Shown here one piece after another: positions 1 to 64,000 of a stretch of 64,000 nucleotides of DNA. Position 1 is the first letter of the stretch, and each line of letters opens with the position of its first letter. The notes beneath the pieces were generated by a model that saw nothing but the letters and a program-made list of their open reading frames with translations, was not told where the DNA came from and ran no database searches. The DNA is taken from contig JANXAL010000116.1 in NCBI GenBank assembly GCA_025062325.1, positions 1 to 64,000 on the forward strand, given 5' to 3'. The DNA is from Roseiflexus sp. Its GTDB lineage: Bacteria > Chloroflexota > Chloroflexia > Chloroflexales > Roseiflexaceae. Made by a program: the position numbers and the translations under genes.

Positions 1-50
1 CTTGCCGCTGCCGCCGCTTTCTGTTACACTTACCCCTGCAAGCCCCGACG

Positions 51-1277
51 ATGTCGTTCCTTCTGTCGAGATACGCCGGCGGCTCGGTTGTTGACCGGCT
101 CATTCATAGATGCGCGAGGTGTAGCGTGAGCGGGACACGCCTTCCGCCAAACCCGTGGCTGGCAGACCACGTGATTTTTTTTACGTCCCGCTGGGTCGTG
201 TGGGGGGCGACGCTCCTCTGGTTACTGGCGCAGGGATTGCTCAACACGACGCAGATCCGGACATTGCTCGCGGCGTTGCTAGTGAATATGCTCGCCACTC
301 GGTTTGCGCAGCCGTATTTGCGCATCGTTCGGCGCAATCCTGCGATTCTAATGATCGACATCGTCTATGGCGTTGCGCTGGTTCTGTTCAGCGGCGGGTG
401 GGATAGCGCCTTCCTGCTGTGTGCGAGCAGTTCCCTCGTGCTGCCAGCGCTGATGTATGGCTGGCGCGGCGGTGTGATGGCGGGCCTGACGTTTGTGTCA
501 ATCGATCTTGCAGCGCTGTGGGCGGCTGGCGCGCCTCCTGCAGATCGCATCCTTGCTGGTGAAGTTTCCGGGATGACGCTGGCGCTGACCATGATCGTGC
601 CGCCGCTGTTCGGGGCCTTAGTGCATCCTATCGTGGAAATGGCGCGCAACTACATTGAACAGCGACGAACGCCGTTGCGTCGTCCTCCTGCAAGACCGGA
701 TGCGCCTCTACGTCGCTCAGCGCCGCCTGGCGCGCCATCGCCATCGCGGGAGAGCGCCGGGAGCCGTTCGATTATGCGGGATGCCAGCGAACCGTCGCCG
801 GTGGCGCAGGTGACACGGATTCGCACGGCGGAGCACGGCGCCGACGAGTTGCGTCGTGTGTTGTTTGCACCGCTGGCAGCAACTGATGTTGAGCTGGGAA
901 CAGCGATTGACATTCTGGCATCGCGATTCAGTCAGCATACCGGCATCGCCGTGCGTGTCACGCAGTTGGGGCGCGCGCGGCAGGTGCGCTATGCCCAACG
1001 CCAGTTGCTGGTGCGCCTCGCGCAGGAAGCATTGCTGAATGTTCAGCAGCACGCGCATGCGTCGTCGGTCAGCGTGACCCTGCGGTACGATTCGTCGTCA
1101 GTCGTTCTGATGATCCAGGACGATGGTATTGGGCTGCTTGACGGGACGTATGATCGCCCCGGATGGCGCACGCTGCGCACCATGCAGTATCGCCTCGCCG
1201 AACACGATGGTCGTCTTGATGTGTTTGAACTGGATGGAGGCGGTGTCACGGTGCGTGCATCGTTACCGCTCGATTGA
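51..1277 (+). CDS. membrane sensor with HATPase domain, H-box absent
   Basis: Integral-membrane signalling protein. About five hydrophobic segments fill residues ~40-200, then an Arg/Pro-rich linker (~206-245), then a NarX/DegS-type HATPase_c domain with N-box (EALLNVQQHAHA, ~326-337) and G1 box (DDGIGL, ~356). The part before the ATPase resembles the second DHp helix of NarL-type kinases (DELRRVLFAP...), but the usual first helix with its phospho-accepting His (ELHD) is not present. It may be a regulatory ATPase or a kinase acting in trans. No response regulator follows; its stop overlaps the start of the penicillin-binding protein. Upstream context lies outside the window and an internal start is possible. 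Confidence 0.7.
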   Translation: MSFLLSRYAGGSVVDRLIHRCARCSVSGTRLPPNPWLADHVIFFTSRWVVWGATLLWLLAQGLLNTTQIRTLLAALLVNMLATRFAQPYLRIVRRNPAILMIDIVYGVALVLFSGGWDSAFLLCASSSLVLPALMYGWRGGVMAGLTFVSIDLAALWAAGAPPADRILAGEVSGMTLALTMIVPPLFGALVHPIVEMARNYIEQRRTPLRRPPARPDAPLRRSAPPGAPSPSRESAGSRSIMRDASEPSPVAQVTRIRTAEHGADELRRVLFAPLAATDVELGTAIDILASRFSQHTGIAVRVTQLGRARQVRYAQRQLLVRLAQEALLNVQQHAHASSVSVTLRYDSSSVVLMIQDDGIGLLDGTYDRPGWRTLRTMQYRLAEHDGRLDVFELDGGGVTVRASLPLD

Positions 1278-3034
1278 CGGTGCGTTCGGTCATTCGCTTC
1301 ATTAGTCTGAGCGCTGCTGCGGCATTGCTGATCTACGGCTTGCTGCAGCCCATCGACCAGGAGAGTCGCTGGGTAGCGGCGCTATGGCTTGCACTGCCGC
1401 TGCTGTATGTCGCTGCACGCCTATCGTTGCCGTCGGTTCCCCCTGGTCTTGCCCGGAACACGCAGCACCTGGCGCTGGCAATCGCCATTGGCTTTGTCGG
1501 ACTGGCGCTCCAACTCCTTCGTCAACAGTTCGTGTATGCGGATGCCATTGCCAACGCAGTGTTCGTAGACCCGCACACCGGTCAAACGACTAGTAATGTG
1601 CGCAGGGTCATTGCAGCGCTAAAGGTTCGACGAGGATCCATCCTTGATCGCAATGGGACCGTGATCGTGACAACCGACATTGTAGACGGTGATTATGCCG
1701 TGCGTCGCTACCCGCTCGCAGAGACGTACGATCCCACAGCGTTCGGCAACATTGTTGGTTTCTTCAGCGCTCGCTTCGGTCAGTCGGGCATTGAGGCGAC
1801 ATACAACGACTACCTTTCCGGTGAGCGCGACTCGTGGCGGCGCCTTCAAGACGCGCTGCTTAACCGACCGCGCGTTGGCGATACGGTGCGCCTGACGATC
1901 GATGCGCGTTTGCAGGCTGCAGCCCACGCAGCGCTCGGCGAACGCACCGGTTCGATTGTGGCGCTCGACCCGCGCACCGGCGCGGTGCTGGCGATGGTCT
2001 CGCGCCCCGGCTTTGACCCGCGTGGTCTGGCGTTCAACCCGGCAGCGCCCGACCGTCAGGCGGAAAACCGGCGGATTGACGAATACTGGCGCGCGATCAA
2101 TGCCGAAGGCGCCGGTCAACCGTTGCTCAACCGCCCCACGCAGGGGCGGTACGCTCCTGGCTCGACCTTCAAAACGGTCACCGCTGTGGCAACATTGCTG
2201 CACCCTGAGCAGGGGCGTCCTGATGCAATCGATTGCCCCGATCAGCGTCCAACTGAACCCGGCGCGCCGCCAGTGGTTAACGCAGTACGCACAGGACTGG
2301 AAGGAATCATTCGTTCGACGCCGTTCCCCGCCGAACCGAACCTTGAACGAGTCTATGCCTTCTCGTGCAACACGGCGTTCGCTGAATACGCGCTGCGGCT
2401 CGGTCCCGATCTGCTTGCTGAAACAGCGCGCCGCTTTGATATCTACCGCCCGCAGGACGCGCCGAACGTCTATGACGGCTTCACCGATCTCCCGACATTG
2501 CCGAGCCTGCTGTATGTCAGCCCCGGCTTTCTCAACCGTCGCGCCGCACTCGCCGATACGGGCTTCGGTCAGGGTGAACTGCAGATCACGCCGTTGCAGA
2601 TGGCAATGGTTGCTGCCACGATTGCGAATGATGGCATGATGATGCGACCATTCCTGGTGATGGAGATCATTCGCCCGGACGGAACGACGGTGATGCGCAA
2701 TGGTCCGCGTCCGATCCGACGGGTGATGCCGGTGGACATCGCAGGGCGGATGCGAACGGCTCTGCGCGCCGGTGTTGCCTATGGATTTGGCAAGGCGGCG
2801 GACGCAGTTCCCGGCGTGGAAGTCGGCGGCAAATCTGGCACCGCTGAGTATCCCTGCCCGACACCTGACAATCCCGAAAAGGTGTGCGCCCATGCCTGGT
2901 TCATTGCCATCGCTCCGGTCGATCAGCCGCGCTTCGCTGTTGCGGTTATGATTGAGAATGGCGGGGAAGGTTCGCGGCTCGGCGCACAGGTGGCAGGTCA
3001 GGTCTTGCGGTCTGCATTCGATATGGTGAAGTAG
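1274..3034 (+). CDS. class B penicillin-binding protein (transpeptidase)
   Basis: Peptidoglycan DD-transpeptidase of the PBP2/FtsI type. N-terminal hydrophobic segments (~1-75) are followed by the RGSILDRNG motif of the dimerisation domain (~117). The transpeptidase domain has the three penicillin-binding motifs: STFK (~296, active-site Ser), SCN (~363) and KSGT (~519). At 586 residues it is a normal class B length with no glycosyltransferase domain. The start is a TTG overlapping the upstream TGA; a GTG two codons on is an alternative. It is translationally coupled to the upstream sensor gene. Whether it serves elongation or division cannot be decided here because any rodA/ftsW partner would lie outside the window. 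Confidence 0.9.
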   Translation: MTVRSVIRFISLSAAAALLIYGLLQPIDQESRWVAALWLALPLLYVAARLSLPSVPPGLARNTQHLALAIAIGFVGLALQLLRQQFVYADAIANAVFVDPHTGQTTSNVRRVIAALKVRRGSILDRNGTVIVTTDIVDGDYAVRRYPLAETYDPTAFGNIVGFFSARFGQSGIEATYNDYLSGERDSWRRLQDALLNRPRVGDTVRLTIDARLQAAAHAALGERTGSIVALDPRTGAVLAMVSRPGFDPRGLAFNPAAPDRQAENRRIDEYWRAINAEGAGQPLLNRPTQGRYAPGSTFKTVTAVATLLHPEQGRPDAIDCPDQRPTEPGAPPVVNAVRTGLEGIIRSTPFPAEPNLERVYAFSCNTAFAEYALRLGPDLLAETARRFDIYRPQDAPNVYDGFTDLPTLPSLLYVSPGFLNRRAALADTGFGQGELQITPLQMAMVAATIANDGMMMRPFLVMEIIRPDGTTVMRNGPRPIRRVMPVDIAGRMRTALRAGVAYGFGKAADAVPGVEVGGKSGTAEYPCPTPDNPEKVCAHAWFIAIAPVDQPRFAVAVMIENGGEGSRLGAQVAGQVLRSAFDMVK

Positions 3035-3082
3035 GTCTCAGCGTGCACAGAGTTGCAGCTTGCGCTATACATGCTTGCGCGG

Positions 3083-4450
3083 ATGAAACATATCCTGCTT
3101 CAACTGGGCGCCTTTGTTAGCATGGTCGCGCTGACCGGCTGCAGTTTGCAACCTGTGTCGGCAGTGACAGCAACATCGGTAGCCACAAATATGCCACCTG
3201 CCTGGACCACGAGTGCAGTGACGTCGAGCGCGCCAACCACGACGCCGACGACTGCGATGCCGCTTCCTTCGCCAATCCCGACTCCGACGCTGTTGCCGAC
3301 CCGCACTCCGACGCCGGACGCGCCTACGCTGGACGAACGTCTCCAGATATTTGATGAAGTCTGGCGTCTTGTGCACGAAAAGTATCTGTATGCCGATTTT
3401 GGCGGCGTTGATTGGGAAGGGCTGTATCCGGAATATCGTGCGCGGGTCATACGAGCGCAATCGCGTGATGAGTTCTACGCGGCAATGATTGATATGGTTG
3501 CGCAGTTGAACGATAACCACTCGCGCTTTGTGCCGCCATCTGCTGTCGAAGCGGAAGACGCGACCGCCAGCGGACAGGAGATCCATGTTGGTATCGGTGT
3601 GATCGTGCAGCCAAAACCGGATGGCGGATTCGTGCAACAGGTTTTTCCGGAAAGTCCCGCAGCGCGTGCTGGCATTCGTCCGCGCGACCGGATTGTGGCA
3701 GTGAATGGGCGCCCTTACACGCCATCCGATGGCGATCTCCAGGGCGAGATCGGCACGTCGGTGCGCCTGACGATTGCGCGCCCCGGCGCAAAACTGCGCG
3801 ATGTGCTGCTCACCCGTCAGGAGGTGCGCGCTAGCATTCTGCCCTACTACCGCCGCTTCCCCGGCGATATCGGCTATATCTCTGTGCCAACGCTCTGGGT
3901 TCACGATATGGGGGAACAGGTGAGCGGCGCACTCACCGACCTGGTGGCAAGCGGTCCGCTGCGCGGTCTGATCATCGACGTGCGCTCGAACCGCGGCGGA
4001 TGGGGTGAGGTGTTGTCGGGAGTGCTGAGCCATTTCGTGCGCGGGCAGGTCGGCGTCTTCTTCGGGCGTGACTATGTGCGTCCGCTCATTGTCAATCCGC
4101 CAGCCGGACCAGATATGCGCAACCTTAGCGCTGGTCTGGTCGTGTTGATCGATGAGGAAACGGCCTCTTACGCGGAGGTGCTGGCGGCGGTGTTGCAGGC
4201 AGAGGCGGGCGCCATCGTTGTTGGGGCGCGTTCGGCAGGGAATACCGAAACGATCTATGCCCATGCGCTGCGCGATGGTTCGCGCCTCTGGCTAGCGCAG
4301 GAGGGGTTCCGGCTGCGGAATGGATTAGATCTCGAGGGTCGCGGCGTGACTCCCGATGTGCTGCTCGAAATCGACTGGACGCGCTACAGCGAAGATGATG
4401 ATCCCCAACTGCTCGAAGCCTTGCGACTGCTTGGCGGAGGACCGAAGTGA
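3083..4450 (+). CDS. S41-family (CtpA-like) lipoprotein with PDZ domain, catalytic Lys missing
   Basis: Exported lipoprotein related to C-terminal processing peptidases. The ATG at 3083 gives a clean lipoprotein signal ending in LTGC; TTG 3053 and ATG 3071 are upstream alternatives. A Thr/Pro-rich linker (~25-85) follows, then a PDZ domain (~168-245) and the S41 core. The segment TASYAEVL (~360) aligns with the TASASEIL of D1/Ctp proteases and keeps the nucleophile Ser. Exactly 25 residues on, where D1 protease has the general-base Lys, this protein has Asn (SAGNTE). It may use another base or be a non-catalytic binder. Its stop overlaps the hisB start region. Confidence 0.85.
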
Positions 4451-5040
4451 TGCGGCGTACGGCGACTGTTGAACGACAAACCGGTGAAACCAGCGTGGCG
4501 CTGACGCTGAATGTCGATGGCGCTGGCAACGCTGAGGTTGCCACCGGCATCGGATTCCTCGATCACATGCTGCACCTGTTTGCGCGTCACGGTCTGTTCG
4601 ATCTTACAGTGCGCGCCGCTGGCGACCTCCACGTCGATGAGCACCATACGGCGGAGGACGTCTGCATTTGCCTGGGGCAGGCGTTCGACCGAGCGCTCGG
4701 CGAGCGCCGCGGGTTGGTGCGCACGGCGCACGCTTACGTGCCGATGGATGAGGCGCTCGGATTTGTCGCCGTCGATCTGAGCGGACGACCGTACTGCGTA
4801 GTGGATGCCACGTTTGCAACACCGCGCGTCGGACAGCTTGGCACAGATCTGATAGCCCATCTCTTTGAGAGCATCGCCGTGCACGGACGGATGAACCTGC
4901 ATGCGCGCGTCCTGTATGGTCACAATGATCATCATAAAGTCGAAGCGTTGTTCAAGGCGCTCGGTCGTGCGCTCGACGCAGCGACACGCATCGATGAGCG
5001 GCTTGGCGGCGCTATTCCCAGCACGAAAGGTGTGCTATGA
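4450..5040 (+). CDS. hisB: imidazoleglycerol-phosphate dehydratase
   Basis: Histidine biosynthesis: converts imidazole glycerol phosphate to imidazole acetol phosphate in the cytoplasm. The 196-residue protein has the single-domain HisB length, without the phosphatase domain of the enterobacterial fusion. The metal-binding motifs are present: [22 protein letters not shown] and [12 protein letters not shown] 4450 is preferred; a GTG immediately before it (4447) is also possible. The start overlaps the previous stop, and its own stop overlaps the next start (ATGA at 5037). No other his gene is in the window, so the gene is detached from a his operon here. Confidence 0.95.
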
Positions 5041-6065
5041 AACTCGATGCAACGCTGATGGTCGATGCACGTCGCCTCAATGAAGCGGGCAAAATTGCGC
5101 GCGCCGCCGAAGCTGTGGGATTCGCTGCGCTCTGGACGCCGGAGACCCGGCATAACCCCTTTCTCCCGCTGGTGCTGGCGGCTGACCATACCGCTGAAAT
5201 CCAGTTAGGGACGGCCGTGGCGATCGCGTTTGCGCGCAGTCCAATGGTGACGGCGCAGATCGCCTGGGATCTGCAGGCGTTTTCGGGAGGGCGCTTCATT
5301 CTGGGGCTGGGAACGCAGGTGAAGGCGCACATCGAACGGCGCTTCGGCATGACCTGGGACCCGCCGGTGCCCAAATTGCGCGAGTACATTCAGGCGTTGC
5401 GCGCGATCTGGCAGGCGTTTCAAACCGGCGGCAAGCTCGATTATCGCGGTCAGTTCTACAACCACACCCTGATGTCGCCGTTTTTCAACCCCGGTCCAAT
5501 CGCCGATCCATACATTCCCATTTACATTGCCGGCGTCAATGAAGGACTGGCGCGGCTGGCAGGCGAGTTGTGCGACGGGTTCCACGTCCATCCCTTTCAC
5601 AGTGTCAAGTATATTAATGAGATTGTCCGACCGCAGGTGGCGGCTGGCGCGGCAAAAGCGGGGCGCGATCCGTCGCAGGTGAGCCTGACGAGCAGCGTAT
5701 TTCTCATCACTGGTCCCGACGAGGCGAGTATGGAAAGCGCCCGCGCGTTTGCGCGTGAACAGATTGCGTTCTACGCCTCGACGCCAACCTACCGTGTGGT
5801 GCTGGCGTGTCACGGCTGGGAGGACGTCGGCGAGCGGCTCTCGCGCCTAGCAGCCGCGCGGCGCTGGTCTGAGATGGGAGCGCTGATCACCGATGAGATG
5901 CTCGACGTGTTTGCCGTCACAGCGCCGCTCGACCGGATCGGCAAAGCGCTGCGCGAACGCTATAACGGCGTTCTCGATCGGGTCGGCAGTTACCTGCCCT
6001 ACACGCCGGGTCCGCTCGATGATGTGTGGCGGCAGGCGGTGCGCGACGTGAGCGGCGGGGAATGA
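5037..6065 (+). CDS. LLM-class (luciferase-like) F420-dependent oxidoreductase
   Basis: Cytoplasmic TIM-barrel flavin/F420 oxidoreductase of the luciferase-like monooxygenase superfamily, 342 residues. Family features include the N-terminal barrel strand (KLDATLMVD), the conserved [23 protein letters not shown] segment split by a short loop, and [29 protein letters not shown]. It resembles the subgroup annotated as TIGR03617 F420-dependent enzymes. The substrate is unknown. The start ATGA overlaps the hisB stop, so it is cotranscribed and probably translationally coupled with hisB, although no link to histidine synthesis is known. Confidence 0.85.
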
Positions 6066-6074
6066 GGTGAAGCC

Positions 6075-6401
6075 ATGCCGTTGCAGATTGATCTGCCACG
6101 AGAAGCGATTGCTGACTTCTGCCGTCGTTGGCGCATCGTGGAATTCGCCATCTTCGGATCGGCGCTACGCGACGATTTCCGTCCGGATAGCGATGTGGAC
6201 ATCCTAGTGACATTCGAGCCAGGCGTGCGGCGGACATTTCAGCAATGGTTAACAATAACAATAACAATGGTGCGCGGACTGGAAGAAATGTTTGGTCGCA
6301 AAGCGGATCTGGTTGAACGGTCCCTGGTTGAACAGAGTGAGAACTATATTCGTCGAAAACATATTTTGAGTCATCTGGAACGCATCTATGTGGCGGGATG
6401 A
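6075..6401 (+). CDS. mntA: MntA-type nucleotidyltransferase antitoxin
   Basis: Minimal nucleotidyltransferase of type VII toxin-antitoxin pairs. Residues ~28-42 match GSX10DXD ([15 protein letters not shown]), the catalytic motif that in characterised MntA proteins transfers AMP onto a Tyr of the HEPN partner HepT and so silences it. At 108 residues it is full length and intact. The HEPN gene overlaps its 3' end by 14 bases, the normal arrangement. Unusually, the partner toxin gene is interrupted by a stop codon, so this antitoxin may be an orphan. Confidence 0.9.
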
Positions 6402-6729
6402 TGCTTATTTACTGGATATGTTGATTGCTTCTAGGACGGCGCGTCAGTTCAGCGAAGAACTGACGTGGGAAGAATTCCGGCATAGTTCTCTCTACCAGCG
6501 TGCTATTGCAAAGGCTCTCGAAAATATTGGCTAAGCTGCTCGTAAAATTTCAGACTCAACGAAAATGGCTCATCCTGAAATCCCCTGGTCTCAGATCATC
6601 GCTTTGCGGCATTGCGTTGTGCATGATTACTTCCGTCTCGACCTGGTCAAAGTGTGGGAGATCGTGCACCACGATGTCCCCGAACTGATTGGAATGCTTG
6701 GGCCTCTGGTTCCGCCGGAGGAGCCTTAG
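6388..6729 (+). pseudogene. hepT: HepT-type HEPN ribonuclease toxin, broken by one in-frame stop
   Basis: From ATG 6388 ([12 protein letters not shown]...) the frame runs 48 codons to TAA at 6532-6534, then continues in the same frame for another 64 codons to TAG 6729. Together this gives a full HEPN/DUF86 protein. The stop sits where the family has Glu in the IGEAARR motif (here IG-stop-AARK), so one G-to-T change (GAA to TAA) explains it. Downstream, the HEPN catalytic and AMPylation motif RX4HXY is intact (RHCVVHDY). The ORF is otherwise undamaged, suggesting recent inactivation, suppression or a sequencing error. Homologues are small RNases that cleave RNA unless modified by MntA. Confidence 0.85.
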
Positions 6730-6738
6730 CGCTACACA

Positions 6739-7959
6739 ATGTTGATGCCTCTCGTCCGTCCATACATGCTGACACTGCTCCGTTTGTCACTCTTCACCCT
6801 GGCGCTGCTGCTCCTGCTAATGCCAGCACGTCACGGCAGGGCGCAGGGCGATTTCTCGTTGCGCTTCTATGGCACAGGGCGTGATGGCGTTGATCGCGTC
6901 GTCATCCCGCTCGATGCGCCGCCGCGCCCGGTCGATGTTGGCGGCGATTTCACCATCGAGTTCTGGCTCAAGGCGCTCCCCGGCGAGAATGCCGCCGCTC
7001 CCTGCACCTCCGGCGGCGACAACTGGATCAACGGCAATATCGTGTTCGACCGCGATGTCTATTTCGCTGGCGATTACGGCGATTATGGCATCTCTCTAGC
7101 GGGCGGACGGGTGGCGTTTGGCGTCAACAATGGCGCAGAAGGAACAACGCTCTGCGGTCGCGCCGATGTGACCGATGGACGCTGGCATCATCTTGCGGTC
7201 ACGCGCTCCGCTGCCAACGGCGCCCTGGCAATCTTTGTCGATGGACGGCTCGATGCCAGGGGAGACGGCCCGACCGGCGACGTCAGTTATCGTGATGGAC
7301 GCACCACGCAGTATCCCGCCGATCCATTCCTGGTCATCGGCGCAGAGAAGCACGATGCTGGTCCGGAATATCCCTCGTTTCACGGTTGGATCGACGAAGT
7401 GCGCATCTCGCGCGTCGTGCGCTACCGTGAAGCGTTCGTTCCACCAACCACGCCGTTCGCTCCTGATCCCGATACGGTGGCACTGTATCATTTCAACGAA
7501 GGCGCAGGTACAGCGGTCTCCGACGCATCAGGCGCGCCGGGCGGTCCGAGCGACGGTTTCCTGCGCATCGGCGGATCCCCTCCTGGTCCTGAATGGTCGA
7601 ACGATACTCCCTGGATACGTCCGATAGCGCCGACCGCGGCATCACCATCCATCCCGGCGCAAACCACACTGCCGCTGATCCTGCAGCCATCGCCGAACGT
7701 TGGCGCTGCTACGCAGACCAGCGCACCCTCTCCCGCAGAGACTGCTTCCCCAACGGCGCTGGCGTCGCCTGCCACGCCGGTAATGACGCTTCTTCCTTCC
7801 CCACAAGAGATGCCAGTAGCGGGGACAGTCGTTCCTTCCCCTGTTGCCGCGCCTCATCCCTCTGTCGATCCGTCATTCTGGCTGCTCGGCGTCATAGCTG
7901 CGGGATTGCTGCTGGCAGGTGTCGGGCTTGCACTCATGGTGCAGCGAAAGAAGCAATAG
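6739..7959 (+). CDS. secreted, membrane-anchored LamG-domain protein
   Basis: Cell-surface protein. A signal peptide (~1-36, ending near GRAQ) precedes a concanavalin-like LamG/jelly-roll domain at ~55-235, with typical strands [30 protein letters not shown] and [15 protein letters not shown]. Next come a Pro/Ser/Thr-rich spacer (~260-375) and one C-terminal transmembrane helix ([20 protein letters not shown]) with a positively charged KKQ tail, so the LamG domain should face outside. Such domains bind glycans or proteins; no catalytic residues are evident. The last bases of the gene belong to a 36-bp sequence duplicated downstream. Confidence 0.8.
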
Positions 7960-7985
7960 GATCCGTTGTGTGACGTTGTACGTCC
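7950..7985 (+). repeat. 36-bp direct repeat, copy 1
   Basis: Starts GAAGCAATAGGATCCGTTGT and includes the TAG stop of the LamG gene. A second copy with two C/T differences lies 76 bp downstream (8026-8061). It looks like a local duplication of the gene end. Confidence 0.9.
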
Positions 7986-8025
7986 GCTTAGGAAGGCAGT
8001 CGATATAGCGCACATACGGGACAAG

Positions 8026-8061
8026 GAAGCAATAGGATTCGTTGTGTGACGTTGTATGTCC
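8026..8061 (+). repeat. 36-bp direct repeat, copy 2
   Basis: Second copy of the sequence at 7950-7985, identical except for two transitions, ending in GTTGTATGTCC. It lies about 95 bases before the AAA ATPase start and is not itself coding in a supported frame. Confidence 0.9.
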
Positions 8062-8154
8062 CACTGCGGGCATGCTATACTACGGCGATCAGCACGCACA
8101 CAACCGTATGAGCGTCGCGCGAATAGTGGATACCACGCAACGCAGGGGGTCGGT

Positions 8155-9453
8155 ATGCAGCCAATGATTGCTCAGCACACCCAGGCGGAGGCTTCTGCGC
8201 TGCCGCTTCCGCCTCGTCCGCGAAGTATTGAGGCGACAGGATTGACGCTCTCGTTCATCGCCGATCAGATTCTGCGCGCCCTGTATGTGGTTGGCGAAAT
8301 GACCGGTTTTCAACTGGTGGAATTGCTGTGCCTACCATGGGAGAATGTTTTGGATCGGGCGATGACCTATCTGCGGAACGAGCAGATGGCTGAGGTGAAG
8401 GGAAGCACTGGTCTGGGTGAAAAAGCGTATCGTTACCAGGCGACGTCAAAAGGCATTGTACGCGCCAAAGAGATTGGCGAGCGAACGCAGTATCTAGGAC
8501 CGGCGCCGGTCGACCTGCGCGACTACCGCGAAGTGATGCGTCGGCAGACAACACAGGGGCTGGTAGTGACCGAAGCCGCCATTCGGGAAGCGTTTAGCCA
8601 TCTGGTGCTCAGCGACTCGATCCTGCTCCAACTGGGACCTGCGATCAATTCCGGTCGCTCAATCTTCCTTTTTGGTCACGCCGGAAACGGCAAGACGTCG
8701 ATTGCTGAGGCAACGGCGCGGCTGCTTTCAGACTCGATTGCTATTCCGCATGCCATCATTGTTGATGGGCAAATCATTCGCGTGTTCGATCCGATCCACC
8801 ACGAGCGTCGTCCCTTGCCGGAAGGTCAGGAACACATGTACGATCAGCGCTGGGTGCTCTCGAAGCGTCCGGTGGTCATTGCGGGCGGCGAACTGAACAT
8901 GGGGTCGCTCGACCTTGAGTATGACGAGTATAGCAAGTATTATGAGGCGCCGCTCCAACTGAAGGCCAACGGCGGATTGTTCCTGATCGACGACTTTGGG
9001 CGGCAACAGATGCGCCCGCGCGACCTGCTCAACCGCTGGATTGTACCGCTCGAGAAGCGGGTTGATTACCTGACCCTGCACACCGGCAAGAAGATCGAGG
9101 TTCCGTTCGATCAGTTGATTATTTTCTCGACCAATATCGAGCCGAAGCAACTGGTCGACGAGGCCTTCCTGCGTCGTATCCGCTACAAGATCGAGATCGT
9201 TAATCCCACGCCCGCCGAGTACCGTGAAATCATGCGTCGCGTTTGCAAGGCGAAGAACGTGCCGTACAGCGACGACGGGCTGCGCTATCTGCTCGAGGTG
9301 GAGTACCCGCGTCGCAAACTGGAACTGCGCGCCGTTCATCCGCGTGATCTGATCGATCAGGTGATCGACTACGCCCGTTTTCTGGGAGTGCCGCCAACCA
9401 TGTCGCGGGAGTTGCTGGCAGCGGCGTGCAAGTCGTACTTTGTCGAGATGTGA
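8155..9453 (+). CDS. AAA+ ATPase with N-terminal winged-helix-like domain
   Basis: Predicted cytoplasmic AAA+ ATPase, 432 residues from ATG 8155, which has a GGGGG stretch about eight bases upstream. The N-terminal ~25-130 region looks like a winged-helix or ESX-type adaptor (LSFIADQILRALYVVGEMTG). Walker A is GHAGNGKTS (~174), Walker B FLIDDFG (~275) and sensor 1 IIFSTNIEP (~325); a C-terminal lid carries HPRDLIDQVIDYA. In other phyla such proteins are annotated only as predicted ATPases with chaperone activity. No clear partner is encoded nearby, so the remodelled target is unknown. Confidence 0.8.
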   Translation: MQPMIAQHTQAEASALPLPPRPRSIEATGLTLSFIADQILRALYVVGEMTGFQLVELLCLPWENVLDRAMTYLRNEQMAEVKGSTGLGEKAYRYQATSKGIVRAKEIGERTQYLGPAPVDLRDYREVMRRQTTQGLVVTEAAIREAFSHLVLSDSILLQLGPAINSGRSIFLFGHAGNGKTSIAEATARLLSDSIAIPHAIIVDGQIIRVFDPIHHERRPLPEGQEHMYDQRWVLSKRPVVIAGGELNMGSLDLEYDEYSKYYEAPLQLKANGGLFLIDDFGRQQMRPRDLLNRWIVPLEKRVDYLTLHTGKKIEVPFDQLIIFSTNIEPKQLVDEAFLRRIRYKIEIVNPTPAEYREIMRRVCKAKNVPYSDDGLRYLLEVEYPRRKLELRAVHPRDLIDQVIDYARFLGVPPTMSRELLAAACKSYFVEM

Positions 9454-9469
9454 TCCGTAAGTCGGTGCT

Positions 9470-10063
9470 ATGCTCACGCCCGAAATGCTGATCGCCGCAT
9501 ATTGCCAGGGCATATTTCCAATGGCAGACGATCACGGCGTCATTCGCTGGTACGACCCGCATCCTCGCGCGATTTTGCCGCTTGAGACGTTCCATGTGCC
9601 GCGCCGCCTGGCACGCACGGTTCGTAAGGGTGTGTTTACGATCCGCACAGACACTGCCTTTACCGAGGTCATGCGCGCCTGCGCCGAGCCTGCGCCGGGG
9701 CGCGAAACGACCTGGATTTCAGAAGAGATGATTGAGGCATACACCGCGCTGCACCGCCTAGGGTTTGCGCACAGTGTCGAAGCCTGGCGTGACGGTCGTC
9801 TGGTCGGGGGATTGTACGGCGTAGCGATCCGGGGCCTGTTTGCGGGCGAAAGCATGTTCAGCCGCGAACGCGACGCCAGTAAGGTCGCGCTGGTGCATTT
9901 GGTTGAGCGGTTGCGGCGCGGTGGGTATGTGCTGCTTGACTCACAGTTCCTCGGATCGCCACACCTGCTTCAGTTCGGGCTGATCGAAATTCCGCGGTGG
10001 GAATACAAGCGACGGCTAGCGCAGGCGCTGCAGGTCAATGCCGTGTGGGACGCTCCAGCGTGA
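9470..10063 (+). CDS. aat: leucyl/phenylalanyl-tRNA--protein transferase
   Basis: Transfers Leu or Phe from aminoacyl-tRNA to the N-terminus of proteins starting with Arg or Lys, marking them for ClpS/ClpAP degradation (bacterial N-end rule). The 197 residues include the hallmark segments YCQGIFPMA, IRWYDPHPRAILPLE, SVEAWRDGRLVGGLYGV, FAGESMFSRERDASKVAL and DSQFLGSPHLLQFGL. It is shorter than the E. coli enzyme mainly at the ends but keeps the core. It begins 16 bases after the AAA ATPase, so the two are probably cotranscribed. It ends convergently with the protease gene at 10070. Confidence 0.93.
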   Translation: MLTPEMLIAAYCQGIFPMADDHGVIRWYDPHPRAILPLETFHVPRRLARTVRKGVFTIRTDTAFTEVMRACAEPAPGRETTWISEEMIEAYTALHRLGFAHSVEAWRDGRLVGGLYGVAIRGLFAGESMFSRERDASKVALVHLVERLRRGGYVLLDSQFLGSPHLLQFGLIEIPRWEYKRRLAQALQVNAVWDAPA

Positions 10064-10069
10064 TCCGGG

Positions 10070-11326
10070 TTACTCGCGGGGGCGCGCGCCAAGCGTCATC
10101 GAGATCTGTTCCTGACGATCGCCACGCTGCACGGTGACGACCACGGTGTCGCCGACGGACGTTTCGAGTTCAAGGTAACTGACGAGTTCATCGCTATCGC
10201 GCACCGGTTGACCATTGATGGCAATGATGATATCGCCGCCGACGGGTAGTTCGCGCCCGCCAACCACGACGCGCCGAGTTCCGCCGCGCAGTCCGGCGCG
10301 TTCTGCGGGACTATTCGGCACAACTTCGGTGATCAGCACGCCCTGACGTGCCGGCAGGTTCAGACTTTCCGCCAGCAGCGGATCGACATCGCGCATACCA
10401 ATGCCCATCCACGGGTGATCGTAGCGGCCGTCACGAATGAGCGCTGGCACTACACGACTGACAGCGTTGGAGGGGACAGCATATCCAACGCCCTCAAATG
10501 CGCCGGAACCGCTGCTGATGGCCGTGTTGACGCCAATCACCTCGCCATAAATATTGAGCAGTGGACCGCCGGAGTTGCCCGGATTGATCGCCGCATCGGT
10601 CTGAATGATGTTCGGGATGCGGAAGCGCCCGCCGCTGCTGCTCGCCGGACCGCTAAGGCTGCGCCCGATGCCGCTGACGATGCCAACTGTCAGGGTGTTG
10701 CGCAGCCCGAACGGATTGCCGATCGCGATTGCGCGCTGCCCGACCTCGACAGTCCGCGAGTCGGCGAGGGGAAGCGGCGCCACGCCAGGGGGCAGTTCGT
10801 CAACCTTCAACACTGCCAGGTCGCTGCCCGGATCGCCGCCGACCAGACGCGCTAGCAGCACTGTGCCGTCAGGAAAGCGCACCTGAAACTTTGAGCCGTT
10901 TTCGACCACGTGATTGTTGGTGACGATGTGCCCCTGGTCATCGAACAGAAAGCCGGAACCTTGGCCAGTGGGCACAGTGAAAGGCGCCCCGCCGATCGGC
11001 GGGTGCTCAGTTACCACTTCGATACTGACGACCGACGGGTTCACCCGCCGGTAGAGCGCAATCAGCGCCGCCTGTTCCGCTTCCAGCGGGTTGGTCACTT
11101 CTGGCGGAAGCGTAGGTACTGGCGCCCGTGCGGGCAACGGTGCGGGGGTCACGGTTGGCGCCGACGGCGTAAAAGATGCACGGGTCTCTCTTGGCTGGAC
11201 CACAGCGGTCGAAGCAGCGGCCTGTTCGTCGGTCACCGGGCGCGACGGATTAACTGATGGCAGGGCGCACCCAGCAACCAATGCGAGTGCGCCTACAACA
11301 GCAGCAAGTTTCAGAAAAATACGCAT
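10070..11326 (-). CDS. HtrA/DegP-like serine protease lipoprotein with PDZ
   Basis: Envelope protease for damaged proteins. A lipoprotein signal ends in VAGC (~20), followed by a Thr/Pro-rich linker. The trypsin-like domain holds the triad His (TNNHVV, ~137), Asp (SDLAVLK, ~167) and Ser (GNSGGPLLN, ~250). One PDZ domain follows at ~310-410 (GVLITEVVPNSPAERAGLRGG). A single PDZ resembles DegS/HhoA-type members rather than DegP with two. The gene is complete at 418 residues. It starts 12 bases after the stop of the epimerase gene, so the two are probably one transcript. Confidence 0.92.
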   Translation of the reverse strand: MRIFLKLAAVVGALALVAGCALPSVNPSRPVTDEQAAASTAVVQPRETRASFTPSAPTVTPAPLPARAPVPTLPPEVTNPLEAEQAALIALYRRVNPSVVSIEVVTEHPPIGGAPFTVPTGQGSGFLFDDQGHIVTNNHVVENGSKFQVRFPDGTVLLARLVGGDPGSDLAVLKVDELPPGVAPLPLADSRTVEVGQRAIAIGNPFGLRNTLTVGIVSGIGRSLSGPASSSGGRFRIPNIIQTDAAINPGNSGGPLLNIYGEVIGVNTAISSGSGAFEGVGYAVPSNAVSRVVPALIRDGRYDHPWMGIGMRDVDPLLAESLNLPARQGVLITEVVPNSPAERAGLRGGTRRVVVGGRELPVGGDIIIAINGQPVRDSDELVSYLELETSVGDTVVVTVQRGDRQEQISMTLGARPRE

Positions 11327-11338
11327 ATGTTTTATCTC

Positions 11339-12274
11339 CTATGACGGGCGCGCGAGCGCTGCGCGCAGCGCCGGTTCTAGTGTCGGATACGCAAACTGAT
11401 ATCCCAGTGCCTGTGCTTTTGCCGGTATGGCGCGCTGGCGTTCAATGAGCAGGGCAGGCGCCATTTCACCAAGGAGCAGGCGGAGAACAAATCCGGGCAA
11501 CGGCAACCAGGACGGTCGCCCCAGCACACGCCCCAGCGTTGCGCTGAAATCGCGGTTGCGCTGCGGCTCCGGCGCAACGCCGTTGAAGGGACCGCTGGCG
11601 CGCTCATCGTCAATGCAGCGCATGATCAGTCCTACCTCATCGTCCAGGTGAATCCACGACCACCATTGCGTTCCCGGCAGAATAGGGCCGCCGACGAACA
11701 GTTGAAACGGCAACAGCAGTCGCGCCAGCGCTCCTTCGCGGCGGTCGAGCACGATCCCAGTGCGGATCATCACCGTGCGAACGCCAAGGTCTGCCGCGCG
11801 ACATGCTTCGCCTTCCCAGGCGACGCACACCTGCGCTAGGAAGTTGCGCCCTGGCGGAAAGCTTTCGTCAACCAGCTCATCGCCTCGCGGGCCATAATAG
11901 TCAATGCCGGAAGCGCATACAAAAACCGAGGGGCGATGCGCAGCGCGCGCCATTGCTTCGACCAGTGCGCGCGTACTGCGGGTGCGGCTTTCGCGGATTT
12001 CGCGCTTATAGGCAGGCGTCCAGCGCCGACCGGCGATCGAAGCGCCTGCCAGATGAACGACCGCGTCTGCGGTTGCTAGCGCAGACTCCCACGCGCCGCC
12101 AGTGGCAGCGTCCCAAGCGACATACTGTGCAGCGCCAGGAAGGAGGGTACGGGCTGCATCCGGTCGGCGGGTGAAGACCGTTACGCGGTCGCCGCGCGCC
12201 ATCAGGCGGCGACAGAGCGCTTTGCCGATTAACCCGGTGGCGCCGGTGACAATGACATGCTTGGATGCGGTCAT
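11339..12274 (-). CDS. TIGR01777-family NAD(P)-dependent epimerase
   Basis: Short-chain dehydrogenase-like sugar epimerase of the YfcH/SulA-type family. The Rossmann motif VTGATGLIGKALCRRL is at ~8-23; VVHLAGASIAGRRWT and SRTRSTRALVEAM are family hallmarks, as are the FVCASGIDYYG segment and the C-terminal DUF1731-like tail (QRAIPAKAQALGYQFAYPTLEPAL). It is about 311 residues from ATG 12274; ATG 12280 is also possible. The substrate is not known for the family. It lies upstream of the HtrA-like gene on the same strand. Confidence 0.88.
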   Translation of the reverse strand: MTASKHVIVTGATGLIGKALCRRLMARGDRVTVFTRRPDAARTLLPGAAQYVAWDAATGGAWESALATADAVVHLAGASIAGRRWTPAYKREIRESRTRSTRALVEAMARAAHRPSVFVCASGIDYYGPRGDELVDESFPPGRNFLAQVCVAWEGEACRAADLGVRTVMIRTGIVLDRREGALARLLLPFQLFVGGPILPGTQWWSWIHLDDEVGLIMRCIDDERASGPFNGVAPEPQRNRDFSATLGRVLGRPSWLPLPGFVLRLLLGEMAPALLIERQRAIPAKAQALGYQFAYPTLEPALRAALARPS

Positions 12275-12557
12275 AGGCATGTTCTAGAACGCTGCCAGCG
12301 ATTATGACAACGGTATTATAGCCGCTAGGCGCGTGATGTGCATACACTACGCGCCTCAGCGGAGCGATCACGTGCAGCGCGACTTGTAGGCAACGCTGTA
12401 TCGCTGCGTACCAAGGTAATGAATCTGGTCTTCAGCCCGCAGCGTTAAGACAATGCTTGCTCGGACGCAAAACATCTTCTGGCGGCGCCGTGCGGAGACG
12501 CTTCGTGATGACACTAGAGCGGCCTGTAGGGCGTAGCGCCTCGCAATAACAAGGCGT
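12275..12557 (-). other. intergenic, nothing firm
   Basis: Spacer between crtB and the epimerase. Short GC-rich inverted segments occur near 12520-12545 (GGCGTAGCGCCTCGC), which may end the crtB transcript, but there is no T-run. I see no coding frame or RNA gene. Confidence 0.4.
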
Positions 12558-13571
12558 TTAGCGACTCTCCTTGATCAGGCGATTCAGTTTCCGATAGGTG
12601 TGCCAGAGGATGGCAATCTTGCCGGTGAGCGGAACGTAAGCGCGCTTCTGGAAGACGTCGTAGTCATTGGCGACGATGCGCGGCAGAATCCCGCGATAGA
12701 TTTCCGCTGCCGCAGCAATAGCCATGCGCCCGTCAGGATCGAGCAGCGCTATGCCGGGCCAGGACTCATCGTACAGCGCGTGGGCGCGTTCTATTTCGAA
12801 ACGCATCAACGCCCGGAAACGATCATCAAGCCGACCCTGGAGGATGTCATCATCCGTCAGACCGAAACGGCGCAAGTCTTCCTGGGGAAGATAGATCCGA
12901 CCGCGTCGCGCATCTTCGCCGACATCGCGCAGAATGTTCGTCAGTTGAAGCGCCACGCCCAGTTTCACCGCGTATGGCGCTGCGCCATCACGATACCCGA
13001 TGATGTGCATCGAGAGCAGCCCGACCACCGAAGCGACGCGGTAACAATAGAGCCAGAGATCATCGAACGTCTCGTATCGGTGGACGGTGAGATCCATTGC
13101 AATCCCGGCCAGCAGTTCGTCGACAAGGAAACGCGGGATAGCGTAGCGTCGCACCGTATCGTCCCACGCGAGCAAGACCGGGTGATCGGCTGGCGGACGC
13201 GGTGCGTGAACACGCGCTACCCAGTTGGCAAGCGCACGCGCCGGGTCGTCAGTGGCGCGATCAACAGTATCATCGCTGGTGCGGCAGAACGCGTACAGTG
13301 CGCGCACTGCCAGACGTTTTTCGCGTGGCAAGAATTGCGAGCTTAGATAGAAACTGCGTGAGTTGATACGCGTGATCTCGACGCAGTGCCGGTAAGCCGC
13401 GTCGAGCGTCAGCGACGGCAGTGCGTCGATGGAATGCGTCTCATACCCGATCACGTCGGGTTCAGCTAGATGACGCAGGCTGGCGAGCAGGGCCGCAGCA
13501 TCGCGGATCGGCGCTTCGCGCTCGCCGAAAGCTCGAACCGATATGCTGGCGGAGTGTTGGAGCGATGCCAT
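12558..13571 (-). CDS. crtB: phytoene synthase (squalene/phytoene synthase family)
   Basis: Condenses two geranylgeranyl diphosphates to phytoene, the first committed step of carotenoid synthesis, at the membrane. ATG 13571 gives 337 residues. The first Asp-rich motif is CRTSDDTVDRA and the second LTNILRDVGEDARRGRIYLPQEDL, both complete; SRSFYLSSQFLPREKRLAVRALYAF is the family signature. HpnC/HpnD-type squalene synthesis is the alternative, but the CarH-type regulator directly upstream on the same strand favours carotenoids. It is separated from that regulator by 315 bases, so it probably has its own promoter. Confidence 0.85.
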   Translation of the reverse strand: MASLQHSASISVRAFGEREAPIRDAAALLASLRHLAEPDVIGYETHSIDALPSLTLDAAYRHCVEITRINSRSFYLSSQFLPREKRLAVRALYAFCRTSDDTVDRATDDPARALANWVARVHAPRPPADHPVLLAWDDTVRRYAIPRFLVDELLAGIAMDLTVHRYETFDDLWLYCYRVASVVGLLSMHIIGYRDGAAPYAVKLGVALQLTNILRDVGEDARRGRIYLPQEDLRRFGLTDDDILQGRLDDRFRALMRFEIERAHALYDESWPGIALLDPDGRMAIAAAAEIYRGILPRIVANDYDVFQKRAYVPLTGKIAILWHTYRKLNRLIKESR

Positions 13572-13886
13572 GGCCCCTGTCCTGGAACTATCAATTCTGT
13601 TACTAATGATCAACTGCTCAGTTACAGGAAAGGCGTATCAATCGCCGTGCTCCCCCATTCCGTGCATCGAATGCCAGCGCTATCGGAAAGTGCGCACACT
13701 TGCAACAATAACACACTGTCCCTGTGCAACGCCTTCTGCACAGAGCTTCACAGCATACCCCGCTTCTTGGCCAGGTGCGTGCAGACCAAGGCACGCTGGC
13801 TAGTTATCCTTATGCAAGAGCGCCCTCATGACGATATTGTAGCGCTATTTGCGCGAATGGTTGTCAACCATGAGGTGTTACGAGCA
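13572..13886 (-). other. crtB upstream region
   Basis: 315 bases between the CarH-type gene and crtB. I see no copy of the 11-bp repeat found at the regulator's own promoter, and no convincing -35/-10 pair. Probably holds the crtB promoter. Confidence 0.4.
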
Positions 13887-14837
13887 TCATAGGGGGATGG
13901 ATGTACCATTGCTTGACATGATTGCGCTGACGGTTTGCACCAGTTCGCGCGCATCGCGGCCAAGGAAGATGCCCGGAATAGCAGTGCACAGTTCGGGGTT
14001 GACATTGAAAATGCGTCCGCCATACCCAAAGTGAACCTGCGGGAACTCTTGCTGAACAGCTCGTGCCACTTCCAGCAGGTTCATCGCTGTTTCGAGCGTC
14101 GAAGCCGACAAACAGACCAGTTTTGGCTTGACTTTGCGAATAGTTTCGAGCAGGTCAGTGAGCGGCACCTGCGCCCCAAGGTACACGACGTGCCAGCCGC
14201 GCCGCACCAGGAAAAGACTGGCGAACATGATTCCCAGGTCGTGCAGTTCCTGTGGTGCACACCCAACCACAATCGTATCGCGCTGCGCCTGGTTCTCGAA
14301 TACGTTCAGCAAACTCGCCAGTTTTCGTCGCATAAACTCGGTGGCAAAATGCTCCGCTGCGACATTAATTTCGCCCCGATGCCAGCGTTCACCGATCTCC
14401 ACCATCGTCGGCTGGATCAGATCGAGCAGCACCTGCTCGAACGGATATAGTGCAAACGCCTCTGATACTAAGCGTTCAGCTTTCTGCGCATCGAACGTTG
14501 TCAACGCGACCACAAGCTCCTCGACGATGCAATCAATCGAACGGGTCGCGTCCAACTCGGCTCGAGGAGGCGTCTGATCGATCACGCTGGTCAGCAGCAT
14601 AATTGCATGGCTGATATTGACGCCTTCCGCCGTACGATCGCGCAGCCAGCGGATAATAGCAATGTCGCGCTCCGAGTAGAGACGGTGGCCGCCAGGCGTG
14701 CGTTGCGGGCACGGGATGCCGTAGCGTCGCTCCCAGGCGCGAAACGTGTCTGGCGGAACGCCGGTCTCACGTGCAACTGCTTTCGTATTGAAAACGGGCG
14801 CTGTCGAAAGTTGCCCGAGAGCTGGAGGTTGCGCCAT
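13887..14837 (-). CDS. carH: MerR-type regulator with B12-binding photoreceptor domain (CarH-like)
   Basis: N-terminal MerR winged helix (TKAVARETGVPPDTFRAWERRYG, with PGGHRLYSERD), a four-helix B12-cap region, then a Rossmann cobalamin-binding domain. The cap has WHRGEINVAAEH, an exact W-x9-EH, the signature residues that contact adenosylcobalamin in CarH/LitR photoreceptors. The cobalamin domain has ELHDLG (ExHxxG) supplying the lower-ligand His. Known CarH proteins are tetrameric repressors in the dark and release DNA in light. ATG 14837 has an SD-like GAGGG; ATG 14855 would add six residues. Two 11-bp tandem repeats lie between promoter and start. Placement upstream of crtB supports carotenoid control. 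Confidence 0.88.
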   Translation of the reverse strand: MAQPPALGQLSTAPVFNTKAVARETGVPPDTFRAWERRYGIPCPQRTPGGHRLYSERDIAIIRWLRDRTAEGVNISHAIMLLTSVIDQTPPRAELDATRSIDCIVEELVVALTTFDAQKAERLVSEAFALYPFEQVLLDLIQPTMVEIGERWHRGEINVAAEHFATEFMRRKLASLLNVFENQAQRDTIVVGCAPQELHDLGIMFASLFLVRRGWHVVYLGAQVPLTDLLETIRKVKPKLVCLSASTLETAMNLLEVARAVQQEFPQVHFGYGGRIFNVNPELCTAIPGIFLGRDARELVQTVSAIMSSNGTSIPL

Positions 14838-14866
14838 TGCAGTACGATCCCTCATGCGATTGTTAA

Positions 14867-14888
14867 GTTCTCTATATGTTCTCTATAT
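14867..14888 (-). promoter_or_regulatory. two tandem 11-bp repeats, candidate CarH operator
   Basis: GTTCTCTATAT occurs twice without a gap (ATATAGAGAAC on the coding strand). The block lies at about +5 to +26 from the predicted start site of the carH-like gene, so a bound oligomer would block transcription. Characterised CarH operators are also built of 11-bp direct repeats. A weaker TACAGA half-site lies just upstream. Confidence 0.6.
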
Positions 14889-14899
14889 TCCGATTCTGT

Positions 14900-14928
14900 A
14901 GATTAGCATAACGCACACCTCTTGTCAA
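14900..14928 (-). promoter_or_regulatory. promoter of the carH-like gene
   Basis: On the minus strand, TTGACA (14928-14923), a 17-base spacer, then TAATCT (14905-14900): near-consensus sigma-70-type promoter, 63 bases before ATG 14837. Confidence 0.75.
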
Positions 14929-14952
14929 AGCCTTGCACAGGCATGGGTGCTA

Positions 14953-15840
14953 TCACATCAGACGTGCAGCTACAAGATCCCGCACGGCTGCCAGTCCACG
15001 ACGCACGAGAGTCCAGGAGCGACCGCGATCTGTACTCATTGCGACCTCTCCTGCGGCAGATGCAACAAATGCGGTATCGATATGGTACCTGGCAGACGTG
15101 AGGACCGTTGCTGCGCCTGTCCAGGGAAATGCCGCGATCGCTGGCTCCCAGCCGTCGAGAGAACCGCGTGCCGTTCCGCCGTCCGCGAGCGCTGCGATCA
15201 GCGTTGGCGTTGCACTTGCCAGTATGGTAAAGGCAATTGCTTCACCCGGCATGCCGTCGATCAGGCGCCAGCCCGCACGTTCACCGACGTACACGCGCCC
15301 CCCGACGAGCGCGCAAAGGGTTTCCGCTGCTCTAGGCGCCGCAATAAGCGCGAAAGGAGCGTCCGGCAACAACGTGCCATACAATTCCCAGGTTGCGCCG
15401 TGATTGTCACTCGCCAGCACCTGCGCACCCAGTGCGCCGTAGAACCGTCCTGCATCATCGATGGCGAACGCGCCATATGCGCCGGGAAGCGCAATCCGCT
15501 GCCAACTAGCGCCCGCATCATCGCTGATGAGCAGTATGTTGCCTGCCAGCAACCCGACAAATGACGGTTGGCGCGGAGCGCTATACAGCGCAGCCCCGGG
15601 CGCCAGCGGGTCGCCGATGGGCAGCTCAGTCCACGTCTGAGCGCCATCCGTGCTGCGATGCACCCGTCCATCGGCGATGACCAGGGTAATCAGCGGATTG
15701 GATCCATCGACCCAGACCGAGTGCACCGTCGATCCCCGCAAAGTATGAATGCTGCGAACCCAGCGTCCCTGACCAGCGGGATTGCTGAGGAGCGCTAGAC
15801 CGTCATCGGTTGCCAGAAACAGCAGCGTGGCTTTTGCCAT
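14953..15840 (-). CDS. BNR/sialidase-like beta-propeller protein
   Basis: Predicted beta-propeller of 295 residues starting at ATG 15840 (MAKATLLFLATDDG). At least four BNR-type Asp-box segments recur: STDGAQTWTEL, SDDAGASWQRI, SDNHGATWELY and STDRGRSWTLV. There is no signal peptide, so it is probably cytoplasmic. It resembles YCF48-like and other WD40/YVTN-type propellers used as scaffolds, and sialidase catalytic residues are not evident. Function unknown. It lies in a minus-strand run downstream of the methyltransferase gene, with a 73-base gap, and ends 25 bases before the carH promoter. Confidence 0.75.
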   Translation of the reverse strand: MAKATLLFLATDDGLALLSNPAGQGRWVRSIHTLRGSTVHSVWVDGSNPLITLVIADGRVHRSTDGAQTWTELPIGDPLAPGAALYSAPRQPSFVGLLAGNILLISDDAGASWQRIALPGAYGAFAIDDAGRFYGALGAQVLASDNHGATWELYGTLLPDAPFALIAAPRAAETLCALVGGRVYVGERAGWRLIDGMPGEAIAFTILASATPTLIAALADGGTARGSLDGWEPAIAAFPWTGAATVLTSARYHIDTAFVASAAGEVAMSTDRGRSWTLVRRGLAAVRDLVAARLM

Positions 15841-15913
15841 TGGAGTTCTCTCCGCAGTACAGCGCTTCCAGCATCTCCTAGGAAGATTGACTAGAAGGCG
15901 CAAAGCTTGGCGG

Positions 15914-16783
15914 TCACTCTGTCCCTCTGCGTCCGTCCTTCGGCGGAACCCTCTCAGACTGTGGAGAGGGAAACGCCAGTGTGAACAACACAATGCCGTG
16001 CTGTTCGTCGCGCTGTGGATACAGCCCGGCGGCACGGAAGCGTTGAAGCAACTCCTCACGCGACCAGAACACGATACCGCCTGCAGAAACAGCGAACTGT
16101 ACGGCGCGACCGACAGCACCCTGCGCCGTAAGCAATGTCATTGCCACGAAGCGGCCGTCGTCGGTGAGAATGCGACGCACCTCACGCAGGCAGGCGTCAA
16201 GGTCACCGATCTCGTTAAGCGATCCGCCGATCGTCACACCGGATGCTGCACCGCTGGCAACCGGCAACGCCTGGGCCGACGCGCGCAGGTACGAGACCCG
16301 CACTCTAGCGGCGCGCGCGCGCTGGCGCGCTTCCCGTAGCATCGGCAGCGCATGATCGACTCCGATCACGTGACCTGGGGCGTAACGTATAGCCCGCGCC
16401 AGCGCGCGCGCGTACAGGCCATTCGAGCAGGCGACATCAACGAACAATCCGCCGCGCGCCGCATCGACCCACTCCGTTACCAGCGCCAGCTCGCGCTCAT
16501 ACGGGAACGATTCGCCGCTGAGCAGAGTCAGTGCGAAGGGACGCCAGAGTCGTTCGTATGCCCAGGCGGTCGCTGGAAGTTCGTTCGTCAATTGCGCGAT
16601 CGTCGGTGGACGGGGACGACCAAGGAAATCGGCAATCCCGTCGCGGATAGGGTAGACCGCACCACAGCCGCAGTGCAGCCCGCCAGCCACAATCTCGCCA
16701 TGAGCCTCGCAACGTGAGTCACGAAGATCGAGCGCGCCAGAGCATGTCGGGCAGCGCAACCATGGCAGCACTTCCTCATCCAT
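15914..16783 (-). CDS. SAM-dependent methyltransferase with N-terminal zinc ribbon
   Basis: Class I methyltransferase, 289 residues from ATG 16783. The N-terminus has a Trm112/YcgJ-like metal-binding ribbon: CPTC (~10-13), then CEAH and HCGCG (~45). Motif I is FVDVACSNGLYARAL (~105), and GVDHALPMLREARQRA carries the acidic ribose-binding residue. SLNEIGDLDACLREVRRILTDDGRFV is the usual motif IV-VI region of UbiE/BioC-like enzymes. Substrate unknown. Its start overlaps the end of the DUF309 gene by 8 bases, so the two are coupled. Confidence 0.82.
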   Translation of the reverse strand: MDEEVLPWLRCPTCSGALDLRDSRCEAHGEIVAGGLHCGCGAVYPIRDGIADFLGRPRPPTIAQLTNELPATAWAYERLWRPFALTLLSGESFPYERELALVTEWVDAARGGLFVDVACSNGLYARALARAIRYAPGHVIGVDHALPMLREARQRARAARVRVSYLRASAQALPVASGAASGVTIGGSLNEIGDLDACLREVRRILTDDGRFVAMTLLTAQGAVGRAVQFAVSAGGIVFWSREELLQRFRAAGLYPQRDEQHGIVLFTLAFPSPQSERVPPKDGRRGTE

Positions 16784-17165
16784 GATGCGGGTCTGTCTCG
16801 AGCGAGCGGATATGCGCATCAAGCGCGGCAGCAGTTGGCGGATCGAGGGTAATGCGCGGCACTGGCGCTGGCGGACCGCCGCTCAGAACGAACCGGTCCA
16901 TGGCAGCGATCAATGCCGCGACATCCATGCCGTGCATTGTGGGGCTGACTGCCACGAGTTTGGGACGGCTCTTGGCATAGTTGAGGCGCATGCCGCGCGG
17001 TTGGCCGCGCTTCCACTTCTCGAGAGCCGCTGCCGCCTGAATGATGCCTTTGTAGAACATCGCTTCCGACTGCGGCGCGTTGAGCCAGCAGATTTCCCAC
17101 TGCTCGTGCGCATGCCAGTATTCGCCCTCATTAAACAGCCGGATGCCCTCGAGGTAATGATCCAT
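16776..17165 (-). CDS. DUF309 domain protein
   Basis: Small helical protein of 129 residues. The family motif for a possible metal site, FNEGEYWHAHEQWE, lies at ~11-24, with FYKGIIQAAAALEKWKRGQPRG following. DUF309 proteins have no established function; the conserved HxxxE pattern suggests a metal or hydrolase-like site. First gene of a two-gene unit with the zinc-ribbon methyltransferase, overlapping it by 8 bases. Confidence 0.85.
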   Translation of the reverse strand: MDHYLEGIRLFNEGEYWHAHEQWEICWLNAPQSEAMFYKGIIQAAAALEKWKRGQPRGMRLNYAKSRPKLVAVSPTMHGMDVAALIAAMDRFVLSGGPPAPVPRITLDPPTAAALDAHIRSLETDPHHG

Positions 17166-17239
17166 ACCTACCTGCCAGAATGCCGCCTACCGCATTCGGT
17201 ACGCGCACGAAGCCGGGATTGGATGCGAATCATAACGCA

Positions 17240-17270
17240 CGAAGAGACGTTGCCGGGCAACGTCTCTTCG
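17240..17270 (-). terminator. hairpin after the A-type carrier gene
   Basis: Perfect 14-bp stem (CGAAGAGACGTTGC with its complement, 3-base loop) starting 23 bases after the minus-strand stop at 17294. The T-run is poor, so it may act as a factor-dependent or stabilising hairpin. Confidence 0.65.
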
Positions 17271-17293
17271 GGAAACAGATAGAACCGAAGCGC

Positions 17294-17743
17294 CTAGTAG
17301 CCGCTGCAGCACCCGCTGCTGCCATACCCGTCGTAATCGTCGTCGGTCGCCTGCTGTTCCTTCGCGCGGAACGAGTGACCACAACCGCAGCTCGACACCG
17401 CGTTCGGGTTGTCGATCTTGAAAGCTCCCGCCAGCATATTGTCCTGCTGGTATGAAATCGTGGCGCCCATCAGATACCGCGCGCTGATCGGATCGACCAT
17501 CACGCGCAGACCATGTGCATTCCACACCGTATCGCCGAAGCGCTCTTCGTTGTCGAAGGTCATGCCATACTGCAGACCGGAGCACCCGCCGCCGGAGACG
17601 AAAACGCGCAGACCGTACCCTTCAAGATTGCGCTCCTTCATCATGCTCTGCAGGCGGAGCGATGCGCCCTCAGTAATTTCGAGCACCGGCGAGCACTCAT
17701 TCTCGGGCTGCTGATTCATCACGTCCTGTTCGATGGTTGCCAT
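17294..17743 (-). CDS. A-type iron-sulfur carrier (ErpA/IscA/HesB family)
   Basis: Delivers Fe-S clusters to target enzymes. The core (~20-125) has the three ligand cysteines: GGGCSGLQYGM (~62) and SSCGCGHSF (~122-124). An unusual C-terminal extension (YDGYGSSGCCSGY) adds two more cysteines and glycine/tyrosine repeats, not part of typical carriers. 149 residues; SD AGGAGG precedes the ATG. The promoter at 17848-17876 drives it as a single gene. The next upstream gene on this strand, moaA, encodes a double-cluster Fe-S enzyme, a possible client. Confidence 0.9.
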   Translation of the reverse strand: MATIEQDVMNQQPENECSPVLEITEGASLRLQSMMKERNLEGYGLRVFVSGGGCSGLQYGMTFDNEERFGDTVWNAHGLRVMVDPISARYLMGATISYQQDNMLAGAFKIDNPNAVSSCGCGHSFRAKEQQATDDDYDGYGSSGCCSGY

Positions 17744-17833
17744 AGCGTGTGCGCCTCCTGACCGGTTTTGTGAGGTTGTATCGCACCGATACTACTGACG
17801 ACGCCCCTGGTCGTCGGTGAGTCGCCAACATTC

Positions 17834-17847
17834 CCTGATATTTCAGG
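17834..17847. promoter_or_regulatory. palindrome next to the -10 of the Fe-S carrier gene
   Basis: CCTGA-N4-TCAGG, directly downstream of the -10 box on the minus strand: a possible repressor site covering the transcription start. The binding factor is unknown. Confidence 0.4.
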
Positions 17848-17876
17848 AGTATACCAAAGTTATGCAAGAAATACAA
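17848..17876 (-). promoter_or_regulatory. promoter of the Fe-S carrier gene
   Basis: TTGTAT, 17 bases, TATACT on the minus strand, about 105 bases before the ATG at 17743. Confidence 0.55.
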
Positions 17877-17888
17877 TATCTAAATGAA

Positions 17889-18959
17889 CTATCCGCCGAG
17901 TTCCGACATACCGCGCAGCGTAGGCAGGACGCCTTCAGGCAGGCCATGTCCCCAGGGCTTAAGCGCCACTGCGTGGCGAATGATCTGCTCGATCTCATCG
18001 AGCGTTGCGCCGCTGCGAATGGCAGCACGCAGATCGACTTCATTATCGCGCAGCAGGCAGAGATGCAGACGCCCATCCGATGTCAGCCGCATGCGGTTGC
18101 ATGTGGCGCAGAACGGTTCGCTCACCGAACTGATGAACCCTAATGTGCCGGGCGCGCCGGGGATGCGGTAGCGCCGCGCCGAGTCGGTCGGCGCCAGACC
18201 CAGGTCTTCGAGTGGACCGTAGGCCGACTCCAGGCGCGCGATCAATTCTGCGCTCGTTACCACGCTGCTCTGCGCCAATTCCGCCACGCCTGCCAGCGGC
18301 ATGACCTCGATGAAGCGCATCTCCCATGGATAGCGAAGCGTCAACGCGGCAAGTTGCGGAACCTCGTCATCGTTCATCCCGCGCACAACGACCGAGTTGA
18401 GCTTGATCGGGTGCAGTCCCGCGCGATCGGCGGCTTCGATGCCAGCCCAGACCTTCTCGAACGATCCGCCGCGCGTCATGCGTCGGAATTTCTCCGGGTC
18501 GAGCGTATCAATGCTGATGTTCACCCGGTCGAGACCAGCGGCTTTCAGCGGTTCGGCAAGTTTCTCCAGGCGCAGCGCATTGGTCGTCATAGCAACGTGC
18601 GTGATGCCGGGGATGCGTTTGATTTCCCGCACGATCTCAACAATATCGGGGCGCAGCGTCGGCTCGCCGCCGGTCAGTCGGATCTTGCGAAAGCCGGCCT
18701 TGGCGGCCGCACGCACCACCAACAACAGCTCGTCGGTCGTCAGCAACTCCGGACGCGGCATGAACTTCATGCCGATCTCCGGCATGCAGTAGACACAACG
18801 CATATTGCAGCGGTCGGTCAGCGAGATGCGCAGGTAGTCGATCCGGCGTCCGTACGAATCGTACGCTGGCGTGTCGGTCGGGTAGAACGGTCGCGTCTGC
18901 CGCGCCTGATCAGCAGTGTACAGCGGGATGGTCATCCGGCGTACATCATCGTACCGCAT
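17889..18959 (-). CDS. moaA: GTP 3',8-cyclase (molybdenum cofactor biosynthesis)
   Basis: Radical SAM enzyme that converts GTP to 3',8-cyclo-GTP, the first step of molybdopterin synthesis. N-terminal cluster motif CNMRCVYC (CxxxCxxC, ~53-60); SAM-binding LTGGEPTLR (~96). The second C-terminal cluster is CATCNRMRLTSDGRLHLC (~290), which is specific to MoaA. It ends in GG, the tail that inserts into the active site in this family. Complete at 356 residues. It starts 8 bases after the mrp gene stop, so the two form an operon; Mrp may supply clusters. No other moa genes are in the window. Confidence 0.95.
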   Translation of the reverse strand: MRYDDVRRMTIPLYTADQARQTRPFYPTDTPAYDSYGRRIDYLRISLTDRCNMRCVYCMPEIGMKFMPRPELLTTDELLLVVRAAAKAGFRKIRLTGGEPTLRPDIVEIVREIKRIPGITHVAMTTNALRLEKLAEPLKAAGLDRVNISIDTLDPEKFRRMTRGGSFEKVWAGIEAADRAGLHPIKLNSVVVRGMNDDEVPQLAALTLRYPWEMRFIEVMPLAGVAELAQSSVVTSAELIARLESAYGPLEDLGLAPTDSARRYRIPGAPGTLGFISSVSEPFCATCNRMRLTSDGRLHLCLLRDNEVDLRAAIRSGATLDEIEQIIRHAVALKPWGHGLPEGVLPTLRGMSELGG

Positions 18960-18967
18960 AGTTCCCT

Positions 18968-20071
18968 CTATGCATACTCCATAACACTAATGCGCGCCGC
19001 TAGTTTGCGCGCAATCTCGCGGAAGACATCGGCATAAGCATCCGGCTCGTCGCTGAGCACTGCCGGTTGGCCATGATCGCTTCCTTCGCGGATGCTCAGT
19101 CCAATGGGGATCTGTCCTAGCAGCGGGATGCCCAATTGCCCTGCCAGGCGAGCCGCGCCGCCCGATCCGAAGATGTCGTAGCGCTTGCCGGTATCAGGTG
19201 CGATGAAGTACGCCATATTCTCAATGATGCCCAGCAGCGGTACGTTGAGCTTGCGGAACATCTCCATGCTCTTCAGCACGTCGGCAGTCGCCACTTGTTG
19301 CGGCGTTGTGACCGTCACTACGCCGGTCAAACCAGCATTCTGGAGCGACTGCGCCAGGGTGAGCGGAATGTCGCCAGTGCCGGGAGGCAAATCAATGATC
19401 AGGTAATCGAGCGGCGCCCACAGCACCTGATAGAGGAACTGACGCAGCAATTGCGACACCATCGGACCGCGCCAGATCACCGGCTGCCGGTCGTCGATCA
19501 GAAAACCGATCGACATTATCTTGATGCCATGCGCCTTGATTGGCAGCATGCGCGGCTCGCCGTCGGGACCGCTCACTGCTTCGAGTTGCTGCGAGCGCAC
19601 ACCCGTCATGAGCGGCACCGATGGACCATACACATCGGCGTCGAGCAGCCCGACCTCCGCTCCTTCACGGGCAAGCGCTACTGCCAGGTTGACCGCGACT
19701 GTCGATTTGCCAACGCCGCCTTTGCCTGCGGAGACGGCAATGACATGGCTGACGCCGGGGATGGCAACCTGTTCGGGGATGCCACCGCGGGGGCGGACCT
19801 GCGCCGTGAACTCGATGCTTACCCGATCACGCGGAATGCCAGCGATCTTTTCGAGCGCTTCTTCACATTCGCGCTGAATCTGATCCTTGAGCGGGCAGGC
19901 GGGCGTGGTCAATTCAACCGCAAAGCGCACCCTGTCGCCATCGATGACCAGGTTCTTGATCATCTTGCGCGACACTAGATCACCGCCGAGTTCTGGCTCC
20001 TGCACCGTCGCTAGCGCCTGCAGCACCACCTGCTCGTTCAGTTTGTCGTGATGACGTGAAAAGAGACCCAT
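18968..20071 (-). CDS. mrp: Mrp/NBP35-type P-loop ATPase, CxxC missing
   Basis: Fe-S scaffold/carrier ATPase family. N-terminal DUF59/MIP18 domain (~10-90), then a MinD-like ATPase with deviant Walker A GKGGVGKSTVAVNL (~134), GLLDADVYGPS and DYLIIDLPPGTGD. Family members usually carry a CxxC after the ENM motif to bridge a cluster at the dimer interface; here the segment reads ENMAYFIAPDTGKRYDIFG, with no cysteine. Function may thus be delivery without that ligand, or another ATPase role. 367 residues, upstream of and cotranscribed with moaA. Confidence 0.9.
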   Translation of the reverse strand: MGLFSRHHDKLNEQVVLQALATVQEPELGGDLVSRKMIKNLVIDGDRVRFAVELTTPACPLKDQIQRECEEALEKIAGIPRDRVSIEFTAQVRPRGGIPEQVAIPGVSHVIAVSAGKGGVGKSTVAVNLAVALAREGAEVGLLDADVYGPSVPLMTGVRSQQLEAVSGPDGEPRMLPIKAHGIKIMSIGFLIDDRQPVIWRGPMVSQLLRQFLYQVLWAPLDYLIIDLPPGTGDIPLTLAQSLQNAGLTGVVTVTTPQQVATADVLKSMEMFRKLNVPLLGIIENMAYFIAPDTGKRYDIFGSGGAARLAGQLGIPLLGQIPIGLSIREGSDHGQPAVLSDEPDAYADVFREIARKLAARISVMEYA

Positions 20072-20560
20072 GAACCCTCACTTCTCAGCGTCTCTCTCCG
20101 CTGTATTCAGTATACCATATTTTTATAGCAAAAACTATCGTAAGTGTGGAGGGATAGTGATCGCGCACTGGCTGTTTCGATGCTTCTTTGTGCTAGGTAT
20201 GCAGACGGTGAAGGGTATTGTACCACGCTTTGGCAGTGTGGCAGGCGCTCGGAGCGCGCCTGATTAGAGGCGGGTCTCAAACTCGCCCCCAGGCGAGGCG
20301 CGTTGACGCGCTGCTCGGCTGCGGGCCAGGGATGTGACGGTCATCGGTAGGGTGGCTGGCGGTGTGATGACCGCGCTGGCGAGGGCAGAGGGACGGTCAT
20401 CGAGAGGACGCACGCTTTTGTGAATCGGGAGCGCATTCGAAAGCTATGGCATGCGCAGAGCAAGACGGATCGCGGAGCTACTAGGTGCGTGACATCGGCG
20501 CATTGCGCAATCTAGCAAGGATTCGGTGCGGAATGCTGCTATCGATTGCAGACACGGCGC
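20072..20560. other. intergenic with short repeats and a hairpin
   Basis: 489 bases between mrp and the hydrolase gene. GACGGTCATCG occurs at 20336-20346 and 20392-20402 with an inverted GATGACCG between (20366-20373). A hairpin of the GGCGGGTCTC...ACTCGCC kind is at 20269-20287 and resembles the terminator at 51500. No convincing gene or known RNA. Confidence 0.4.
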
Positions 20561-21331
20561 TCATTGTACCGTCACCATCTCGGATACGAAGTCACGCAAA
20601 GCTGTGGTGTACGCTTCCGGCTGATCAAGGTTCGCCAGATGCGCCGCACCGTCGATCAACCGCAGCCGACCGTGACGCAGGGCGCGCAGGTAGGACTGTT
20701 CGTGACGTCGAAAGAAGCGATCACGGGCGCCATTAAGCAGCAGCACTGGAAAATCACAGGTGCGCAGCGCTGGCATTGGATCAAAGTTAAGCAGTTCAGC
20801 GGAAATGTCAGCATAGGAGCGGTAGAAGAGGCCGCGTGCAATTATCGGATCCGCCAGCGCTGCCGGGTAGCGCTGACGCAACGCGCGTTCCTCGATGCGC
20901 GCTAGTACTGGTGAGAAGGTGCGCGTCACAAAGCGAGCAACGGCAATGTATGGCGCCCCCACGAGACGACCGGGCAATCCGCGGAATGAGAATGTACAAC
21001 CAGACAAAACGAGCGCTATGGTGCTGTGGGGATGGCGAGCGCCGAATGCTAGCGCCACATATCCGCCCAGCGACAGACCGCAGACGATCGCCCGTCCCCC
21101 AGCGACCGCATCAACTACAGCGGCAATCTGCGCCACTGCCGCATCGAGTGAAAATGGCCTGCCTGCCAGCGCGCCGTGCCCCGGCAGATCGGGAGCAATG
21201 ACGCGAAGAGAAGAGCTGAGCGCGTCGATCTGCGGTTGCCATAGAGCGCGCGTCATGCGTGCGCCATGGATCAGGACGATTGCCAGCGCGTTCTCGGGAC
21301 CAGCAATCGTGTACTCACGCGGATGGATCAT
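20561..21331 (-). CDS. alpha/beta hydrolase
   Basis: Cytoplasmic alpha/beta-hydrolase fold enzyme, 256 residues from ATG 21331. Oxyanion-hole motif IVLIHGARM (~19), nucleophile elbow GLSLGG (~85), acid in LLLNGARDRFF (~203) and His in IDGAAHLANLDQP (~233). The overall layout is like PcaD/BioH/RsbQ-type carboxylesterases; substrate unknown. An upstream in-frame extension exists but shows no homology-like sequence. It overlaps the 3' end of a doubtful small ORF. Confidence 0.88.
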   Translation of the reverse strand: MIHPREYTIAGPENALAIVLIHGARMTRALWQPQIDALSSSLRVIAPDLPGHGALAGRPFSLDAAVAQIAAVVDAVAGGRAIVCGLSLGGYVALAFGARHPHSTIALVLSGCTFSFRGLPGRLVGAPYIAVARFVTRTFSPVLARIEERALRQRYPAALADPIIARGLFYRSYADISAELLNFDPMPALRTCDFPVLLLNGARDRFFRRHEQSYLRALRHGRLRLIDGAAHLANLDQPEAYTTALRDFVSEMVTVQ

Positions 21332-21671
21332 AATATTCGCCTCGCTTCTCTGCCGGTTGATGGAGTTTGAAACTAATAAGGTCTCGCTTGCGGCCGACGC
21401 CTTCGCTCGCCTCAAGTGCGCCACAGGCAGCGCCGTATCGACCCTCGCCGGGTCCTATCCGCTGTATGCCTCCCATCCCTACCGTCAGCAGAGGGGCGCT
21501 CCGCACGCCCGGCAACATTCGCGGTCGCCAGCGCCGCTTTAGCTTCACGGGTTGCCGGGCCGGTAAGGCGCCATTCCGCGCCTGCGCCGACCGCTGGAAC
21601 CTCCGGTAACCACTGCTGATCAACGCCGTTGCCAGGAGCAGCGGAATGACGATACGTGCACACGAGTGCAT
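21315..21671 (-). CDS. doubtful small exported protein, possibly frameshifted
   Basis: 118-codon frame with a good signal-like start (MHSCARIVIPLLLATALISSG). The remainder is Arg-rich and not protein-like. Another minus frame over about 21450-21610 (WLPEVPAVGAGAEWRLTG, then AKAALATANVAGRAE) looks more natural, so this may be a secreted protein gene broken by a frameshift just after the signal peptide. It overlaps the hydrolase start by 17 bases. Not recognised. Confidence 0.3.
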   Translation of the reverse strand: MHSCARIVIPLLLATALISSGYRRFQRSAQARNGALPARQPVKLKRRWRPRMLPGVRSAPLLTVGMGGIQRIGPGEGRYGAACGALEASEGVGRKRDLISFKLHQPAEKRGEYYDPSA

Positions 21672-22162
21672 GATCGCTTCCGAACCTTGATCAGTCAAGT
21701 CGTTTGCGGAAATGCACGCATGCACCCGGATTTGTGGTATGATAGTGGCGACCTTGGCTTTCTGCAATCTGAGTCTGAACCTGCGCGCTATGGTCTGAAG
21801 CCCTTGCTCAGGTCAGTCGAGCCCCTTCGGAGCTTTTACGCACTCAGCGGGGGCTTAAGTGCGCAGTGCCTGCCGCGGCGGTCGTGGGAGCGGCGCCAGC
21901 GTCTCATGTCATGCGTTCGCCGTCTAGTTGATCTTTTTGAGAGAAGCGCAGTGTCGCTTCCATGAACACTCGCACAGAGGTGCAGGAGGCCTATGTTACT
22001 GATGGCATGAGGGGATATGGTCAGGCAAAGTTCGCCGGTACAGCGGGAAAGAGTACCCTGCCGACGCATCAGAGCGGCGTGATATACTGTAGGGTATAGA
22101 GGGGCTGCGGGGCCGGAGTGGGCAGAACGCTTCGGACCCCGTACTGTTTCTGAGAAACGCAG
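21672..22162 (+). other. long non-coding leader before mrpA
   Basis: About 490 bases without a credible ORF. A small hairpin (GAAGCG-CAGTGT-CGCTTC) lies near 21946-21960, and GGTAC/GTACC and CGGG/CCCTG complementarity near 22035-22062 could form a structured leader. TATACT at 22083-22088 is a possible -10 but has a poor -35. No riboswitch class recognised. Confidence 0.4.
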
Positions 22163-24535
22163 ATGCTGACAGCAGTTCTTTCAGGATTTGGCGGCGCTAT
22201 CGCAGCGCCATGGCTGCATCGCTTTGCGCCGCGCTATGCAGGATGGATCGCGGCGCTGCTGCCGCTTGCGCTGATGATCTACTTCATCAGCCTGGTTCCG
22301 GCAGTGGCTGGCGGTGAGGCGCTACGCTTCAGTTATGCGTGGGTTCCAAGTCTGGGGATCAACCTGTCGTTTCGCATCGACGGATTGAGCCTGCTTTTTG
22401 CTTTGCTGATCACCGGAATCGGCGCGCTGGTGCTGATTTACGCCGGGGGCTACCTGGCGAACGATCCCATGCTCGGACGGATGCTGATGCTGCTGCTGAT
22501 CTTTATGGCAGCCATGCTCGGCATCGTCATTTCCGACAACCTGATCAGCATGTTTGTGTTTTGGGAATTGACCACGATTAGTTCTTACATGCTGATCGGC
22601 TACAAGCACGAGTATGAAAAAGCGCGCAAGGCGGCGCTGCAAAGCCTGCTAGTGACCGGCATCGGCGGGCTGACGCTGCTAGCGGGGGTTGTGCTGCTTG
22701 GGCAGGTCACCGGAACGCTGGAGATCAGCGACATGCTGACGCGGGGTGAGGTCGTGCGCGCACACCCGCTGTACAGCGCCATCCTGGCATTGGTCCTGGT
22801 CGGCGCCTTCACCAAATCAGCGCAGTTTCCATTCCACTTCTGGCTTCCCAACGCCATGGAAGCGCCGACGCCGGTAAGTTCGTACCTGCACTCAGCAACA
22901 ATGGTCAAGGCTGGCGTCTTTCTGCTGGCGCGCCTCAATCCGGTGCTCGGCGGCACCGAAGTATGGCAACTGTCGCTCACGGCCTTCGGCGGTGCAACCA
23001 TGATCGTCGGCTCGTTCCTGGCGGTGCAGCAAACAGACCTAAAGCGCATTCTGGCATACACCACAGTTTCAGCGCTAGGCACGCTGGTCTTTCTGATCGG
23101 GATCGGAACCGACGAGGCGCTCAAGGCGGCAATGGTTTTTACATTGAGCCACGCGCTGTATAAAGGTGCGCTGTTCCAGGTCGCCGGGTCGGTCGATCAC
23201 GAGACTGGCACGCGCGACATCACGCACCTCGGCGGGTTGCGCGCTGCCATGCCGATCACGGCGGCAGCCGGGATGCTAGCGGCGATTTCGATGGCCGGTT
23301 TGCCGCCGCTGTTCGGGTTTATCGCTAAGGAAGTCCAATACAAAGCCACCCTCAAGGAGCCGATTCTGATCGGGGTGGCGCTTGTGACAAATATGCTCAC
23401 GGTTGTTGCTGCCGGGCTGGCGTCGCTGCGGGTGTTCTTTGGTCAACCGGCGCACACGCCAAAGCATGCGCACGAAGCGCCGCTGAGCATGTGGCTTGGT
23501 CCGGTTGTGTTGGCGCTTGCGGGGCTTGGCGCCGGGTTGCTCTCGGCTCAGGTCGGCAATGCCCTGATTGGGCCCGCCACTAGCTCGGTGATTGGGAAGG
23601 CGAAGGAGATCGAACTGCTCTTGTGGAGTGGCATCGAAGGTGCAGCAGGTCAGGCGCTGGCACTGAGCGTTGTCACGCTTGTGGTCGGTGTGGGGTTGTA
23701 CCAGGCGCGCAGCATTTTTGGGCGTATTGCCGCTGCTGCTGCGCCGCTGGCGCCATGGGGAGCGGAAGGGTGGTATCAGCGCATTGTTGATGGCATGCTG
23801 GCGCTGGCAGCCTGGCAAACCCGCATGCTGCAAAACGGCTACTTGCGATTCTATATTGGACTGATTATTACGACCACGCTGGTGTTGACGACATTTATGC
23901 TGATTGTCGGGCGTGTGGCGATCACTGTTCCGGCAGATTGGGCCGACGTGCGGATCTATGAACTGATGGTGGCGCTTATCATCCTCGCTGCGACGACATT
24001 TGTCATCCGTGCAACATCGCGCCTGGCCGCTGTTGTTGGTTTGGGATTCGTCGGCTACGGCACCGCGCTGGTGTTCCTGCTGTTCAGCGGACCCGACCTG
24101 GCGATCACGCAGTTTGCCGTTGAGACGCTGGTTGCCATTCTGTTTGTGCTGGTCGTCTACCGCCTGCCGCGTTTCGGCAATCTTTCGACCACAGGCGCGC
24201 GGGTGCGCTCTGCTGCGCTTGCGATTGCTGGCGGCGCGCTGATGACATTGTTGACTCTGGTGGCGCTGGCGTCGCCAACCGAATCGCGGGTGAGCGAGTT
24301 TCTGGCAGAGAACAGTGCACCACGGGCATTCGGTCGGAATGTGGTCAACGTTATCCTGGTCGATTTTCGTGGCTTCGATACCATGGGCGAAATTACGGTG
24401 CTCGGCGTGGCGGCCATTGGCATCTATGCCCTGCTCAAACTGGTGCTGGCGCCTGAACACGACGAGCACAAGGCTGCTGAGGCGCCGTCGGGCGACGGTG
24501 TGCCGCGCGAGCGCGCTGAAACGATTGATGTCTGA
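22163..24535 (+). CDS. mrpA: Mrp antiporter subunit A
   Basis: Largest membrane subunit of the Mrp (Mnh/Sha) monovalent cation/proton antiporter. It is related to NuoL/ND5 in its N-terminal ~500 residues ([58 protein letters not shown]). The C-terminus carries the MrpB-like domains (~590-770, e.g. [38 protein letters not shown]) that distinguish MrpA from respiratory subunits. 790 residues, about 20 membrane spans. First gene of a complete mrpABCDEFG operon. Confidence 0.95.
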
Positions 24536-24547
24536 CGGAGGGTGTCG

Positions 24548-24964
24548 ATGCATTCGTTGATTCTGGCAACCGCCACGCGCTTGCTGTTGCCGTTGATGCT
24601 CATGTTCTCGATTTTTCTGCTCATTCGGGGGCATAATGAGCCGGGTGGCGGATTCGTCGGCGGGTTGGTGGCAGGAGCGGGATTTACGCTCTATGCTGCG
24701 GCATACGGCGTGTCACAGGCGTCCAATATGCTGCGGATTGATCCGAAGCGATTGATTGGCGCAGGGTTGCTGGTGGCGGTATCGAGTGCCCTGCTCTCAC
24801 TCTTTCTGGGACTGCCGTTGATGACCGGGCTCTGGTACAAAGAACCGTTGCCGGTGATTGGTAAGGTCGGCACCCCGATGCTGTTCGATGTCGGCGTCTA
24901 CCTGGTTGTGATCGGCGTGACAGTGACCATCACGTTCTCCCTCTTCGAGGCGGAAGGAGAGTAG
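24548..24964 (+). CDS. mrpB: Mrp antiporter subunit B
   Basis: Small membrane subunit, 138 residues, four hydrophobic segments. The family signature [24 protein letters not shown] is near residues 20-43. ATG 24548 is chosen because GGAGG (24537-24541) is six bases upstream; a GTG at 24542 would leave no space. It lies 12 bases after mrpA. Confidence 0.93.
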
Positions 24965-24968
24965 AACG

Positions 24969-25316
24969 ATGGAGTTCATCTGGGCGATCGTCATTGGTGT
25001 GTTGTATGCGGCGGGACTGTATATGATCATGCGTCGCAGCATCGTCAAAATTATTCTTGGTCTCTCGTTTCTTGGATACGCCGCAAACCTGCTGATCTTC
25101 GTCGTTGCGCGTCTGACGCGCGGCAACCCGCCGCTGGTTCCAAATGGAGCAGAGGCGCCAATTCCGCCATACGCCGATCCGTTGCCGCAAGCGCTAATCC
25201 TGACGGCTATTGTCATTGGCTTTGGAGTTCAGGCGTTCACGATTGTGCTGTTCCGGCGCGCCTACCGCAGTTGCGGCGCAGATGATATTGATGAATTGAG
25301 AACGACTGAGCACTGA
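24969..25316 (+). CDS. mrpC: Mrp antiporter subunit C
   Basis: NuoK-like membrane subunit of 115 residues with three helices. Typical features are [29 protein letters not shown] and the [20 protein letters not shown] segment that is highly conserved in MrpC. Starts 4 bases after mrpB. Confidence 0.93.
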
Positions 25317-25353
25317 AGCAGGGTTGCTAGCGATCAGTGAATTCCTTTGAGAG

Positions 25354-26856
25354 ATGGGCATGGACTTTCTGTTGATGGCGCCGGTGCTCATTCCTTTCGT
25401 GACCGGCATTCTCATGCTTCTCTTCTGGGGACAGCGCGATGTTCATCGTATTCTGAACGTCGCTGGCGCAGCGCTGTTGCTAACGGCAGCGATCGTGTTG
25501 CTAGATAGTGTGGCTCGCCACGGCGTGCAGGCGACTCAGCTGGGCAACTGGCCCGCGCCTTTCGGCATTTCGTTCGTCGCTGACCTCTTCAGCGCCATTA
25601 TGGTGGTGATCACCGGGCTGACGGCGCTCGCAGTCGCCGTGTATTCGCTGGGCAGCATGGACGAGGCGCGTGAGCGCTTTGGCTACTATCCGTTGCTCCA
25701 CATCATGTTCATGGGCATCTGCGGCGCGTTCCTGACGGGCGACATCTTCAACCTGTATGTTTGGTTTGAAGTGCTGCTGATGTCGTCGTTCGTGCTGATT
25801 GCGTTGGGCGGCGAACGGGCGCAGCTCGAAGGATCAATCAAGTATGTGACGCTTAACCTGCTCTCGTCAGCGCTCTTCCTGAGCGCCGTCGGCATTCTGT
25901 ACGGCGCGGTCGGCACACTCAACATGGCCGACCTGGCGCAGCAACTGGCGCTCCTCGATCAGCCGGGCATGGTGCTGACGCTGGCAATGCTGTTTCTGGT
26001 AGCGTTCGGCATTAAAGCTGCGATCTTTCCGCTCTTTGCCTGGTTGCCTGCATCCTATCACACGCCGCCGATTGCAGTCTCAGCTATCTTTGCCGGACTA
26101 TTGACCAAGGTCGGCGTCTACGCCTTGATCCGCGTCTTTTCGTTGCTGTTTGTGCAGAACATTGCGCTTACCCACGGCTTGATCCTGATTCTGGCAGGGT
26201 TAACGATGGTAAGCGGCGTGCTCGGTGCAGTGGCGCAGAATGAATTTCGCCGAATATTGTCATTCCATATTATCAGCCAGATTGGCTATATGATTATGGG
26301 GCTGGGGCTGTTTACCCCACTGGCGATGGCAGGAGCAGTATTCTACATCATACACCATATTATCGTGAAGATGAACCTGTTCTTGGTCAGCGGCATTGTT
26401 CATCGCCTGCGCGGGTCGTATGAACTGAAAGACCTTGGCGATGTGTACAAGACGTATCCCTGGTTGGCTATTCTGTTCTTGATCCCGGCGTTTTCGCTGG
26501 CAGGCTTTCCCCCGCTCTCGGGATTCTGGGCAAAATTGATGCTGGTACAGGCCGGATTACAGGTCAAGCAGTATGTCATTGTGGCTGTGTCGCTGATTGT
26601 CAGCCTATTGACCGCCTTCTCAATGACGAAAATCTGGGCGGAGGCGTTCTGGAAGCAAGCGCCAGCGCCGCATCAACCCAATACGCAGCACCTTACGCTG
26701 ATGGTCGCTCCAGTAGTTGGGCTGGCGCTGGTCACGGCGGTGATTGGACTGTCGGCGCAACCATTCTTTGATCTGGCGCAGCGCGCTGCCAATCAACTGC
26801 TCGATCCAGCAGAGTATATTGCGGCGGTGCAGAGCGCATCGCTGGCGCTGCGGTGA
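25354..26856 (+). CDS. mrpD: Mrp antiporter subunit D
   Basis: NuoM/NuoN-like proton-translocating membrane subunit of 500 residues. It has the transporter-family core [16 protein letters not shown]-like segment (~130-145), [19 protein letters not shown] (with the conserved Lys, ~215) and [15 protein letters not shown]. There are about 14 membrane spans. It starts 37 bases after mrpC, the largest internal gap in the operon; a second ATG two codons on is possible. Confidence 0.94.
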
Positions 26857-26865
26857 GGTGCGACG

Positions 26866-27336
26866 ATGTTTCTCTTGAACATTCTGCTGGCGATCGCCTG
26901 GAGTGCGCTGACGGGTCGCTTTACCCCGATCGATCTGGCGTTCGGCTTCGCGCTCGGGTATGGCGTTCTCTGGATGCTTCGCCGACAACTGCGTGGCGAA
27001 CGCTACTTTGTCAAGGCGCCGCGGGTTGTTCGTTTTGTCTTCTACGCGCTGTGGCAGATCATCCTGGCGAACATTAACATGGCAAGAGCGGTGTTGCTGA
27101 CGCCAAAAGAGCGGATTAGACCAGGCATTGTCGCCATTCCGCTCAGCATTCGATCTGATGCTGAAATCACCATGCTCGCCAATCTGATTACCCTGACGCC
27201 AGGCACGTTGAGTCTCGATGTGGCTGATGATCGCAGTTGTCTGTATGTGCATTCGATCGAAGTGGGCGATCCAGATCAGTTCCGGCGCGGAATCAAGAAT
27301 GGATTCGAGCGATTAGTGCACGAGGTGTTTAGCTGA
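26866..27336 (+). CDS. mrpE: Mrp antiporter subunit E
   Basis: 156-residue subunit with two N-terminal helices and a soluble C-terminal domain. Signature segments: FVFYALWQIILANINMARAVL and AEITMLANLITLTPGTLSLDV, which are diagnostic of MrpE. It overlaps mrpF by one base. Confidence 0.93.
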   Translation: MFLLNILLAIAWSALTGRFTPIDLAFGFALGYGVLWMLRRQLRGERYFVKAPRVVRFVFYALWQIILANINMARAVLLTPKERIRPGIVAIPLSIRSDAEITMLANLITLTPGTLSLDVADDRSCLYVHSIEVGDPDQFRRGIKNGFERLVHEVFS

Positions 27337-27599
27337 TGGTGCAGACGATTGCGCTCTGGGTCGTTTTGCCGCTGCTGAGCATCGCGGTGGCGCTGCCGGT
27401 CATCCGCCTGGTGCGGGGACCAAGCCTGCCGGATCGCGTGGTGGCGCTGGATGTGATGGGAACGATTGCTATCGCAATTTTCGCTACTTATGCGCTGATC
27501 AACAGGAAGCCCGCCTTTCTGGACGCGGCGCTGGTGGTTGGATTGATCGGATTTATCGGTACGATCGCCTTTGCCTATTACACGGAGCGGAGGATATGA
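27336..27599 (+). CDS. mrpF: Mrp antiporter subunit F
   Basis: 87-residue three-helix subunit. Hallmarks are RLVRGPSLPDRVVALDVMG and the LDAALVVGLIGFIGTIAFAYY C-terminal helix. ATGA-type overlap with mrpG (27596). Confidence 0.93.
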   Translation: MVQTIALWVVLPLLSIAVALPVIRLVRGPSLPDRVVALDVMGTIAIAIFATYALINRKPAFLDAALVVGLIGFIGTIAFAYYTERRI

Positions 27600-28027
27600 T
27601 CAGCGTGATTCAAGAAATTGTCAGCGCCGGGTTGCTGATTGCCGGAACGTTTCTGCTCCTCGTGGCTGCCATCGGGATCGTGCGCATGCCCGACATTTTC
27701 TTGCGTATGTCAGCAGCCTCCAAGGCGTCGTCGCTTGGCGCAGGGTGTGTGCTTCTGGCAGTTGCGGTGTCAGCGGCCGATATTGCGATCACGGTGCGTG
27801 CGGTTGCGGGCGTGCTTTTTCTGTTTCTCACTGCACCGGTCGCCTCGCATATGATCGGGCGTGCGGCGTATATGATCGGCGTTCCCCTCTGGAAGGGGAT
27901 GGTGATTGATGAACTCAAGGGGCACTATGATACGCGACGCCATACGCTGAGCGGCATTGATGGCGCATCGCGGCGCGCACAACGCGGCACCGGTCCGCTG
28001 GGAGAGGTGCGGGATGCGGGCAGATGA
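27596..28027 (+). CDS. mrpG: Mrp antiporter subunit G
   Basis: Last gene of the operon, 143 residues with three helices. Features are GTFLLLVAAIGIVRMPDIFLRMSAASKASS and the LFLFLTAPVASHMIGRAAY segment conserved in MrpG. The C-terminal ~40 residues are a charged tail longer than in many homologues. Confidence 0.92.
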   Translation: MISVIQEIVSAGLLIAGTFLLLVAAIGIVRMPDIFLRMSAASKASSLGAGCVLLAVAVSAADIAITVRAVAGVLFLFLTAPVASHMIGRAAYMIGVPLWKGMVIDELKGHYDTRRHTLSGIDGASRRAQRGTGPLGEVRDAGR

Positions 28028-28326
28028 TGCCAGTGATGCGTGACAGGCATTTATCAATTCGGAAGATGGAAATCCACGCAGGACACGAAGGAGCGCGAAG
28101 GGCGGTAGAACCATATCTTCGCACGTCACACCAGGATGCGGGGACGTAGCAGTCTTTGATAGCAGGCGTCCCTCCAAGTAGAGGCGGGTTGTGCTTCTTG
28201 CTCTATGTTGTCGGCGGACTACATCATCAGAGAGGGAAAAATACCCGGCGACTTTGGGGGTGCTATGCCCTTCCCTGCTGATACGCGCTCCAGTATGCTA
28301 AAAGAAAAAAGCAGGAGGGACTCGCC
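28028..28326 (+). other. intergenic with dispersed repeat and structured leader
   Basis: Holds CACGCAGGACACGAAGGAGCG-type sequence (about 28076-28102), an inverted relative of the sequence near 35985. Then a GC-rich stretch at 28225-28290 with AGAGGGAAAAATACCC and GCCCTTCCCTGCTGAT that can partly pair. No riboswitch class recognised. AGGAGG at 28313-28318 is the SD of the small gene that follows. Confidence 0.4.
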
Positions 28327-28479
28327 ATGGCACGCTTATCGCCGGAAATGCAGTTCACGTCGCTTTTAGTCACACGATCACTTCCCCTGGGCGTCGCACA
28401 GGCAATTGCCGTTCTGGTCACAGCCCTGGTGCTGATTGGGCTGACATTGCTACTGAACGCTTTTGTCTTTAGCGCCTGA
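28327..28479 (+). CDS. 50-residue single-helix membrane protein
   Basis: ATG 28327 has a perfect AGGAGG eight bases upstream and runs to TGA 28479. The product starts MARLSPEMQF and has one long hydrophobic helix (~22-48, QAIAVLVTALVLIGLTLLLN) with no charge in it. It is too short to classify. Position, convergent with ktrB (15-base gap) and downstream of mrpG, suggests an ion-homeostasis accessory, but this is only inference. Confidence 0.65.
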   Translation: MARLSPEMQFTSLLVTRSLPLGVAQAIAVLVTALVLIGLTLLLNAFVFSA

Positions 28480-28493
28480 TACGACAGCCAGCG

Positions 28494-29855
28494 TCACCCG
28501 ATCAGCACTTGCTCCTCAGGATACGTCACTAGTTGCGGGCGCTGGCGTGCCAGCGCCACCACCAGCGTCAGAGCGCCTAGACGTCCCCAAAACATCATGA
28601 CGCAAATGACTAATTGACCGAACAGGTTCAGCTCGCTGGTCAGATTCAGCGACAGACCGCACGTTGCGAACGCTGATACCACCTCGAACAGTGCGTCATC
28701 AAGCGGCGCTTCGTGCGTCACCAGGATCAGCCAGGTCGCCGTCAGCACCACTAGGAGTGAGATTGTTAGAATAGCAGCCGCTTTGCGCACTGTCTGCGGC
28801 GCCAGGGTGCGCCCGCCGATCTGCGGTGACGGCAGGCCGCGTGCATAGGCGCCAACCGCAAGCATTAGCACAGCGAACGTCCCGGTAGTAATGCCGCCGC
28901 CCATCGATGCTGGCGCACATCCGATAAACATAAGCACAATGGTCAACAACCTGCCAGCGGGCGACAGTTCGTCAAGCGGCTGAAAAGCAGTGAACCCGGC
29001 AGTGCGCGTCGAGATGGACTGAAACAGCGCCAGCGCGACCTGACGGTCCAGCGGTTCGTGCGCTAGCGGATGACCGGGTTGCTGTTCTGTCAGGAATAAT
29101 CCGCCTGTGCCAATCAGTACGAGTGTGATGACAACGGTCAGCGTGATGCGCGTATGGAGCGAAAAGCGAACGCGCCAGAAGGTCAGTAGTTCCGCCAGCA
29201 CGGGGATGCCAAGCCCGCCGAGGAAGATCAGCGCGCCGAGGATGGCTAGCGACACGCTATCGTTGGGAATGCCATAAGGGTGCTGCGGCAAGCCACTGAA
29301 TAGATCAAAACCAGCGTTGCAGAAAGCGGAAACGGAGTGAAAGATCGCATACAACAGGGCGCGTTCCGGTCCAAGCAGGTCGCGCCAGTGAAACCAGAGC
29401 AGCACAGCGCCGATGGCTTCGATCAGCACCACCGTCAGCAGCACGCGCCTTACCAGTTGCACAATCGCGCCGGGCACCAGCAACCCCATCGAGTCGGTCA
29501 GCGCCAGGCGATCAGTGAGCGTGATTCGCCTTCCCAGCAACTGAAAGACGACCACTGCCATAACCATGAACCCGACACCGCCGATCTGAATCAGTAACAG
29601 CAGAACGATCTGACCGGCGAGGCTAAGGTCATAGACGGGAGTAATGATGGAAAGACCGGTCACACTTAACGCTGAGACGGCCGTGAAGAGCGCCTCGTTC
29701 CACGTCAGCGGCCGCTCCGTGCCCATCCAAGGCAGCATCAGGGTCAGCGTGCCAGCAGCGACTAGGAACGCCAGTCCCATCACCAGACGGAGGGCAACAG
29801 GGAAAGGGCGGGGTCGGGCGGATGAACGCGCTGATGAGCGCGGGGGAAAGGTCAT
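28494..29855 (-). CDS. ktrB: TrkH/KtrB-type potassium transporter membrane subunit
   Basis: K+ uptake channel-like subunit, 453 residues, about ten membrane segments. Four pore loops each show the selectivity-filter Gly: SALSVTGLS, SAFCNAGFD, STRTAGFTA and SAFATCGLS. Basic N-terminus (RSSARPRPFP). Its start overlaps the ktrA stop (ATGA at 29852-29855), so it is translated after the regulatory subunit. The gene lies next to the Mrp antiporter but on the opposite strand. Confidence 0.92.
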   Translation of the reverse strand: MTFPPRSSARSSARPRPFPVALRLVMGLAFLVAAGTLTLMLPWMGTERPLTWNEALFTAVSALSVTGLSIITPVYDLSLAGQIVLLLLIQIGGVGFMVMAVVVFQLLGRRITLTDRLALTDSMGLLVPGAIVQLVRRVLLTVVLIEAIGAVLLWFHWRDLLGPERALLYAIFHSVSAFCNAGFDLFSGLPQHPYGIPNDSVSLAILGALIFLGGLGIPVLAELLTFWRVRFSLHTRITLTVVITLVLIGTGGLFLTEQQPGHPLAHEPLDRQVALALFQSISTRTAGFTAFQPLDELSPAGRLLTIVLMFIGCAPASMGGGITTGTFAVLMLAVGAYARGLPSPQIGGRTLAPQTVRKAAAILTISLLVVLTATWLILVTHEAPLDDALFEVVSAFATCGLSLNLTSELNLFGQLVICVMMFWGRLGALTLVVALARQRPQLVTYPEEQVLIG

Positions 29856-30520
29856 TTCAGTTCGGCAATTCGTGCAATGCTCTGATTCTCACCAATGACT
29901 GCCAGAAGATCGCCCTGCGCAAAGGTAAAATCCGGCGCTGGAAAAACTGTCAGATGCTCCCCGCGCTTGACTGCCAGCACAGTGACGCCGTAGCGGCGAC
30001 GTAAATCGCATTCGCGCAACGTATGACCGACGAACGATGACGGAACGCGCAATTCGGTGATGCTATGCTCGACACCCAGCGCAATCTGGTCGACCATGCC
30101 CGGCGCGGCGAGTTCCTGCGCCAGACGGCATCCAGCTTCGTGCTCTGGCAGAATCACGCGGTCAGCGCCGACCCGCAGCAGAATCGTCCGCTGACGATCC
30201 GTCGTCGCTTTGCAAATGACGTGAGGAACCCCAAGCGACTTAAGGGCCACTGTGGTCAGCAAATTGGCCTCGAAATTCGACCCGATGGCGACAACCACGG
30301 TATCAAATGAAGGAATATCGACCGCCCGCAGCGCCTGTTCATCGGTCGAGTCGAGGGCAACGGTTTGGGTCAGGCGATCAGCGAGCGCCTGAACAATCGT
30401 ACGGTCGCGGTCAATGCCCAGCACGCTGAACCCGCGCTCAGCGAGCGTTAGCGCCAGGCTGCTGCCAAATCGCCCAAGGCCAATGACTGCAAACTCTGGT
30501 TTTCCATTAAGCCGGGGCAC
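29852..30520 (-). CDS. ktrA: TrkA/KtrA-type potassium uptake regulatory subunit
   Basis: Cytoplasmic gating ring subunit, 222 residues. RCK_N Rossmann domain with GLGRFGSSLALTL (~12-24) and the acidic GIDRD end of strand 2 that binds nucleotide; RCK_C domain (~135-222), which in homologues binds c-di-AMP or other ligands. One overlapping operon with ktrB. Confidence 0.92.
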   Translation of the reverse strand: MPRLNGKPEFAVIGLGRFGSSLALTLAERGFSVLGIDRDRTIVQALADRLTQTVALDSTDEQALRAVDIPSFDTVVVAIGSNFEANLLTTVALKSLGVPHVICKATTDRQRTILLRVGADRVILPEHEAGCRLAQELAAPGMVDQIALGVEHSITELRVPSSFVGHTLRECDLRRRYGVTVLAVKRGEHLTVFPAPDFTFAQGDLLAVIGENQSIARIAELK

Positions 30521-30627
30521 GGTATCACCCTGTCAGATGCTCGATTGAACAGTTACAGACTGTATCCTGCCCGCTACTAAGTCGTACCTCGTCCGTCTCG
30601 CACGTGCAAGGCTCCTGTTTTGCGGCA

Positions 30628-30858
30628 TCAAATCGCCAGGCACGTGACTGTGCGCTTGATACCCGGAATGCCGTGCAGTTCATTCATCACCAGACGACCG
30701 ATGTCGCGTTGATCAGGCACCTCGATCGTTACAATGATGTCGTAAGGACCGGTGACTGGATCGGCAAGGGTAATACCCTTGATTGAACGCAATGCAGTGA
30801 GGACTGAACTTACCTGGCCAGCTTCGGCTTCAATCAGGACATACGCTCTGGCAAGCAT
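30628..30858 (-). CDS. Lrp/AsnC-type RAM (ligand-binding) domain protein
   Basis: 76-residue stand-alone RAM domain without a DNA-binding part. AYVLIEAEAGQVSSVLTALRSIKGI and the GPYDIIVTIEVPD strand are typical. Such proteins form oligomers that bind amino acids and can modulate full-length Lrp relatives. TATAAT on the minus strand at 31016-31011 may be a -10 for a long leader, with no clear -35. It precedes ktrA on the same strand by about 107 bases. Confidence 0.85.
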   Translation of the reverse strand: MLARAYVLIEAEAGQVSSVLTALRSIKGITLADPVTGPYDIIVTIEVPDQRDIGRLVMNELHGIPGIKRTVTCLAI

Positions 30859-31204
30859 GACGCACCTCCGCCTTGCCTGTAAATCCTGGACGAAACCCGT
30901 CCTCGTGGAGAAGATGCGCCCGATAGCAAGAGCAGGTCAGCGATGATGGCGCCAGCGCCTGTTCTGTGCGTCGTCGACTCTCCAGTGAGTTGGGGTTTAC
31001 TGCTTCATTTATTATAGCACAGGGCTGTTTCAAATCAGCATCGACATAAACAGAACCTCTGTAGCGTCAGGGAGATGTTGTCGTGCGAATGACGCGCCGC
31101 ATCCGAAAGCAGTTGACGCAACAGCGCGCTATGCGGTATCATACCATTGTACCTGTTTTCAACCATGCAGGGTGAGGCTGAGGAGACTGAGAGGAGTTTC
31201 GGCC
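30859..31204. other. divergent promoter region
   Basis: 346 bases between divergent genes. Contains the minus-strand TATAAT at 31011-31016 and the plus-strand promoter at 31113-31142. No gene seen. Confidence 0.45.
31113..31142 (+). promoter_or_regulatory. promoter of the small membrane protein gene
   Basis: TTGACG, 18 bases, TATCAT, about 60 bases before ATG 31205. Confidence 0.5.
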
Positions 31205-31375
31205 ATGCGCAACGTTGTGGGCGCAATAGCATTTCTTATCGGCCTAGGCATTGGTCTGATCGGCGGGGCGGCGCTGCTCGCATACGCCTATCAGGCTGCT
31301 GGTTTGTACCCGCCTGACGATGCCACCATCAAGTTTATTGCGCGTGAGCGCGGCTGGTTGCGCGACGACGTGTAA
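31205..31375 (+). CDS. small membrane protein
   Basis: 56 residues from ATG 31205, preceded by GAGGAG-like SD. One glycine-rich helix (VVGAIAFLIGLGIGLIGGAALLAYAY) with GxxxG packing motifs, then a short soluble tail rich in charges (FIARERGWLRDD). Not recognised. Stands alone between the RAM gene and the acyl-CoA ligase. Confidence 0.6.
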   Translation: MRNVVGAIAFLIGLGIGLIGGAALLAYAYQAAGLYPPDDATIKFIARERGWLRDDV

Positions 31376-31526
31376 CGTCGCGGATTCGGGAACGTCGCTG
31401 CCGGGTGCAGATCGCCTGGCAGCGCGGCAGGTCGAAGTTCGCTCGACGGCGCTGGTTTGGATTCGAAGTGAATAGAGTGGATGGGGTCTGGTGCGCCGCC
31501 TGACGCCATGCGAAGGAGCATGTACC

Positions 31527-33305
31527 ATGAACAACAATATGGATCGACCCTGGTTTGCGAGCTATGAGCCGAATGTGCCGCGTTCCGTTGAAATCCCCAA
31601 TGTTACCCTGAACCATTTCCTGGCAGAAAGCACGAGAAAGTACCCGTACAACACCGCAACGAATTTTGTGTTGAGCTACCTGGCGCGCGGTCTGTACACC
31701 GTCGGCGGTAAGATGACCTACCAGAAGCTCAACGAGATGGTCGACCGCTTCGCCAATGCGCTCTATCAGTTGGGAGTGCGAAAGGGGGATCGCGTCGCAC
31801 TGATGCTGCCTAACTCGCCGCACTACGTCATTGCGTTCTTCGCAGCTATGCGCATTGGCGCTATCATTGTCAATAACAACCCGACCTATACGGCGCGCGA
31901 ACTGAAGCATCAACTGGTCGACAGCGGCTCTGAGACCATCGTGCTGTTGAACCTGTTCTATCCGCGTCTGAAGGAAATTCGCGCCGAAACACCAATCAAG
32001 CGCGTTATCGTTGCGTATATCTATGATACGCTCGGTCCGCTGTCGCGCTTCCTGGTACATGCCAAACAGAGCAAGCAGCCGGATTGGGTTGATGTTTCGG
32101 GTGACACGAGCATCTACCTGTTCCAGCACCTGCTTGAACGCTACGGACCCAATCCGCCAGCGGTCGATGTACAGCCCGACGATGTTGCGCTGTTCCAGTA
32201 CACTGGCGGCACGACGGGCCTGCCCAAGGCTGCGATGCTGACCCATCGCAATCTGGTGGCGAATACGATGCAGGTGGCATCGTGGCTCACGAAGACGGAC
32301 TATGGCAGGGAAAAGATGATGTGCGCCATTCCGTTCTTCCACGTCTACGGCATGACGGTGGCGATGATCTATGGTCTGTACCTGGGCGGCGAGTTGACGA
32401 TCGTTCCCAATCCGCGCGATATCGACCACGTGATGGAGGTGTTGCAACGCGAGCGTTCGACCCTCTTCCCCGGCGTGCCGGCAATGTACATCCGCATTGT
32501 CAACCATCCACGCATTAATCAGTACGACTTGAAGTCGATCAAGGCCTGCATCAGCGGTTCGGCGCCGCTGCCCATTGAAATTCAGGAGAAATTCGGCCAG
32601 ATCACCGGTGGGCGCCTGGTGGAAGGATTTGGAATGACGGAACTCTCGCCAGTCTCGCACTGCAACCCGGTGTTCGGCAAGCGCAAGAAGGGATCAATCG
32701 GCATTCCGCTGCCTAGCGTTGATGCGAAGATCATCGATCTGGAAACCGGTGAAGATATTCCGTTTGGGTCGGATAAAGAGGGCGAACTGGTCGTCAAGGG
32801 TCCGATGGTGATGAAAGGGTACTGGAATCGCCCCGAGGAAACGGAAGCCGCCTTCACCCCCGATGGCTGGCTGCGCACCGGTGATATCTGCAGGGTTGAT
32901 GAGGAAGGGTACTTCTACGTCGTTGACCGCAAGAAGGATATGATGATCGCGTCGGGATACAAGGTGCTGCCGCGCGATGTCGAGGAAGTGCTCTTTACGC
33001 ATCCCAAGGTGCTTGAAGCTGTGGTCGTCGGCATTCCGAATCCGGCGCGCGGCGATGATACGATCAAGGCGTTCATCGTGCTCAAGCCGGGTGAGACGGC
33101 GACGCCAGACGAGATCCGCGAGTTCTGCAAGCAGCACCTCGCGCCGTACAAGGTGCCGCGTGAGATTGAGTTCCGCACCGAGTTGCCCAAGACGATGGTC
33201 GGCAAAGTGCTGCGGCGCGTGCTGGTCGAAGAGGAGAAGGCAAAGCTTGCCGGTGCGGCGGCGCCAGCGATGGAAACCGCAAGTGCGCCATCCGCCAATC
33301 CATAA
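31527..33305 (+). CDS. long-chain fatty acid--CoA ligase (AMP-forming)
   Basis: Activates fatty acids to acyl-CoA through an acyl-adenylate. 592 residues from ATG 31527, with GGAG upstream. P-loop motif YTGGTTGLPKAAMLTH (~220), A5 motif GFGMTELSPVSHC (~368), DGWLRTGDICRVDEEGYF (~450) and the C-terminal catalytic Lys motif PKTMVGKVLRR (~560). N-terminal ~40 residues are typical of bacterial FadD-like enzymes. Chain length is not decidable from sequence. Confidence 0.93.
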   Translation: MNNNMDRPWFASYEPNVPRSVEIPNVTLNHFLAESTRKYPYNTATNFVLSYLARGLYTVGGKMTYQKLNEMVDRFANALYQLGVRKGDRVALMLPNSPHYVIAFFAAMRIGAIIVNNNPTYTARELKHQLVDSGSETIVLLNLFYPRLKEIRAETPIKRVIVAYIYDTLGPLSRFLVHAKQSKQPDWVDVSGDTSIYLFQHLLERYGPNPPAVDVQPDDVALFQYTGGTTGLPKAAMLTHRNLVANTMQVASWLTKTDYGREKMMCAIPFFHVYGMTVAMIYGLYLGGELTIVPNPRDIDHVMEVLQRERSTLFPGVPAMYIRIVNHPRINQYDLKSIKACISGSAPLPIEIQEKFGQITGGRLVEGFGMTELSPVSHCNPVFGKRKKGSIGIPLPSVDAKIIDLETGEDIPFGSDKEGELVVKGPMVMKGYWNRPEETEAAFTPDGWLRTGDICRVDEEGYFYVVDRKKDMMIASGYKVLPRDVEEVLFTHPKVLEAVVVGIPNPARGDDTIKAFIVLKPGETATPDEIREFCKQHLAPYKVPREIEFRTELPKTMVGKVLRRVLVEEEKAKLAGAAAPAMETASAPSANP

Positions 33306-33408
33306 TGTTGCGCTGCACCCGCGCAGCGGTTGATGTAGGGGAGGCGACAGATGTTCAGGCGATTGTTGAGCAGGACGTTTCGCCTGACCTCTGTCGCCTG
33401 TTACTGAT

Positions 33409-34635
33409 ATGGCGATTTCGTATGCTGAACTTGCGTCGCTAACGTGCCCGGTCTGCCGCGCATCGTTCGAGGCGGAGATCTGGACGCTTCTCGATACGCG
33501 GGAACGTCCCGATCTGGCCGATATGCTGCTGTCGGGCGCGCTGAATGTGGTGACCTGCCCGCAATGCGGTCATCGAGCGGATGCCGGTGGTCCGCTGCTG
33601 GTTCACGACCCGGATGGACGACGTGTCTATTTTGCAGCCCCTGCTGACGCGCCAGAGCACGTGTGGCGTGAACGGGCGCGAGAACTGCTGTATGTGCTGG
33701 TCGGCAGCCTTCCTGAAGAGGCGCGTCTCCCCTATCTGAGCGATGTTCAGGTGGAAGTCGAAGCCAGCGGTGTGCGCAGAGCGATGATGCGACGTGGCAG
33801 GCGCTTCGCGCCACGTCCGGCGGTTGCCCCTGAATCTCCCCGCACTGTGGACACGTCTCCTGTGCCGGTTGAACGATCAGATGTCTCGGGTGTTCCTGGC
33901 GCTCTCGTCGCCGCTATTGAAGCATTGATCGCAGCCGATACGCCTGCAGAGGCGGCTGCGGTCATCGAGCAGCATCCTGCGCTCACAACACCGGATGCCG
34001 ATGCTGTCATCGGACAACTTGCCAGCGCCGCGCGCGCCCACGGAGAACATGAGATTGCGCGTGCGCTGACAGAGGCGCGGGTGCTACTCAACGATTTGCG
34101 CGCCGGTACGATACCTGGCGTGAAGCAGGGTGTACTGCCTTCTGTCTCTCCTCCTACGCACTCTGTCCCTAGCGCTGAAGGATCACGTCTTCCGGATCGG
34201 GTATATCAGGCATTTTTGCGTGCGGAGAGTCCGCGTGCGCTGCGCGAAGCCGTTGCTGACTACCCGGCGCTGCTCGAACCCTGGGCGGACGATGAGCTTG
34301 CAGCGCGCGTTGATACGGCCTTGGATGAGGGAAACGAACACCTGGCGCAAGCGATTGAGATGCGCCGCGATGCGCTCGCGCGCTTGCGCGCCGAAATGAT
34401 CAGTGATGAGGGGTTGCGTGAGGCGATTGATGCGCTGTTGCGCGCAGGCAGCGAAGCTGAGGCGCTGGCGGCAGTCGTTGGCGAGTATCCCGCGCTGCTG
34501 ACGGACGCAGCGCAAACCGCACTGCTTGAACTTGCCGCCGGCGCCCGCGCTCGCGGCGATTACGCCCTGGCGGAGTATGCGGTTGAGTGCCGCGCCTTGC
34601 TTCGTCGTGTTCGAGAAGGGCTTCAGGAGGAGTGA
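33409..34635 (+). CDS. CpXC-domain protein with helical repeats
   Basis: 408 residues. The N-terminal CpXC domain (~1-130) has two zinc-binding pairs, TCPVC (~11-15) and TCPQCG (~50-55). The rest (~165-405) is built of alternating Ala-rich helices in which similar blocks recur (LIAADTPAEAAAVIEQHPAL, LRAGSEAEALAAVVGEYPAL), suggesting an alpha-solenoid. CpXC proteins have no established biochemical role. It is followed by the iron alcohol dehydrogenase one base after its stop, so cotranscription is near certain. Confidence 0.75.
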   Translation: MAISYAELASLTCPVCRASFEAEIWTLLDTRERPDLADMLLSGALNVVTCPQCGHRADAGGPLLVHDPDGRRVYFAAPADAPEHVWRERARELLYVLVGSLPEEARLPYLSDVQVEVEASGVRRAMMRRGRRFAPRPAVAPESPRTVDTSPVPVERSDVSGVPGALVAAIEALIAADTPAEAAAVIEQHPALTTPDADAVIGQLASAARAHGEHEIARALTEARVLLNDLRAGTIPGVKQGVLPSVSPPTHSVPSAEGSRLPDRVYQAFLRAESPRALREAVADYPALLEPWADDELAARVDTALDEGNEHLAQAIEMRRDALARLRAEMISDEGLREAIDALLRAGSEAEALAAVVGEYPALLTDAAQTALLELAAGARARGDYALAEYAVECRALLRRVREGLQEE

Positions 34636-34636
34636 T

Positions 34637-35803
34637 ATGATCGACTTTTTCGAATACCACATGCGAACCCGATTGATGTACAAGATCGGTCTGGCGCGCG
34701 AATTTGCCAACGAAGTCGCACAACTTGGCGTGCAACGTGCGCTGCTTGTCGCCGATCCTGGCGTTGTTCAGGCAGGATTGCTCGACCGGGTGCGCGAGGG
34801 ATTGGAAGGAAGCATTACCGTCGTTGGCGCGTTTACGGACGTTCCGCCTGACTCGTCGGTGGCGGCGGTCGAGCAGGGCGCTGCTATGGCGCGTGATGCG
34901 GGCGCCGATGTGCTAATTGCGGTTGGCGGCGGTTCCGCCATTGATACCGCCAAGGCTATGCGAATTTTGTTGACCGAGGGCGGGACGCTGTACGATTACC
35001 AGGGCGCGAATCTGCTCACACGACCGCTCTTCCCTATGATTGCTATTCCAACGACGGCTGGCACTGGCAGCGAGGTCACGCAGGTTGCGGTTATTCGTGA
35101 TGAGCAATCAGAACAAAAACTCTTCTTCCTCAGCCCGTATCTGGGACCGGAACTGGCGATCCTTGACCCGGAAATGACACGCACCCTGCCGCCGCGTCTG
35201 ACAGCCGCCACTGGTATGGATGCGCTCAGCCACGCCATTGAAACCTTCGTTGGCGTCGGCGCCAATCCAATCACCGATTGCCTGGCGCTTCAGGCGATCG
35301 ATATGATCTCGAACAACTTGCGCGCTGCCACGTACAATGGCGATGATCTCGAAGCGCGCGGCAATATGCTGATTGCCGCCGCGATCGCGGGGATCGCCTT
35401 CTCAACGACGGGTATCGGCGTCAATACCGGTATTATCCACGCCGCTTCCCACACGGTTGGCGCAGCGTATCACGTTCACCACGGTACGGCCAATTCGATC
35501 CTCCTACCACACGGCATGCGGTTCAACGCCCCGGTTGTTCCTAACCGCATGGTTCGGATTGCGCGGGCGATGGGAGTCAACGCAGGCGGGCGCTCGGAAG
35601 AGGACGTAATTGCCGACGGAATTGCGGCGGTTGCCAAACTCGCTGCCGATTGCGGATTGCCCACACGCCTTCGTGATGTTGGGGTGCCCGAGGATGCACT
35701 GCCTGCCCTCGCCGAAGGGACCTTGATGGACGGTGCAATTATGAGCAACCCGCGCCCCGTGGAATATGAGGACGCGCTGGCGATCCTCCGTGCTGCATGG
35801 TAA
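34637..35803 (+). CDS. iron-containing alcohol dehydrogenase
   Basis: Group III (Fe-ADH) oxidoreductase, 388 residues from ATG 34637, with AGGAGG five to ten bases upstream inside the CpXC gene. Nucleotide-binding GGGSAIDTAKAM (~97) and GTGSEVTQVAVI (~140). The metal site Asp/His pattern lies in MDALSHAIETFVG (~195), HASHTVGAAYHVHHGTANS (~263-280) and LLPHGMRFN. The substrate may be an alcohol/aldehyde pair; type cannot be told. Confidence 0.92.
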   Translation: MIDFFEYHMRTRLMYKIGLAREFANEVAQLGVQRALLVADPGVVQAGLLDRVREGLEGSITVVGAFTDVPPDSSVAAVEQGAAMARDAGADVLIAVGGGSAIDTAKAMRILLTEGGTLYDYQGANLLTRPLFPMIAIPTTAGTGSEVTQVAVIRDEQSEQKLFFLSPYLGPELAILDPEMTRTLPPRLTAATGMDALSHAIETFVGVGANPITDCLALQAIDMISNNLRAATYNGDDLEARGNMLIAAAIAGIAFSTTGIGVNTGIIHAASHTVGAAYHVHHGTANSILLPHGMRFNAPVVPNRMVRIARAMGVNAGGRSEEDVIADGIAAVAKLAADCGLPTRLRDVGVPEDALPALAEGTLMDGAIMSNPRPVEYEDALAILRAAW

Positions 35804-36145
35804 GCCGCCGCTATGGCGTCCCTTGGACGGTGACATCGGGACGCCTCCCGAGGAGCGCTCAGATGTCACCGTCAGGATCACGGGCGGAGCCTCTCCGTTA
35901 TGTGATTGCGCCCCTGCCCCTGCGACATTTCTCAAAAAGATTAAGGTAAAGATCCAACGCCTCGCAATCAATTCGACCTGCTTTTACGTCTTCGCGCCTT
36001 CGCGTCAGCCTTCCGCTAAGGACCCTTCCCAAACCTCTTGCTGCGGCCTCTGCGCCTCTGTGGTTTGACTAACAAAGAGGTTTCACCCGTACCCGCGACA
36101 ACCCATAGTAACGTTTTCTTTCATGCGGGAAACTATCCATGGGAG
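35804..36145 (+). other. intergenic with interleaved inverted repeats and dispersed repeat
   Basis: 12 bases after the dehydrogenase stop come two interleaved inverted repeats (35815-35873). Further on, CTTCGCGCCTTCGCGTCAGC (about 35991) and CCTCTGCGCCTCTGTGGTTT (about 36048) are dispersed-type sequences like those seen inverted near 28080. No gene. Confidence 0.5.
35815..35873 (+). repeat. interleaved inverted repeats (possible pseudoknot)
   Basis: Arm A GGCGTCCC (35815-35822) pairs with GGGACGCC (35838-35845). Arm B GACGGTGACATC (35826-35837) pairs with GATGTCACCGTC (35862-35873). The order A1-B1-A2-B2 allows an H-type pseudoknot or two alternative hairpins. No T-run follows. Confidence 0.85.
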
Positions 36146-37621
36146 ATGATCTTGGAGAGAAGATCCACATTAGTGGATACTTATTTGCGAGCACGCCTGC
36201 TCGGCATGGCGTTGGTCAATGTTAGTCTGACGCTCATTCTAATAGCTCTGTATCTTGGTTTGCTCACACTCCTGTCAAGGGTAGGACTGCGGGATCAGAC
36301 AACCATCCATATGCTTGCGTCGGTTGGAGTAGCCGTCTCGGTTATTCCTGTGCGGCGAAGACTGGTCGTTCTCAGTAACTGGCTTCTGCGCCTGCGCTGG
36401 CAGGATAGTGAGGAAATCCTGCGCGAATTCAGTGCGACTCTCAGTCACACCATTGAACCCGAAGCGCTGCGCTCGCTCCTTATCGACGATCTGCCACGCC
36501 GATTGCGGTTATACAGTGCGACCCTCTGGATGCTCGAACCGCCGGATGACCGCATGTTTGTTGCGCTCGGTCAGGAAGCGCATCTGCCTGGCGCGACGCT
36601 GCTGGCGCAGGGGGTCAGTGTCGGCAAAGTACGTCGGTGCGCCGAGTATCTTCGCGTTCCCGCACACTATCAGGACGAATGGGCGCGCCCCTTCGTCGCG
36701 CAAGGGGTAGGGCTTATTGTCCCGCTGCGAATCGGCAGTCGTCTGGTTGGCATTTATGGATGCGGATGGTCGATGAGCCGTCGGGGATACTCGCGCCAGA
36801 CGATCAGCCTGCTCGTCACGCTGGCGCCTGCCATTGCCAGCGCTATCGAGAATACCCGTGCGTACACCGAAATAGCACGGCTGAACAATCAACTGCGCCG
36901 ACTCGACAAACTGAAGGACGAATTCATTGAGCATGTTGGACATGAGCTGCGCACACCAGTCACGAGCCTGTCGCTGGCGCTGCAACTGCTCATCGATCAG
37001 CCTGAGCTAATGCGTGAGCTCAGTCACGTTGTGCGTAACAGCATTCTTCAGCTCGAAGCGCTGGTTGATCGCGTCCTTCTGCTGGATCATTCCTTCGAGG
37101 ACGCTGCATCTCGTATGCAACGGTCATCGTCATCAATCGAATTACTGCCGTTGCTCGAAGAGGTTGCCGAGTCGTTTGCGCCTGCAGTGCGCGCGAAGGG
37201 GTTGCATCTGCGCGTCCAGGCACCGGAGGGACTGGCCGTGTGGGGTGAGGTCACTAATCTACGGCGTGCGCTCCATGAGGTGATCGACAATGCCGTCCGC
37301 TATAGCGACAGAGGAACTGTGGCGATCTCTGCAACTGTGCGTGACGGCCTTGCCGTGATTACGGTTGAAGATCAGGGACCTGGCATTCCGCCTGATGAAC
37401 GAGATTTGCTCTTTAACGCCTTTTATCGGGGGAGTCGTACTCGCGCCCTGGCGGAAAAGCCAGGCGTCGGACTGGGGTTAAGCCTGGCTCGCCGCGATAT
37501 CGAGGCGCTTGGCGGGCAGATCTGGCTGGAACGCACCGGCAGCGACGGATCGGTGATGTGCGTTGCTCTCCCTGCTGTGGAACTGTCGTATGAGGAGGTG
37601 GGCGGAGCTGCTCCTGGATAA
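36146..37621 (+). CDS. membrane histidine kinase with GAF domain
   Basis: Sensor kinase, ~491 residues from ATG 36146 (an open frame reaches further upstream, start uncertain). Two N-terminal membrane helices (~15-70), a GAF-like domain (~100-245), HisKA with phospho-accepting His in GHELRTPVTSL (~263), and HATPase with N-box (DNAVRYSD), G1 (EDQGPGIPPDE) and G2 (GVGLGLSLARRD). No response regulator is adjacent, so its partner is elsewhere. Confidence 0.9.
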   Translation: MILERRSTLVDTYLRARLLGMALVNVSLTLILIALYLGLLTLLSRVGLRDQTTIHMLASVGVAVSVIPVRRRLVVLSNWLLRLRWQDSEEILREFSATLSHTIEPEALRSLLIDDLPRRLRLYSATLWMLEPPDDRMFVALGQEAHLPGATLLAQGVSVGKVRRCAEYLRVPAHYQDEWARPFVAQGVGLIVPLRIGSRLVGIYGCGWSMSRRGYSRQTISLLVTLAPAIASAIENTRAYTEIARLNNQLRRLDKLKDEFIEHVGHELRTPVTSLSLALQLLIDQPELMRELSHVVRNSILQLEALVDRVLLLDHSFEDAASRMQRSSSSIELLPLLEEVAESFAPAVRAKGLHLRVQAPEGLAVWGEVTNLRRALHEVIDNAVRYSDRGTVAISATVRDGLAVITVEDQGPGIPPDERDLLFNAFYRGSRTRALAEKPGVGLGLSLARRDIEALGGQIWLERTGSDGSVMCVALPAVELSYEEVGGAAPG

Positions 37622-37711
37622 GCTTTGGGACGAAGGCGACGGTCGCGCAGGGCTAACGGCGGAAAGATGCTGTGCAGTATACGTTGAACGTTGCAAGTTG
37701 AACATGGAAAG

Positions 37712-37780
37712 GTGAAGTGAGGCAAGAGGGGGAGAGGCAAGAGGCGAGAGGGGAGCGGCAAGAGAGGGGAAGCAAGAGGC
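37712..37780 (+). repeat. purine-rich dispersed repeat
   Basis: Runs of AGGCAAGAGG and GGCGAGAGG variants; the same type recurs at 39177-39213, 40291-40331, 55203-55430 and, inverted, at 62391-62469. Confidence 0.7.
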
Positions 37781-37782
37781 TC

Positions 37783-38080
37783 ACGAGTATAGATTTTTCG
37801 GCAGGCCATCATGGTGCATCGCCCGTTTTGAGCGTCAGAATGCGCACCCTCCCCCTTCTCCCTCCCACCCCCCGCATGCGGGGGGCGCAGGGGGGTGGGA
37901 GAAGCTCACAGGTGTGGAGTTTTCCGGCCAGCCCTTCCATGGCATTGCCCGTTTTAGGCAACCGGACGCCCCAACTCCCCCTTCTCCCCTTGTGGGAGAA
38001 GGGGGCAGGGGGGAATGAGGGGGAAAAGGGCGTCAGGACGCGGAGAACATCCGTCGCACCCCAAAAACTCTACACCTATG
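37783..38080. repeat. composite palindromic intergenic element
   Basis: Two diverged direct units (from 37787 and from 37912) each begin with GTRTRGAKTTTTCSG and contain a CCCGTTTT block and a CTCCCCCTTCTCCC palindrome arm that pairs with GGGAGAAG/GGGGG downstream. The far end (38061-38080) has AAAAACTCTACACCT, the reverse complement of the start. It resembles a nonautonomous MITE-like or REP-like element; no protein-coding frame. Confidence 0.6.
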
Positions 38081-38158
38081 AGGCAGGGGGGATGAGGGGG
38101 CAAGAAGACGTCAAGATGCGGCAAACTCGCTGCGCACTAAACCCTAATCCATTGGTTC

Positions 38159-38791
38159 TCAGGTCTTGGCGCTTGGTTCCCGATTCTCAGGGCGCACCTC
38201 GCGTCGTGCTGCGATCCACACCTGGCGCGCCGCATCGGCGTTCATGGCCAGGATGCCCAGCCCTACGATCAGATCAGGCCATCCCGAGAGGAGGAGGGCC
38301 GTCAGGAAACCGGCCGCAACTATGGCGATATTGGCCAGTGCATCGTTTCGTGCGGAAAGAAAGGCAGCTTTTGCCAGGCTTCCGTGATGCTTCCGATGAC
38401 GGGCAAGCGTCAGTGCGCATGTCAGGTTAACGACCAGCGCACCCACGCCTGCTACAGCAAGCCATACCGGATCGGGCGGGGTAGGATGCAGAAACTTTTC
38501 CCATGCTGTTCGGACCGTTGCCAGACTGGGGATGAGGAGAATGCCTGCGAGGACCATCCCCAGCCTTCCGCGCCATACGGGTGACCAATTAAGCCCGACA
38601 AGAATGAGCAGGTTGAGCAGTGTGTCTTCAAGGAAGTCGATGCTATCGGCAAAGAGTGCGACCGAGCCAATAGCCAGGGCGACGGCAAACTCCACCCCGA
38701 AATAGACGAAGTTTGCCAGCGCGACAAAACGTACAGCACCGCGCAGCGCCGAGTCCTTCGGCGTTTGGAAGGACGTGTTTTCGATACTCAC
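38159..38791 (-). CDS. CDF-like cation transporter, membrane domain only
   Basis: Cation diffusion facilitator family, 210 residues, six predicted helices. TM2 carries the DxxxD metal-site pair (FADSIDFLED). In TM5 the His/Asp normally four before the conserved Asp is Ser (SARND), so the site is atypical. The cytoplasmic C-terminal domain of YiiP-type proteins is missing, which is common in short members. The substrate is unknown. Separated from the next minus-strand gene by 12 bases. Confidence 0.82.
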   Translation of the reverse strand: MSIENTSFQTPKDSALRGAVRFVALANFVYFGVEFAVALAIGSVALFADSIDFLEDTLLNLLILVGLNWSPVWRGRLGMVLAGILLIPSLATVRTAWEKFLHPTPPDPVWLAVAGVGALVVNLTCALTLARHRKHHGSLAKAAFLSARNDALANIAIVAAGFLTALLLSGWPDLIVGLGILAMNADAARQVWIAARREVRPENREPSAKT

Positions 38792-38803
38792 AAACGGTCA
38801 ACC

Positions 38804-39043
38804 TTATGCAGTCGCTAGCGCCGCGCTGATATCCTGGCTCAAGACGACATGCCGCGGCAAACGCTTGACAAGGCGATCGATCAGCAGTGTTTCGTCGTAG
38901 CACTGCCCAGCATAGAGGCAACTTAGCGCCCAGAGGTGTTGCAGGTGCAAACGGGTGAACACACGACCGTCGCCAAGATCGCGATCAGCGAGGACACGAG
39001 GCAAAAGACGGTCGATGAGTGCATCCAGTTCGGCAGTAGACAT
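38804..39043 (-). CDS. small hypothetical protein
   Basis: 79 residues from ATG 39043, chosen because GGGAG is eight bases upstream; ATG 39049 is also in frame. Helical, Leu-rich (TAELDALIDRLLPRVLADRD, LHLQHLWALSCLYAGQCYDE). Not recognised. Precedes and is probably cotranscribed with the CDF-like gene; a promoter candidate is at 39120-39147. Confidence 0.65.
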   Translation of the reverse strand: MSTAELDALIDRLLPRVLADRDLGDGRVFTRLHLQHLWALSCLYAGQCYDETLLIDRLVKRLPRHVVLSQDISAALATA

Positions 39044-39119
39044 CCGCATATCTCCCTTGAACAAGCGGCTTGCAGAGCAGTTTCAACTTCCCGTCAGGTG
39101 ACTATCAGGATACGTTCGT

Positions 39120-39147
39120 ATTGTAGCACAAACCTTACAAGAGTCCA
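39120..39147 (-). promoter_or_regulatory. promoter candidate for the small hypothetical/CDF unit
   Basis: Minus strand TGGACT, 16 bases, TACAAT, about 77 bases before ATG 39043. Confidence 0.4.
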
Positions 39148-39332
39148 GTTGGTGACATTACTGCGGGGTCACATTGTGCGAGGCACGAGGCAGGGGGCGC
39201 GAGACGAGAGGAATCAGTCCGGTTGGCGCTATTGCGAGGCATCGAACATCGGTGCAGGAATAGACTGGCTTGCATTCTCGCGAGCAATAACCATAAACCC
39301 GGAGACAGTCGGTCCGTATCTGCGGTGTGGAA

Positions 39333-39373
39333 CGATTGGCGTTGGCTGAGCCTGTCGCAGCCAACGCCAATCG
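39333..39373 (-). terminator. 16-bp hairpin after the dodecin gene
   Basis: CGATTGGCGTTGGCTG and its exact complement around a 9-base loop, about 50 bases past the dodecin stop. Weak T-run (TCGTTCC) on the minus strand. Confidence 0.6.
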
Positions 39374-39423
39374 CACGACGATCAACAGGGGTAAGATGGT
39401 TCACTATCTGGTTGATCGCTCCA

Positions 39424-39636
39424 TTAGAGATCTTCGTGATATTTGAACGATAGTTTCAATTTTGTACGATACATGATCTTGCCGTCTTCCAGGTGAATGT
39501 CCATTGCGGCCACTTCGCCCACCCGGAGGTCCTGCAGGTGACGAGCGGCGGTCTCGATGGCATTTGCCGCCGCTTTCTCCCACGACTCAGGGCTCGTACC
39601 GACGACCTCGATGATCTTGTACACGCTTTCGGACAT
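39424..39636 (-). CDS. dodecin (flavin-binding)
   Basis: 70-residue dodecin, a dodecameric flavin-storage protein. Family match: VYKIIEVVGTSPESWEKAAANAI at the start (W is the flavin-stacking residue), ending MYRTKLKLSFKYHED. ATG 39636 has GGAGGGA upstream. Confidence 0.93.
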   Translation of the reverse strand: MSESVYKIIEVVGTSPESWEKAAANAIETAARHLQDLRVGEVAAMDIHLEDGKIMYRTKLKLSFKYHEDL

Positions 39637-39665
39637 GGCTTCCCTCCTTCTAGCTTGTGACACTA

Positions 39666-40157
39666 TCAGAAATGACCTGCTAGCATGTGTGTATCACGTT
39701 CGAACGGGGCAATGAATGGATGCACGAGACGGATGAAATCCGCACTCCGCATACTGATAGCATCCTGATGGGTGCCAGCCTGGACCATGATCGTTTCGCA
39801 CTCGGCAAGATCGCGGTCTAGGTACACTGGTATGTTGTACAGATTGCCGAAAGGCGGCATTGCGCCAGGCTCACAATCGGGAAATGCCGGCGCAAATTCG
39901 CGCTCGTCCGCCAGACGGATCTCGCGTGCGCCAATGATCTCGGCGAGACGCGCCAGATCGGCGCGTGTGTCGGCAGGCACGACGAGCATCGCCAGCGCTC
40001 CGTCGATGAAAGCCATGACGACTTTGGCGAAGGTATGGGGTGGTGCGTGTTCGTAGGCGGCGACAGCGGAAGCGGTATATGCGGTAGGGTGATGATGGGT
40101 CGTGTACGAAACGCAGTTGTCGCGCAAATACGCGCTTAAGCGTTCGAGACACGTCAT
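39666..40157 (-). CDS. YbaK/EbsC-type aminoacyl-tRNA deacylase
   Basis: Editing-domain protein that hydrolyses mischarged tRNA in trans. 163 residues; conserved Lys in TFAKVVMAFIDGALAMLVVPAD and the GxMPPFGN loop (PGAMPPFGNLYNIPVYLD). It has a GGAGG SD. The ProXp or Ybak subtype is not decidable. Next to dodecin on the same strand, 29 bases apart; tyrS lies divergently. Confidence 0.85.
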   Translation of the reverse strand: MTCLERLSAYLRDNCVSYTTHHHPTAYTASAVAAYEHAPPHTFAKVVMAFIDGALAMLVVPADTRADLARLAEIIGAREIRLADEREFAPAFPDCEPGAMPPFGNLYNIPVYLDRDLAECETIMVQAGTHQDAISMRSADFIRLVHPFIAPFERDTHMLAGHF

Positions 40158-40255
40158 GCGAGCACCTCCTTGTGCCTGCTGATCTCCTAGTATACACGAT
40201 AATCCGCTATCAGTCTAGGTAGAAGCGGCAATGCAAGGGAAATTTTCGTCGCCTT

Positions 40256-40284
40256 TTGACGATCCGCGACATTACTGGTATGCT
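40256..40284 (+). promoter_or_regulatory. tyrS promoter
   Basis: TTGACG, 17 bases, TATGCT, about 77 bases before ATG 40362. Confidence 0.6.
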
Positions 40285-40290
40285 AACGGA

Positions 40291-40331
40291 GAGGTACGAG
40301 GTGAGAGGCAAGAGGCGCGAGGGACGAGGTG
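40291..40331 (+). repeat. purine-rich repeat in the tyrS leader
   Basis: GAGGTACGAGGTGAGAGGCA and following AGAGGCGCGAGG units, followed by CTAACCCCTAA. Same family as 37712-37780. It lies between the predicted promoter and tyrS, so it would be transcribed. Confidence 0.65.
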
Positions 40332-40361
40332 CATAACCTCTAACCCCTAATTCCTGGTTCT

Positions 40362-41636
40362 ATGACAACAATCCTTGACGAACTACGCTGGCGCGGGCTG
40401 CTGTATGAAAGCAGCGAAGGTCTTGAGGAACTGCTGAAGCGTGAACGGGTGACGCTCTACATTGGCTTCGACCCCAGCGCCGACAGTTTGCACATCGGTC
40501 ATTTATTGCCGCTGCTGACCCTGGCGCGTTTCCAGCGCTACGGGCATACGCCGATCGCGCTGGCTGGCGGCGGCACGGGGCTGATCGGCGATCCGAGCGG
40601 CAAAACGCAGGAACGCCCCCTGCTCAGCAAGGAACAGGTCGCTGCGAATGTTGAAGCAATCAAACGCCAACTCGCTCAGTTCCTCGACTTCAACGCAGGT
40701 GACCATTCCGCCAGACTGCTCAACAACGCCGATTGGCTGATGCGCCTGTCGCTCATAGACTTTCTGCGCGACGTTGGCAAGCATCTGACGGTCAACTACA
40801 TGTTGGCGAAGGACTCAGTGCGTTCACGCATGAGCAGCGAAACCGGGATTTCGTTCACCGAGTTCAGCTACATGCTGCTTCAGGCATATGATTTCGCCTA
40901 CCTCTTCGAGCATTATGGCTGCAAGCTCCAGGCGGGCGGCAGTGATCAGTGGGGGAACATCACTGCTGGTATTGAACTGATCCGTCGCACGTTCGGGCAG
41001 AAGGCGTATGGACTGGTCTATCCACTGGTGACGAAGGCAGACGGCACAAAGTTCGGCAAGACCGAGTCAGGCGCGGTATGGCTCGACCCAAAGCGCACAT
41101 CCCCCTACCGGTTCTACCAGTTCTGGTACAACGTCGATGATGCGGATGTGGGAAAGTATCTGAGGTACTTCACCTGGCTGAGCGCTGCCGAAATCGAAGA
41201 ACTGGAGCAGATCACGGCGCGTCAACCGGAGCGCCGCGCAGCCCAGCAGCGCCTAGCGCGCGAGGTGACGCGCACAGTGCATGGCGAAACGGCGCTGGCG
41301 CGCGCCGAAGAGGCGTCACAGGCGCTGTTTGGCGGATCGCTGGCGAGCCTCAGCGCCGATGATGTGGCGGATATCTTTGAGGACGTGCCCTCGACGACGT
41401 TGCCGCGCCACGATCTGGAGGGCGATGGCATGCTCCTGACCGATGCATTGGTGCGCTGCGGCGTTGCCACATCGAAGAGTGACGCGCGACGCGCTATCGA
41501 AGGCGGCGGCATCTACATCAACAATGTCCAGAGCGCTGATTTGGGGCGTCGCCTGACGCTGAACGACAGCATCGGCGGACGGTTCATCGTTCTGCGCAAG
41601 GGGCGCAAGAACTATCACCTGATCAGGCTGATGTAA
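40362..41636 (+). CDS. tyrS: tyrosyl-tRNA synthetase
   Basis: Charges tRNA-Tyr with tyrosine. 424 residues; class I HIGH motif [12 protein letters not shown] (~45) and KMSKS equivalent KFGKT (~230); tRNA-binding S4 domain at ~355-415 ([27 protein letters not shown]). Bacterial-type TyrS. Ends 11 bases before the convergent CYTH-CHAD gene. No T-box leader seen. Confidence 0.96.
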
Positions 41637-41647
41637 GCGCCCCTGTC

Positions 41648-43813
41648 TCACATCCGAATGATCAGCTCAAACAATCGCCGCCGGTAGGTTACGCTATCCA
41701 CTTTCGCCCATAGCCGCGAGAAGCTGGTGAGCAGTCGCTCGTGCTCTACGTCCAGCGCTGCAAGGTACGCCTGGGCGCCGGGATCATCCGTCATTCCAAG
41801 TGCGCGTATGTGTTCGCGTGCAACGACAGCATCCTGGAGGTTGCCAAGCAACTCTTGCAGTTCCATCAGCGGGCCAAGCGCTTGGTCGACGCCCGGTCCA
41901 AGCGCGTCGGCAAAGAATTCCAGGGTATAACGCAGCCGTTTGCCGGCGATGCGCGCCTTGTGACGCATCTCGTCTGGCGCCCCATCGAGCACGGCGTCGA
42001 AGGCGCGCCACTGTTCGTAGCGTCGCCAGATGGCGCTGCCGGCAAAATCGCGCACCCTTGTCGGCGCGCCGGTTTCGCTCTGATCAACGACGCCAGCGCC
42101 GGGTGTCGTGAGGAAGACGGCGAATTGGTGGAGGAAACGCTCAAAACGTTTCGACTCCAGATCGGCGATCAGGCGTGCGCGGGCTGGCGCTCGCGCTGAC
42201 TCAATAGCAATGATGAGCGGTTCCATGATCGACCGGCGATCGTCCGGCAGTTGATCGCGGAAGGCGCACACCGCTTCCAGGAACACATCATAGTCGCGCA
42301 CGACGCCAAGCGAACGGGCGACACGCCGCAACCCGCGGCGCAATTCGCGCAGCAAGTCGCTGTCGAAAATGCCCTCGACAACCTGAAGCGATGCGCGCAG
42401 ACGCCGCGTAACCACCCGTGCGTCGTGAACGTCTTCCGGATCGTCATCTTTTTCAACTGCATCAATATGGGTGAGCAGGCGCTCAAAGGTGCGGCGCAGC
42501 ACACGGCGCGCTCCTTCCGCCAGCGGCTCGCTTCCCTGCAACCCGTCGGTGAGTTTCAGCGCCGCATACGCCGGGTCGAGCGGTTCGACCGGGAGCGGGA
42601 GTAACGTGTCGTGTTCCGCGATAGCAAAGGTGATCGGGCCGATGTGATCGCGCCAGAGATCGCTGCGAGCGCTGATCTGTTCCAGCATCTCACTGTTTCC
42701 TGGCGCCAGAGTCAGGGCGATGGAACCGTTCGTATGCGTGACCGTCAGCGTGCTCGCGCCCTGCTCCGCCAGCGCCGCAGCCAGTCGGAGAACTGCACCG
42801 AGGCGCAGCGCTGCCTTCTGATCGCTGTCACTGAGGCGGATGAACGCCGGATCACGGCGTGGGCGCGTCTTAGCGCGCACCATGCCCGGCAGCGCAGCGG
42901 CAAGCGCCTGTTGATCGGCATCTAGTCCATCAATCCGTGCTGAAAGCAGCATGTCGCGTGCCGCACGCTCAGGCGCTTCAACGCTAGCTGCCAGCGCAGC
43001 GTCGTAACAGGCGGCAGCCAGCCCCAGCAACCGGCGATGCACTGGCAAAAGAGCGCTGGTCGACGCCGTGCGATCCAACAGCGTCAGCGCCAGCGGCCGA
43101 ACGAGCAGACGTTCAGTTGCTACCGACATGACAGTACTCCCTTGCGATCGTTTTTGAGCTTCCTCTGCATCCGATGTCGCTTCATCGAGCAATGCCAGAC
43201 CGCGCGCCAGTTTGCTGAGATTGTCAGGTTGCAGCGGGAACGCTTGTTGGAGTAATGCGCCGAGCGTATGAAGGTCATCGCGCGTGCCTTCGGGCAATGC
43301 TTCGATCTCTAATTCATAGAACATCTGCTCGCGTCCGCCTGCATAGATGACACCCTCATCGAGCGCCATTTCGGCAACGCAGTGCGCATCTCGCCAGACG
43401 CGCACCAGCCGACGCAGAGTTTCGATAGTCAGCACCGGTCGTAACGGCGCGCCGCCTGCCAGCGCAAGCGCGCGGTCGCGCACATCGCCGGGAGGCCAGC
43501 GCTGCGGATCGTCGCTCTCAACAGGCGCCTCCCACTCAGGACGCTGGTGGAGACCATCGTGAGATTGAGTTTCGCCTTTCAGGGTAGCGATCCGAGTATG
43601 ACCAATGGTGCGCACGCGCAGCCCGTAGCGCTGCGCACGCAGCCGAAAGTCGGGCGTATCATAGTAGGTATTGTGCTGATGTTCGCCGTCTCCTACCGGC
43701 TGCAAACGAAAGGCGCCAAGGGTCATCGGGCGAGATAGCGCTCGAAAGATTGCCGGATCATCGACGCGAAATTTTAGTTCGATCTCGAACGGATTGAGGC
43801 GTTGTTGATCCAT
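41648..43813 (-). CDS. CYTH-CHAD fusion, polyphosphate-linked protein
   Basis: 721 residues from ATG 43813. N-terminal CYTH domain (~1-200) with the EIELK (ExExK) metal-triphosphate motif at ~9-13. A middle helical region (~270-420) has AALRLGAVLRLAAALAEQG, resembling the C-terminal HD-type helices of Ppx/GppA exopolyphosphatase. A CHAD domain (~470-720) has VHDARVVTRRLRASLQVV. CYTH enzymes hydrolyse triphosphate/polyphosphate and CHAD domains bind polyphosphate granules. The middle part is inference. Single gene, convergent with tyrS and divergent from rpsO. Confidence 0.88.
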   Translation of the reverse strand: MDQQRLNPFEIELKFRVDDPAIFRALSRPMTLGAFRLQPVGDGEHQHNTYYDTPDFRLRAQRYGLRVRTIGHTRIATLKGETQSHDGLHQRPEWEAPVESDDPQRWPPGDVRDRALALAGGAPLRPVLTIETLRRLVRVWRDAHCVAEMALDEGVIYAGGREQMFYELEIEALPEGTRDDLHTLGALLQQAFPLQPDNLSKLARGLALLDEATSDAEEAQKRSQGSTVMSVATERLLVRPLALTLLDRTASTSALLPVHRRLLGLAAACYDAALAASVEAPERAARDMLLSARIDGLDADQQALAAALPGMVRAKTRPRRDPAFIRLSDSDQKAALRLGAVLRLAAALAEQGASTLTVTHTNGSIALTLAPGNSEMLEQISARSDLWRDHIGPITFAIAEHDTLLPLPVEPLDPAYAALKLTDGLQGSEPLAEGARRVLRRTFERLLTHIDAVEKDDDPEDVHDARVVTRRLRASLQVVEGIFDSDLLRELRRGLRRVARSLGVVRDYDVFLEAVCAFRDQLPDDRRSIMEPLIIAIESARAPARARLIADLESKRFERFLHQFAVFLTTPGAGVVDQSETGAPTRVRDFAGSAIWRRYEQWRAFDAVLDGAPDEMRHKARIAGKRLRYTLEFFADALGPGVDQALGPLMELQELLGNLQDAVVAREHIRALGMTDDPGAQAYLAALDVEHERLLTSFSRLWAKVDSVTYRRRLFELIIRM

Positions 43814-43992
43814 AGGTGTTTGTGGCGCAAAGGTATGCCAGGAAATAATCATATATGCCAGTATACCACGTTTCGTCGGCACGGGCGCTGCATGCATGAT
43901 CATGCATCTTATGGTATACTTATACGTGGTATGAAAGAAGTGAACGACAGGCTGCGCCGGCCTGTTCGCGATTCGATGCAAGGAGTTTCCTC

Positions 43993-44262
43993 GTGGCGCT
44001 GGAAAAAGACGAAAAGACGGCTATCATTGCCGACTATCAGATGCACAGCACCGACACCGGCTCACCGCAGGTGCAGGTGGCGCTGCTGACAGAACGGATC
44101 AATGGACTTGTTGAGCACCTCAAGGTGCATCCGCACGACCATCACTCGCGGCGGGGGCTGCTGAAGTTGGTTGGTCGCCGTCGCCGCCTGCTGGCGTACC
44201 TTGCGAGTAGAGACAAAGAGGCATATCGGAAGTTGATCGACAAGTTGGGGTTGCGTCGCTAG
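43993..44262 (+). CDS. rpsO: ribosomal protein S15
   Basis: 89 residues of the small ribosomal subunit; binds 16S rRNA helices. Starts at GTG 43993 after AAGGAG. Conserved [16 protein letters not shown] and [21 protein letters not shown]. Followed by pnp, the classic rpsO-pnp pair, through a 313-base gap with a terminator-like hairpin. TATACT at 43915-43920 is a possible -10. Confidence 0.97.
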
Positions 44263-44575
44263 CATGGCGCCAGGAGTGTATGCGTCGCTTGATCAGTGCG
44301 CTATTGAGGGGTGCGGTGTGTGCGCACCGCACATTCCTATCTTGGGAGGATGCCTGATTGTGAATGGGATGTGGCGTCACTTTTGCGTACATCCAGTGAG
44401 AATTCAGAGTGAGTGTGTGAGCCTGAGGTGCCTGCCTCAGGCTCGCATTTATTGAAGAGCAGGATTTGGGGCCGTCAGGAATTGGAGCCTGTGGTCGAGC
44501 GCAGTTCGACGGCAGCCTCCAGTGCCTGACGCCCCGCATTGGATCGGACAACGGTTCGCGTGCTAAGGAAGGACT
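44263..44575 (+). other. rpsO-pnp spacer
   Basis: 313 bases. Holds the hairpin at 44419-44444. In other bacteria this spacer carries RNase III processing and Pnp autoregulation signals; none is specifically visible. No gene. Confidence 0.5.
44419..44444 (+). terminator. terminator-like hairpin downstream of rpsO
   Basis: GAGCCTGAGG and its exact complement with a 6-base loop, followed by GCATTTATTG. A moderate terminator that may attenuate read-through into pnp. Confidence 0.6.
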
Positions 44576-46843
44576 ATGTCAGAACGTCAGATTCATTCGG
44601 TTAGTATGGAAATTGCAGGCCGTACCCTCACCCTGGAAACCGGACGCTTCGCCGAACAGGCGAATGGCGCGGTTGTTGTGCGGTACGGCGATACGATGCT
44701 GCTAGCGACGGCTGTGGCATCCAAGGAACCGCGCGCTGACGCGGATTTCTTTCCCTTGACGGTTGACTATGAGGAAAAGATGTATGCTGCTGGCAAGATT
44801 CCCGGCAGCTTCTTCAAGCGTGAAGGTAAACCCTCCGAGGGTGCAATCCTGACAGCGCGGCTCACTGACCGACCGCTGCGCCCGCTCTTCCCGGAGGGCT
44901 ACCGTCACGAGGTGCAGATCATTGTGACCACCTTTTCGATCGATATGGTCAATGATCCTGCGCCGCTGTCGATCATTGCCGCTTCGGCAGCGCTGGCAAT
45001 CTCCGATATTCCGTTCCTCGGTCCTGTCGGCGCCGTGCAAGTCGGGTATATCGACGGCAAACTGCAGATCAACCCGACCATGCCCGACATGGCGAATAGC
45101 GCCCTCGACCTGGTGGTGGCAGGCACAACAGAAGCGGTCCTGATGGTCGAGGCTGGGGCAAAAGAGCTGCCCGAAGAGGTAATGCTCGAGGCCATCATTC
45201 AGGGGCACCAGGTCTGCAAGCAGATCTGTGACCTGCAGAATGAACTGGTGAAACTGGCCGGTCGCCCAAAGAAGGAGTTTGTTCCGCCGCCAGTTGATAC
45301 GTCGCTCGAAGAAGCAATCCGGCAGTGGTTGGGGAATCGGTTGTATGAGGCGATTACCGACGCGAACAAGATGGTGCGTGAGGAGCGCACGGAAGCGCTC
45401 AAGCAAGAGGTGATCGCACATTTCACCGCTGATGAACCGGAAGAGGAGCTCGAGGCGCGCACCGCTGCGGTTTCTGCCGCGTTCGAGAATATCCTGTACG
45501 AAGAGGTGCGACGCATGATCCTCGAACGCGGCGAGCGCGTTGATGGACGCGGTCCGAAGGACATTCGCCCGATCTCAGTCGAGGTCGGTCTGATCCCGCG
45601 CGTGCATGGGTCGGGTCTGTTTACCCGCGGACAGACGCAGGTGCTGACGCTGGCAACGCTCGGTTCGCCAGCCGAAGAGCAGCGCCTCGATGACCTGGGC
45701 ATTGAAACAACTAAGCGGTACATCCATCACTACAACTTCCCGCCGTTTAGCACTGGCGAGATCCGACGTCTTGGCTCGCCGCGCCGCCGCGATATCGGTC
45801 ACGGCGCTCTGGCGGAGCGGTCGCTGCTTGCCGTGCTCCCGTCGAAAGAGGAGTTCCCGTATACCATGCGCCTGGTTTCAGAAACGCTTTCCTCGAACGG
45901 CTCCTCATCGATGGCGTCGGTCTGCGGATCCTCGCTGGCGCTTATGGATGCGGGCGTGCCGATCAAGGCGCCGGTCGCTGGCATTGCTATGGGGTTGATT
46001 ACCGGCAAAGATGGCCGCTGGTGCATCCTGACCGATATTCAGGGCATCGAGGACCGCCTGGGCGATATGGATTTCAAGGTTGCCGGCACCGCGAAGGGTG
46101 TCACCGGGTTGCAGATGGATATTAAGACGACCGGCGTCTCCTATGAGATCATGCGCGAGGCGTTCGCTCAGGCGCGCGAAGGCCGCCTGTATATCCTGGA
46201 CAAGATGAACGCGGTGATTAGCGAGCCGCGCAAGGATCTGTCGCCGTATGCGCCACGCATTATTACGCTGCAGATTAACCCGGATAAGATCGGCGCGCTC
46301 ATTGGTCCTGGCGGCAAGACCATCCGCAGCATCACAGAAGCCACCGGCGCCCAGATCGATATTGAGGAAGATGGGCGGGTGTATATCTCGACGCCTAACG
46401 CGGCTGCCGCTCAACAGGCAGTGGCGATGGTTGAGGCGCTGACCCGCGAGATCAAGGTTGGCGATATTTTCCTCGGCAAGGTGGTGCGGATCATGCCATT
46501 CGGCGCATTCGTCAATCTTGCGCCAGGCAAAGACGGGATGGTGCACGTCTCCGAACTCGATGTCGGTCGGGTCGAGAATGTCGAGGACGTCATCAAGATG
46601 GGCGACGAGATCAATGTCATGGTGATCGGCATTGAGCCTGGCACTGGCAAGGTGAGCCTGTCACGGCGCGCCCTGTTGACCGGTGAGACGGCGGAGGAGC
46701 GCCGGGCGGCTGGTGCGGGACGCGGTCTGCGTGATGGCGGGGGGCGTAGCAGCGGCGGCAACGGTGGTGGGCGCAGCAGTGGCGATCGGGGCAGCGACCG
46801 AGGGCCGCGCGGCGATGAGCGTCCGCGCCCGCGTCGACGGTAA
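44576..46843 (+). CDS. pnp: polyribonucleotide nucleotidyltransferase
   Basis: 3'-5' phosphorolytic exoribonuclease of the RNA degradosome, 755 residues. Two RNase PH domains (the second with [20 protein letters not shown], ~395, and [20 protein letters not shown], ~440), a KH domain with [12 protein letters not shown] (~577) and an S1 domain (~625-695, [13 protein letters not shown]). The last ~55 residues are a Gly/Arg/Ser-rich tail, a feature often used for RNA or RNase E binding. No RNase E gene is here. Confidence 0.97.
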
Positions 46844-46934
46844 GCGACCGGCGCTGACGACAGTCATTCGGGCGATCGTCCTGTGGAGTGATGCAGCGGA
46901 TGCGTCGCTCCTTTTTGTTGGACGCAGAAGGATG

Positions 46935-46958
46935 CATCATACCAGCCTGGGTATGATG
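46935..46958. terminator. hairpin between convergent pnp and CPBP genes
   Basis: CATCATACC with its complement around a 6-base loop, 92 bases after pnp and including the stop of the CPBP gene; could serve both transcripts. Confidence 0.45.
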
Positions 46959-47632
46959 AAGATATCAACAATCATCGAGATCATCGTTAAGCCGTGGAGC
47001 GCGACTGGCGCCCACACGCTGCGGGTTTTCAGCGCCAGATACCCGCCAGCAATCCCGATCGGCAGTCCCATCGCCGCCATCATCGCGCGTTCGACCATGC
47101 CCACGGGCGCAACGGCAAAGTGGTTCAACGCGTAGGCGGCGGTCGTGAGCAGCACCGCTAGATGGCGGTTGAGTCCGGCGTCGTAGAGCCCCGAAAGAAT
47201 GACGCCACGCCAGAGAAACTCTTCCGCCAATACCAGCAGCGGGAAGAGAAGCGCCAGGCGCATTCCGATCAGGATCTCTTCCATCTGCGCCATTGGTGCG
47301 CCGCCTGCACGATAGTACATGTAGGTATTGATATTGTCGATCACCAGCAATGCCAGGCCAATGCCGCCACCCCATGCCAGCGCCCGCCCCAAGCCGCGGT
47401 GCGTTACCCACATCGCTTCCCACAGACCATCGCGCATCCCCAGCGTGAGGGTTATACCGATCGCGCCAAGGACGTAGAGGAAAAGGGCGGGCCATTCCGC
47501 CAGCGGCGTAAAGTGACCGATGAGACCGGCGATCCAGACCGATCCTGCCAGTGCAAAACCGGACGTGAGCCGTTTGCGCACCGATGATGGCGCTCCGATA
47601 GCAGACATCTGAGGGCTTAACAAGGGGTTCAT
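46937..47632 (-). CDS. CPBP-family intramembrane metalloprotease
   Basis: Abi/CAAX-like membrane protease, 231 residues from ATG 47632, about six helices. Motif 1 EEFLWRGV (EExxxR, ~148) and motif 2 AYALNHFAV (His, ~177) supply the putative metal-binding residues. The substrate is unknown; family members process prenylated or peptide substrates. Separated from the DNA methyltransferase by 22 bases on the same strand. Confidence 0.82.
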   Translation of the reverse strand: MNPLLSPQMSAIGAPSSVRKRLTSGFALAGSVWIAGLIGHFTPLAEWPALFLYVLGAIGITLTLGMRDGLWEAMWVTHRGLGRALAWGGGIGLALLVIDNINTYMYYRAGGAPMAQMEEILIGMRLALLFPLLVLAEEFLWRGVILSGLYDAGLNRHLAVLLTTAAYALNHFAVAPVGMVERAMMAAMGLPIGIAGGYLALKTRSVWAPVALHGLTMISMIVDIFIIPRLV

Positions 47633-47654
47633 ATTCCCTCCCACGACGATGAGG

Positions 47655-48773
47655 TCAGGCTTTGCGAAAGATGAAGATGTACTCGTGCTTGAATACGTAG
47701 AATCCGCCGACCAGCGCACGATAGCGCCAGAGTTCTTTCTGGCTGCGCTTACCAGTCGTCTGCTCGAAGTTTTTCACCACAATGCTCTTGAGCGTGAACC
47801 CGTGACGCCTGACTTCCTGCATGCCAAGGAATCCGAGCGGGATCCACTCGCCATTGGTGTACTTGTCGCCAAGTACAAGCGCAAGGTAGCGTCCTGCATC
47901 GAGCACATCCTTCACCCGCTGCACGGCTGCTCCAAGGCGTTCGAGGAAAGCGTCGACCGACGGTGCGTTCGCCAGATCGCGCGGGTCCTCGCTGAAGCGA
48001 ATAATATCGTGATAGGGCGGGTGAAGAATGGCGAGTTGTGCGGAACGATACCCGTAGCGCTCCAGCGCTGCTCGCCAGTCGAAGGCGGTGCTATCGCCGA
48101 TCTCGAGCGCGCAGAGCACATGACGTCCTTCCGGTTCGTTTGCCAGCGTGGCGCGCGCCTGCTCTGCAACGATCGGATTGAGTTCCACACCGATCGTGGG
48201 TCGCCCCAGGCGCCGCCCTTCGATCAGAGTCGTGCCAGAACCGGCGAACGGATCGATGACCAGGTCGCCGCGACGGGTGTAGCGTCGCATCAACTGATAC
48301 GGAATCTGCGGTACGAAATTGCCCCAGAACCCCGCATGATGCGCGCCGCTTGTGTCGCGTCGGTCGAACAGCCATAGGCTGTCGGTTAGAATATCGTCGT
48401 ATTCTTTCCAACGGTTGAGGTCGATGTCGTTGATCGCACTGGTGCGGGTTTCGAGCGCGGCGCGCGCCAGCCGGTCGAGATAGTAGCGAGCGCGTTCGAG
48501 CGTAAATGCTGCGGCAACCTGATCGAGCGCCTCGCGCAGTCGCCGTCTGCTAAAGGTAGTCACGTCCGTCTCGTCGGCAGCGGCGCGCAATGCGCTTGCC
48601 GGGTCATCGATCTGCCGCCAGAGCAGCTCCAGTGCGGCGCGCAGATCGGCGACCGAGGCAGATTCGTAGAGACGGTAGAGCGCATTCGTGAATGGCGTGC
48701 GCGCCAGGCGCAGCAGGTCGTCGGGAGTCGCGTTCTCTGCAGGTGGACAGGCCGAAAGCAGCGGACGTATCAT
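47655..48773 (-). CDS. orphan DNA methyltransferase-like protein (HPPY motif)
   Basis: N6/N4-type DNA methyltransferase fold. Motif X/I region YTRRGDLVIDPFAGSGTTLIEG (~170-190) binds SAM, followed by acidic VELN. Motif IV, normally D/N/S-PPY, reads HPPY (LAILHPPYHDII, ~252), changing the residue that contacts the target amino group. Order I before IV. The N-terminal ~130 residues are helical, perhaps a DNA-binding region. No endonuclease or specificity subunit is nearby. Activity and target are uncertain. 372 residues. Confidence 0.75.
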   Translation of the reverse strand: MIRPLLSACPPAENATPDDLLRLARTPFTNALYRLYESASVADLRAALELLWRQIDDPASALRAAADETDVTTFSRRRLREALDQVAAAFTLERARYYLDRLARAALETRTSAINDIDLNRWKEYDDILTDSLWLFDRRDTSGAHHAGFWGNFVPQIPYQLMRRYTRRGDLVIDPFAGSGTTLIEGRRLGRPTIGVELNPIVAEQARATLANEPEGRHVLCALEIGDSTAFDWRAALERYGYRSAQLAILHPPYHDIIRFSEDPRDLANAPSVDAFLERLGAAVQRVKDVLDAGRYLALVLGDKYTNGEWIPLGFLGMQEVRRHGFTLKSIVVKNFEQTTGKRSQKELWRYRALVGGFYVFKHEYIFIFRKA

Positions 48774-48854
48774 GAAAGTTTACACTCACAGGGCAAGAAG
48801 CGGCTTCGAGAGCAGTATAGCACGCTGATCGCGTAAAATGCAAGAGAGTCAGCT

Positions 48855-50579
48855 TTACATTGCAATCGATCCCTTGCGAAAATGCGTCTTGCCGATCAGG
48901 GCGTTGACTAGCACTGGTTTGCCCTGGGCTGCGGTCTGACGCGCTCGGTGCAACGTCTCTTCCGCCAGTTCCGGGTCGTCGAGGCGATAGCCGACAGCGC
49001 CGAAGCCGCCCGCCACGCGGTCGTAGTCGCTGTACGCCAGCGTGGTGGCCACGTCGTCGTGCAGAATCTCCACCTGCTCGCGTGCAATCTGCGTCCAGCC
49101 AGCGTCGTTGCCTACAATAGCGACGAGCGGAACATTATGGCGCACAAAGGTGTCGAATTCGACCAGACTGTAGCCAGCGGAGCCATCGCCATAGAGGAGC
49201 CAGACATCCGCATCAGGCCGACAGAGTTTTGCGCCGAGCGCAAATCCCGCACCGACGCCAAGCGTGCCGAACGGTCCCGGATCAAGCCAGCTCAACGGAC
49301 GCGGCGGACGCACGATGTACGAGGCCGTCGCCACGAAGTCGCCGCCGTCGGCGACAATAATGCTGCGCTCGGTAAGCGCCTCATTGATAACCCTGCAAAG
49401 ATAGACTGGATTGACATACGCAGTTGGTTCGGCGGCTTGGCGCACGATTTCAGCCTCGCGTGCAGCATCGCGCTGCCGCAATCGGTCGATCCACTCCCTC
49501 CAATGTTCGCCGGGCAGCACGCGCTCCGCCAGCCTGCAGACGAACCGCGCCGGGTCTCCCAGCACGGCAATGTCAGGTCGTCGGTTGAGCGTCAGATCGG
49601 CGCGGCTGCGGTTGGCGGCAATCAGCGTAGCTTGGTGCGAGATGTGGTTGCCGTAGTCCAGGCGGAAATCGCATGGAACTCCGGCAAGGATGACCAGATC
49701 GGCTTCACGCAGCGCCTCGCGCCGCCGGTGTCGCATCTGTAACGGGTGGTTCGTACCGAGCAGCCCGCGTGCCGTGCCGGAAAGGTATGTAGGAACGCCG
49801 AGCCGGGTAATGGCGCCTGCCAGTGCGTCAACCGACGTCGTATCAAGCACTGCCTGGCTTCCCGCCAGCAGCAGCGGACGCTGCGATTGCACCAGACGGA
49901 GCGCTGCCGCACGCACAGCACGGTCTTCTGGATCCGGGACATCGACAGGGCGCGGCGTCACAACCGGTTGATCTCGAGCGCCAGCGAATAACCGGTTCAC
50001 CCGCCAGTTGAGATACCGTTGCACGACCCATTGCGCTGGAGAGCGTCTACGACGATTGAGGCCGTACCACTGGCGCACCAGTTGTTCATCGTACAAAAGA
50101 TCGACCGGCAGTTCAACAAATACCGGTCCGGGCACACCGCTGCGCGCCTGGTAGAACGCCTCTTCCAGCGTTGGAACGATATCGCGCACGCGCTCGACCG
50201 ACCGGCGCCACTTGGTGATCGACTGCATCAGCGCTATCTGGTCGATATCCTGCAGTGCACCTCGTCCACGCAGGGCAGTCGCTGCTGCGCCGCCGATCAC
50301 CACCAGCGGCGACTGCGCCATCTGCGCATTCTTGATCGCCGTGATCGTGTTGGTGACGCCAGGACCAGCCGTGACCACTGCAACGCCAGGCACGCCGGTC
50401 AGCCGCGCAACGGCATCGGCAGCGAACACGGCAGTCGCCTCGTGGCGCGTGTCGATCACGCGAAGGCCGCGTTGACGGCAGCCAACCAGAATAGGTGCAA
50501 TATGCCCGCCGGTCAGGGTAAAAACAAAGCGCACCCCGTGCGCTTGAAGCGCTAGCGCCACGTAATCGCCGCCGTGCAT
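48855..50579 (-). CDS. thiamine-diphosphate-dependent enzyme (acetolactate synthase-like)
   Basis: ThDP enzyme of the ILVB/oxalyl-CoA decarboxylase/2-hydroxyacyl-CoA lyase superfamily, 574 residues from ATG 50579, with GGAG upstream. N-terminal pyrimidine domain with catalytic Glu in [11 protein letters not shown] (~45), central domain (~190-330), and C-terminal PP domain with [19 protein letters not shown]...GND (~436-465), the ThDP-Mg motif. The substrate cannot be told: it could be 2-hydroxyacyl-CoA lyase-like rather than a true acetolactate synthase, as no ilvN or ilvC is adjacent. Confidence 0.85.
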
Positions 50580-50712
50580 ATGGTCTCCTTCGGCTGCACA
50601 GAGAATGCACATACTCTGCCGTAACTGACGGTAGTATACTGCATGTCACACCGCGTCATACGTGCGGTTGATCGGCAACCTAGCACACTATACAAAGCAG
50701 GAGGACACTATT

Positions 50713-51033
50713 ATGACAGTGCAGTCGGCAACCGAAACCATCACCGTCGATGGAGGCGCAGTTGTTGAGCGGCTCCGGCAACGCATCACCGACGGCAACA
50801 TTCAGCGGGTCGTCATCAGGCAGGGATTGTATCCCATTGCATCCTTTTCGGCAATTGGCGGCATGCTCTCGACGGCGGTGCAGTCGGCGATCAATACCCT
50901 GGCAACCGCTCTCGGCAACTGCATCGTCGAAATCGAGCGGGTAACGCCGGAGTCGCACCCCCGTGATCCCGAGCTTGATACGGCGGGCATCCGCTGGATC
51001 GGCGTTGCGCCCGTGCCTGAAGGCGCGCACTGA
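50713..51033 (+). CDS. DUF4342-like small protein
   Basis: 106 residues from ATG 50713, with AGGAGG upstream. GGAVVERLRQRITDGNIQRVVIR followed by a hydrophobic stretch (~48-72) and CIVEIERV match the DUF4342 layout: an amphipathic helix-strand start, then one membrane segment and a short strand. Function unknown. Divergent from the ThDP enzyme gene. Confidence 0.75.
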   Translation: MTVQSATETITVDGGAVVERLRQRITDGNIQRVVIRQGLYPIASFSAIGGMLSTAVQSAINTLATALGNCIVEIERVTPESHPRDPELDTAGIRWIGVAPVPEGAH

Positions 51034-51183
51034 TCGCTCGCCGGGTTTTTCTCTGTCGGGTATGGCGCCTGGTATCAAGTCGCTGTTTTATCTACAGTCA
51101 CGGAGAGGCGCGTAGCCCGGCAGTGTACATAGGAGGGGGCATGCCCGCGCATGCTCCCTCCGTGTTTGGTCGATCCGGCGTGT

Positions 51184-51478
51184 GGCCCTGCCGATCGGCC
51201 CGCAGTGTACGGGCGATGCGGCGAGGAGGGACGGCTCGGCAGGCGGCCCATACGGAGGTGGGTCTCCGACCGGCGCGTCTCGCGCCCTCGGCGCTGGGGT
51301 GTGATGGCGGTTCGGGGCGAGTCGGCGGGTGGCCCTGCCAATCTGCACGCGGCGTAAGGACGATGGGGCAGGAGGGGCGAGTCGGCGGGTGGCCCATACG
51401 GAGGTGGGTCTCCGACCAATGCGTCTCGCGTCCTCGGCGCCGGGGCGCGATGGGCGGATCGCCCATAGGGAAGGGGTG
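51184..51478 (+). repeat. two tandem ~147-bp units
   Basis: The segment starting GGCCCTGCC at 51184 repeats at 51331; CCCATACGGAGGTGGGTCTC occurs at 51247 and 51393. Shared features include GCGTCTCGCG, GGCGAGTCGGCGGGTGG. The second unit is somewhat diverged. Frames through it are open but Arg/Pro-rich and not credible proteins. Confidence 0.8.
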
Positions 51479-51499
51479 CGGCGGCGAGTCGCCCGTACA

Positions 51500-51530
51500 G
51501 GGGCAGGTCTCGGACCTGCCCCTTTCTTGT
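51500..51530 (+). terminator. rho-independent terminator
   Basis: GGGGCAGGTC and its exact complement, loop TCG, followed by TTTCTT. Closes the tandem-repeat region and would stop any transcript entering from the DUF4342 gene. Confidence 0.8.
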
Positions 51531-51698
51531 TCTGCATTTCAGAGATGACCACGGAGGGTTGTCGTTTCTCTCCTGTTTTCCGCCGCAGCGCTGGTAATAT
51601 ATTTGTGGGGAATGTAGCAAAGAATATTGCATCTCCGCTCTTCCTGGCATCCGGTATAAGACGCGCAGGCGTCAGTAAGAATGAATGGCGACAATCCT

Positions 51699-52544
51699 AT
51701 GCATGCAGTCGTTGCTATCAAGCAAGTGCCCGACACTTCGAATGTACGCATCGATCCCGAAACGGGCACCCTGATCCGTGAGGGCGTTCCTGCTATCGTC
51801 AATCCCTACGACATCCACGCCGTCGAAGCGGCAGTGCAACTCAAAGAGCGGCTTGGCGGCGGAAAGGTAACAGTCATCACCATGGGTCCGCCAAAGGCAG
51901 CGGAGGCGCTCCTCGAATGCGTCGAGCAGGGCGCTGATCGTGCCATCCTGATCACCGACCGCAAGTTCGGCGGCGCCGATACGCTGGCGACCTCGTATGT
52001 GTTAGCTCGCGCCATCGAGGTCATTAATGCCGAACTGCCGGTTGACATCATTTTCTTCGGGAAACAGGCGATTGATGGCGACACCGCGCAGGTTGGTCCC
52101 GGTGTGGCGACTCGCCTGAATATTCCGTTGATCACGTATGCGGTGGCGATTGAGGAGTTCGATCTAGCAGCCCGCAGGGCAGTGGTGCACCGTCGGGTCG
52201 AGCAGGGCATTGAGGTTCTGGAGACGACCCTGCCGGTGTTGTTGACGGTCGAGAAGGAGATTGCACCAGTGCGCCATGCGCCGCTGCCGCGTCTGATCGC
52301 TGCGGCGCGCTATAAGCCCGAGGTATGGACGGCGACAGCTCCCGTGCCTTTCGATCCGCAACAGATCGGGCTGAAAGGCTCGCCCACGGTCGTTGGCAAA
52401 GCATATACTCCGTCGCCACGTTCTGGCGGTGAGGTCATCTCAGTGGCCGCCCTCGGCCTAGACGCGGTGGTAGCGCGAGCAATGGCGGTGATTGAGCAGG
52501 CGCATGTGCGCAACCTGCAACCTGGAACCGGAGTTGTGTCATGA
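51699..52544 (+). CDS. fixA: FixA / electron transfer flavoprotein beta subunit
   Basis: First subunit of a FixABCX electron-bifurcating complex. 281 residues from ATG 51699 (MHAVVAIKQVPDTS, the family start); ATG 51681 would add six residues. Signature segments: NPYDIHAVEAAVQLKER, GKQAIDGDTAQVGPGVA and the long loop VEKEIAPVRHAPLPRL. In this family the beta subunit binds the bifurcating FAD. The start of fixB overlaps its stop by 4 bases. Confidence 0.92.
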   Translation: MHAVVAIKQVPDTSNVRIDPETGTLIREGVPAIVNPYDIHAVEAAVQLKERLGGGKVTVITMGPPKAAEALLECVEQGADRAILITDRKFGGADTLATSYVLARAIEVINAELPVDIIFFGKQAIDGDTAQVGPGVATRLNIPLITYAVAIEEFDLAARRAVVHRRVEQGIEVLETTLPVLLTVEKEIAPVRHAPLPRLIAAARYKPEVWTATAPVPFDPQQIGLKGSPTVVGKAYTPSPRSGGEVISVAALGLDAVVARAMAVIEQAHVRNLQPGTGVVS

Positions 52545-53569
52545 ACGCTGAACAGCCAACTATTCCGCGCATCTGGGTGTTCGTTGAGCAACAGGAACAT
52601 CAGGTGCATCCGGTATCGTGGGAGTTGCTCGGTGCAGCGAAACGGCTGTCGGCAGATCTGCCGGGCAGCGTAGTTGAGGCGGTATTACTGGGGCATCAGG
52701 TTGCCGATCTGGCGCCGCAGGCGTTTCAGTATGGCGCATCGCGCGTCTATCTGATCGACCATCCGGTGCTGGAGATCTACCGCAATATGCCGTATGCCGT
52801 CGCCGTGAGTCAGTTGGTGACGGAATATCGTCCTGAGATCTTCCTGATCGGCGCAACGACGCTGGGGCGCGACCTGGCAGGCTCAATTGCCACGCGCGTC
52901 GGCACCGGTCTGACCGCCGATTGCACCGAACTTTCGATCGATCCCGCCAACCATATCCTGGCAGCCACCCGACCGACGTTCGGCGGCAACCTGATGGCGA
53001 CGATCCTCTGCCGTCGCCACCGACCGCAGATGGCGACCGTTCGCCCGCGGGTGCTGCCGATGCCGGAACCTGTGCCGGACGCAACCGGCGAGGTGGTGCA
53101 TGTTCCGTTTGACATGCGCGAGGAGGATGTGCCAGTCAAGCGGTTGCGCCTGATTCGCGCCGAAGAGCAGCCGAACATCGAGTACGCCGATGTGATCGTC
53201 GCTGGCGGGCGCGGCGTCGGCGGACCGGAAGGGTTCGCGTTGCTGCAGGAACTGGCGGACGCGCTTGGCGGCATGGTCGCGGCCAGTCGTCCAGTGGTGG
53301 ATGCCGGATGGATGGATGCCAGCCGGCAGGTAGGGCAGACGGGCAAAACGGTGCGTCCCAAACTGTATATTGCGGCTGGCATCTCTGGCGCGGTACAGCA
53401 TCGGGTTGGCATGAGCGGCGCTGATGTCATTCTAGCGATCAACACCGATCCAAACGCGCCGATCTTCCAGATCGCCACGTTGGGGATTGTTGGCGATCTA
53501 TACGAGGTGATCCCCGCGTTGATACGTGAGGTGAAAGGACAGTCGTATGACGGGCAGGCTCACCTTTGA
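52541..53569 (+). CDS. fixB: FixB / electron transfer flavoprotein alpha subunit
   Basis: 342 residues. N-terminal ETF domain and C-terminal FAD-binding domain with VRPKLYIAAGISGAVQH, GMSGADVILAINTDPNAPIF. Binds the electron-transferring FAD. Overlaps fixC by 23 bases. Confidence 0.93.
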   Translation: MNAEQPTIPRIWVFVEQQEHQVHPVSWELLGAAKRLSADLPGSVVEAVLLGHQVADLAPQAFQYGASRVYLIDHPVLEIYRNMPYAVAVSQLVTEYRPEIFLIGATTLGRDLAGSIATRVGTGLTADCTELSIDPANHILAATRPTFGGNLMATILCRRHRPQMATVRPRVLPMPEPVPDATGEVVHVPFDMREEDVPVKRLRLIRAEEQPNIEYADVIVAGGRGVGGPEGFALLQELADALGGMVAASRPVVDAGWMDASRQVGQTGKTVRPKLYIAAGISGAVQHRVGMSGADVILAINTDPNAPIFQIATLGIVGDLYEVIPALIREVKGQSYDGQAHL

Positions 53570-54863
53570 TGCAATCGTCGTCGGCGCCGGTCCAGCGGGT
53601 GTGGCAGCAGCGTTGACCATGGCGCGCGGCGGGTTGAATGTCATCATTATCGAACGGGGCCGCTTCGCTGGCGCCAAGAATCTCTTCGGTGGGGTGTTTT
53701 ACACCCACGCGCTGGCGGATGTCCTGCCCGATTACTGGGAGCGCAAGCCGCCGTTCGAGCGCCCGGTCACCGAGCAGGGGTATTGGATGCTCTCGCCGGA
53801 CAGCGTCATCCGGGTAATGCACAAGAGCGAACGCTATCAGAAGGAACCGGCAGACGCCTATACCGTCCTGCGCGCGCGGTTCGACCCATGGTTTGCCGAG
53901 CAGGCAGTTGCAGCCGGCGCCCTGCTCATCACTCGCACGACCGTCACCCAACTGCTGAAGGACGAACGCGGGCGTGTGATCGGCGTCGATACGGATCGCC
54001 CGGAAGGCAAAGTTTATGCGCCGGTCGTGATCATCGCCGAAGGGGTCAACAACCTGCTCACGCAACAGGCAGGATTGATCGCGTCGGACTTGCCGCCGAA
54101 GTATGTGGCGCTGGCGGTCAAGCAGTACATCAACCTGCCAGCGAAGGAACTGCAGGCGCGCTTTGGCCTGAGCGGCCCGCGGGAAGGCGTTGCTATCGAC
54201 GTGTTCGGCGATGCCACGCTTGGGTTGCCAGGCACCGGCTTCATCTACACCGATCAGTCGGGTATTTCGATTGGCGTCGGGATGCTGCTTGATGAGTTCG
54301 TCACCCACCGGTTGCGTCCCTACGAGGTGCTGGAGCGCTTCAAGAACCATCCGGTCGTGCGTCCGTATCTGGAGGGTGGTGAGGTGCGCGAATACGGCGC
54401 GCATCTGATCCCGGAGATGGGGTACGACCGCATGCCGAAGCTGGCAGGCGACGGCGTGATGGTGGCAGGCGATGCCGCCGGAATGGTGGACGCGCTGCAC
54501 CGCGAAGGAACGAACCTGGCGATCACGGCGGGCAAGATCGCTGGCGAGACAGCGCTAGCGGCGCACCAGGCGGGCGATTTTTCGGCAGCGTTCCTGAGTC
54601 GCTACCGCCAGAGCCTGGAAGGCACGTTCGTGTTGCAGGATATGAAGCAGTACCGGCGCATGACCGACTTTCTCGAAAGCTCGCCGCAGTTTATGGGCAC
54701 CTACGTCAACCTGCTAAACGAAGCGGCGCTGCGCTACTTTACGGCGCACGGTATTCCCAAGCGCACAATGGAGCACGAAATCCTCAAGATGGTGCGTGAG
54801 CGTCGCTCGTTTACCGGCGTCGCCTGGGATATGCTGAAGCTAATGCGTGCAATGCGAGGGTAA
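53547..54863 (+). CDS. fixC: FixC-type flavoprotein (ETF:quinone oxidoreductase-like)
   Basis: 438-residue FAD protein that passes electrons to membrane quinone. N-terminal dinucleotide-binding VVGAGPAGVAAALTMARGG (~10-28), the GVMVAGDAAGMVDALHREGTN segment (~305) and C-terminal quinone-side region. FixC lacks the 4Fe-4S part of mitochondrial ETF-QO, which is supplied by the separate FixX encoded next. Confidence 0.93.
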   Translation: MTGRLTFDAIVVGAGPAGVAAALTMARGGLNVIIIERGRFAGAKNLFGGVFYTHALADVLPDYWERKPPFERPVTEQGYWMLSPDSVIRVMHKSERYQKEPADAYTVLRARFDPWFAEQAVAAGALLITRTTVTQLLKDERGRVIGVDTDRPEGKVYAPVVIIAEGVNNLLTQQAGLIASDLPPKYVALAVKQYINLPAKELQARFGLSGPREGVAIDVFGDATLGLPGTGFIYTDQSGISIGVGMLLDEFVTHRLRPYEVLERFKNHPVVRPYLEGGEVREYGAHLIPEMGYDRMPKLAGDGVMVAGDAAGMVDALHREGTNLAITAGKIAGETALAAHQAGDFSAAFLSRYRQSLEGTFVLQDMKQYRRMTDFLESSPQFMGTYVNLLNEAALRYFTAHGIPKRTMEHEILKMVRERRSFTGVAWDMLKLMRAMRG

Positions 54864-54866
54864 GCC

Positions 54867-55202
54867 ATGAGCAATCGACACAATGGCCAGACGGCGCCTG
54901 TTGCCGATATCAAGTTGCCGCACGTCAACATTGACGATCTGATCGTCTGTCTGAAATACTACGTCGATGAAGAGAACGCCCACATCCGCATCAAGGATCA
55001 GGCGGTCTGTGCTGCGTGCAATCCTAAGCCGTGTCTGGCGTTCTGCCCGGCGCACGTCTTCGAGACCGACCGCCACGGGCGGATGATGGTCAGTTACCAG
55101 GCGTGCGTCGAGTGTGGCAGTTGCCGGATCGCCTGCCCGTTCCGCAACGTGGACTGGCGTCTGCCGCGCGGCGGGCACGGGGTGGCATATAAATACGGGT
55201 AA
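54867..55202 (+). CDS. fixX: FixX ferredoxin-like protein
   Basis: 111 residues carrying two cysteine clusters: CAACNPKPCLAFCP (~48-61) and CVECGSCRIACP (~82-93), giving eight cysteines for 4Fe-4S clusters. C-terminal NVDWRLPRGGHGVAYKYG is characteristic. Starts 3 bases after fixC and completes the fixABCX operon; no nif gene in the window. Confidence 0.93.
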   Translation: MSNRHNGQTAPVADIKLPHVNIDDLIVCLKYYVDEENAHIRIKDQAVCAACNPKPCLAFCPAHVFETDRHGRMMVSYQACVECGSCRIACPFRNVDWRLPRGGHGVAYKYG

Positions 55203-55430
55203 GGCGCGCGGCGCGAGGCGCACGGCAAGCAGGGACGCGGCGCGCGGCAAGCGGGGACGCGGCAAGAGGCAAGCGGCAAGCAGGGACGCGGCGCGCGGCG
55301 CGCCCTCGCTCCTGCGCTGCTATTCGTTTCTTCGCTTCTCCATTTGCTGACAGGCGAGCGGGACGAGGCGCGAGACGCGTGGCGCGCGGCGAGAGAGATG
55401 AGGGGCGAGGCACGAGGCGAGAGGTAAGCG
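55203..55430 (+). repeat. purine-rich dispersed repeat array
   Basis: Imperfect units built on CGGCAAG and GGGACGCGGC (55203-55300) and GAGGCACGAGGCGAGAGG (55408-55425). Belongs to the family seen at 37712-37780. Confidence 0.7.
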
Positions 55431-55678
55431 GTCTCTCTTACGTCGCGGGCGTACTTCCTGATGATCGCTTCCGCTTCGCGGTTGTATCCGTCTGCCAGTT
55501 CTCGCAGCGTATGCGCCAGACGCGGATATCCGGCTTCTTCGACGGTGTCAGCTCGCGCACGATACCTAAATCCATCGGGATTGGCGGGCGCATGCATAAG
55601 CGCCTGCCCCAATCTTTCTATCGCAATCTCCAGATGACCAGTTTTTGCGCATTCAGCCGTGGCCGCGCTCAGCCACTG
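55430..55678 (-). pseudogene. C-terminal remnant of an unidentified protein gene
   Basis: An 83-codon minus-strand frame, opened by an upstream TGA, reads like real protein (WLSAATAECAKTGHLEIAIE..., then TLRELADGYNREAEAIIRK). The first ATG comes only after 27 codons, so the true start is missing, and at its other end the frame runs into purine-rich repeat DNA. Short helical, TPR-like style; not recognised. Probably a fragment of a displaced gene. Confidence 0.45.
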
Positions 55679-55877
55679 TCAAGTTGATTTTCATTGACAA
55701 TGATCAACATTCCGCTGCTCTTTCCTTCGACCCTGCGACGTTCAACCTTCGTATCTTCCAACGTTCAACTGCAACGTGCCATGTGCAATGTGGATGCGCT
55801 AGCGGCGTGGATGCGCCAGCGGCGGGAGCGCGCCAGCGACGCGCCCCTACGACGGGTGACCGGCAACCTTCGCATCT

Positions 55878-57521
55878 TCAACCGACTAACCTTGCAATCT
55901 CCTCTGCTAGGCAGCGCAGGCGCACCGGTTTGCTCAGGTAGATATTGGCGCCAGCCTCCAGGCTGCGTTCGCGGTCGCCGGGCATCGCCAGCGCTGTCAG
56001 CACGATGATTGGGAGGTTGCTGGTTGCAACCTGCTGACGCAGCCGACGCACGATCTCCAGCCCATCCATACCTCCCTGTAGCCGCAGATCGATAATGGCA
56101 AGGTCTGGTAATTCGCGGCGCACCAGCGCCAGCGCTTCCTCGCCAGAAACCGCATGCGTCACCCGATAGCCGCAGCGCTGGAGATAGTCGCTAACAATTG
56201 CGCTTCCAGCAGTATCGTCGTCAACCAGCAGGACACGCCAGTCGCGACCAGTAAGCGGCAGGTCTTCAACATCCGGAGAGATGCGCGCTGAAAGGGCGTC
56301 TGCGTCTGAAGCGGTCAACAACGTTTCCCACTGCTGATGCTTGCGGATCCATGGCAGCGTGATGGTAAAGCGGCTGCCCTTCCCCGGTTCGCTTCTGAGC
56401 GCCACGCCGCCGCCGTGGAGTTCCGCGAGACGCGCAACCATCACCAGCCCCAATCCGCTGCCTGCCTGATCGCGCTGATACTCATTCTGAATCTGCGAGA
56501 AGGGCCGAAACAGGCGGGGCATATCATCGGCAGCGATGCCAATGCCGGTATCCCAGACGGTAATGCGCACAATCTCTTGCTCGGGGTCGCCTTCCAGGTC
56601 TAGCCCGATCTCACCGCCTGGCGGCGTGAACTTGACCGCATTCGATAGCAGGTTGATCAGCGCCTGGCGCAGCCGACGTTCGTCGGCGTACAACACCTCG
56701 ACCCGCGGGTCGAGATTAATATGCACCTGCTGATGTTTGCGCAGCGCCAGCTCGTTGATCATCCGCACGCTCGCCTGACAGACCTGATGCGCCGCAATCA
56801 GGCGCGGCTCCAGTTCAAATCGTCCCGCCTCGATCTTCGCCAGATCGAGCAGATCATTGATCACTGCCAGGAGATGGCGACCGCTCTCTTCGATGCGGCG
56901 CAACATTTCCACCTGCTCACTGTTGAGCGAGCCGACTATCTGAGTACGCAGGAGTTCTGTCAGACCGAGAATTGCAGAGAGCGGCGTGCGCACCTCGTGG
57001 CTGATCCCGGCAAGAAATTCGTCCTTCAGGCGGTTTGCCCTGCGGAGTTCGGCGTTGGTGCGCGCTAGTTCGACATTCTGCTGGCTTAATCGCTCCTTGA
57101 GCAGCCGCAGTTCGTTGCGCTGCTGAATATGCGCCTGTTCAATCACGCTCTGTTCCGTGGTGTCGGTAACGGTCTGCACCAGCCCGTCGATCTGACCATG
57201 CATGTTGATGTGCGGCAGCGTGAGAAGACGCAGATAGCGCACCTCTCCATGGACGCTGGTGCGATTTACGTGCGGTAGATGGAAACGACTGATGTTGCCT
57301 GCCAGAATATTGTGGAGAACATCTTCGTTGCCGATCAGTTCGGGGAGCAGATCGAAAAGCGAGTCGCCAATCTGCGGCGGTTGGTCTGCAAACAATTGCC
57401 GGTATCCTCCGATTGACCGGATGCGGAATGAGCGATCAACAACGAGATAGACACAACGATGTTCGACGCTGAGCAGGTCGATCATGTGAGCGGAGTCTGC
57501 GGCTGACGATATATCTTCCAT
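55878..57521 (-). CDS. hybrid histidine kinase/response regulator
   Basis: 547-residue cytoplasmic sensor. PAS-like domain (~15-125), short coiled coil (~130-165), HisKA with GISHEVRTPLSAI (His ~173), HATPase with NLLSNAVKFTPPGG, WDTGIGIAADD and GSGLGLVMVARL, and a C-terminal receiver with LLVDDDTAG and the acceptor Asp in AIIDLRLQGG (~475), plus the conserved Lys (YLSKPV). No membrane segment. Last gene of a four-gene unit with the GTPase; starts 2 bases after the effector gene stop, so probably takes part in the same pathway. Confidence 0.93.
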   Translation of the reverse strand: MEDISSAADSAHMIDLLSVEHRCVYLVVDRSFRIRSIGGYRQLFADQPPQIGDSLFDLLPELIGNEDVLHNILAGNISRFHLPHVNRTSVHGEVRYLRLLTLPHINMHGQIDGLVQTVTDTTEQSVIEQAHIQQRNELRLLKERLSQQNVELARTNAELRRANRLKDEFLAGISHEVRTPLSAILGLTELLRTQIVGSLNSEQVEMLRRIEESGRHLLAVINDLLDLAKIEAGRFELEPRLIAAHQVCQASVRMINELALRKHQQVHINLDPRVEVLYADERRLRQALINLLSNAVKFTPPGGEIGLDLEGDPEQEIVRITVWDTGIGIAADDMPRLFRPFSQIQNEYQRDQAGSGLGLVMVARLAELHGGGVALRSEPGKGSRFTITLPWIRKHQQWETLLTASDADALSARISPDVEDLPLTGRDWRVLLVDDDTAGSAIVSDYLQRCGYRVTHAVSGEEALALVRRELPDLAIIDLRLQGGMDGLEIVRRLRQQVATSNLPIIVLTALAMPGDRERSLEAGANIYLSKPVRLRCLAEEIARLVG

Positions 57522-57523
57522 GG

Positions 57524-58897
57524 TTATGGCGATGCAGTCGGTGTGATCAATTCAGGCGGCACAGGCTTAAGCAGACCAACCCAGCGTGCCGGCACCCAGC
57601 CAATCAGTTCAACCTGCGGGTTTTGCGGCAGTACGACCCGCACTCGATACCAGTCGCGCCACTGCGCCAACACTTCGACTGGCGCGCCGAGCGGCGCCAC
57701 AAGACTGGTGCGTGTGCTGGCTTTGTCTGGCGTGCTATACAGGTATACATTCCCGATCATAACACCATTGAACGGCGAAGGTGTGGCGGTAGGCGTGCTG
57801 GTGGGCGTGGGCGTGCTGGTGGCGGTAGGCGTGCTGGTGGGCGTGGGCGTGCTGGTGGCGGTAGGCGTGCTGGTGGGCGTGCTGGTGGCGGTAGGCGTGC
57901 TGGTGGGCGTGGACGTGCTGGTCGGCGTGGAAGTAGCTGTGGCAATTGGCGCTGCGGCTGGCAGGGTCATGAGCATTGCCATCCGCGCTTCGACGTGCCA
58001 GATCCAGGCGCCGCAAAGGATCAATGGCGACAGCGCAAACAAGCCAAGCGCAATCACAATCACGCGCTGGAATGCTGAGAGCCGTCGCGGGGCATGATCG
58101 TCCTGTTGCGGAACCAGGTGTTGCCGCAGGATCTGGCGCGATTCCTGGATTAGGCGGGTATCGGTTCCGTCAAAGGCGCGGAGCCGTTCGTAGCGATGTT
58201 CGTGCACGGCAAACAGCGTCTCGCGCAGGCGGTCGCGGAAATCCGCTGGCTCAACGCCACTGGCCACGACGGCCAGATATGCGGCGCTCCCGGTTTCGAG
58301 GATGATCTGACGCGACTCATAAGCGATCACGCCAAGTTCCCCGCTTTCTTCGCGTCCGAACGCTTCCTGCGCGAAGTCGCGGATCGCGGTGAGCATTGCA
58401 CTGACCACATCGCGATCCGGGCGTTGTGGTCCAGCGGAGTAGTGGCAGATCAGCGCTCCCGACTCACGCTGGATCAGGAAGATCTCGTGGATGGTAAAGG
58501 GCAGCATTTCGCGCAGAGCATATTCGCCGTGGGAAACCCCCTGCAGCCGCGCCTGCCAGTAGCGGGGACTGAGCATCAGCGACGTGCTCCGGCGCACCCG
58601 CTCGTCAATCGACTGCGCCAGATTCCGCACTGCCTCGGCAACAGCGCGGGCAATCATCTGACCTACAACCGGGTAGAGCGCATCGACAACGTCTTCACGC
58701 GCCTGATACACCTGGCGCCGGATGGCTTCGCTAATCGCCGGGGCGATAGCGCGCGCGATTTCGTCGCGCGACTGGTTGATCTGTTCTGCCAGGATGTCGG
58801 CGATGACCGGGCTGATGCGATCAACAAGCACTTCAGGCTTCAGCAAAACCCGGCGCAACTCGTCGAGTTGCCGGTTGGTATCTGGCGCCTTGACCAT
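57524..58897 (-). CDS. membrane effector with GTPase-associated-type domain and outside SH3
   Basis: 457 residues in a clear order. Helical N-terminus (~1-105) with LRRVLLKPEVLVDRISPVIADIL-like repeats; a longin/roadblock-like domain (~125-240: EIFLIQRESGALICHYSAG, DVVSAMLTAIRDFAQEAF, AYLAVVASG); one transmembrane helix (~282-303); a TPTSTPTATS linker (~315-370); and an SH3b domain (~375-440: VYLYSTPDKASTRTSLVAPLG...WVPARWVG). The first two parts resemble OmpA-type proteins that sit with small Ras-like GTPases in other bacteria, but OmpA is here replaced by SH3b. The SH3 likely meets the cell wall. Follows the coiled-coil gene by 6 bases. Confidence 0.7.
   Translation of the reverse strand: MVKAPDTNRQLDELRRVLLKPEVLVDRISPVIADILAEQINQSRDEIARAIAPAISEAIRRQVYQAREDVVDALYPVVGQMIARAVAEAVRNLAQSIDERVRRSTSLMLSPRYWQARLQGVSHGEYALREMLPFTIHEIFLIQRESGALICHYSAGPQRPDRDVVSAMLTAIRDFAQEAFGREESGELGVIAYESRQIILETGSAAYLAVVASGVEPADFRDRLRETLFAVHEHRYERLRAFDGTDTRLIQESRQILRQHLVPQQDDHAPRRLSAFQRVIVIALGLFALSPLILCGAWIWHVEARMAMLMTLPAAAPIATATSTPTSTSTPTSTPTATSTPTSTPTATSTPTPTSTPTATSTPTPTSTPTATPSPFNGVMIGNVYLYSTPDKASTRTSLVAPLGAPVEVLAQWRDWYRVRVVLPQNPQVELIGWVPARWVGLLKPVPPELITPTASP
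57781..57945 (+). repeat. short tandem repeat coding for the Thr/Pro linker
   Basis: Units of 18 bases (GGCGTGCTGGTGGGCGTG and GGCGTGCTGGTGGCGGTA alternating) on the plus strand, inside the minus-strand effector gene. In frame, so copy number changes would alter linker length only. Confidence 0.85.
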
Positions 58898-58903
58898 GCC
58901 CGA

Positions 58904-59635
58904 CTAATCCTTTGAGGGGTTCAATCCTTCGAGCATATCAGTGACAGTGCCACCGGTTTCAAGGCGCGCGGCGAGTTCGATCAGCATGCTGGCAAGCGCC
59001 TTGCGGTCGGTTTTCTGGTATTCGAGGCGGTCGGCGATGCGGCGCAGTTCGGTGCGTAGTTCGTCTTCCGTATGGCGAATTTCACGACGGAGCGCCTGGA
59101 CGCGCTGCTCAATCTGATCGCGCACGTCGATGATCCCTGCCCGGATCGAGCGTAGTTCTGATTCGTGCGACGTCTGCGTCTTGCGCAATTCGAGGATAGT
59201 CTCGCCAGACACTTTGAGCTGATCGTCGTGCTGACGCACCTGGGTGGCAATCTGTTGCATGAGCGCTTCACGGCTGCGCTGGCGGTCGCTCTCGCGGCGG
59301 AGGTCGTCGGTCAGCTTGCGGGTGTCGAGTTCCAACGTCTCTATCCGTCGTGTTATTGTCTTTTCGAGATCGATCAGACGTTCGCGCATGTCGAGCAGGT
59401 CGGCGCCAATGCGCTGGACCTCGCGGCGCAGGTCGGTGAAACGTCGTTCATACTCCTCGATCTGTGCGCCGAAGAGAATCTCGCGCAGGCGATCAACTTC
59501 CGCCTGACGCAACCGCTGGCGCAGCGGATCGGGTCCGAGGATGATCTGGCGCACGCGCTCAAGCTCCTCCTCTTCCCGCTCGTTCTCTCCGGATTCGTGA
59601 TGCGAGCGGTAATGCGTGGTGTCGTTCTGGGTCAT
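58904..59635 (-). CDS. coiled-coil protein of the GTPase cassette
   Basis: 243 residues, mostly one long charged coiled coil (~60-215) with no membrane segment or enzyme motif. The N-terminal part repeats LRxILxG-type motifs (VRQIILGPDP, LREILFGAQ), similar to the LRRVLLKPE start of the effector next to it, so the two may share an interaction surface. Its start overlaps the GTPase stop by 4 bases (ATGA), so both are made together. Candidate GTPase partner or scaffold. Confidence 0.75.
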   Translation of the reverse strand: MTQNDTTHYRSHHESGENEREEEELERVRQIILGPDPLRQRLRQAEVDRLREILFGAQIEEYERRFTDLRREVQRIGADLLDMRERLIDLEKTITRRIETLELDTRKLTDDLRRESDRQRSREALMQQIATQVRQHDDQLKVSGETILELRKTQTSHESELRSIRAGIIDVRDQIEQRVQALRREIRHTEDELRTELRRIADRLEYQKTDRKALASMLIELAARLETGGTVTDMLEGLNPSKD

Positions 59636-60156
59636 ACGACTCTCTCTTTCCCGATAATCAACTGACCAAGCGCGTGAAATGCTTCCTCGACGCCTTCGCC
59701 GGTTCTGGCGCTGGTGAAGAACAGTTGAGCGTCGAGTGCAGCGGCAATTTCGCCAAGTTGGGCGTCCGAGACAGTGCGTTCGCCGCGCAGATCGATCTTA
59801 TTTGCCATAATGATTAGGGGAACGCCTGGGTTGACAGTATGAAACTCTTCGGCGTATCGCATGAGCGAGGCTGCTGTCTCAAGGCGGGTCACATCACACA
59901 CTAGCGCCGCGCCGCGCGAGCCTCGATAATACGACTGCACAATCGTGGTGAAAGGTTCACTGCCCGCAGTATCCCAGATGAGCAGGGTCAGCGCCGCTGA
60001 ATGGTTCTCCGAGAGGTGAAGGACTTTGCGGCTGACACGGACGCCGATCGTGCTGAGATAGGACTCGCTGAAGCGGCTCTCAGTGAAACGCCGAATCAGG
60101 CTGGTTTTTCCGACAGCGAAATCTCCAATTAGACATACCTTCGCAATCTGGCTCAT
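59632..60156 (-). CDS. Ras/Rab-like small GTPase, Ser at the Gln61 position
   Basis: 174 residues. G1 GDFAVGKTS (~11-19), G2 Thr in STIGVRVS, G3 WDTAGSE (~60-66), G4 NKID (~118-121), G5 SAR (~150). Standard Ras-type order. G3 has Ser where Ras has the catalytic Gln (WDTAGQE), which usually slows intrinsic GTP hydrolysis, so a GAP-like partner may be needed. No lipid-anchor Cys at the C-terminus. First gene of a four-gene operon with coiled-coil, membrane effector and hybrid kinase; divergent from the HD-GYP gene. Confidence 0.92.
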   Translation of the reverse strand: MSQIAKVCLIGDFAVGKTSLIRRFTESRFSESYLSTIGVRVSRKVLHLSENHSAALTLLIWDTAGSEPFTTIVQSYYRGSRGAALVCDVTRLETAASLMRYAEEFHTVNPGVPLIIMANKIDLRGERTVSDAQLGEIAAALDAQLFFTSARTGEGVEEAFHALGQLIIGKERVV

Positions 60157-60497
60157 AGGCGACGTGAGATGGTCAGGAAAAGCGGATATTCAATGCGGTT
60201 CCTGGCCCTCATTCCCGAAGGGCATCATCGTAGCACGTGTGCAGTAGGGCGCACCCTGGCGGGAAGTCATGTCGTGCAGGTGCAAGGGTCACCACTGCTA
60301 TATTAGCGCAACTGCTCCTCTTAATCAAATGATGACGGTATCGGTTTTGGTTCGTCGTCCAGTGTATAATGACAGGAATGTAATATCATAATAGCGATCA
60401 TAAGTAAGGCGACATTTGTTCAGAAGCGCGGACGCCTATCAGACCACAACAAGGCTGCCTGGTATGCCGTTTTTCTGAAAGATATGCAGTTTCTGAT
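60157..60497. other. divergent regulatory region
   Basis: 341 bases between the GTPase and HD-GYP genes. TATAAT at 60365-60370 fits a plus-strand -10; a matching -35 is not clear. AT-rich, no gene. Confidence 0.45.
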
Positions 60498-62351
60498 ATG
60501 GAGGCTCCCAGTACTATTCTGATCGCCGACGATGATCCGGGCGCGCGGCTCATTCTGCAGCGATTGTTGACTCGTGAAGGGCATCGTGTGTTAATGGCGC
60601 AGAATGGCGCCGAAGCGCTGCGTCAATCGATTGAATATACGCCGGATTTGCTGCTGTTAGATATATTGATGCCTGAACTCGATGGTTTCGAGGTGTGTCG
60701 GCAGTTGCGCAACCACGCACGGTTGCGCGAAATCCCCATTCTAATGATTACGTCGCTCGGCGATCAGCAGTCGCGCGTGGAAGGGCTGAGTGCAGGCGCC
60801 GATGGGTTCATCACCAAGCCGTTCGATATGGCGGAACTGCTGGCGCACGTGCGCACGATTACCCGTCTCAATCGCTATCGTCGTTTGCTTGCCGAACAGG
60901 AGCGTTTTCAGCGCCTCATCGAACTTTCTCCGGAAGGCATTGCAATCATCAATGAGGAAAGTCGTTTGCTGCTGGTGAACCCCGCGCTGGTCGCGCTGCT
61001 TGAAGCGCCATCTGCCGAGCATCTCCTGGGTGACACTTTGCTCAACTATCTGCACATCGCTGCGCTTGATCGCTATCAGGCAGGCATACGATCACTCGCT
61101 CAGGGAACGCAGCAGGTGTCACGCATCGAACTTGACCTGATCAGCGTCAATGGTCATGCCATTCCTGTTGAAATCAGTCTAGGACGATTTCGCGACCAGA
61201 GCGGCGCCTTTGCTCAGGTGATCATTCGTGACATTTCGGAACGCAAACGCGCTGAGGCGCAGATCTATCGCCAGGTCAGTCGCCTGACCAGTTTGCACAC
61301 CATCGGCGTGGCTATTACGGCGAGCCTGGAGTTGCAGGCGACCCTGTCGATCCTGCTGGATCGCCTGATCGAGGAGTTGCACGTCGATGCTGCAAGCGTT
61401 CTGTTGTTCAACCCGCACACTGCCACGCTCGAAACGGCCTGCAGTCGCGGTTTGCCGCACGATATCGCCGAGGCGTCGATCTGTTCCGAGGAAGGATTGG
61501 CTGGCATAGCGTTTCGCTCGCGTCAAACGGTCTCGCTGGCAACCCTCCCCGCAGAAATGGTGATCAGCCCGCGGGATCAGGCGCTGGCTGCCGCGTTTGC
61601 GATGTACTTTGCCGTACCGTTGCAGGCGCGCGGCGAAATCAAGGGCGTGCTCGAGATCTTGCAGCGTACATCGTTCACGCCTGATGAGCATTGGTGGACA
61701 TTTCTCGAGGCGCTGGCGATGCAGGCGGCGATTGCCATCGATACGTCAGCGCTGTTTGAAAGTCTGCAACGCGCTCACGCAGAATTGAAGCAATCCTACG
61801 ATGCAACGATTGTAGGCTGGTCGCGTGCGCTCGACTTGCGCGACCACGAAACTGAAGGTCACAGCGAACGCGTAACGGAACTGACCTTGCGGCTGGCGCG
61901 CTTAATGGGCGTGCCCGAAAGCCAGATGGAGCACATCCGGCGCGGCGCTCTTCTCCACGATATCGGCAAGATGGGCGTTCCCGATCATATTTTGCTTAAG
62001 CCAGGGCCGCTCAGCGTCGATGAATGGGCGATCATGCGCCAGCATCCGGTCTATGCGTTTCGCTGGCTTTCTGCAATTCCCTTTCTTCAGCCCGCCCTCG
62101 ACATTCCCTATGCGCATCATGAACGATGGGATGGCAGCGGCTATCCGCGCGGGCTGCGCGGCGAGCAGATCCCGCTGGCAGCGCGCATTTTTGCGGTCGT
62201 GGATGTGTGGGACGCACTGCGCTCCAACCGACCATACCGTTCAGCCTGGACGGAAGAGCAGGCCGTTGCATACCTTCGCTCGCTGGCTGGGACGCATTTC
62301 GATCCGCAGGTAGTCGCCGCATTCCTCGATATGATTGGGCATGGGGGGTAG
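60498..62351 (+). CDS. response regulator with PAS, GAF and HD-GYP domains
   Basis: 617 residues, likely cyclic-di-GMP phosphodiesterase under two-component control. Receiver with DDDPGA and acceptor Asp in LLLLDILMPELDGF (~55), PAS (~135-250), GAF (~270-415), and C-terminal HD-GYP (~435-615) with HETEGHSERV, LLHDIGKMGVPDHIL (HD ~484), HHERWDGSGYPRGLRGEQIP (GYP) and VVDVWDALRSNRPYR. All phosphodiesterase motifs are present. Divergent from the GTPase cassette, whose hybrid kinase could phosphorylate it; that is inference. Confidence 0.94.
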   Translation: MEAPSTILIADDDPGARLILQRLLTREGHRVLMAQNGAEALRQSIEYTPDLLLLDILMPELDGFEVCRQLRNHARLREIPILMITSLGDQQSRVEGLSAGADGFITKPFDMAELLAHVRTITRLNRYRRLLAEQERFQRLIELSPEGIAIINEESRLLLVNPALVALLEAPSAEHLLGDTLLNYLHIAALDRYQAGIRSLAQGTQQVSRIELDLISVNGHAIPVEISLGRFRDQSGAFAQVIIRDISERKRAEAQIYRQVSRLTSLHTIGVAITASLELQATLSILLDRLIEELHVDAASVLLFNPHTATLETACSRGLPHDIAEASICSEEGLAGIAFRSRQTVSLATLPAEMVISPRDQALAAAFAMYFAVPLQARGEIKGVLEILQRTSFTPDEHWWTFLEALAMQAAIAIDTSALFESLQRAHAELKQSYDATIVGWSRALDLRDHETEGHSERVTELTLRLARLMGVPESQMEHIRRGALLHDIGKMGVPDHILLKPGPLSVDEWAIMRQHPVYAFRWLSAIPFLQPALDIPYAHHERWDGSGYPRGLRGEQIPLAARIFAVVDVWDALRSNRPYRSAWTEEQAVAYLRSLAGTHFDPQVVAAFLDMIGHGG

Positions 62352-62390
62352 GGGGCGGCACGTTCAGCGATCAACGTTCTCGCCCTTAAC

Positions 62391-62469
62391 CCTCTCACGC
62401 CGCGCGCTACTTGCCTCACGCCTTGCCTTCCCTCTCACGCCGCGCGCTACTTGCCTCGCGCCTGCCTTC
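62391..62469 (+). repeat. tandem 40-bp repeat
   Basis: CCTCTCACGCCGCGCGCTAC, then TTGCCTC(A/G)CGCC..., occurs at 62391-62430 and 62431-62469 with one base and one indel difference. Reverse-complement form of the purine-rich family (GAGGCAAG). Confidence 0.85.
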
Positions 62470-62473
62470 CCTC

Positions 62474-63235
62474 CTATCCCCGCCGACGTGCAACGGTCAG
62501 CATAATGTCGCTGTCGGTCACGAACGGGTCAAGATCATACGAGCCATATACGGCCTCAACGGCAAATCCGGCACGCTCCAGCAGGTGCTCGAGTTCATAC
62601 CGATAGAACCAGCGTAGCGTCATAGGGTGCACTGTGCGGCGCACGCCTCCGTGTCCGTCAAGTTCATCGTAGACAAACGTGACATAATTGATCTGCTGCG
62701 CCATATCCGCCCGCTGCGCCACAAACTTGCACACAAGGGCGCCATCATCTAGGCGGAAGGTGCGATCCAGCACCAGTTCTCCATCGCACTCGGCGAGGTT
62801 GCGTGCATGTGGATTGAACACATCGATCGCCAGCAGCCCATCGGTCCTAAGGACGTGGTGAATGTGGGCAAGAACTGCCAATTGATCCTCAATCGTGGTC
62901 AGATGCATGAAACTGTTGAGCGCCACGATGGCCAGGTTATATGGACCAGGAGGCAGGGCTGATCGCACATCATGGTGGTGCAGGGTCACACGTGCAGCGA
63001 TGCCGGCAGCGGCGACTCGCTGTCGCGCACGTTCGATCATGACTGCCGACGAATCGACGCCGGTCACGCGAATGCCAGCCTGTGCGAGTGGAACCAGCAG
63101 ACGACCACTGCCGCACATGACATCGAGGACGCGCCCGCCAGTACGGCGCGCCAACTCGCGGTAGAAGGGAAGATCATCGGCAAACCCGCCGTGGTCGGCG
63201 TCGTAAAAGCGAGCAATGGCATCGTACTCGCTCAT
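62474..63235 (-). CDS. SAM-dependent methyltransferase
   Basis: Class I methyltransferase, 253 residues from ATG 63235. Motif I VLDVMCGSGRLLVPLAQAG (~37), acidic GVDSSAVMIERARQ (~60), LAIVALNSFMHLTTIEDQL (motif IV region, ~107) and VLRTDGLLAIDVF (~137). The C-terminal RWFYRYELEHLLERAGF is typical of this family of small-molecule methyltransferases. Substrate unknown. It begins 4 bases after the preceding membrane-protein gene, so the two form an operon. Confidence 0.88.
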   Translation of the reverse strand: MSEYDAIARFYDADHGGFADDLPFYRELARRTGGRVLDVMCGSGRLLVPLAQAGIRVTGVDSSAVMIERARQRVAAAGIAARVTLHHHDVRSALPPGPYNLAIVALNSFMHLTTIEDQLAVLAHIHHVLRTDGLLAIDVFNPHARNLAECDGELVLDRTFRLDDGALVCKFVAQRADMAQQINYVTFVYDELDGHGGVRRTVHPMTLRWFYRYELEHLLERAGFAVEAVYGSYDLDPFVTDSDIMLTVARRRG

Positions 63236-63239
63236 AGCG

Positions 63240-63848
63240 CTACGGCACGACGCCAAACACGTACAGGGCGAGTCCGACCAGCACGATCAGCCCAACGATG
63301 CCAGTAACGACGCCCAACGGACTGATAATAGGATCGAAACGGGGTGCAGGAGGCAGGGTGTGCTTATTCGACAGGGACACATTGCGAGCCTGCCTGTCGT
63401 ACTGTTTAAGGTCGGGTATCGATGATGGAAACGGCAACCGTACCGGTCGGGGCTGACTCGAGGCGCTGCGGTAAGTCGGCGACTGATACGACGACGGGAA
63501 TGGCGGACGCGCCGATTGAGGCAGAGGCTCATCGTCGTCAAAGTCAAAGGTCGAGGATTGATAAGTCGCAGAAACTGGCGAGCGCGCCGAGTGTGACGAC
63601 GAGCGATTATTAATCATGGCGCTGCTCTCATTCCGACGGTTGATGCTGCGAATGATCGACACCAGCGCGCCTAGCATCACCAGCCCCAGAATAATGAACG
63701 GCAGCCAGTTTGGAGAAATGCGCACTGTGCCCCCAAGCGCGCCCTGCAGCGCATTCAGCAGCGGGCCGCCAGCGATCACCGCAAGGAAGATGAGCCAGCC
63801 GATGATCGATCCCCAGTTGGTCCCTGGTTGTCGCTGATGTTCATTCAT
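63240..63848 (-). CDS. membrane protein with Ser/Pro-rich loop
   Basis: 202 residues. Two N-terminal helices (~14-30, GWLIFLAVIAGGPLLNAL; ~48-65, FIILGLVMLGALVSII) and one C-terminal helix (~177-199, LGVVTGIVGLIVLVGLALYVF) flank a long low-complexity Ser/Pro/Arg-rich segment (~75-160) likely disordered. Not recognised. Upstream partner of the methyltransferase gene. Confidence 0.7.
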   Translation of the reverse strand: MNEHQRQPGTNWGSIIGWLIFLAVIAGGPLLNALQGALGGTVRISPNWLPFIILGLVMLGALVSIIRSINRRNESSAMINNRSSSHSARSPVSATYQSSTFDFDDDEPLPQSARPPFPSSYQSPTYRSASSQPRPVRLPFPSSIPDLKQYDRQARNVSLSNKHTLPPAPRFDPIISPLGVVTGIVGLIVLVGLALYVFGVVP

Positions 63849-63878
63849 ACACCAGTATTGTACACCATGCTCAAGGCC

Positions 63879-63937
63879 TGTGGGTTAAGGGTTAGGGATG
63901 AGAGGTTAGAAGTTAAGGGTTAGGGGTTAGGAGTTGA
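63879..63937 (+). repeat. degenerate GGGTTA-type repeats
   Basis: GGGTTAAGGGTTAGGG, then GTTAGAAGTTAAGGGTTAGG and GGTTAGGAGTTGAG. Related CTAACCCCTAA occurs at about 40338. Intergenic, upstream of the minus-strand membrane protein gene. Confidence 0.7.
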
Positions 63938-64000
63938 GACAACCCGCAACCTTCCGCTTTCCCACGTCCGACGTCCGATGCCTTCCTACCTTCAACCCTC

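Follow-up and report, generated by a model that had tools for sequence, protein, structure and literature searches.

The carH-crtB locus

The window, that is, the whole 64,000-nucleotide stretch of Roseiflexus DNA analysed here, carries on its minus strand a 322-codon open reading frame, carH (13887–14855), and, downstream on the same strand, the phytoene synthase gene crtB (12558–13613; SQS_PSY, 2.2e-82). Translation of carH probably starts at the second ATG (14837; MAQPP...), as conserved in orthologues, and the conserved start of crtB is probably at 13571 (MASLQHS...). The best NCBIfam model for crtB is CrtB, with a score under the cut-off of that model, and crtB is the only gene of the SQS_PSY family found in the genome. 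In those Roseiflexaceae loci that extend far enough to include crtB, the order and orientation of the two genes are conserved across many genera. Upstream of carH lies a gene for a BNR/Asp-box repeat protein (14953–16119), the position of which is conserved while its sequence diverges fast (28–70% identity), its neighbours being better conserved.

The carH product, hereafter CarH1, exceeds the Pfam cut-offs for MerR_1, B12-binding_2 and B12-binding, that is, it comprises a MerR DNA-binding domain and the four-helix and Rossmann domains that bind B12. Its top PDB sequence match is Thermus thermophilus CarH (TtCarH, or LitR; phmmer, 1e-36), and full-length TtCarH (5c8f, 5c8d and 5c8e) also heads the Foldseek matches of the AlphaFold model (pLDDT 85.5). 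The motifs on which the original prediction of a CarH-type regulator was based, W158-x9-E168-H169 and E203-x-H205-x-x-G208, align with W131, E141, H142 and H177 of TtCarH, in which His177 is the lower ligand of cobalt, Trp131 and Glu141 contact the adenosyl group, and His132 is the ligand of the light state (PMC10442372). Equivalents of all five residues (W131, H132, E141, H142 and H177) are present in CarH1 and are kept in the remaining orthologues checked. In particular, His132, which completes the bis-His light state, is retained in every one of these orthologues, which had been filtered on the Trp and on ExHxxG, not on His132. The fold, the domains and the full set of light-switch residues thus support the assignment of the protein to the CarH-type B12 regulators.

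Nevertheless, CarH1 is a divergent CarH, judging from the replacement of interface residues and from its score of 182 bits, against a curated cut-off of 400, with the equivalog model TransRegCarH (NF052513), which is still its best-scoring NCBIfam model. Of the TtCarH interface residues R176, D201, G160 and G192 (PMC10442372), only Gly192 is kept, Arg176 being replaced by Leu, Asp201 by Gln and Gly160 by Asn. The same positions vary in myxobacterial CarH proteins and so are not a strict criterion (PMC9304148); given these replacements, CarH1 could be a dimer or a tetramer.

Direct repeats at the carH promoter

The predicted carH promoter is present on the minus strand as TTGACA (14923–14928) and TAATCT (14900–14905), separated by a 17-bp spacer. 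In an alignment of 20 orthologous promoters, the −35 hexamer is invariant, TTGACA being the anchor of the alignment, and the TA and final T of the −10 are invariant as well. Some 12 bp downstream of the −10, near +5 in the 5′ leader, lies the pair of exact tandem 11-bp repeats reported in the original prediction (ATATAGAGAAC twice; 14867–14888, minus strand). This pair is the sole perfect tandem 11-mer of the window, against an expectation of about 0.015 (64000/4^11), and therefore exceeds what random letters give. Its period of exactly 11 bp, its uniqueness in the window and its position near +5 would suit a roadblock model in which CarH binds downstream of the promoter. However, the repeat was not found upstream of the 19 carH orthologues examined, which come from several genera and include loci with proteins 90–93% identical to CarH1; a search of its own genome with up to 3 mismatches returned a single match, a private copy; and the repeat contains no TnnACA, the half-site of CarH, and its score on a half-site matrix is 2.6 bits, versus 17.7 bits for the array over the −35 described below. 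We consequently reject these repeats as the operator and regard the roadblock model as very improbable; the pair is probably a recent, incidental local duplication.

The array in question consists of three in-register 11-bp direct repeats, TGTGCAAGGCT / TTGACAAGAGG / TGTGCGTTATG (14907–14939, minus strand), with the −35 within the middle copy. The orthologous carH promoters share the consensus TnTGCR-N5-TTGACA-N5-TnTGCR: TGTGCA or a related hexamer stands 11 bp before TTGACA, and TGTGCR or TTTGCA stands 11 bp after it. Certain lineages have TACACA or a degenerate sequence as their upstream copy, with another TGTGCA 22 bp upstream. Within the spacer between the −35 and the −10, all 20 promoters have T at both +11 and +13, G at +14 and C at +15, where conservation would not be expected of a plain promoter, which argues for the array. 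Published CarH repeats follow nnnnTnnACAn, one of them containing the −35, and in myxobacteria a relaxed form, N4-T-N2-RCR, is used (PMC9304148); the middle copy in the window fits the former, and the outer copies fit the latter. At the level of sequence, then, the carH promoter has the tandem 11-bp direct repeats that characterize CarH operators.

The array is the top matrix score in the window, although the matrix was made from orthologue half-sites that included the window site and its relatives, so that the absolute score is partly circular and genome-wide array counts serve as a separate line of evidence. The runner-up, at 13.2 bits, is a TGTGCA pair (50595–50622, minus strand) at the start of a thiamine-diphosphate-enzyme-like reading frame (48855–50612), and is probably due to chance. 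Taken together, these observations make the array over the −35 the likely CarH operator and autoregulation of carH through 11-bp direct repeats likewise likely. In this respect, the anticipated self-control would stand, at the promoter of carH itself, but with repeats other than those first proposed.

Arrays across the family and a second CarH

With no mismatch allowed, the pattern TnTGCR-N5-TTGACA-N5-TnTGCR has 15 matches in 26 genomes of the family, where about 0.2 would be expected under even base composition. Twelve of these are at carH; the other three lie before a GGPP-synthase-like gene (L124), an MFS transporter gene (G008) and an SRPBCC-like gene named by eye (G002). When one mismatch was permitted, the reversed control also gave some matches. 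A similar array occurs at carH of the relative G014, a genome without a reaction-centre match. The TTGACA-centred promoter array at an MFS transporter gene (L038:4647–5930; G000 contig C20) is conserved in another genus (G008, L123); the MFS orthologue of the window genome, 66% identical, has the array with one mismatch. Separately, a one-mismatch array lies near 6014–6200 of L039 (G000 contig C40) at a TetR-like gene that stands ahead of an HlyD/ABC efflux set, and similar sequence is found in three congeners.

Three exact TnTGCA copies in series yield 15 matches, some of them overlapping, in 11 genomes, versus none in the reversed control. Six genomes have them in the gap between divergent puf and carH2 genes, and three have them ahead of a polyprenyl (GGPP-type) synthase gene; in G006 they precede pufBA-pufC-bchG-bchP, and in G025 an array lies near a bchD-like gene. 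The G025 array is at L114:4198 (contig C3), near the start of the gene for the Mg-chelatase subunit D-like protein, the reading frame of which has an uncertain start. Among 17 upstream regions of polyprenyl synthase orthologues that had not been found through the array pattern, 5 have an array at a shuffle P of at most 0.01, where 0.2 would be expected, these regions being phylogenetically non-independent; for the window genome's own copy of this synthase, the search gave no match at the threshold applied. Thus, with regard to the suggested search for the repeat at other promoters, no further copy of ATATAGAGAAC was found in its genome, whereas arrays similar to that over the −35 do occur at photosynthesis and pigment genes in this genome or relatives, and a CarH-type regulon extending to photosystem genes is plausible on these patterns. 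Several further candidates were set aside: pairs of TnTGCA in the own genome (16 versus 5 control matches, mostly intragenic) are too noisy; a site upstream of PucC at C75 is weak (one mismatch, 340 bp upstream); and the extra matches of relaxed TnTGCR triples (G014 C6, G019 C233 and C281) look like chance, the controls having matched as well.

The carH2 genes encode a second CarH family, CarH2, which forms a clade with 100/100 support, is 43% identical to CarH1 in the window genome, and is found in most genomes that bear a reaction centre, usually adjoining puf. None of the 18 CarH2 sequences has His at position 132, which is occupied by A, I, L, V or M; His177 is kept wherever the sequence covers the position. 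One such paralogue (L040:6115–7116; G000 contig C45:12614–13612) is divergent from a puf/bch operon and has lost His132 naturally; in the G000 genome it also has H142R. The puf-carH2 intergenic array of G000 comprises four repeats (TACACA/TATGCA/TATGCA/TGTGCA) and is conserved into another genus; in the window genome, it lies directly upstream of a promoter-like TTGACG-18-TATAAT of puf. Before carH2 itself, only a partial TTGACA-N5-TACACA was seen in the g9 loci read, not significant in most of them, and these arrays were discarded. The H132A variant of TtCarH still binds AdoCbl but mostly remains a tetramer in light (PMC10442372). Given this behaviour, the loss of His132 and the retention of His177, we predict that CarH2 binds B12 and that light releases it weakly or not at all.

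A probable cobalamin-dependent switch in a phototroph

We consider it probable, with good confidence, that carH encodes an autoregulated, AdoCbl-dependent dark repressor and photoreceptor acting on the −35 array, a regulator of known kind in a new lineage. In the dark, AdoCbl would be held by His177 as lower ligand together with Trp131 and Glu141, and CarH1 would oligomerise and bind the three direct repeats, blocking RNA polymerase. In light, the Co-C bond would break, His132 would take the cobalt and the oligomer would fall apart, so that carH is transcribed; crtB would then rise by read-through or from its own promoter.

It is at this last step that an alternative bears on crtB and, being confined to it, remains compatible with the dark-repressor reading. 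Although the linkage of carH and crtB holds across Roseiflexaceae, its use for control, as originally envisaged, is less clear: a scan of the carH-crtB gap (140–330 bp) in 19 loci revealed no direct-repeat array and hence no second operator before crtB, and an alignment of the gap contains a conserved block with a −10-like TACAAT (13836–13841, minus strand; TATAAT in other Roseiflexus), which suggests that crtB may have a promoter of its own. Control of crtB, if any, would therefore proceed by read-through. That crtB has an unregulated promoter and lies outside the response, with carH controlling only itself and unlinked genes, nonetheless appears unlikely, given that the two genes keep their adjacency and orientation in many genera and that no terminator-like site was found on the minus strand of the region scanned.

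The light response raises another question. The final light state of TtCarH requires O2 (PMC10442372), which complicates derepression by light in an organism that is expected to be phototrophic without oxygen; indeed, the genome carries reaction-centre genes, as the predicted phototrophy would have it. CarH1 could then be mainly a B12 or redox sensor, with AdoCbl supply or oxygen tuning the carotenoid genes. However, the retention of His132 in all CarH1 proteins checked, and its loss in CarH2, make selection on photochemistry likely, and we judge a mainly B12- or redox-sensing role decidedly improbable. Rather improbable, too, is that the −35 array is a genuine operator with the puf-linked CarH2, or both proteins, as its main ligand, as with Myxococcus CarA and CarH, which share sites or one operator (PMC9304148). 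Arrays of the TnTGCA type are found at the loci of both CarH1 and CarH2, but the sites differ, TTGACA-centred at carH1 versus TATGCA-rich at carH2-puf, and carH arrays are present in three genomes without a CarH2 match (G001, G006 and G014).

More tentatively, and with doubt somewhat outweighing confidence, the dark-repressor reading might be extended to a two-protein CarH system of Roseiflexaceae that would act through 11-bp TnTGCA arrays on both photosynthesis and carotenoid genes. The crtB-linked CarH1 would be the light switch, and CarH2, divergent from pufBALMC-bchGP and naturally devoid of His132, would govern the reaction-centre operon as a B12 regulator that is insensitive to light or altered. 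If so, the type-II photosystem of Chloroflexota would be under direct cobalamin control, independent of PpsR/AerR. To our knowledge, the regulation of pigment and reaction-centre genes in filamentous anoxygenic phototrophs is poorly known, and a literature search found no paper on CarH in Roseiflexus. If the arrays before the puf, GGPP-synthase-like and bchD-like genes are functional, cobalamin sensing by CarH would reach beyond photoprotection to assembly of the photosystem, with CarH2 as a naturally occurring equivalent of the H132A mutant. A conserved and readable operator opens the way to direct binding tests and to prediction of the regulon.

Among known systems, TtCarH resembles CarH1 in domain order, fold, the residues W131-H132-E141-H142-H177 and, as regards the likely operator of CarH1, a row of three tandem 11-bp repeats, one of which contains the −35. 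By contrast, CarH1 is about 36% identical to it, with R176, D201 and G160 replaced, has outer repeats of TnTGCR rather than TnnACA, and adjoins crtB in a phototroph. Myxococcales CarH and CarA share with the present system variable direct-repeat operators, including the relaxed N4-T-N2-RCR, two paralogues per genome and carotenoid linkage, but here the gene of the second paralogue runs divergently from photosynthesis genes, and its product is without His132. We know of no AerR that is a MerR protein with a tandem-repeat operator of its own. As far as PMC6199135 and PMC5362033 outline it, the AerR/CrtJ system of purple bacteria similarly applies the logic of a B12 photoreceptor to photosystem genes, although AerR works through the transcription factor CrtJ.
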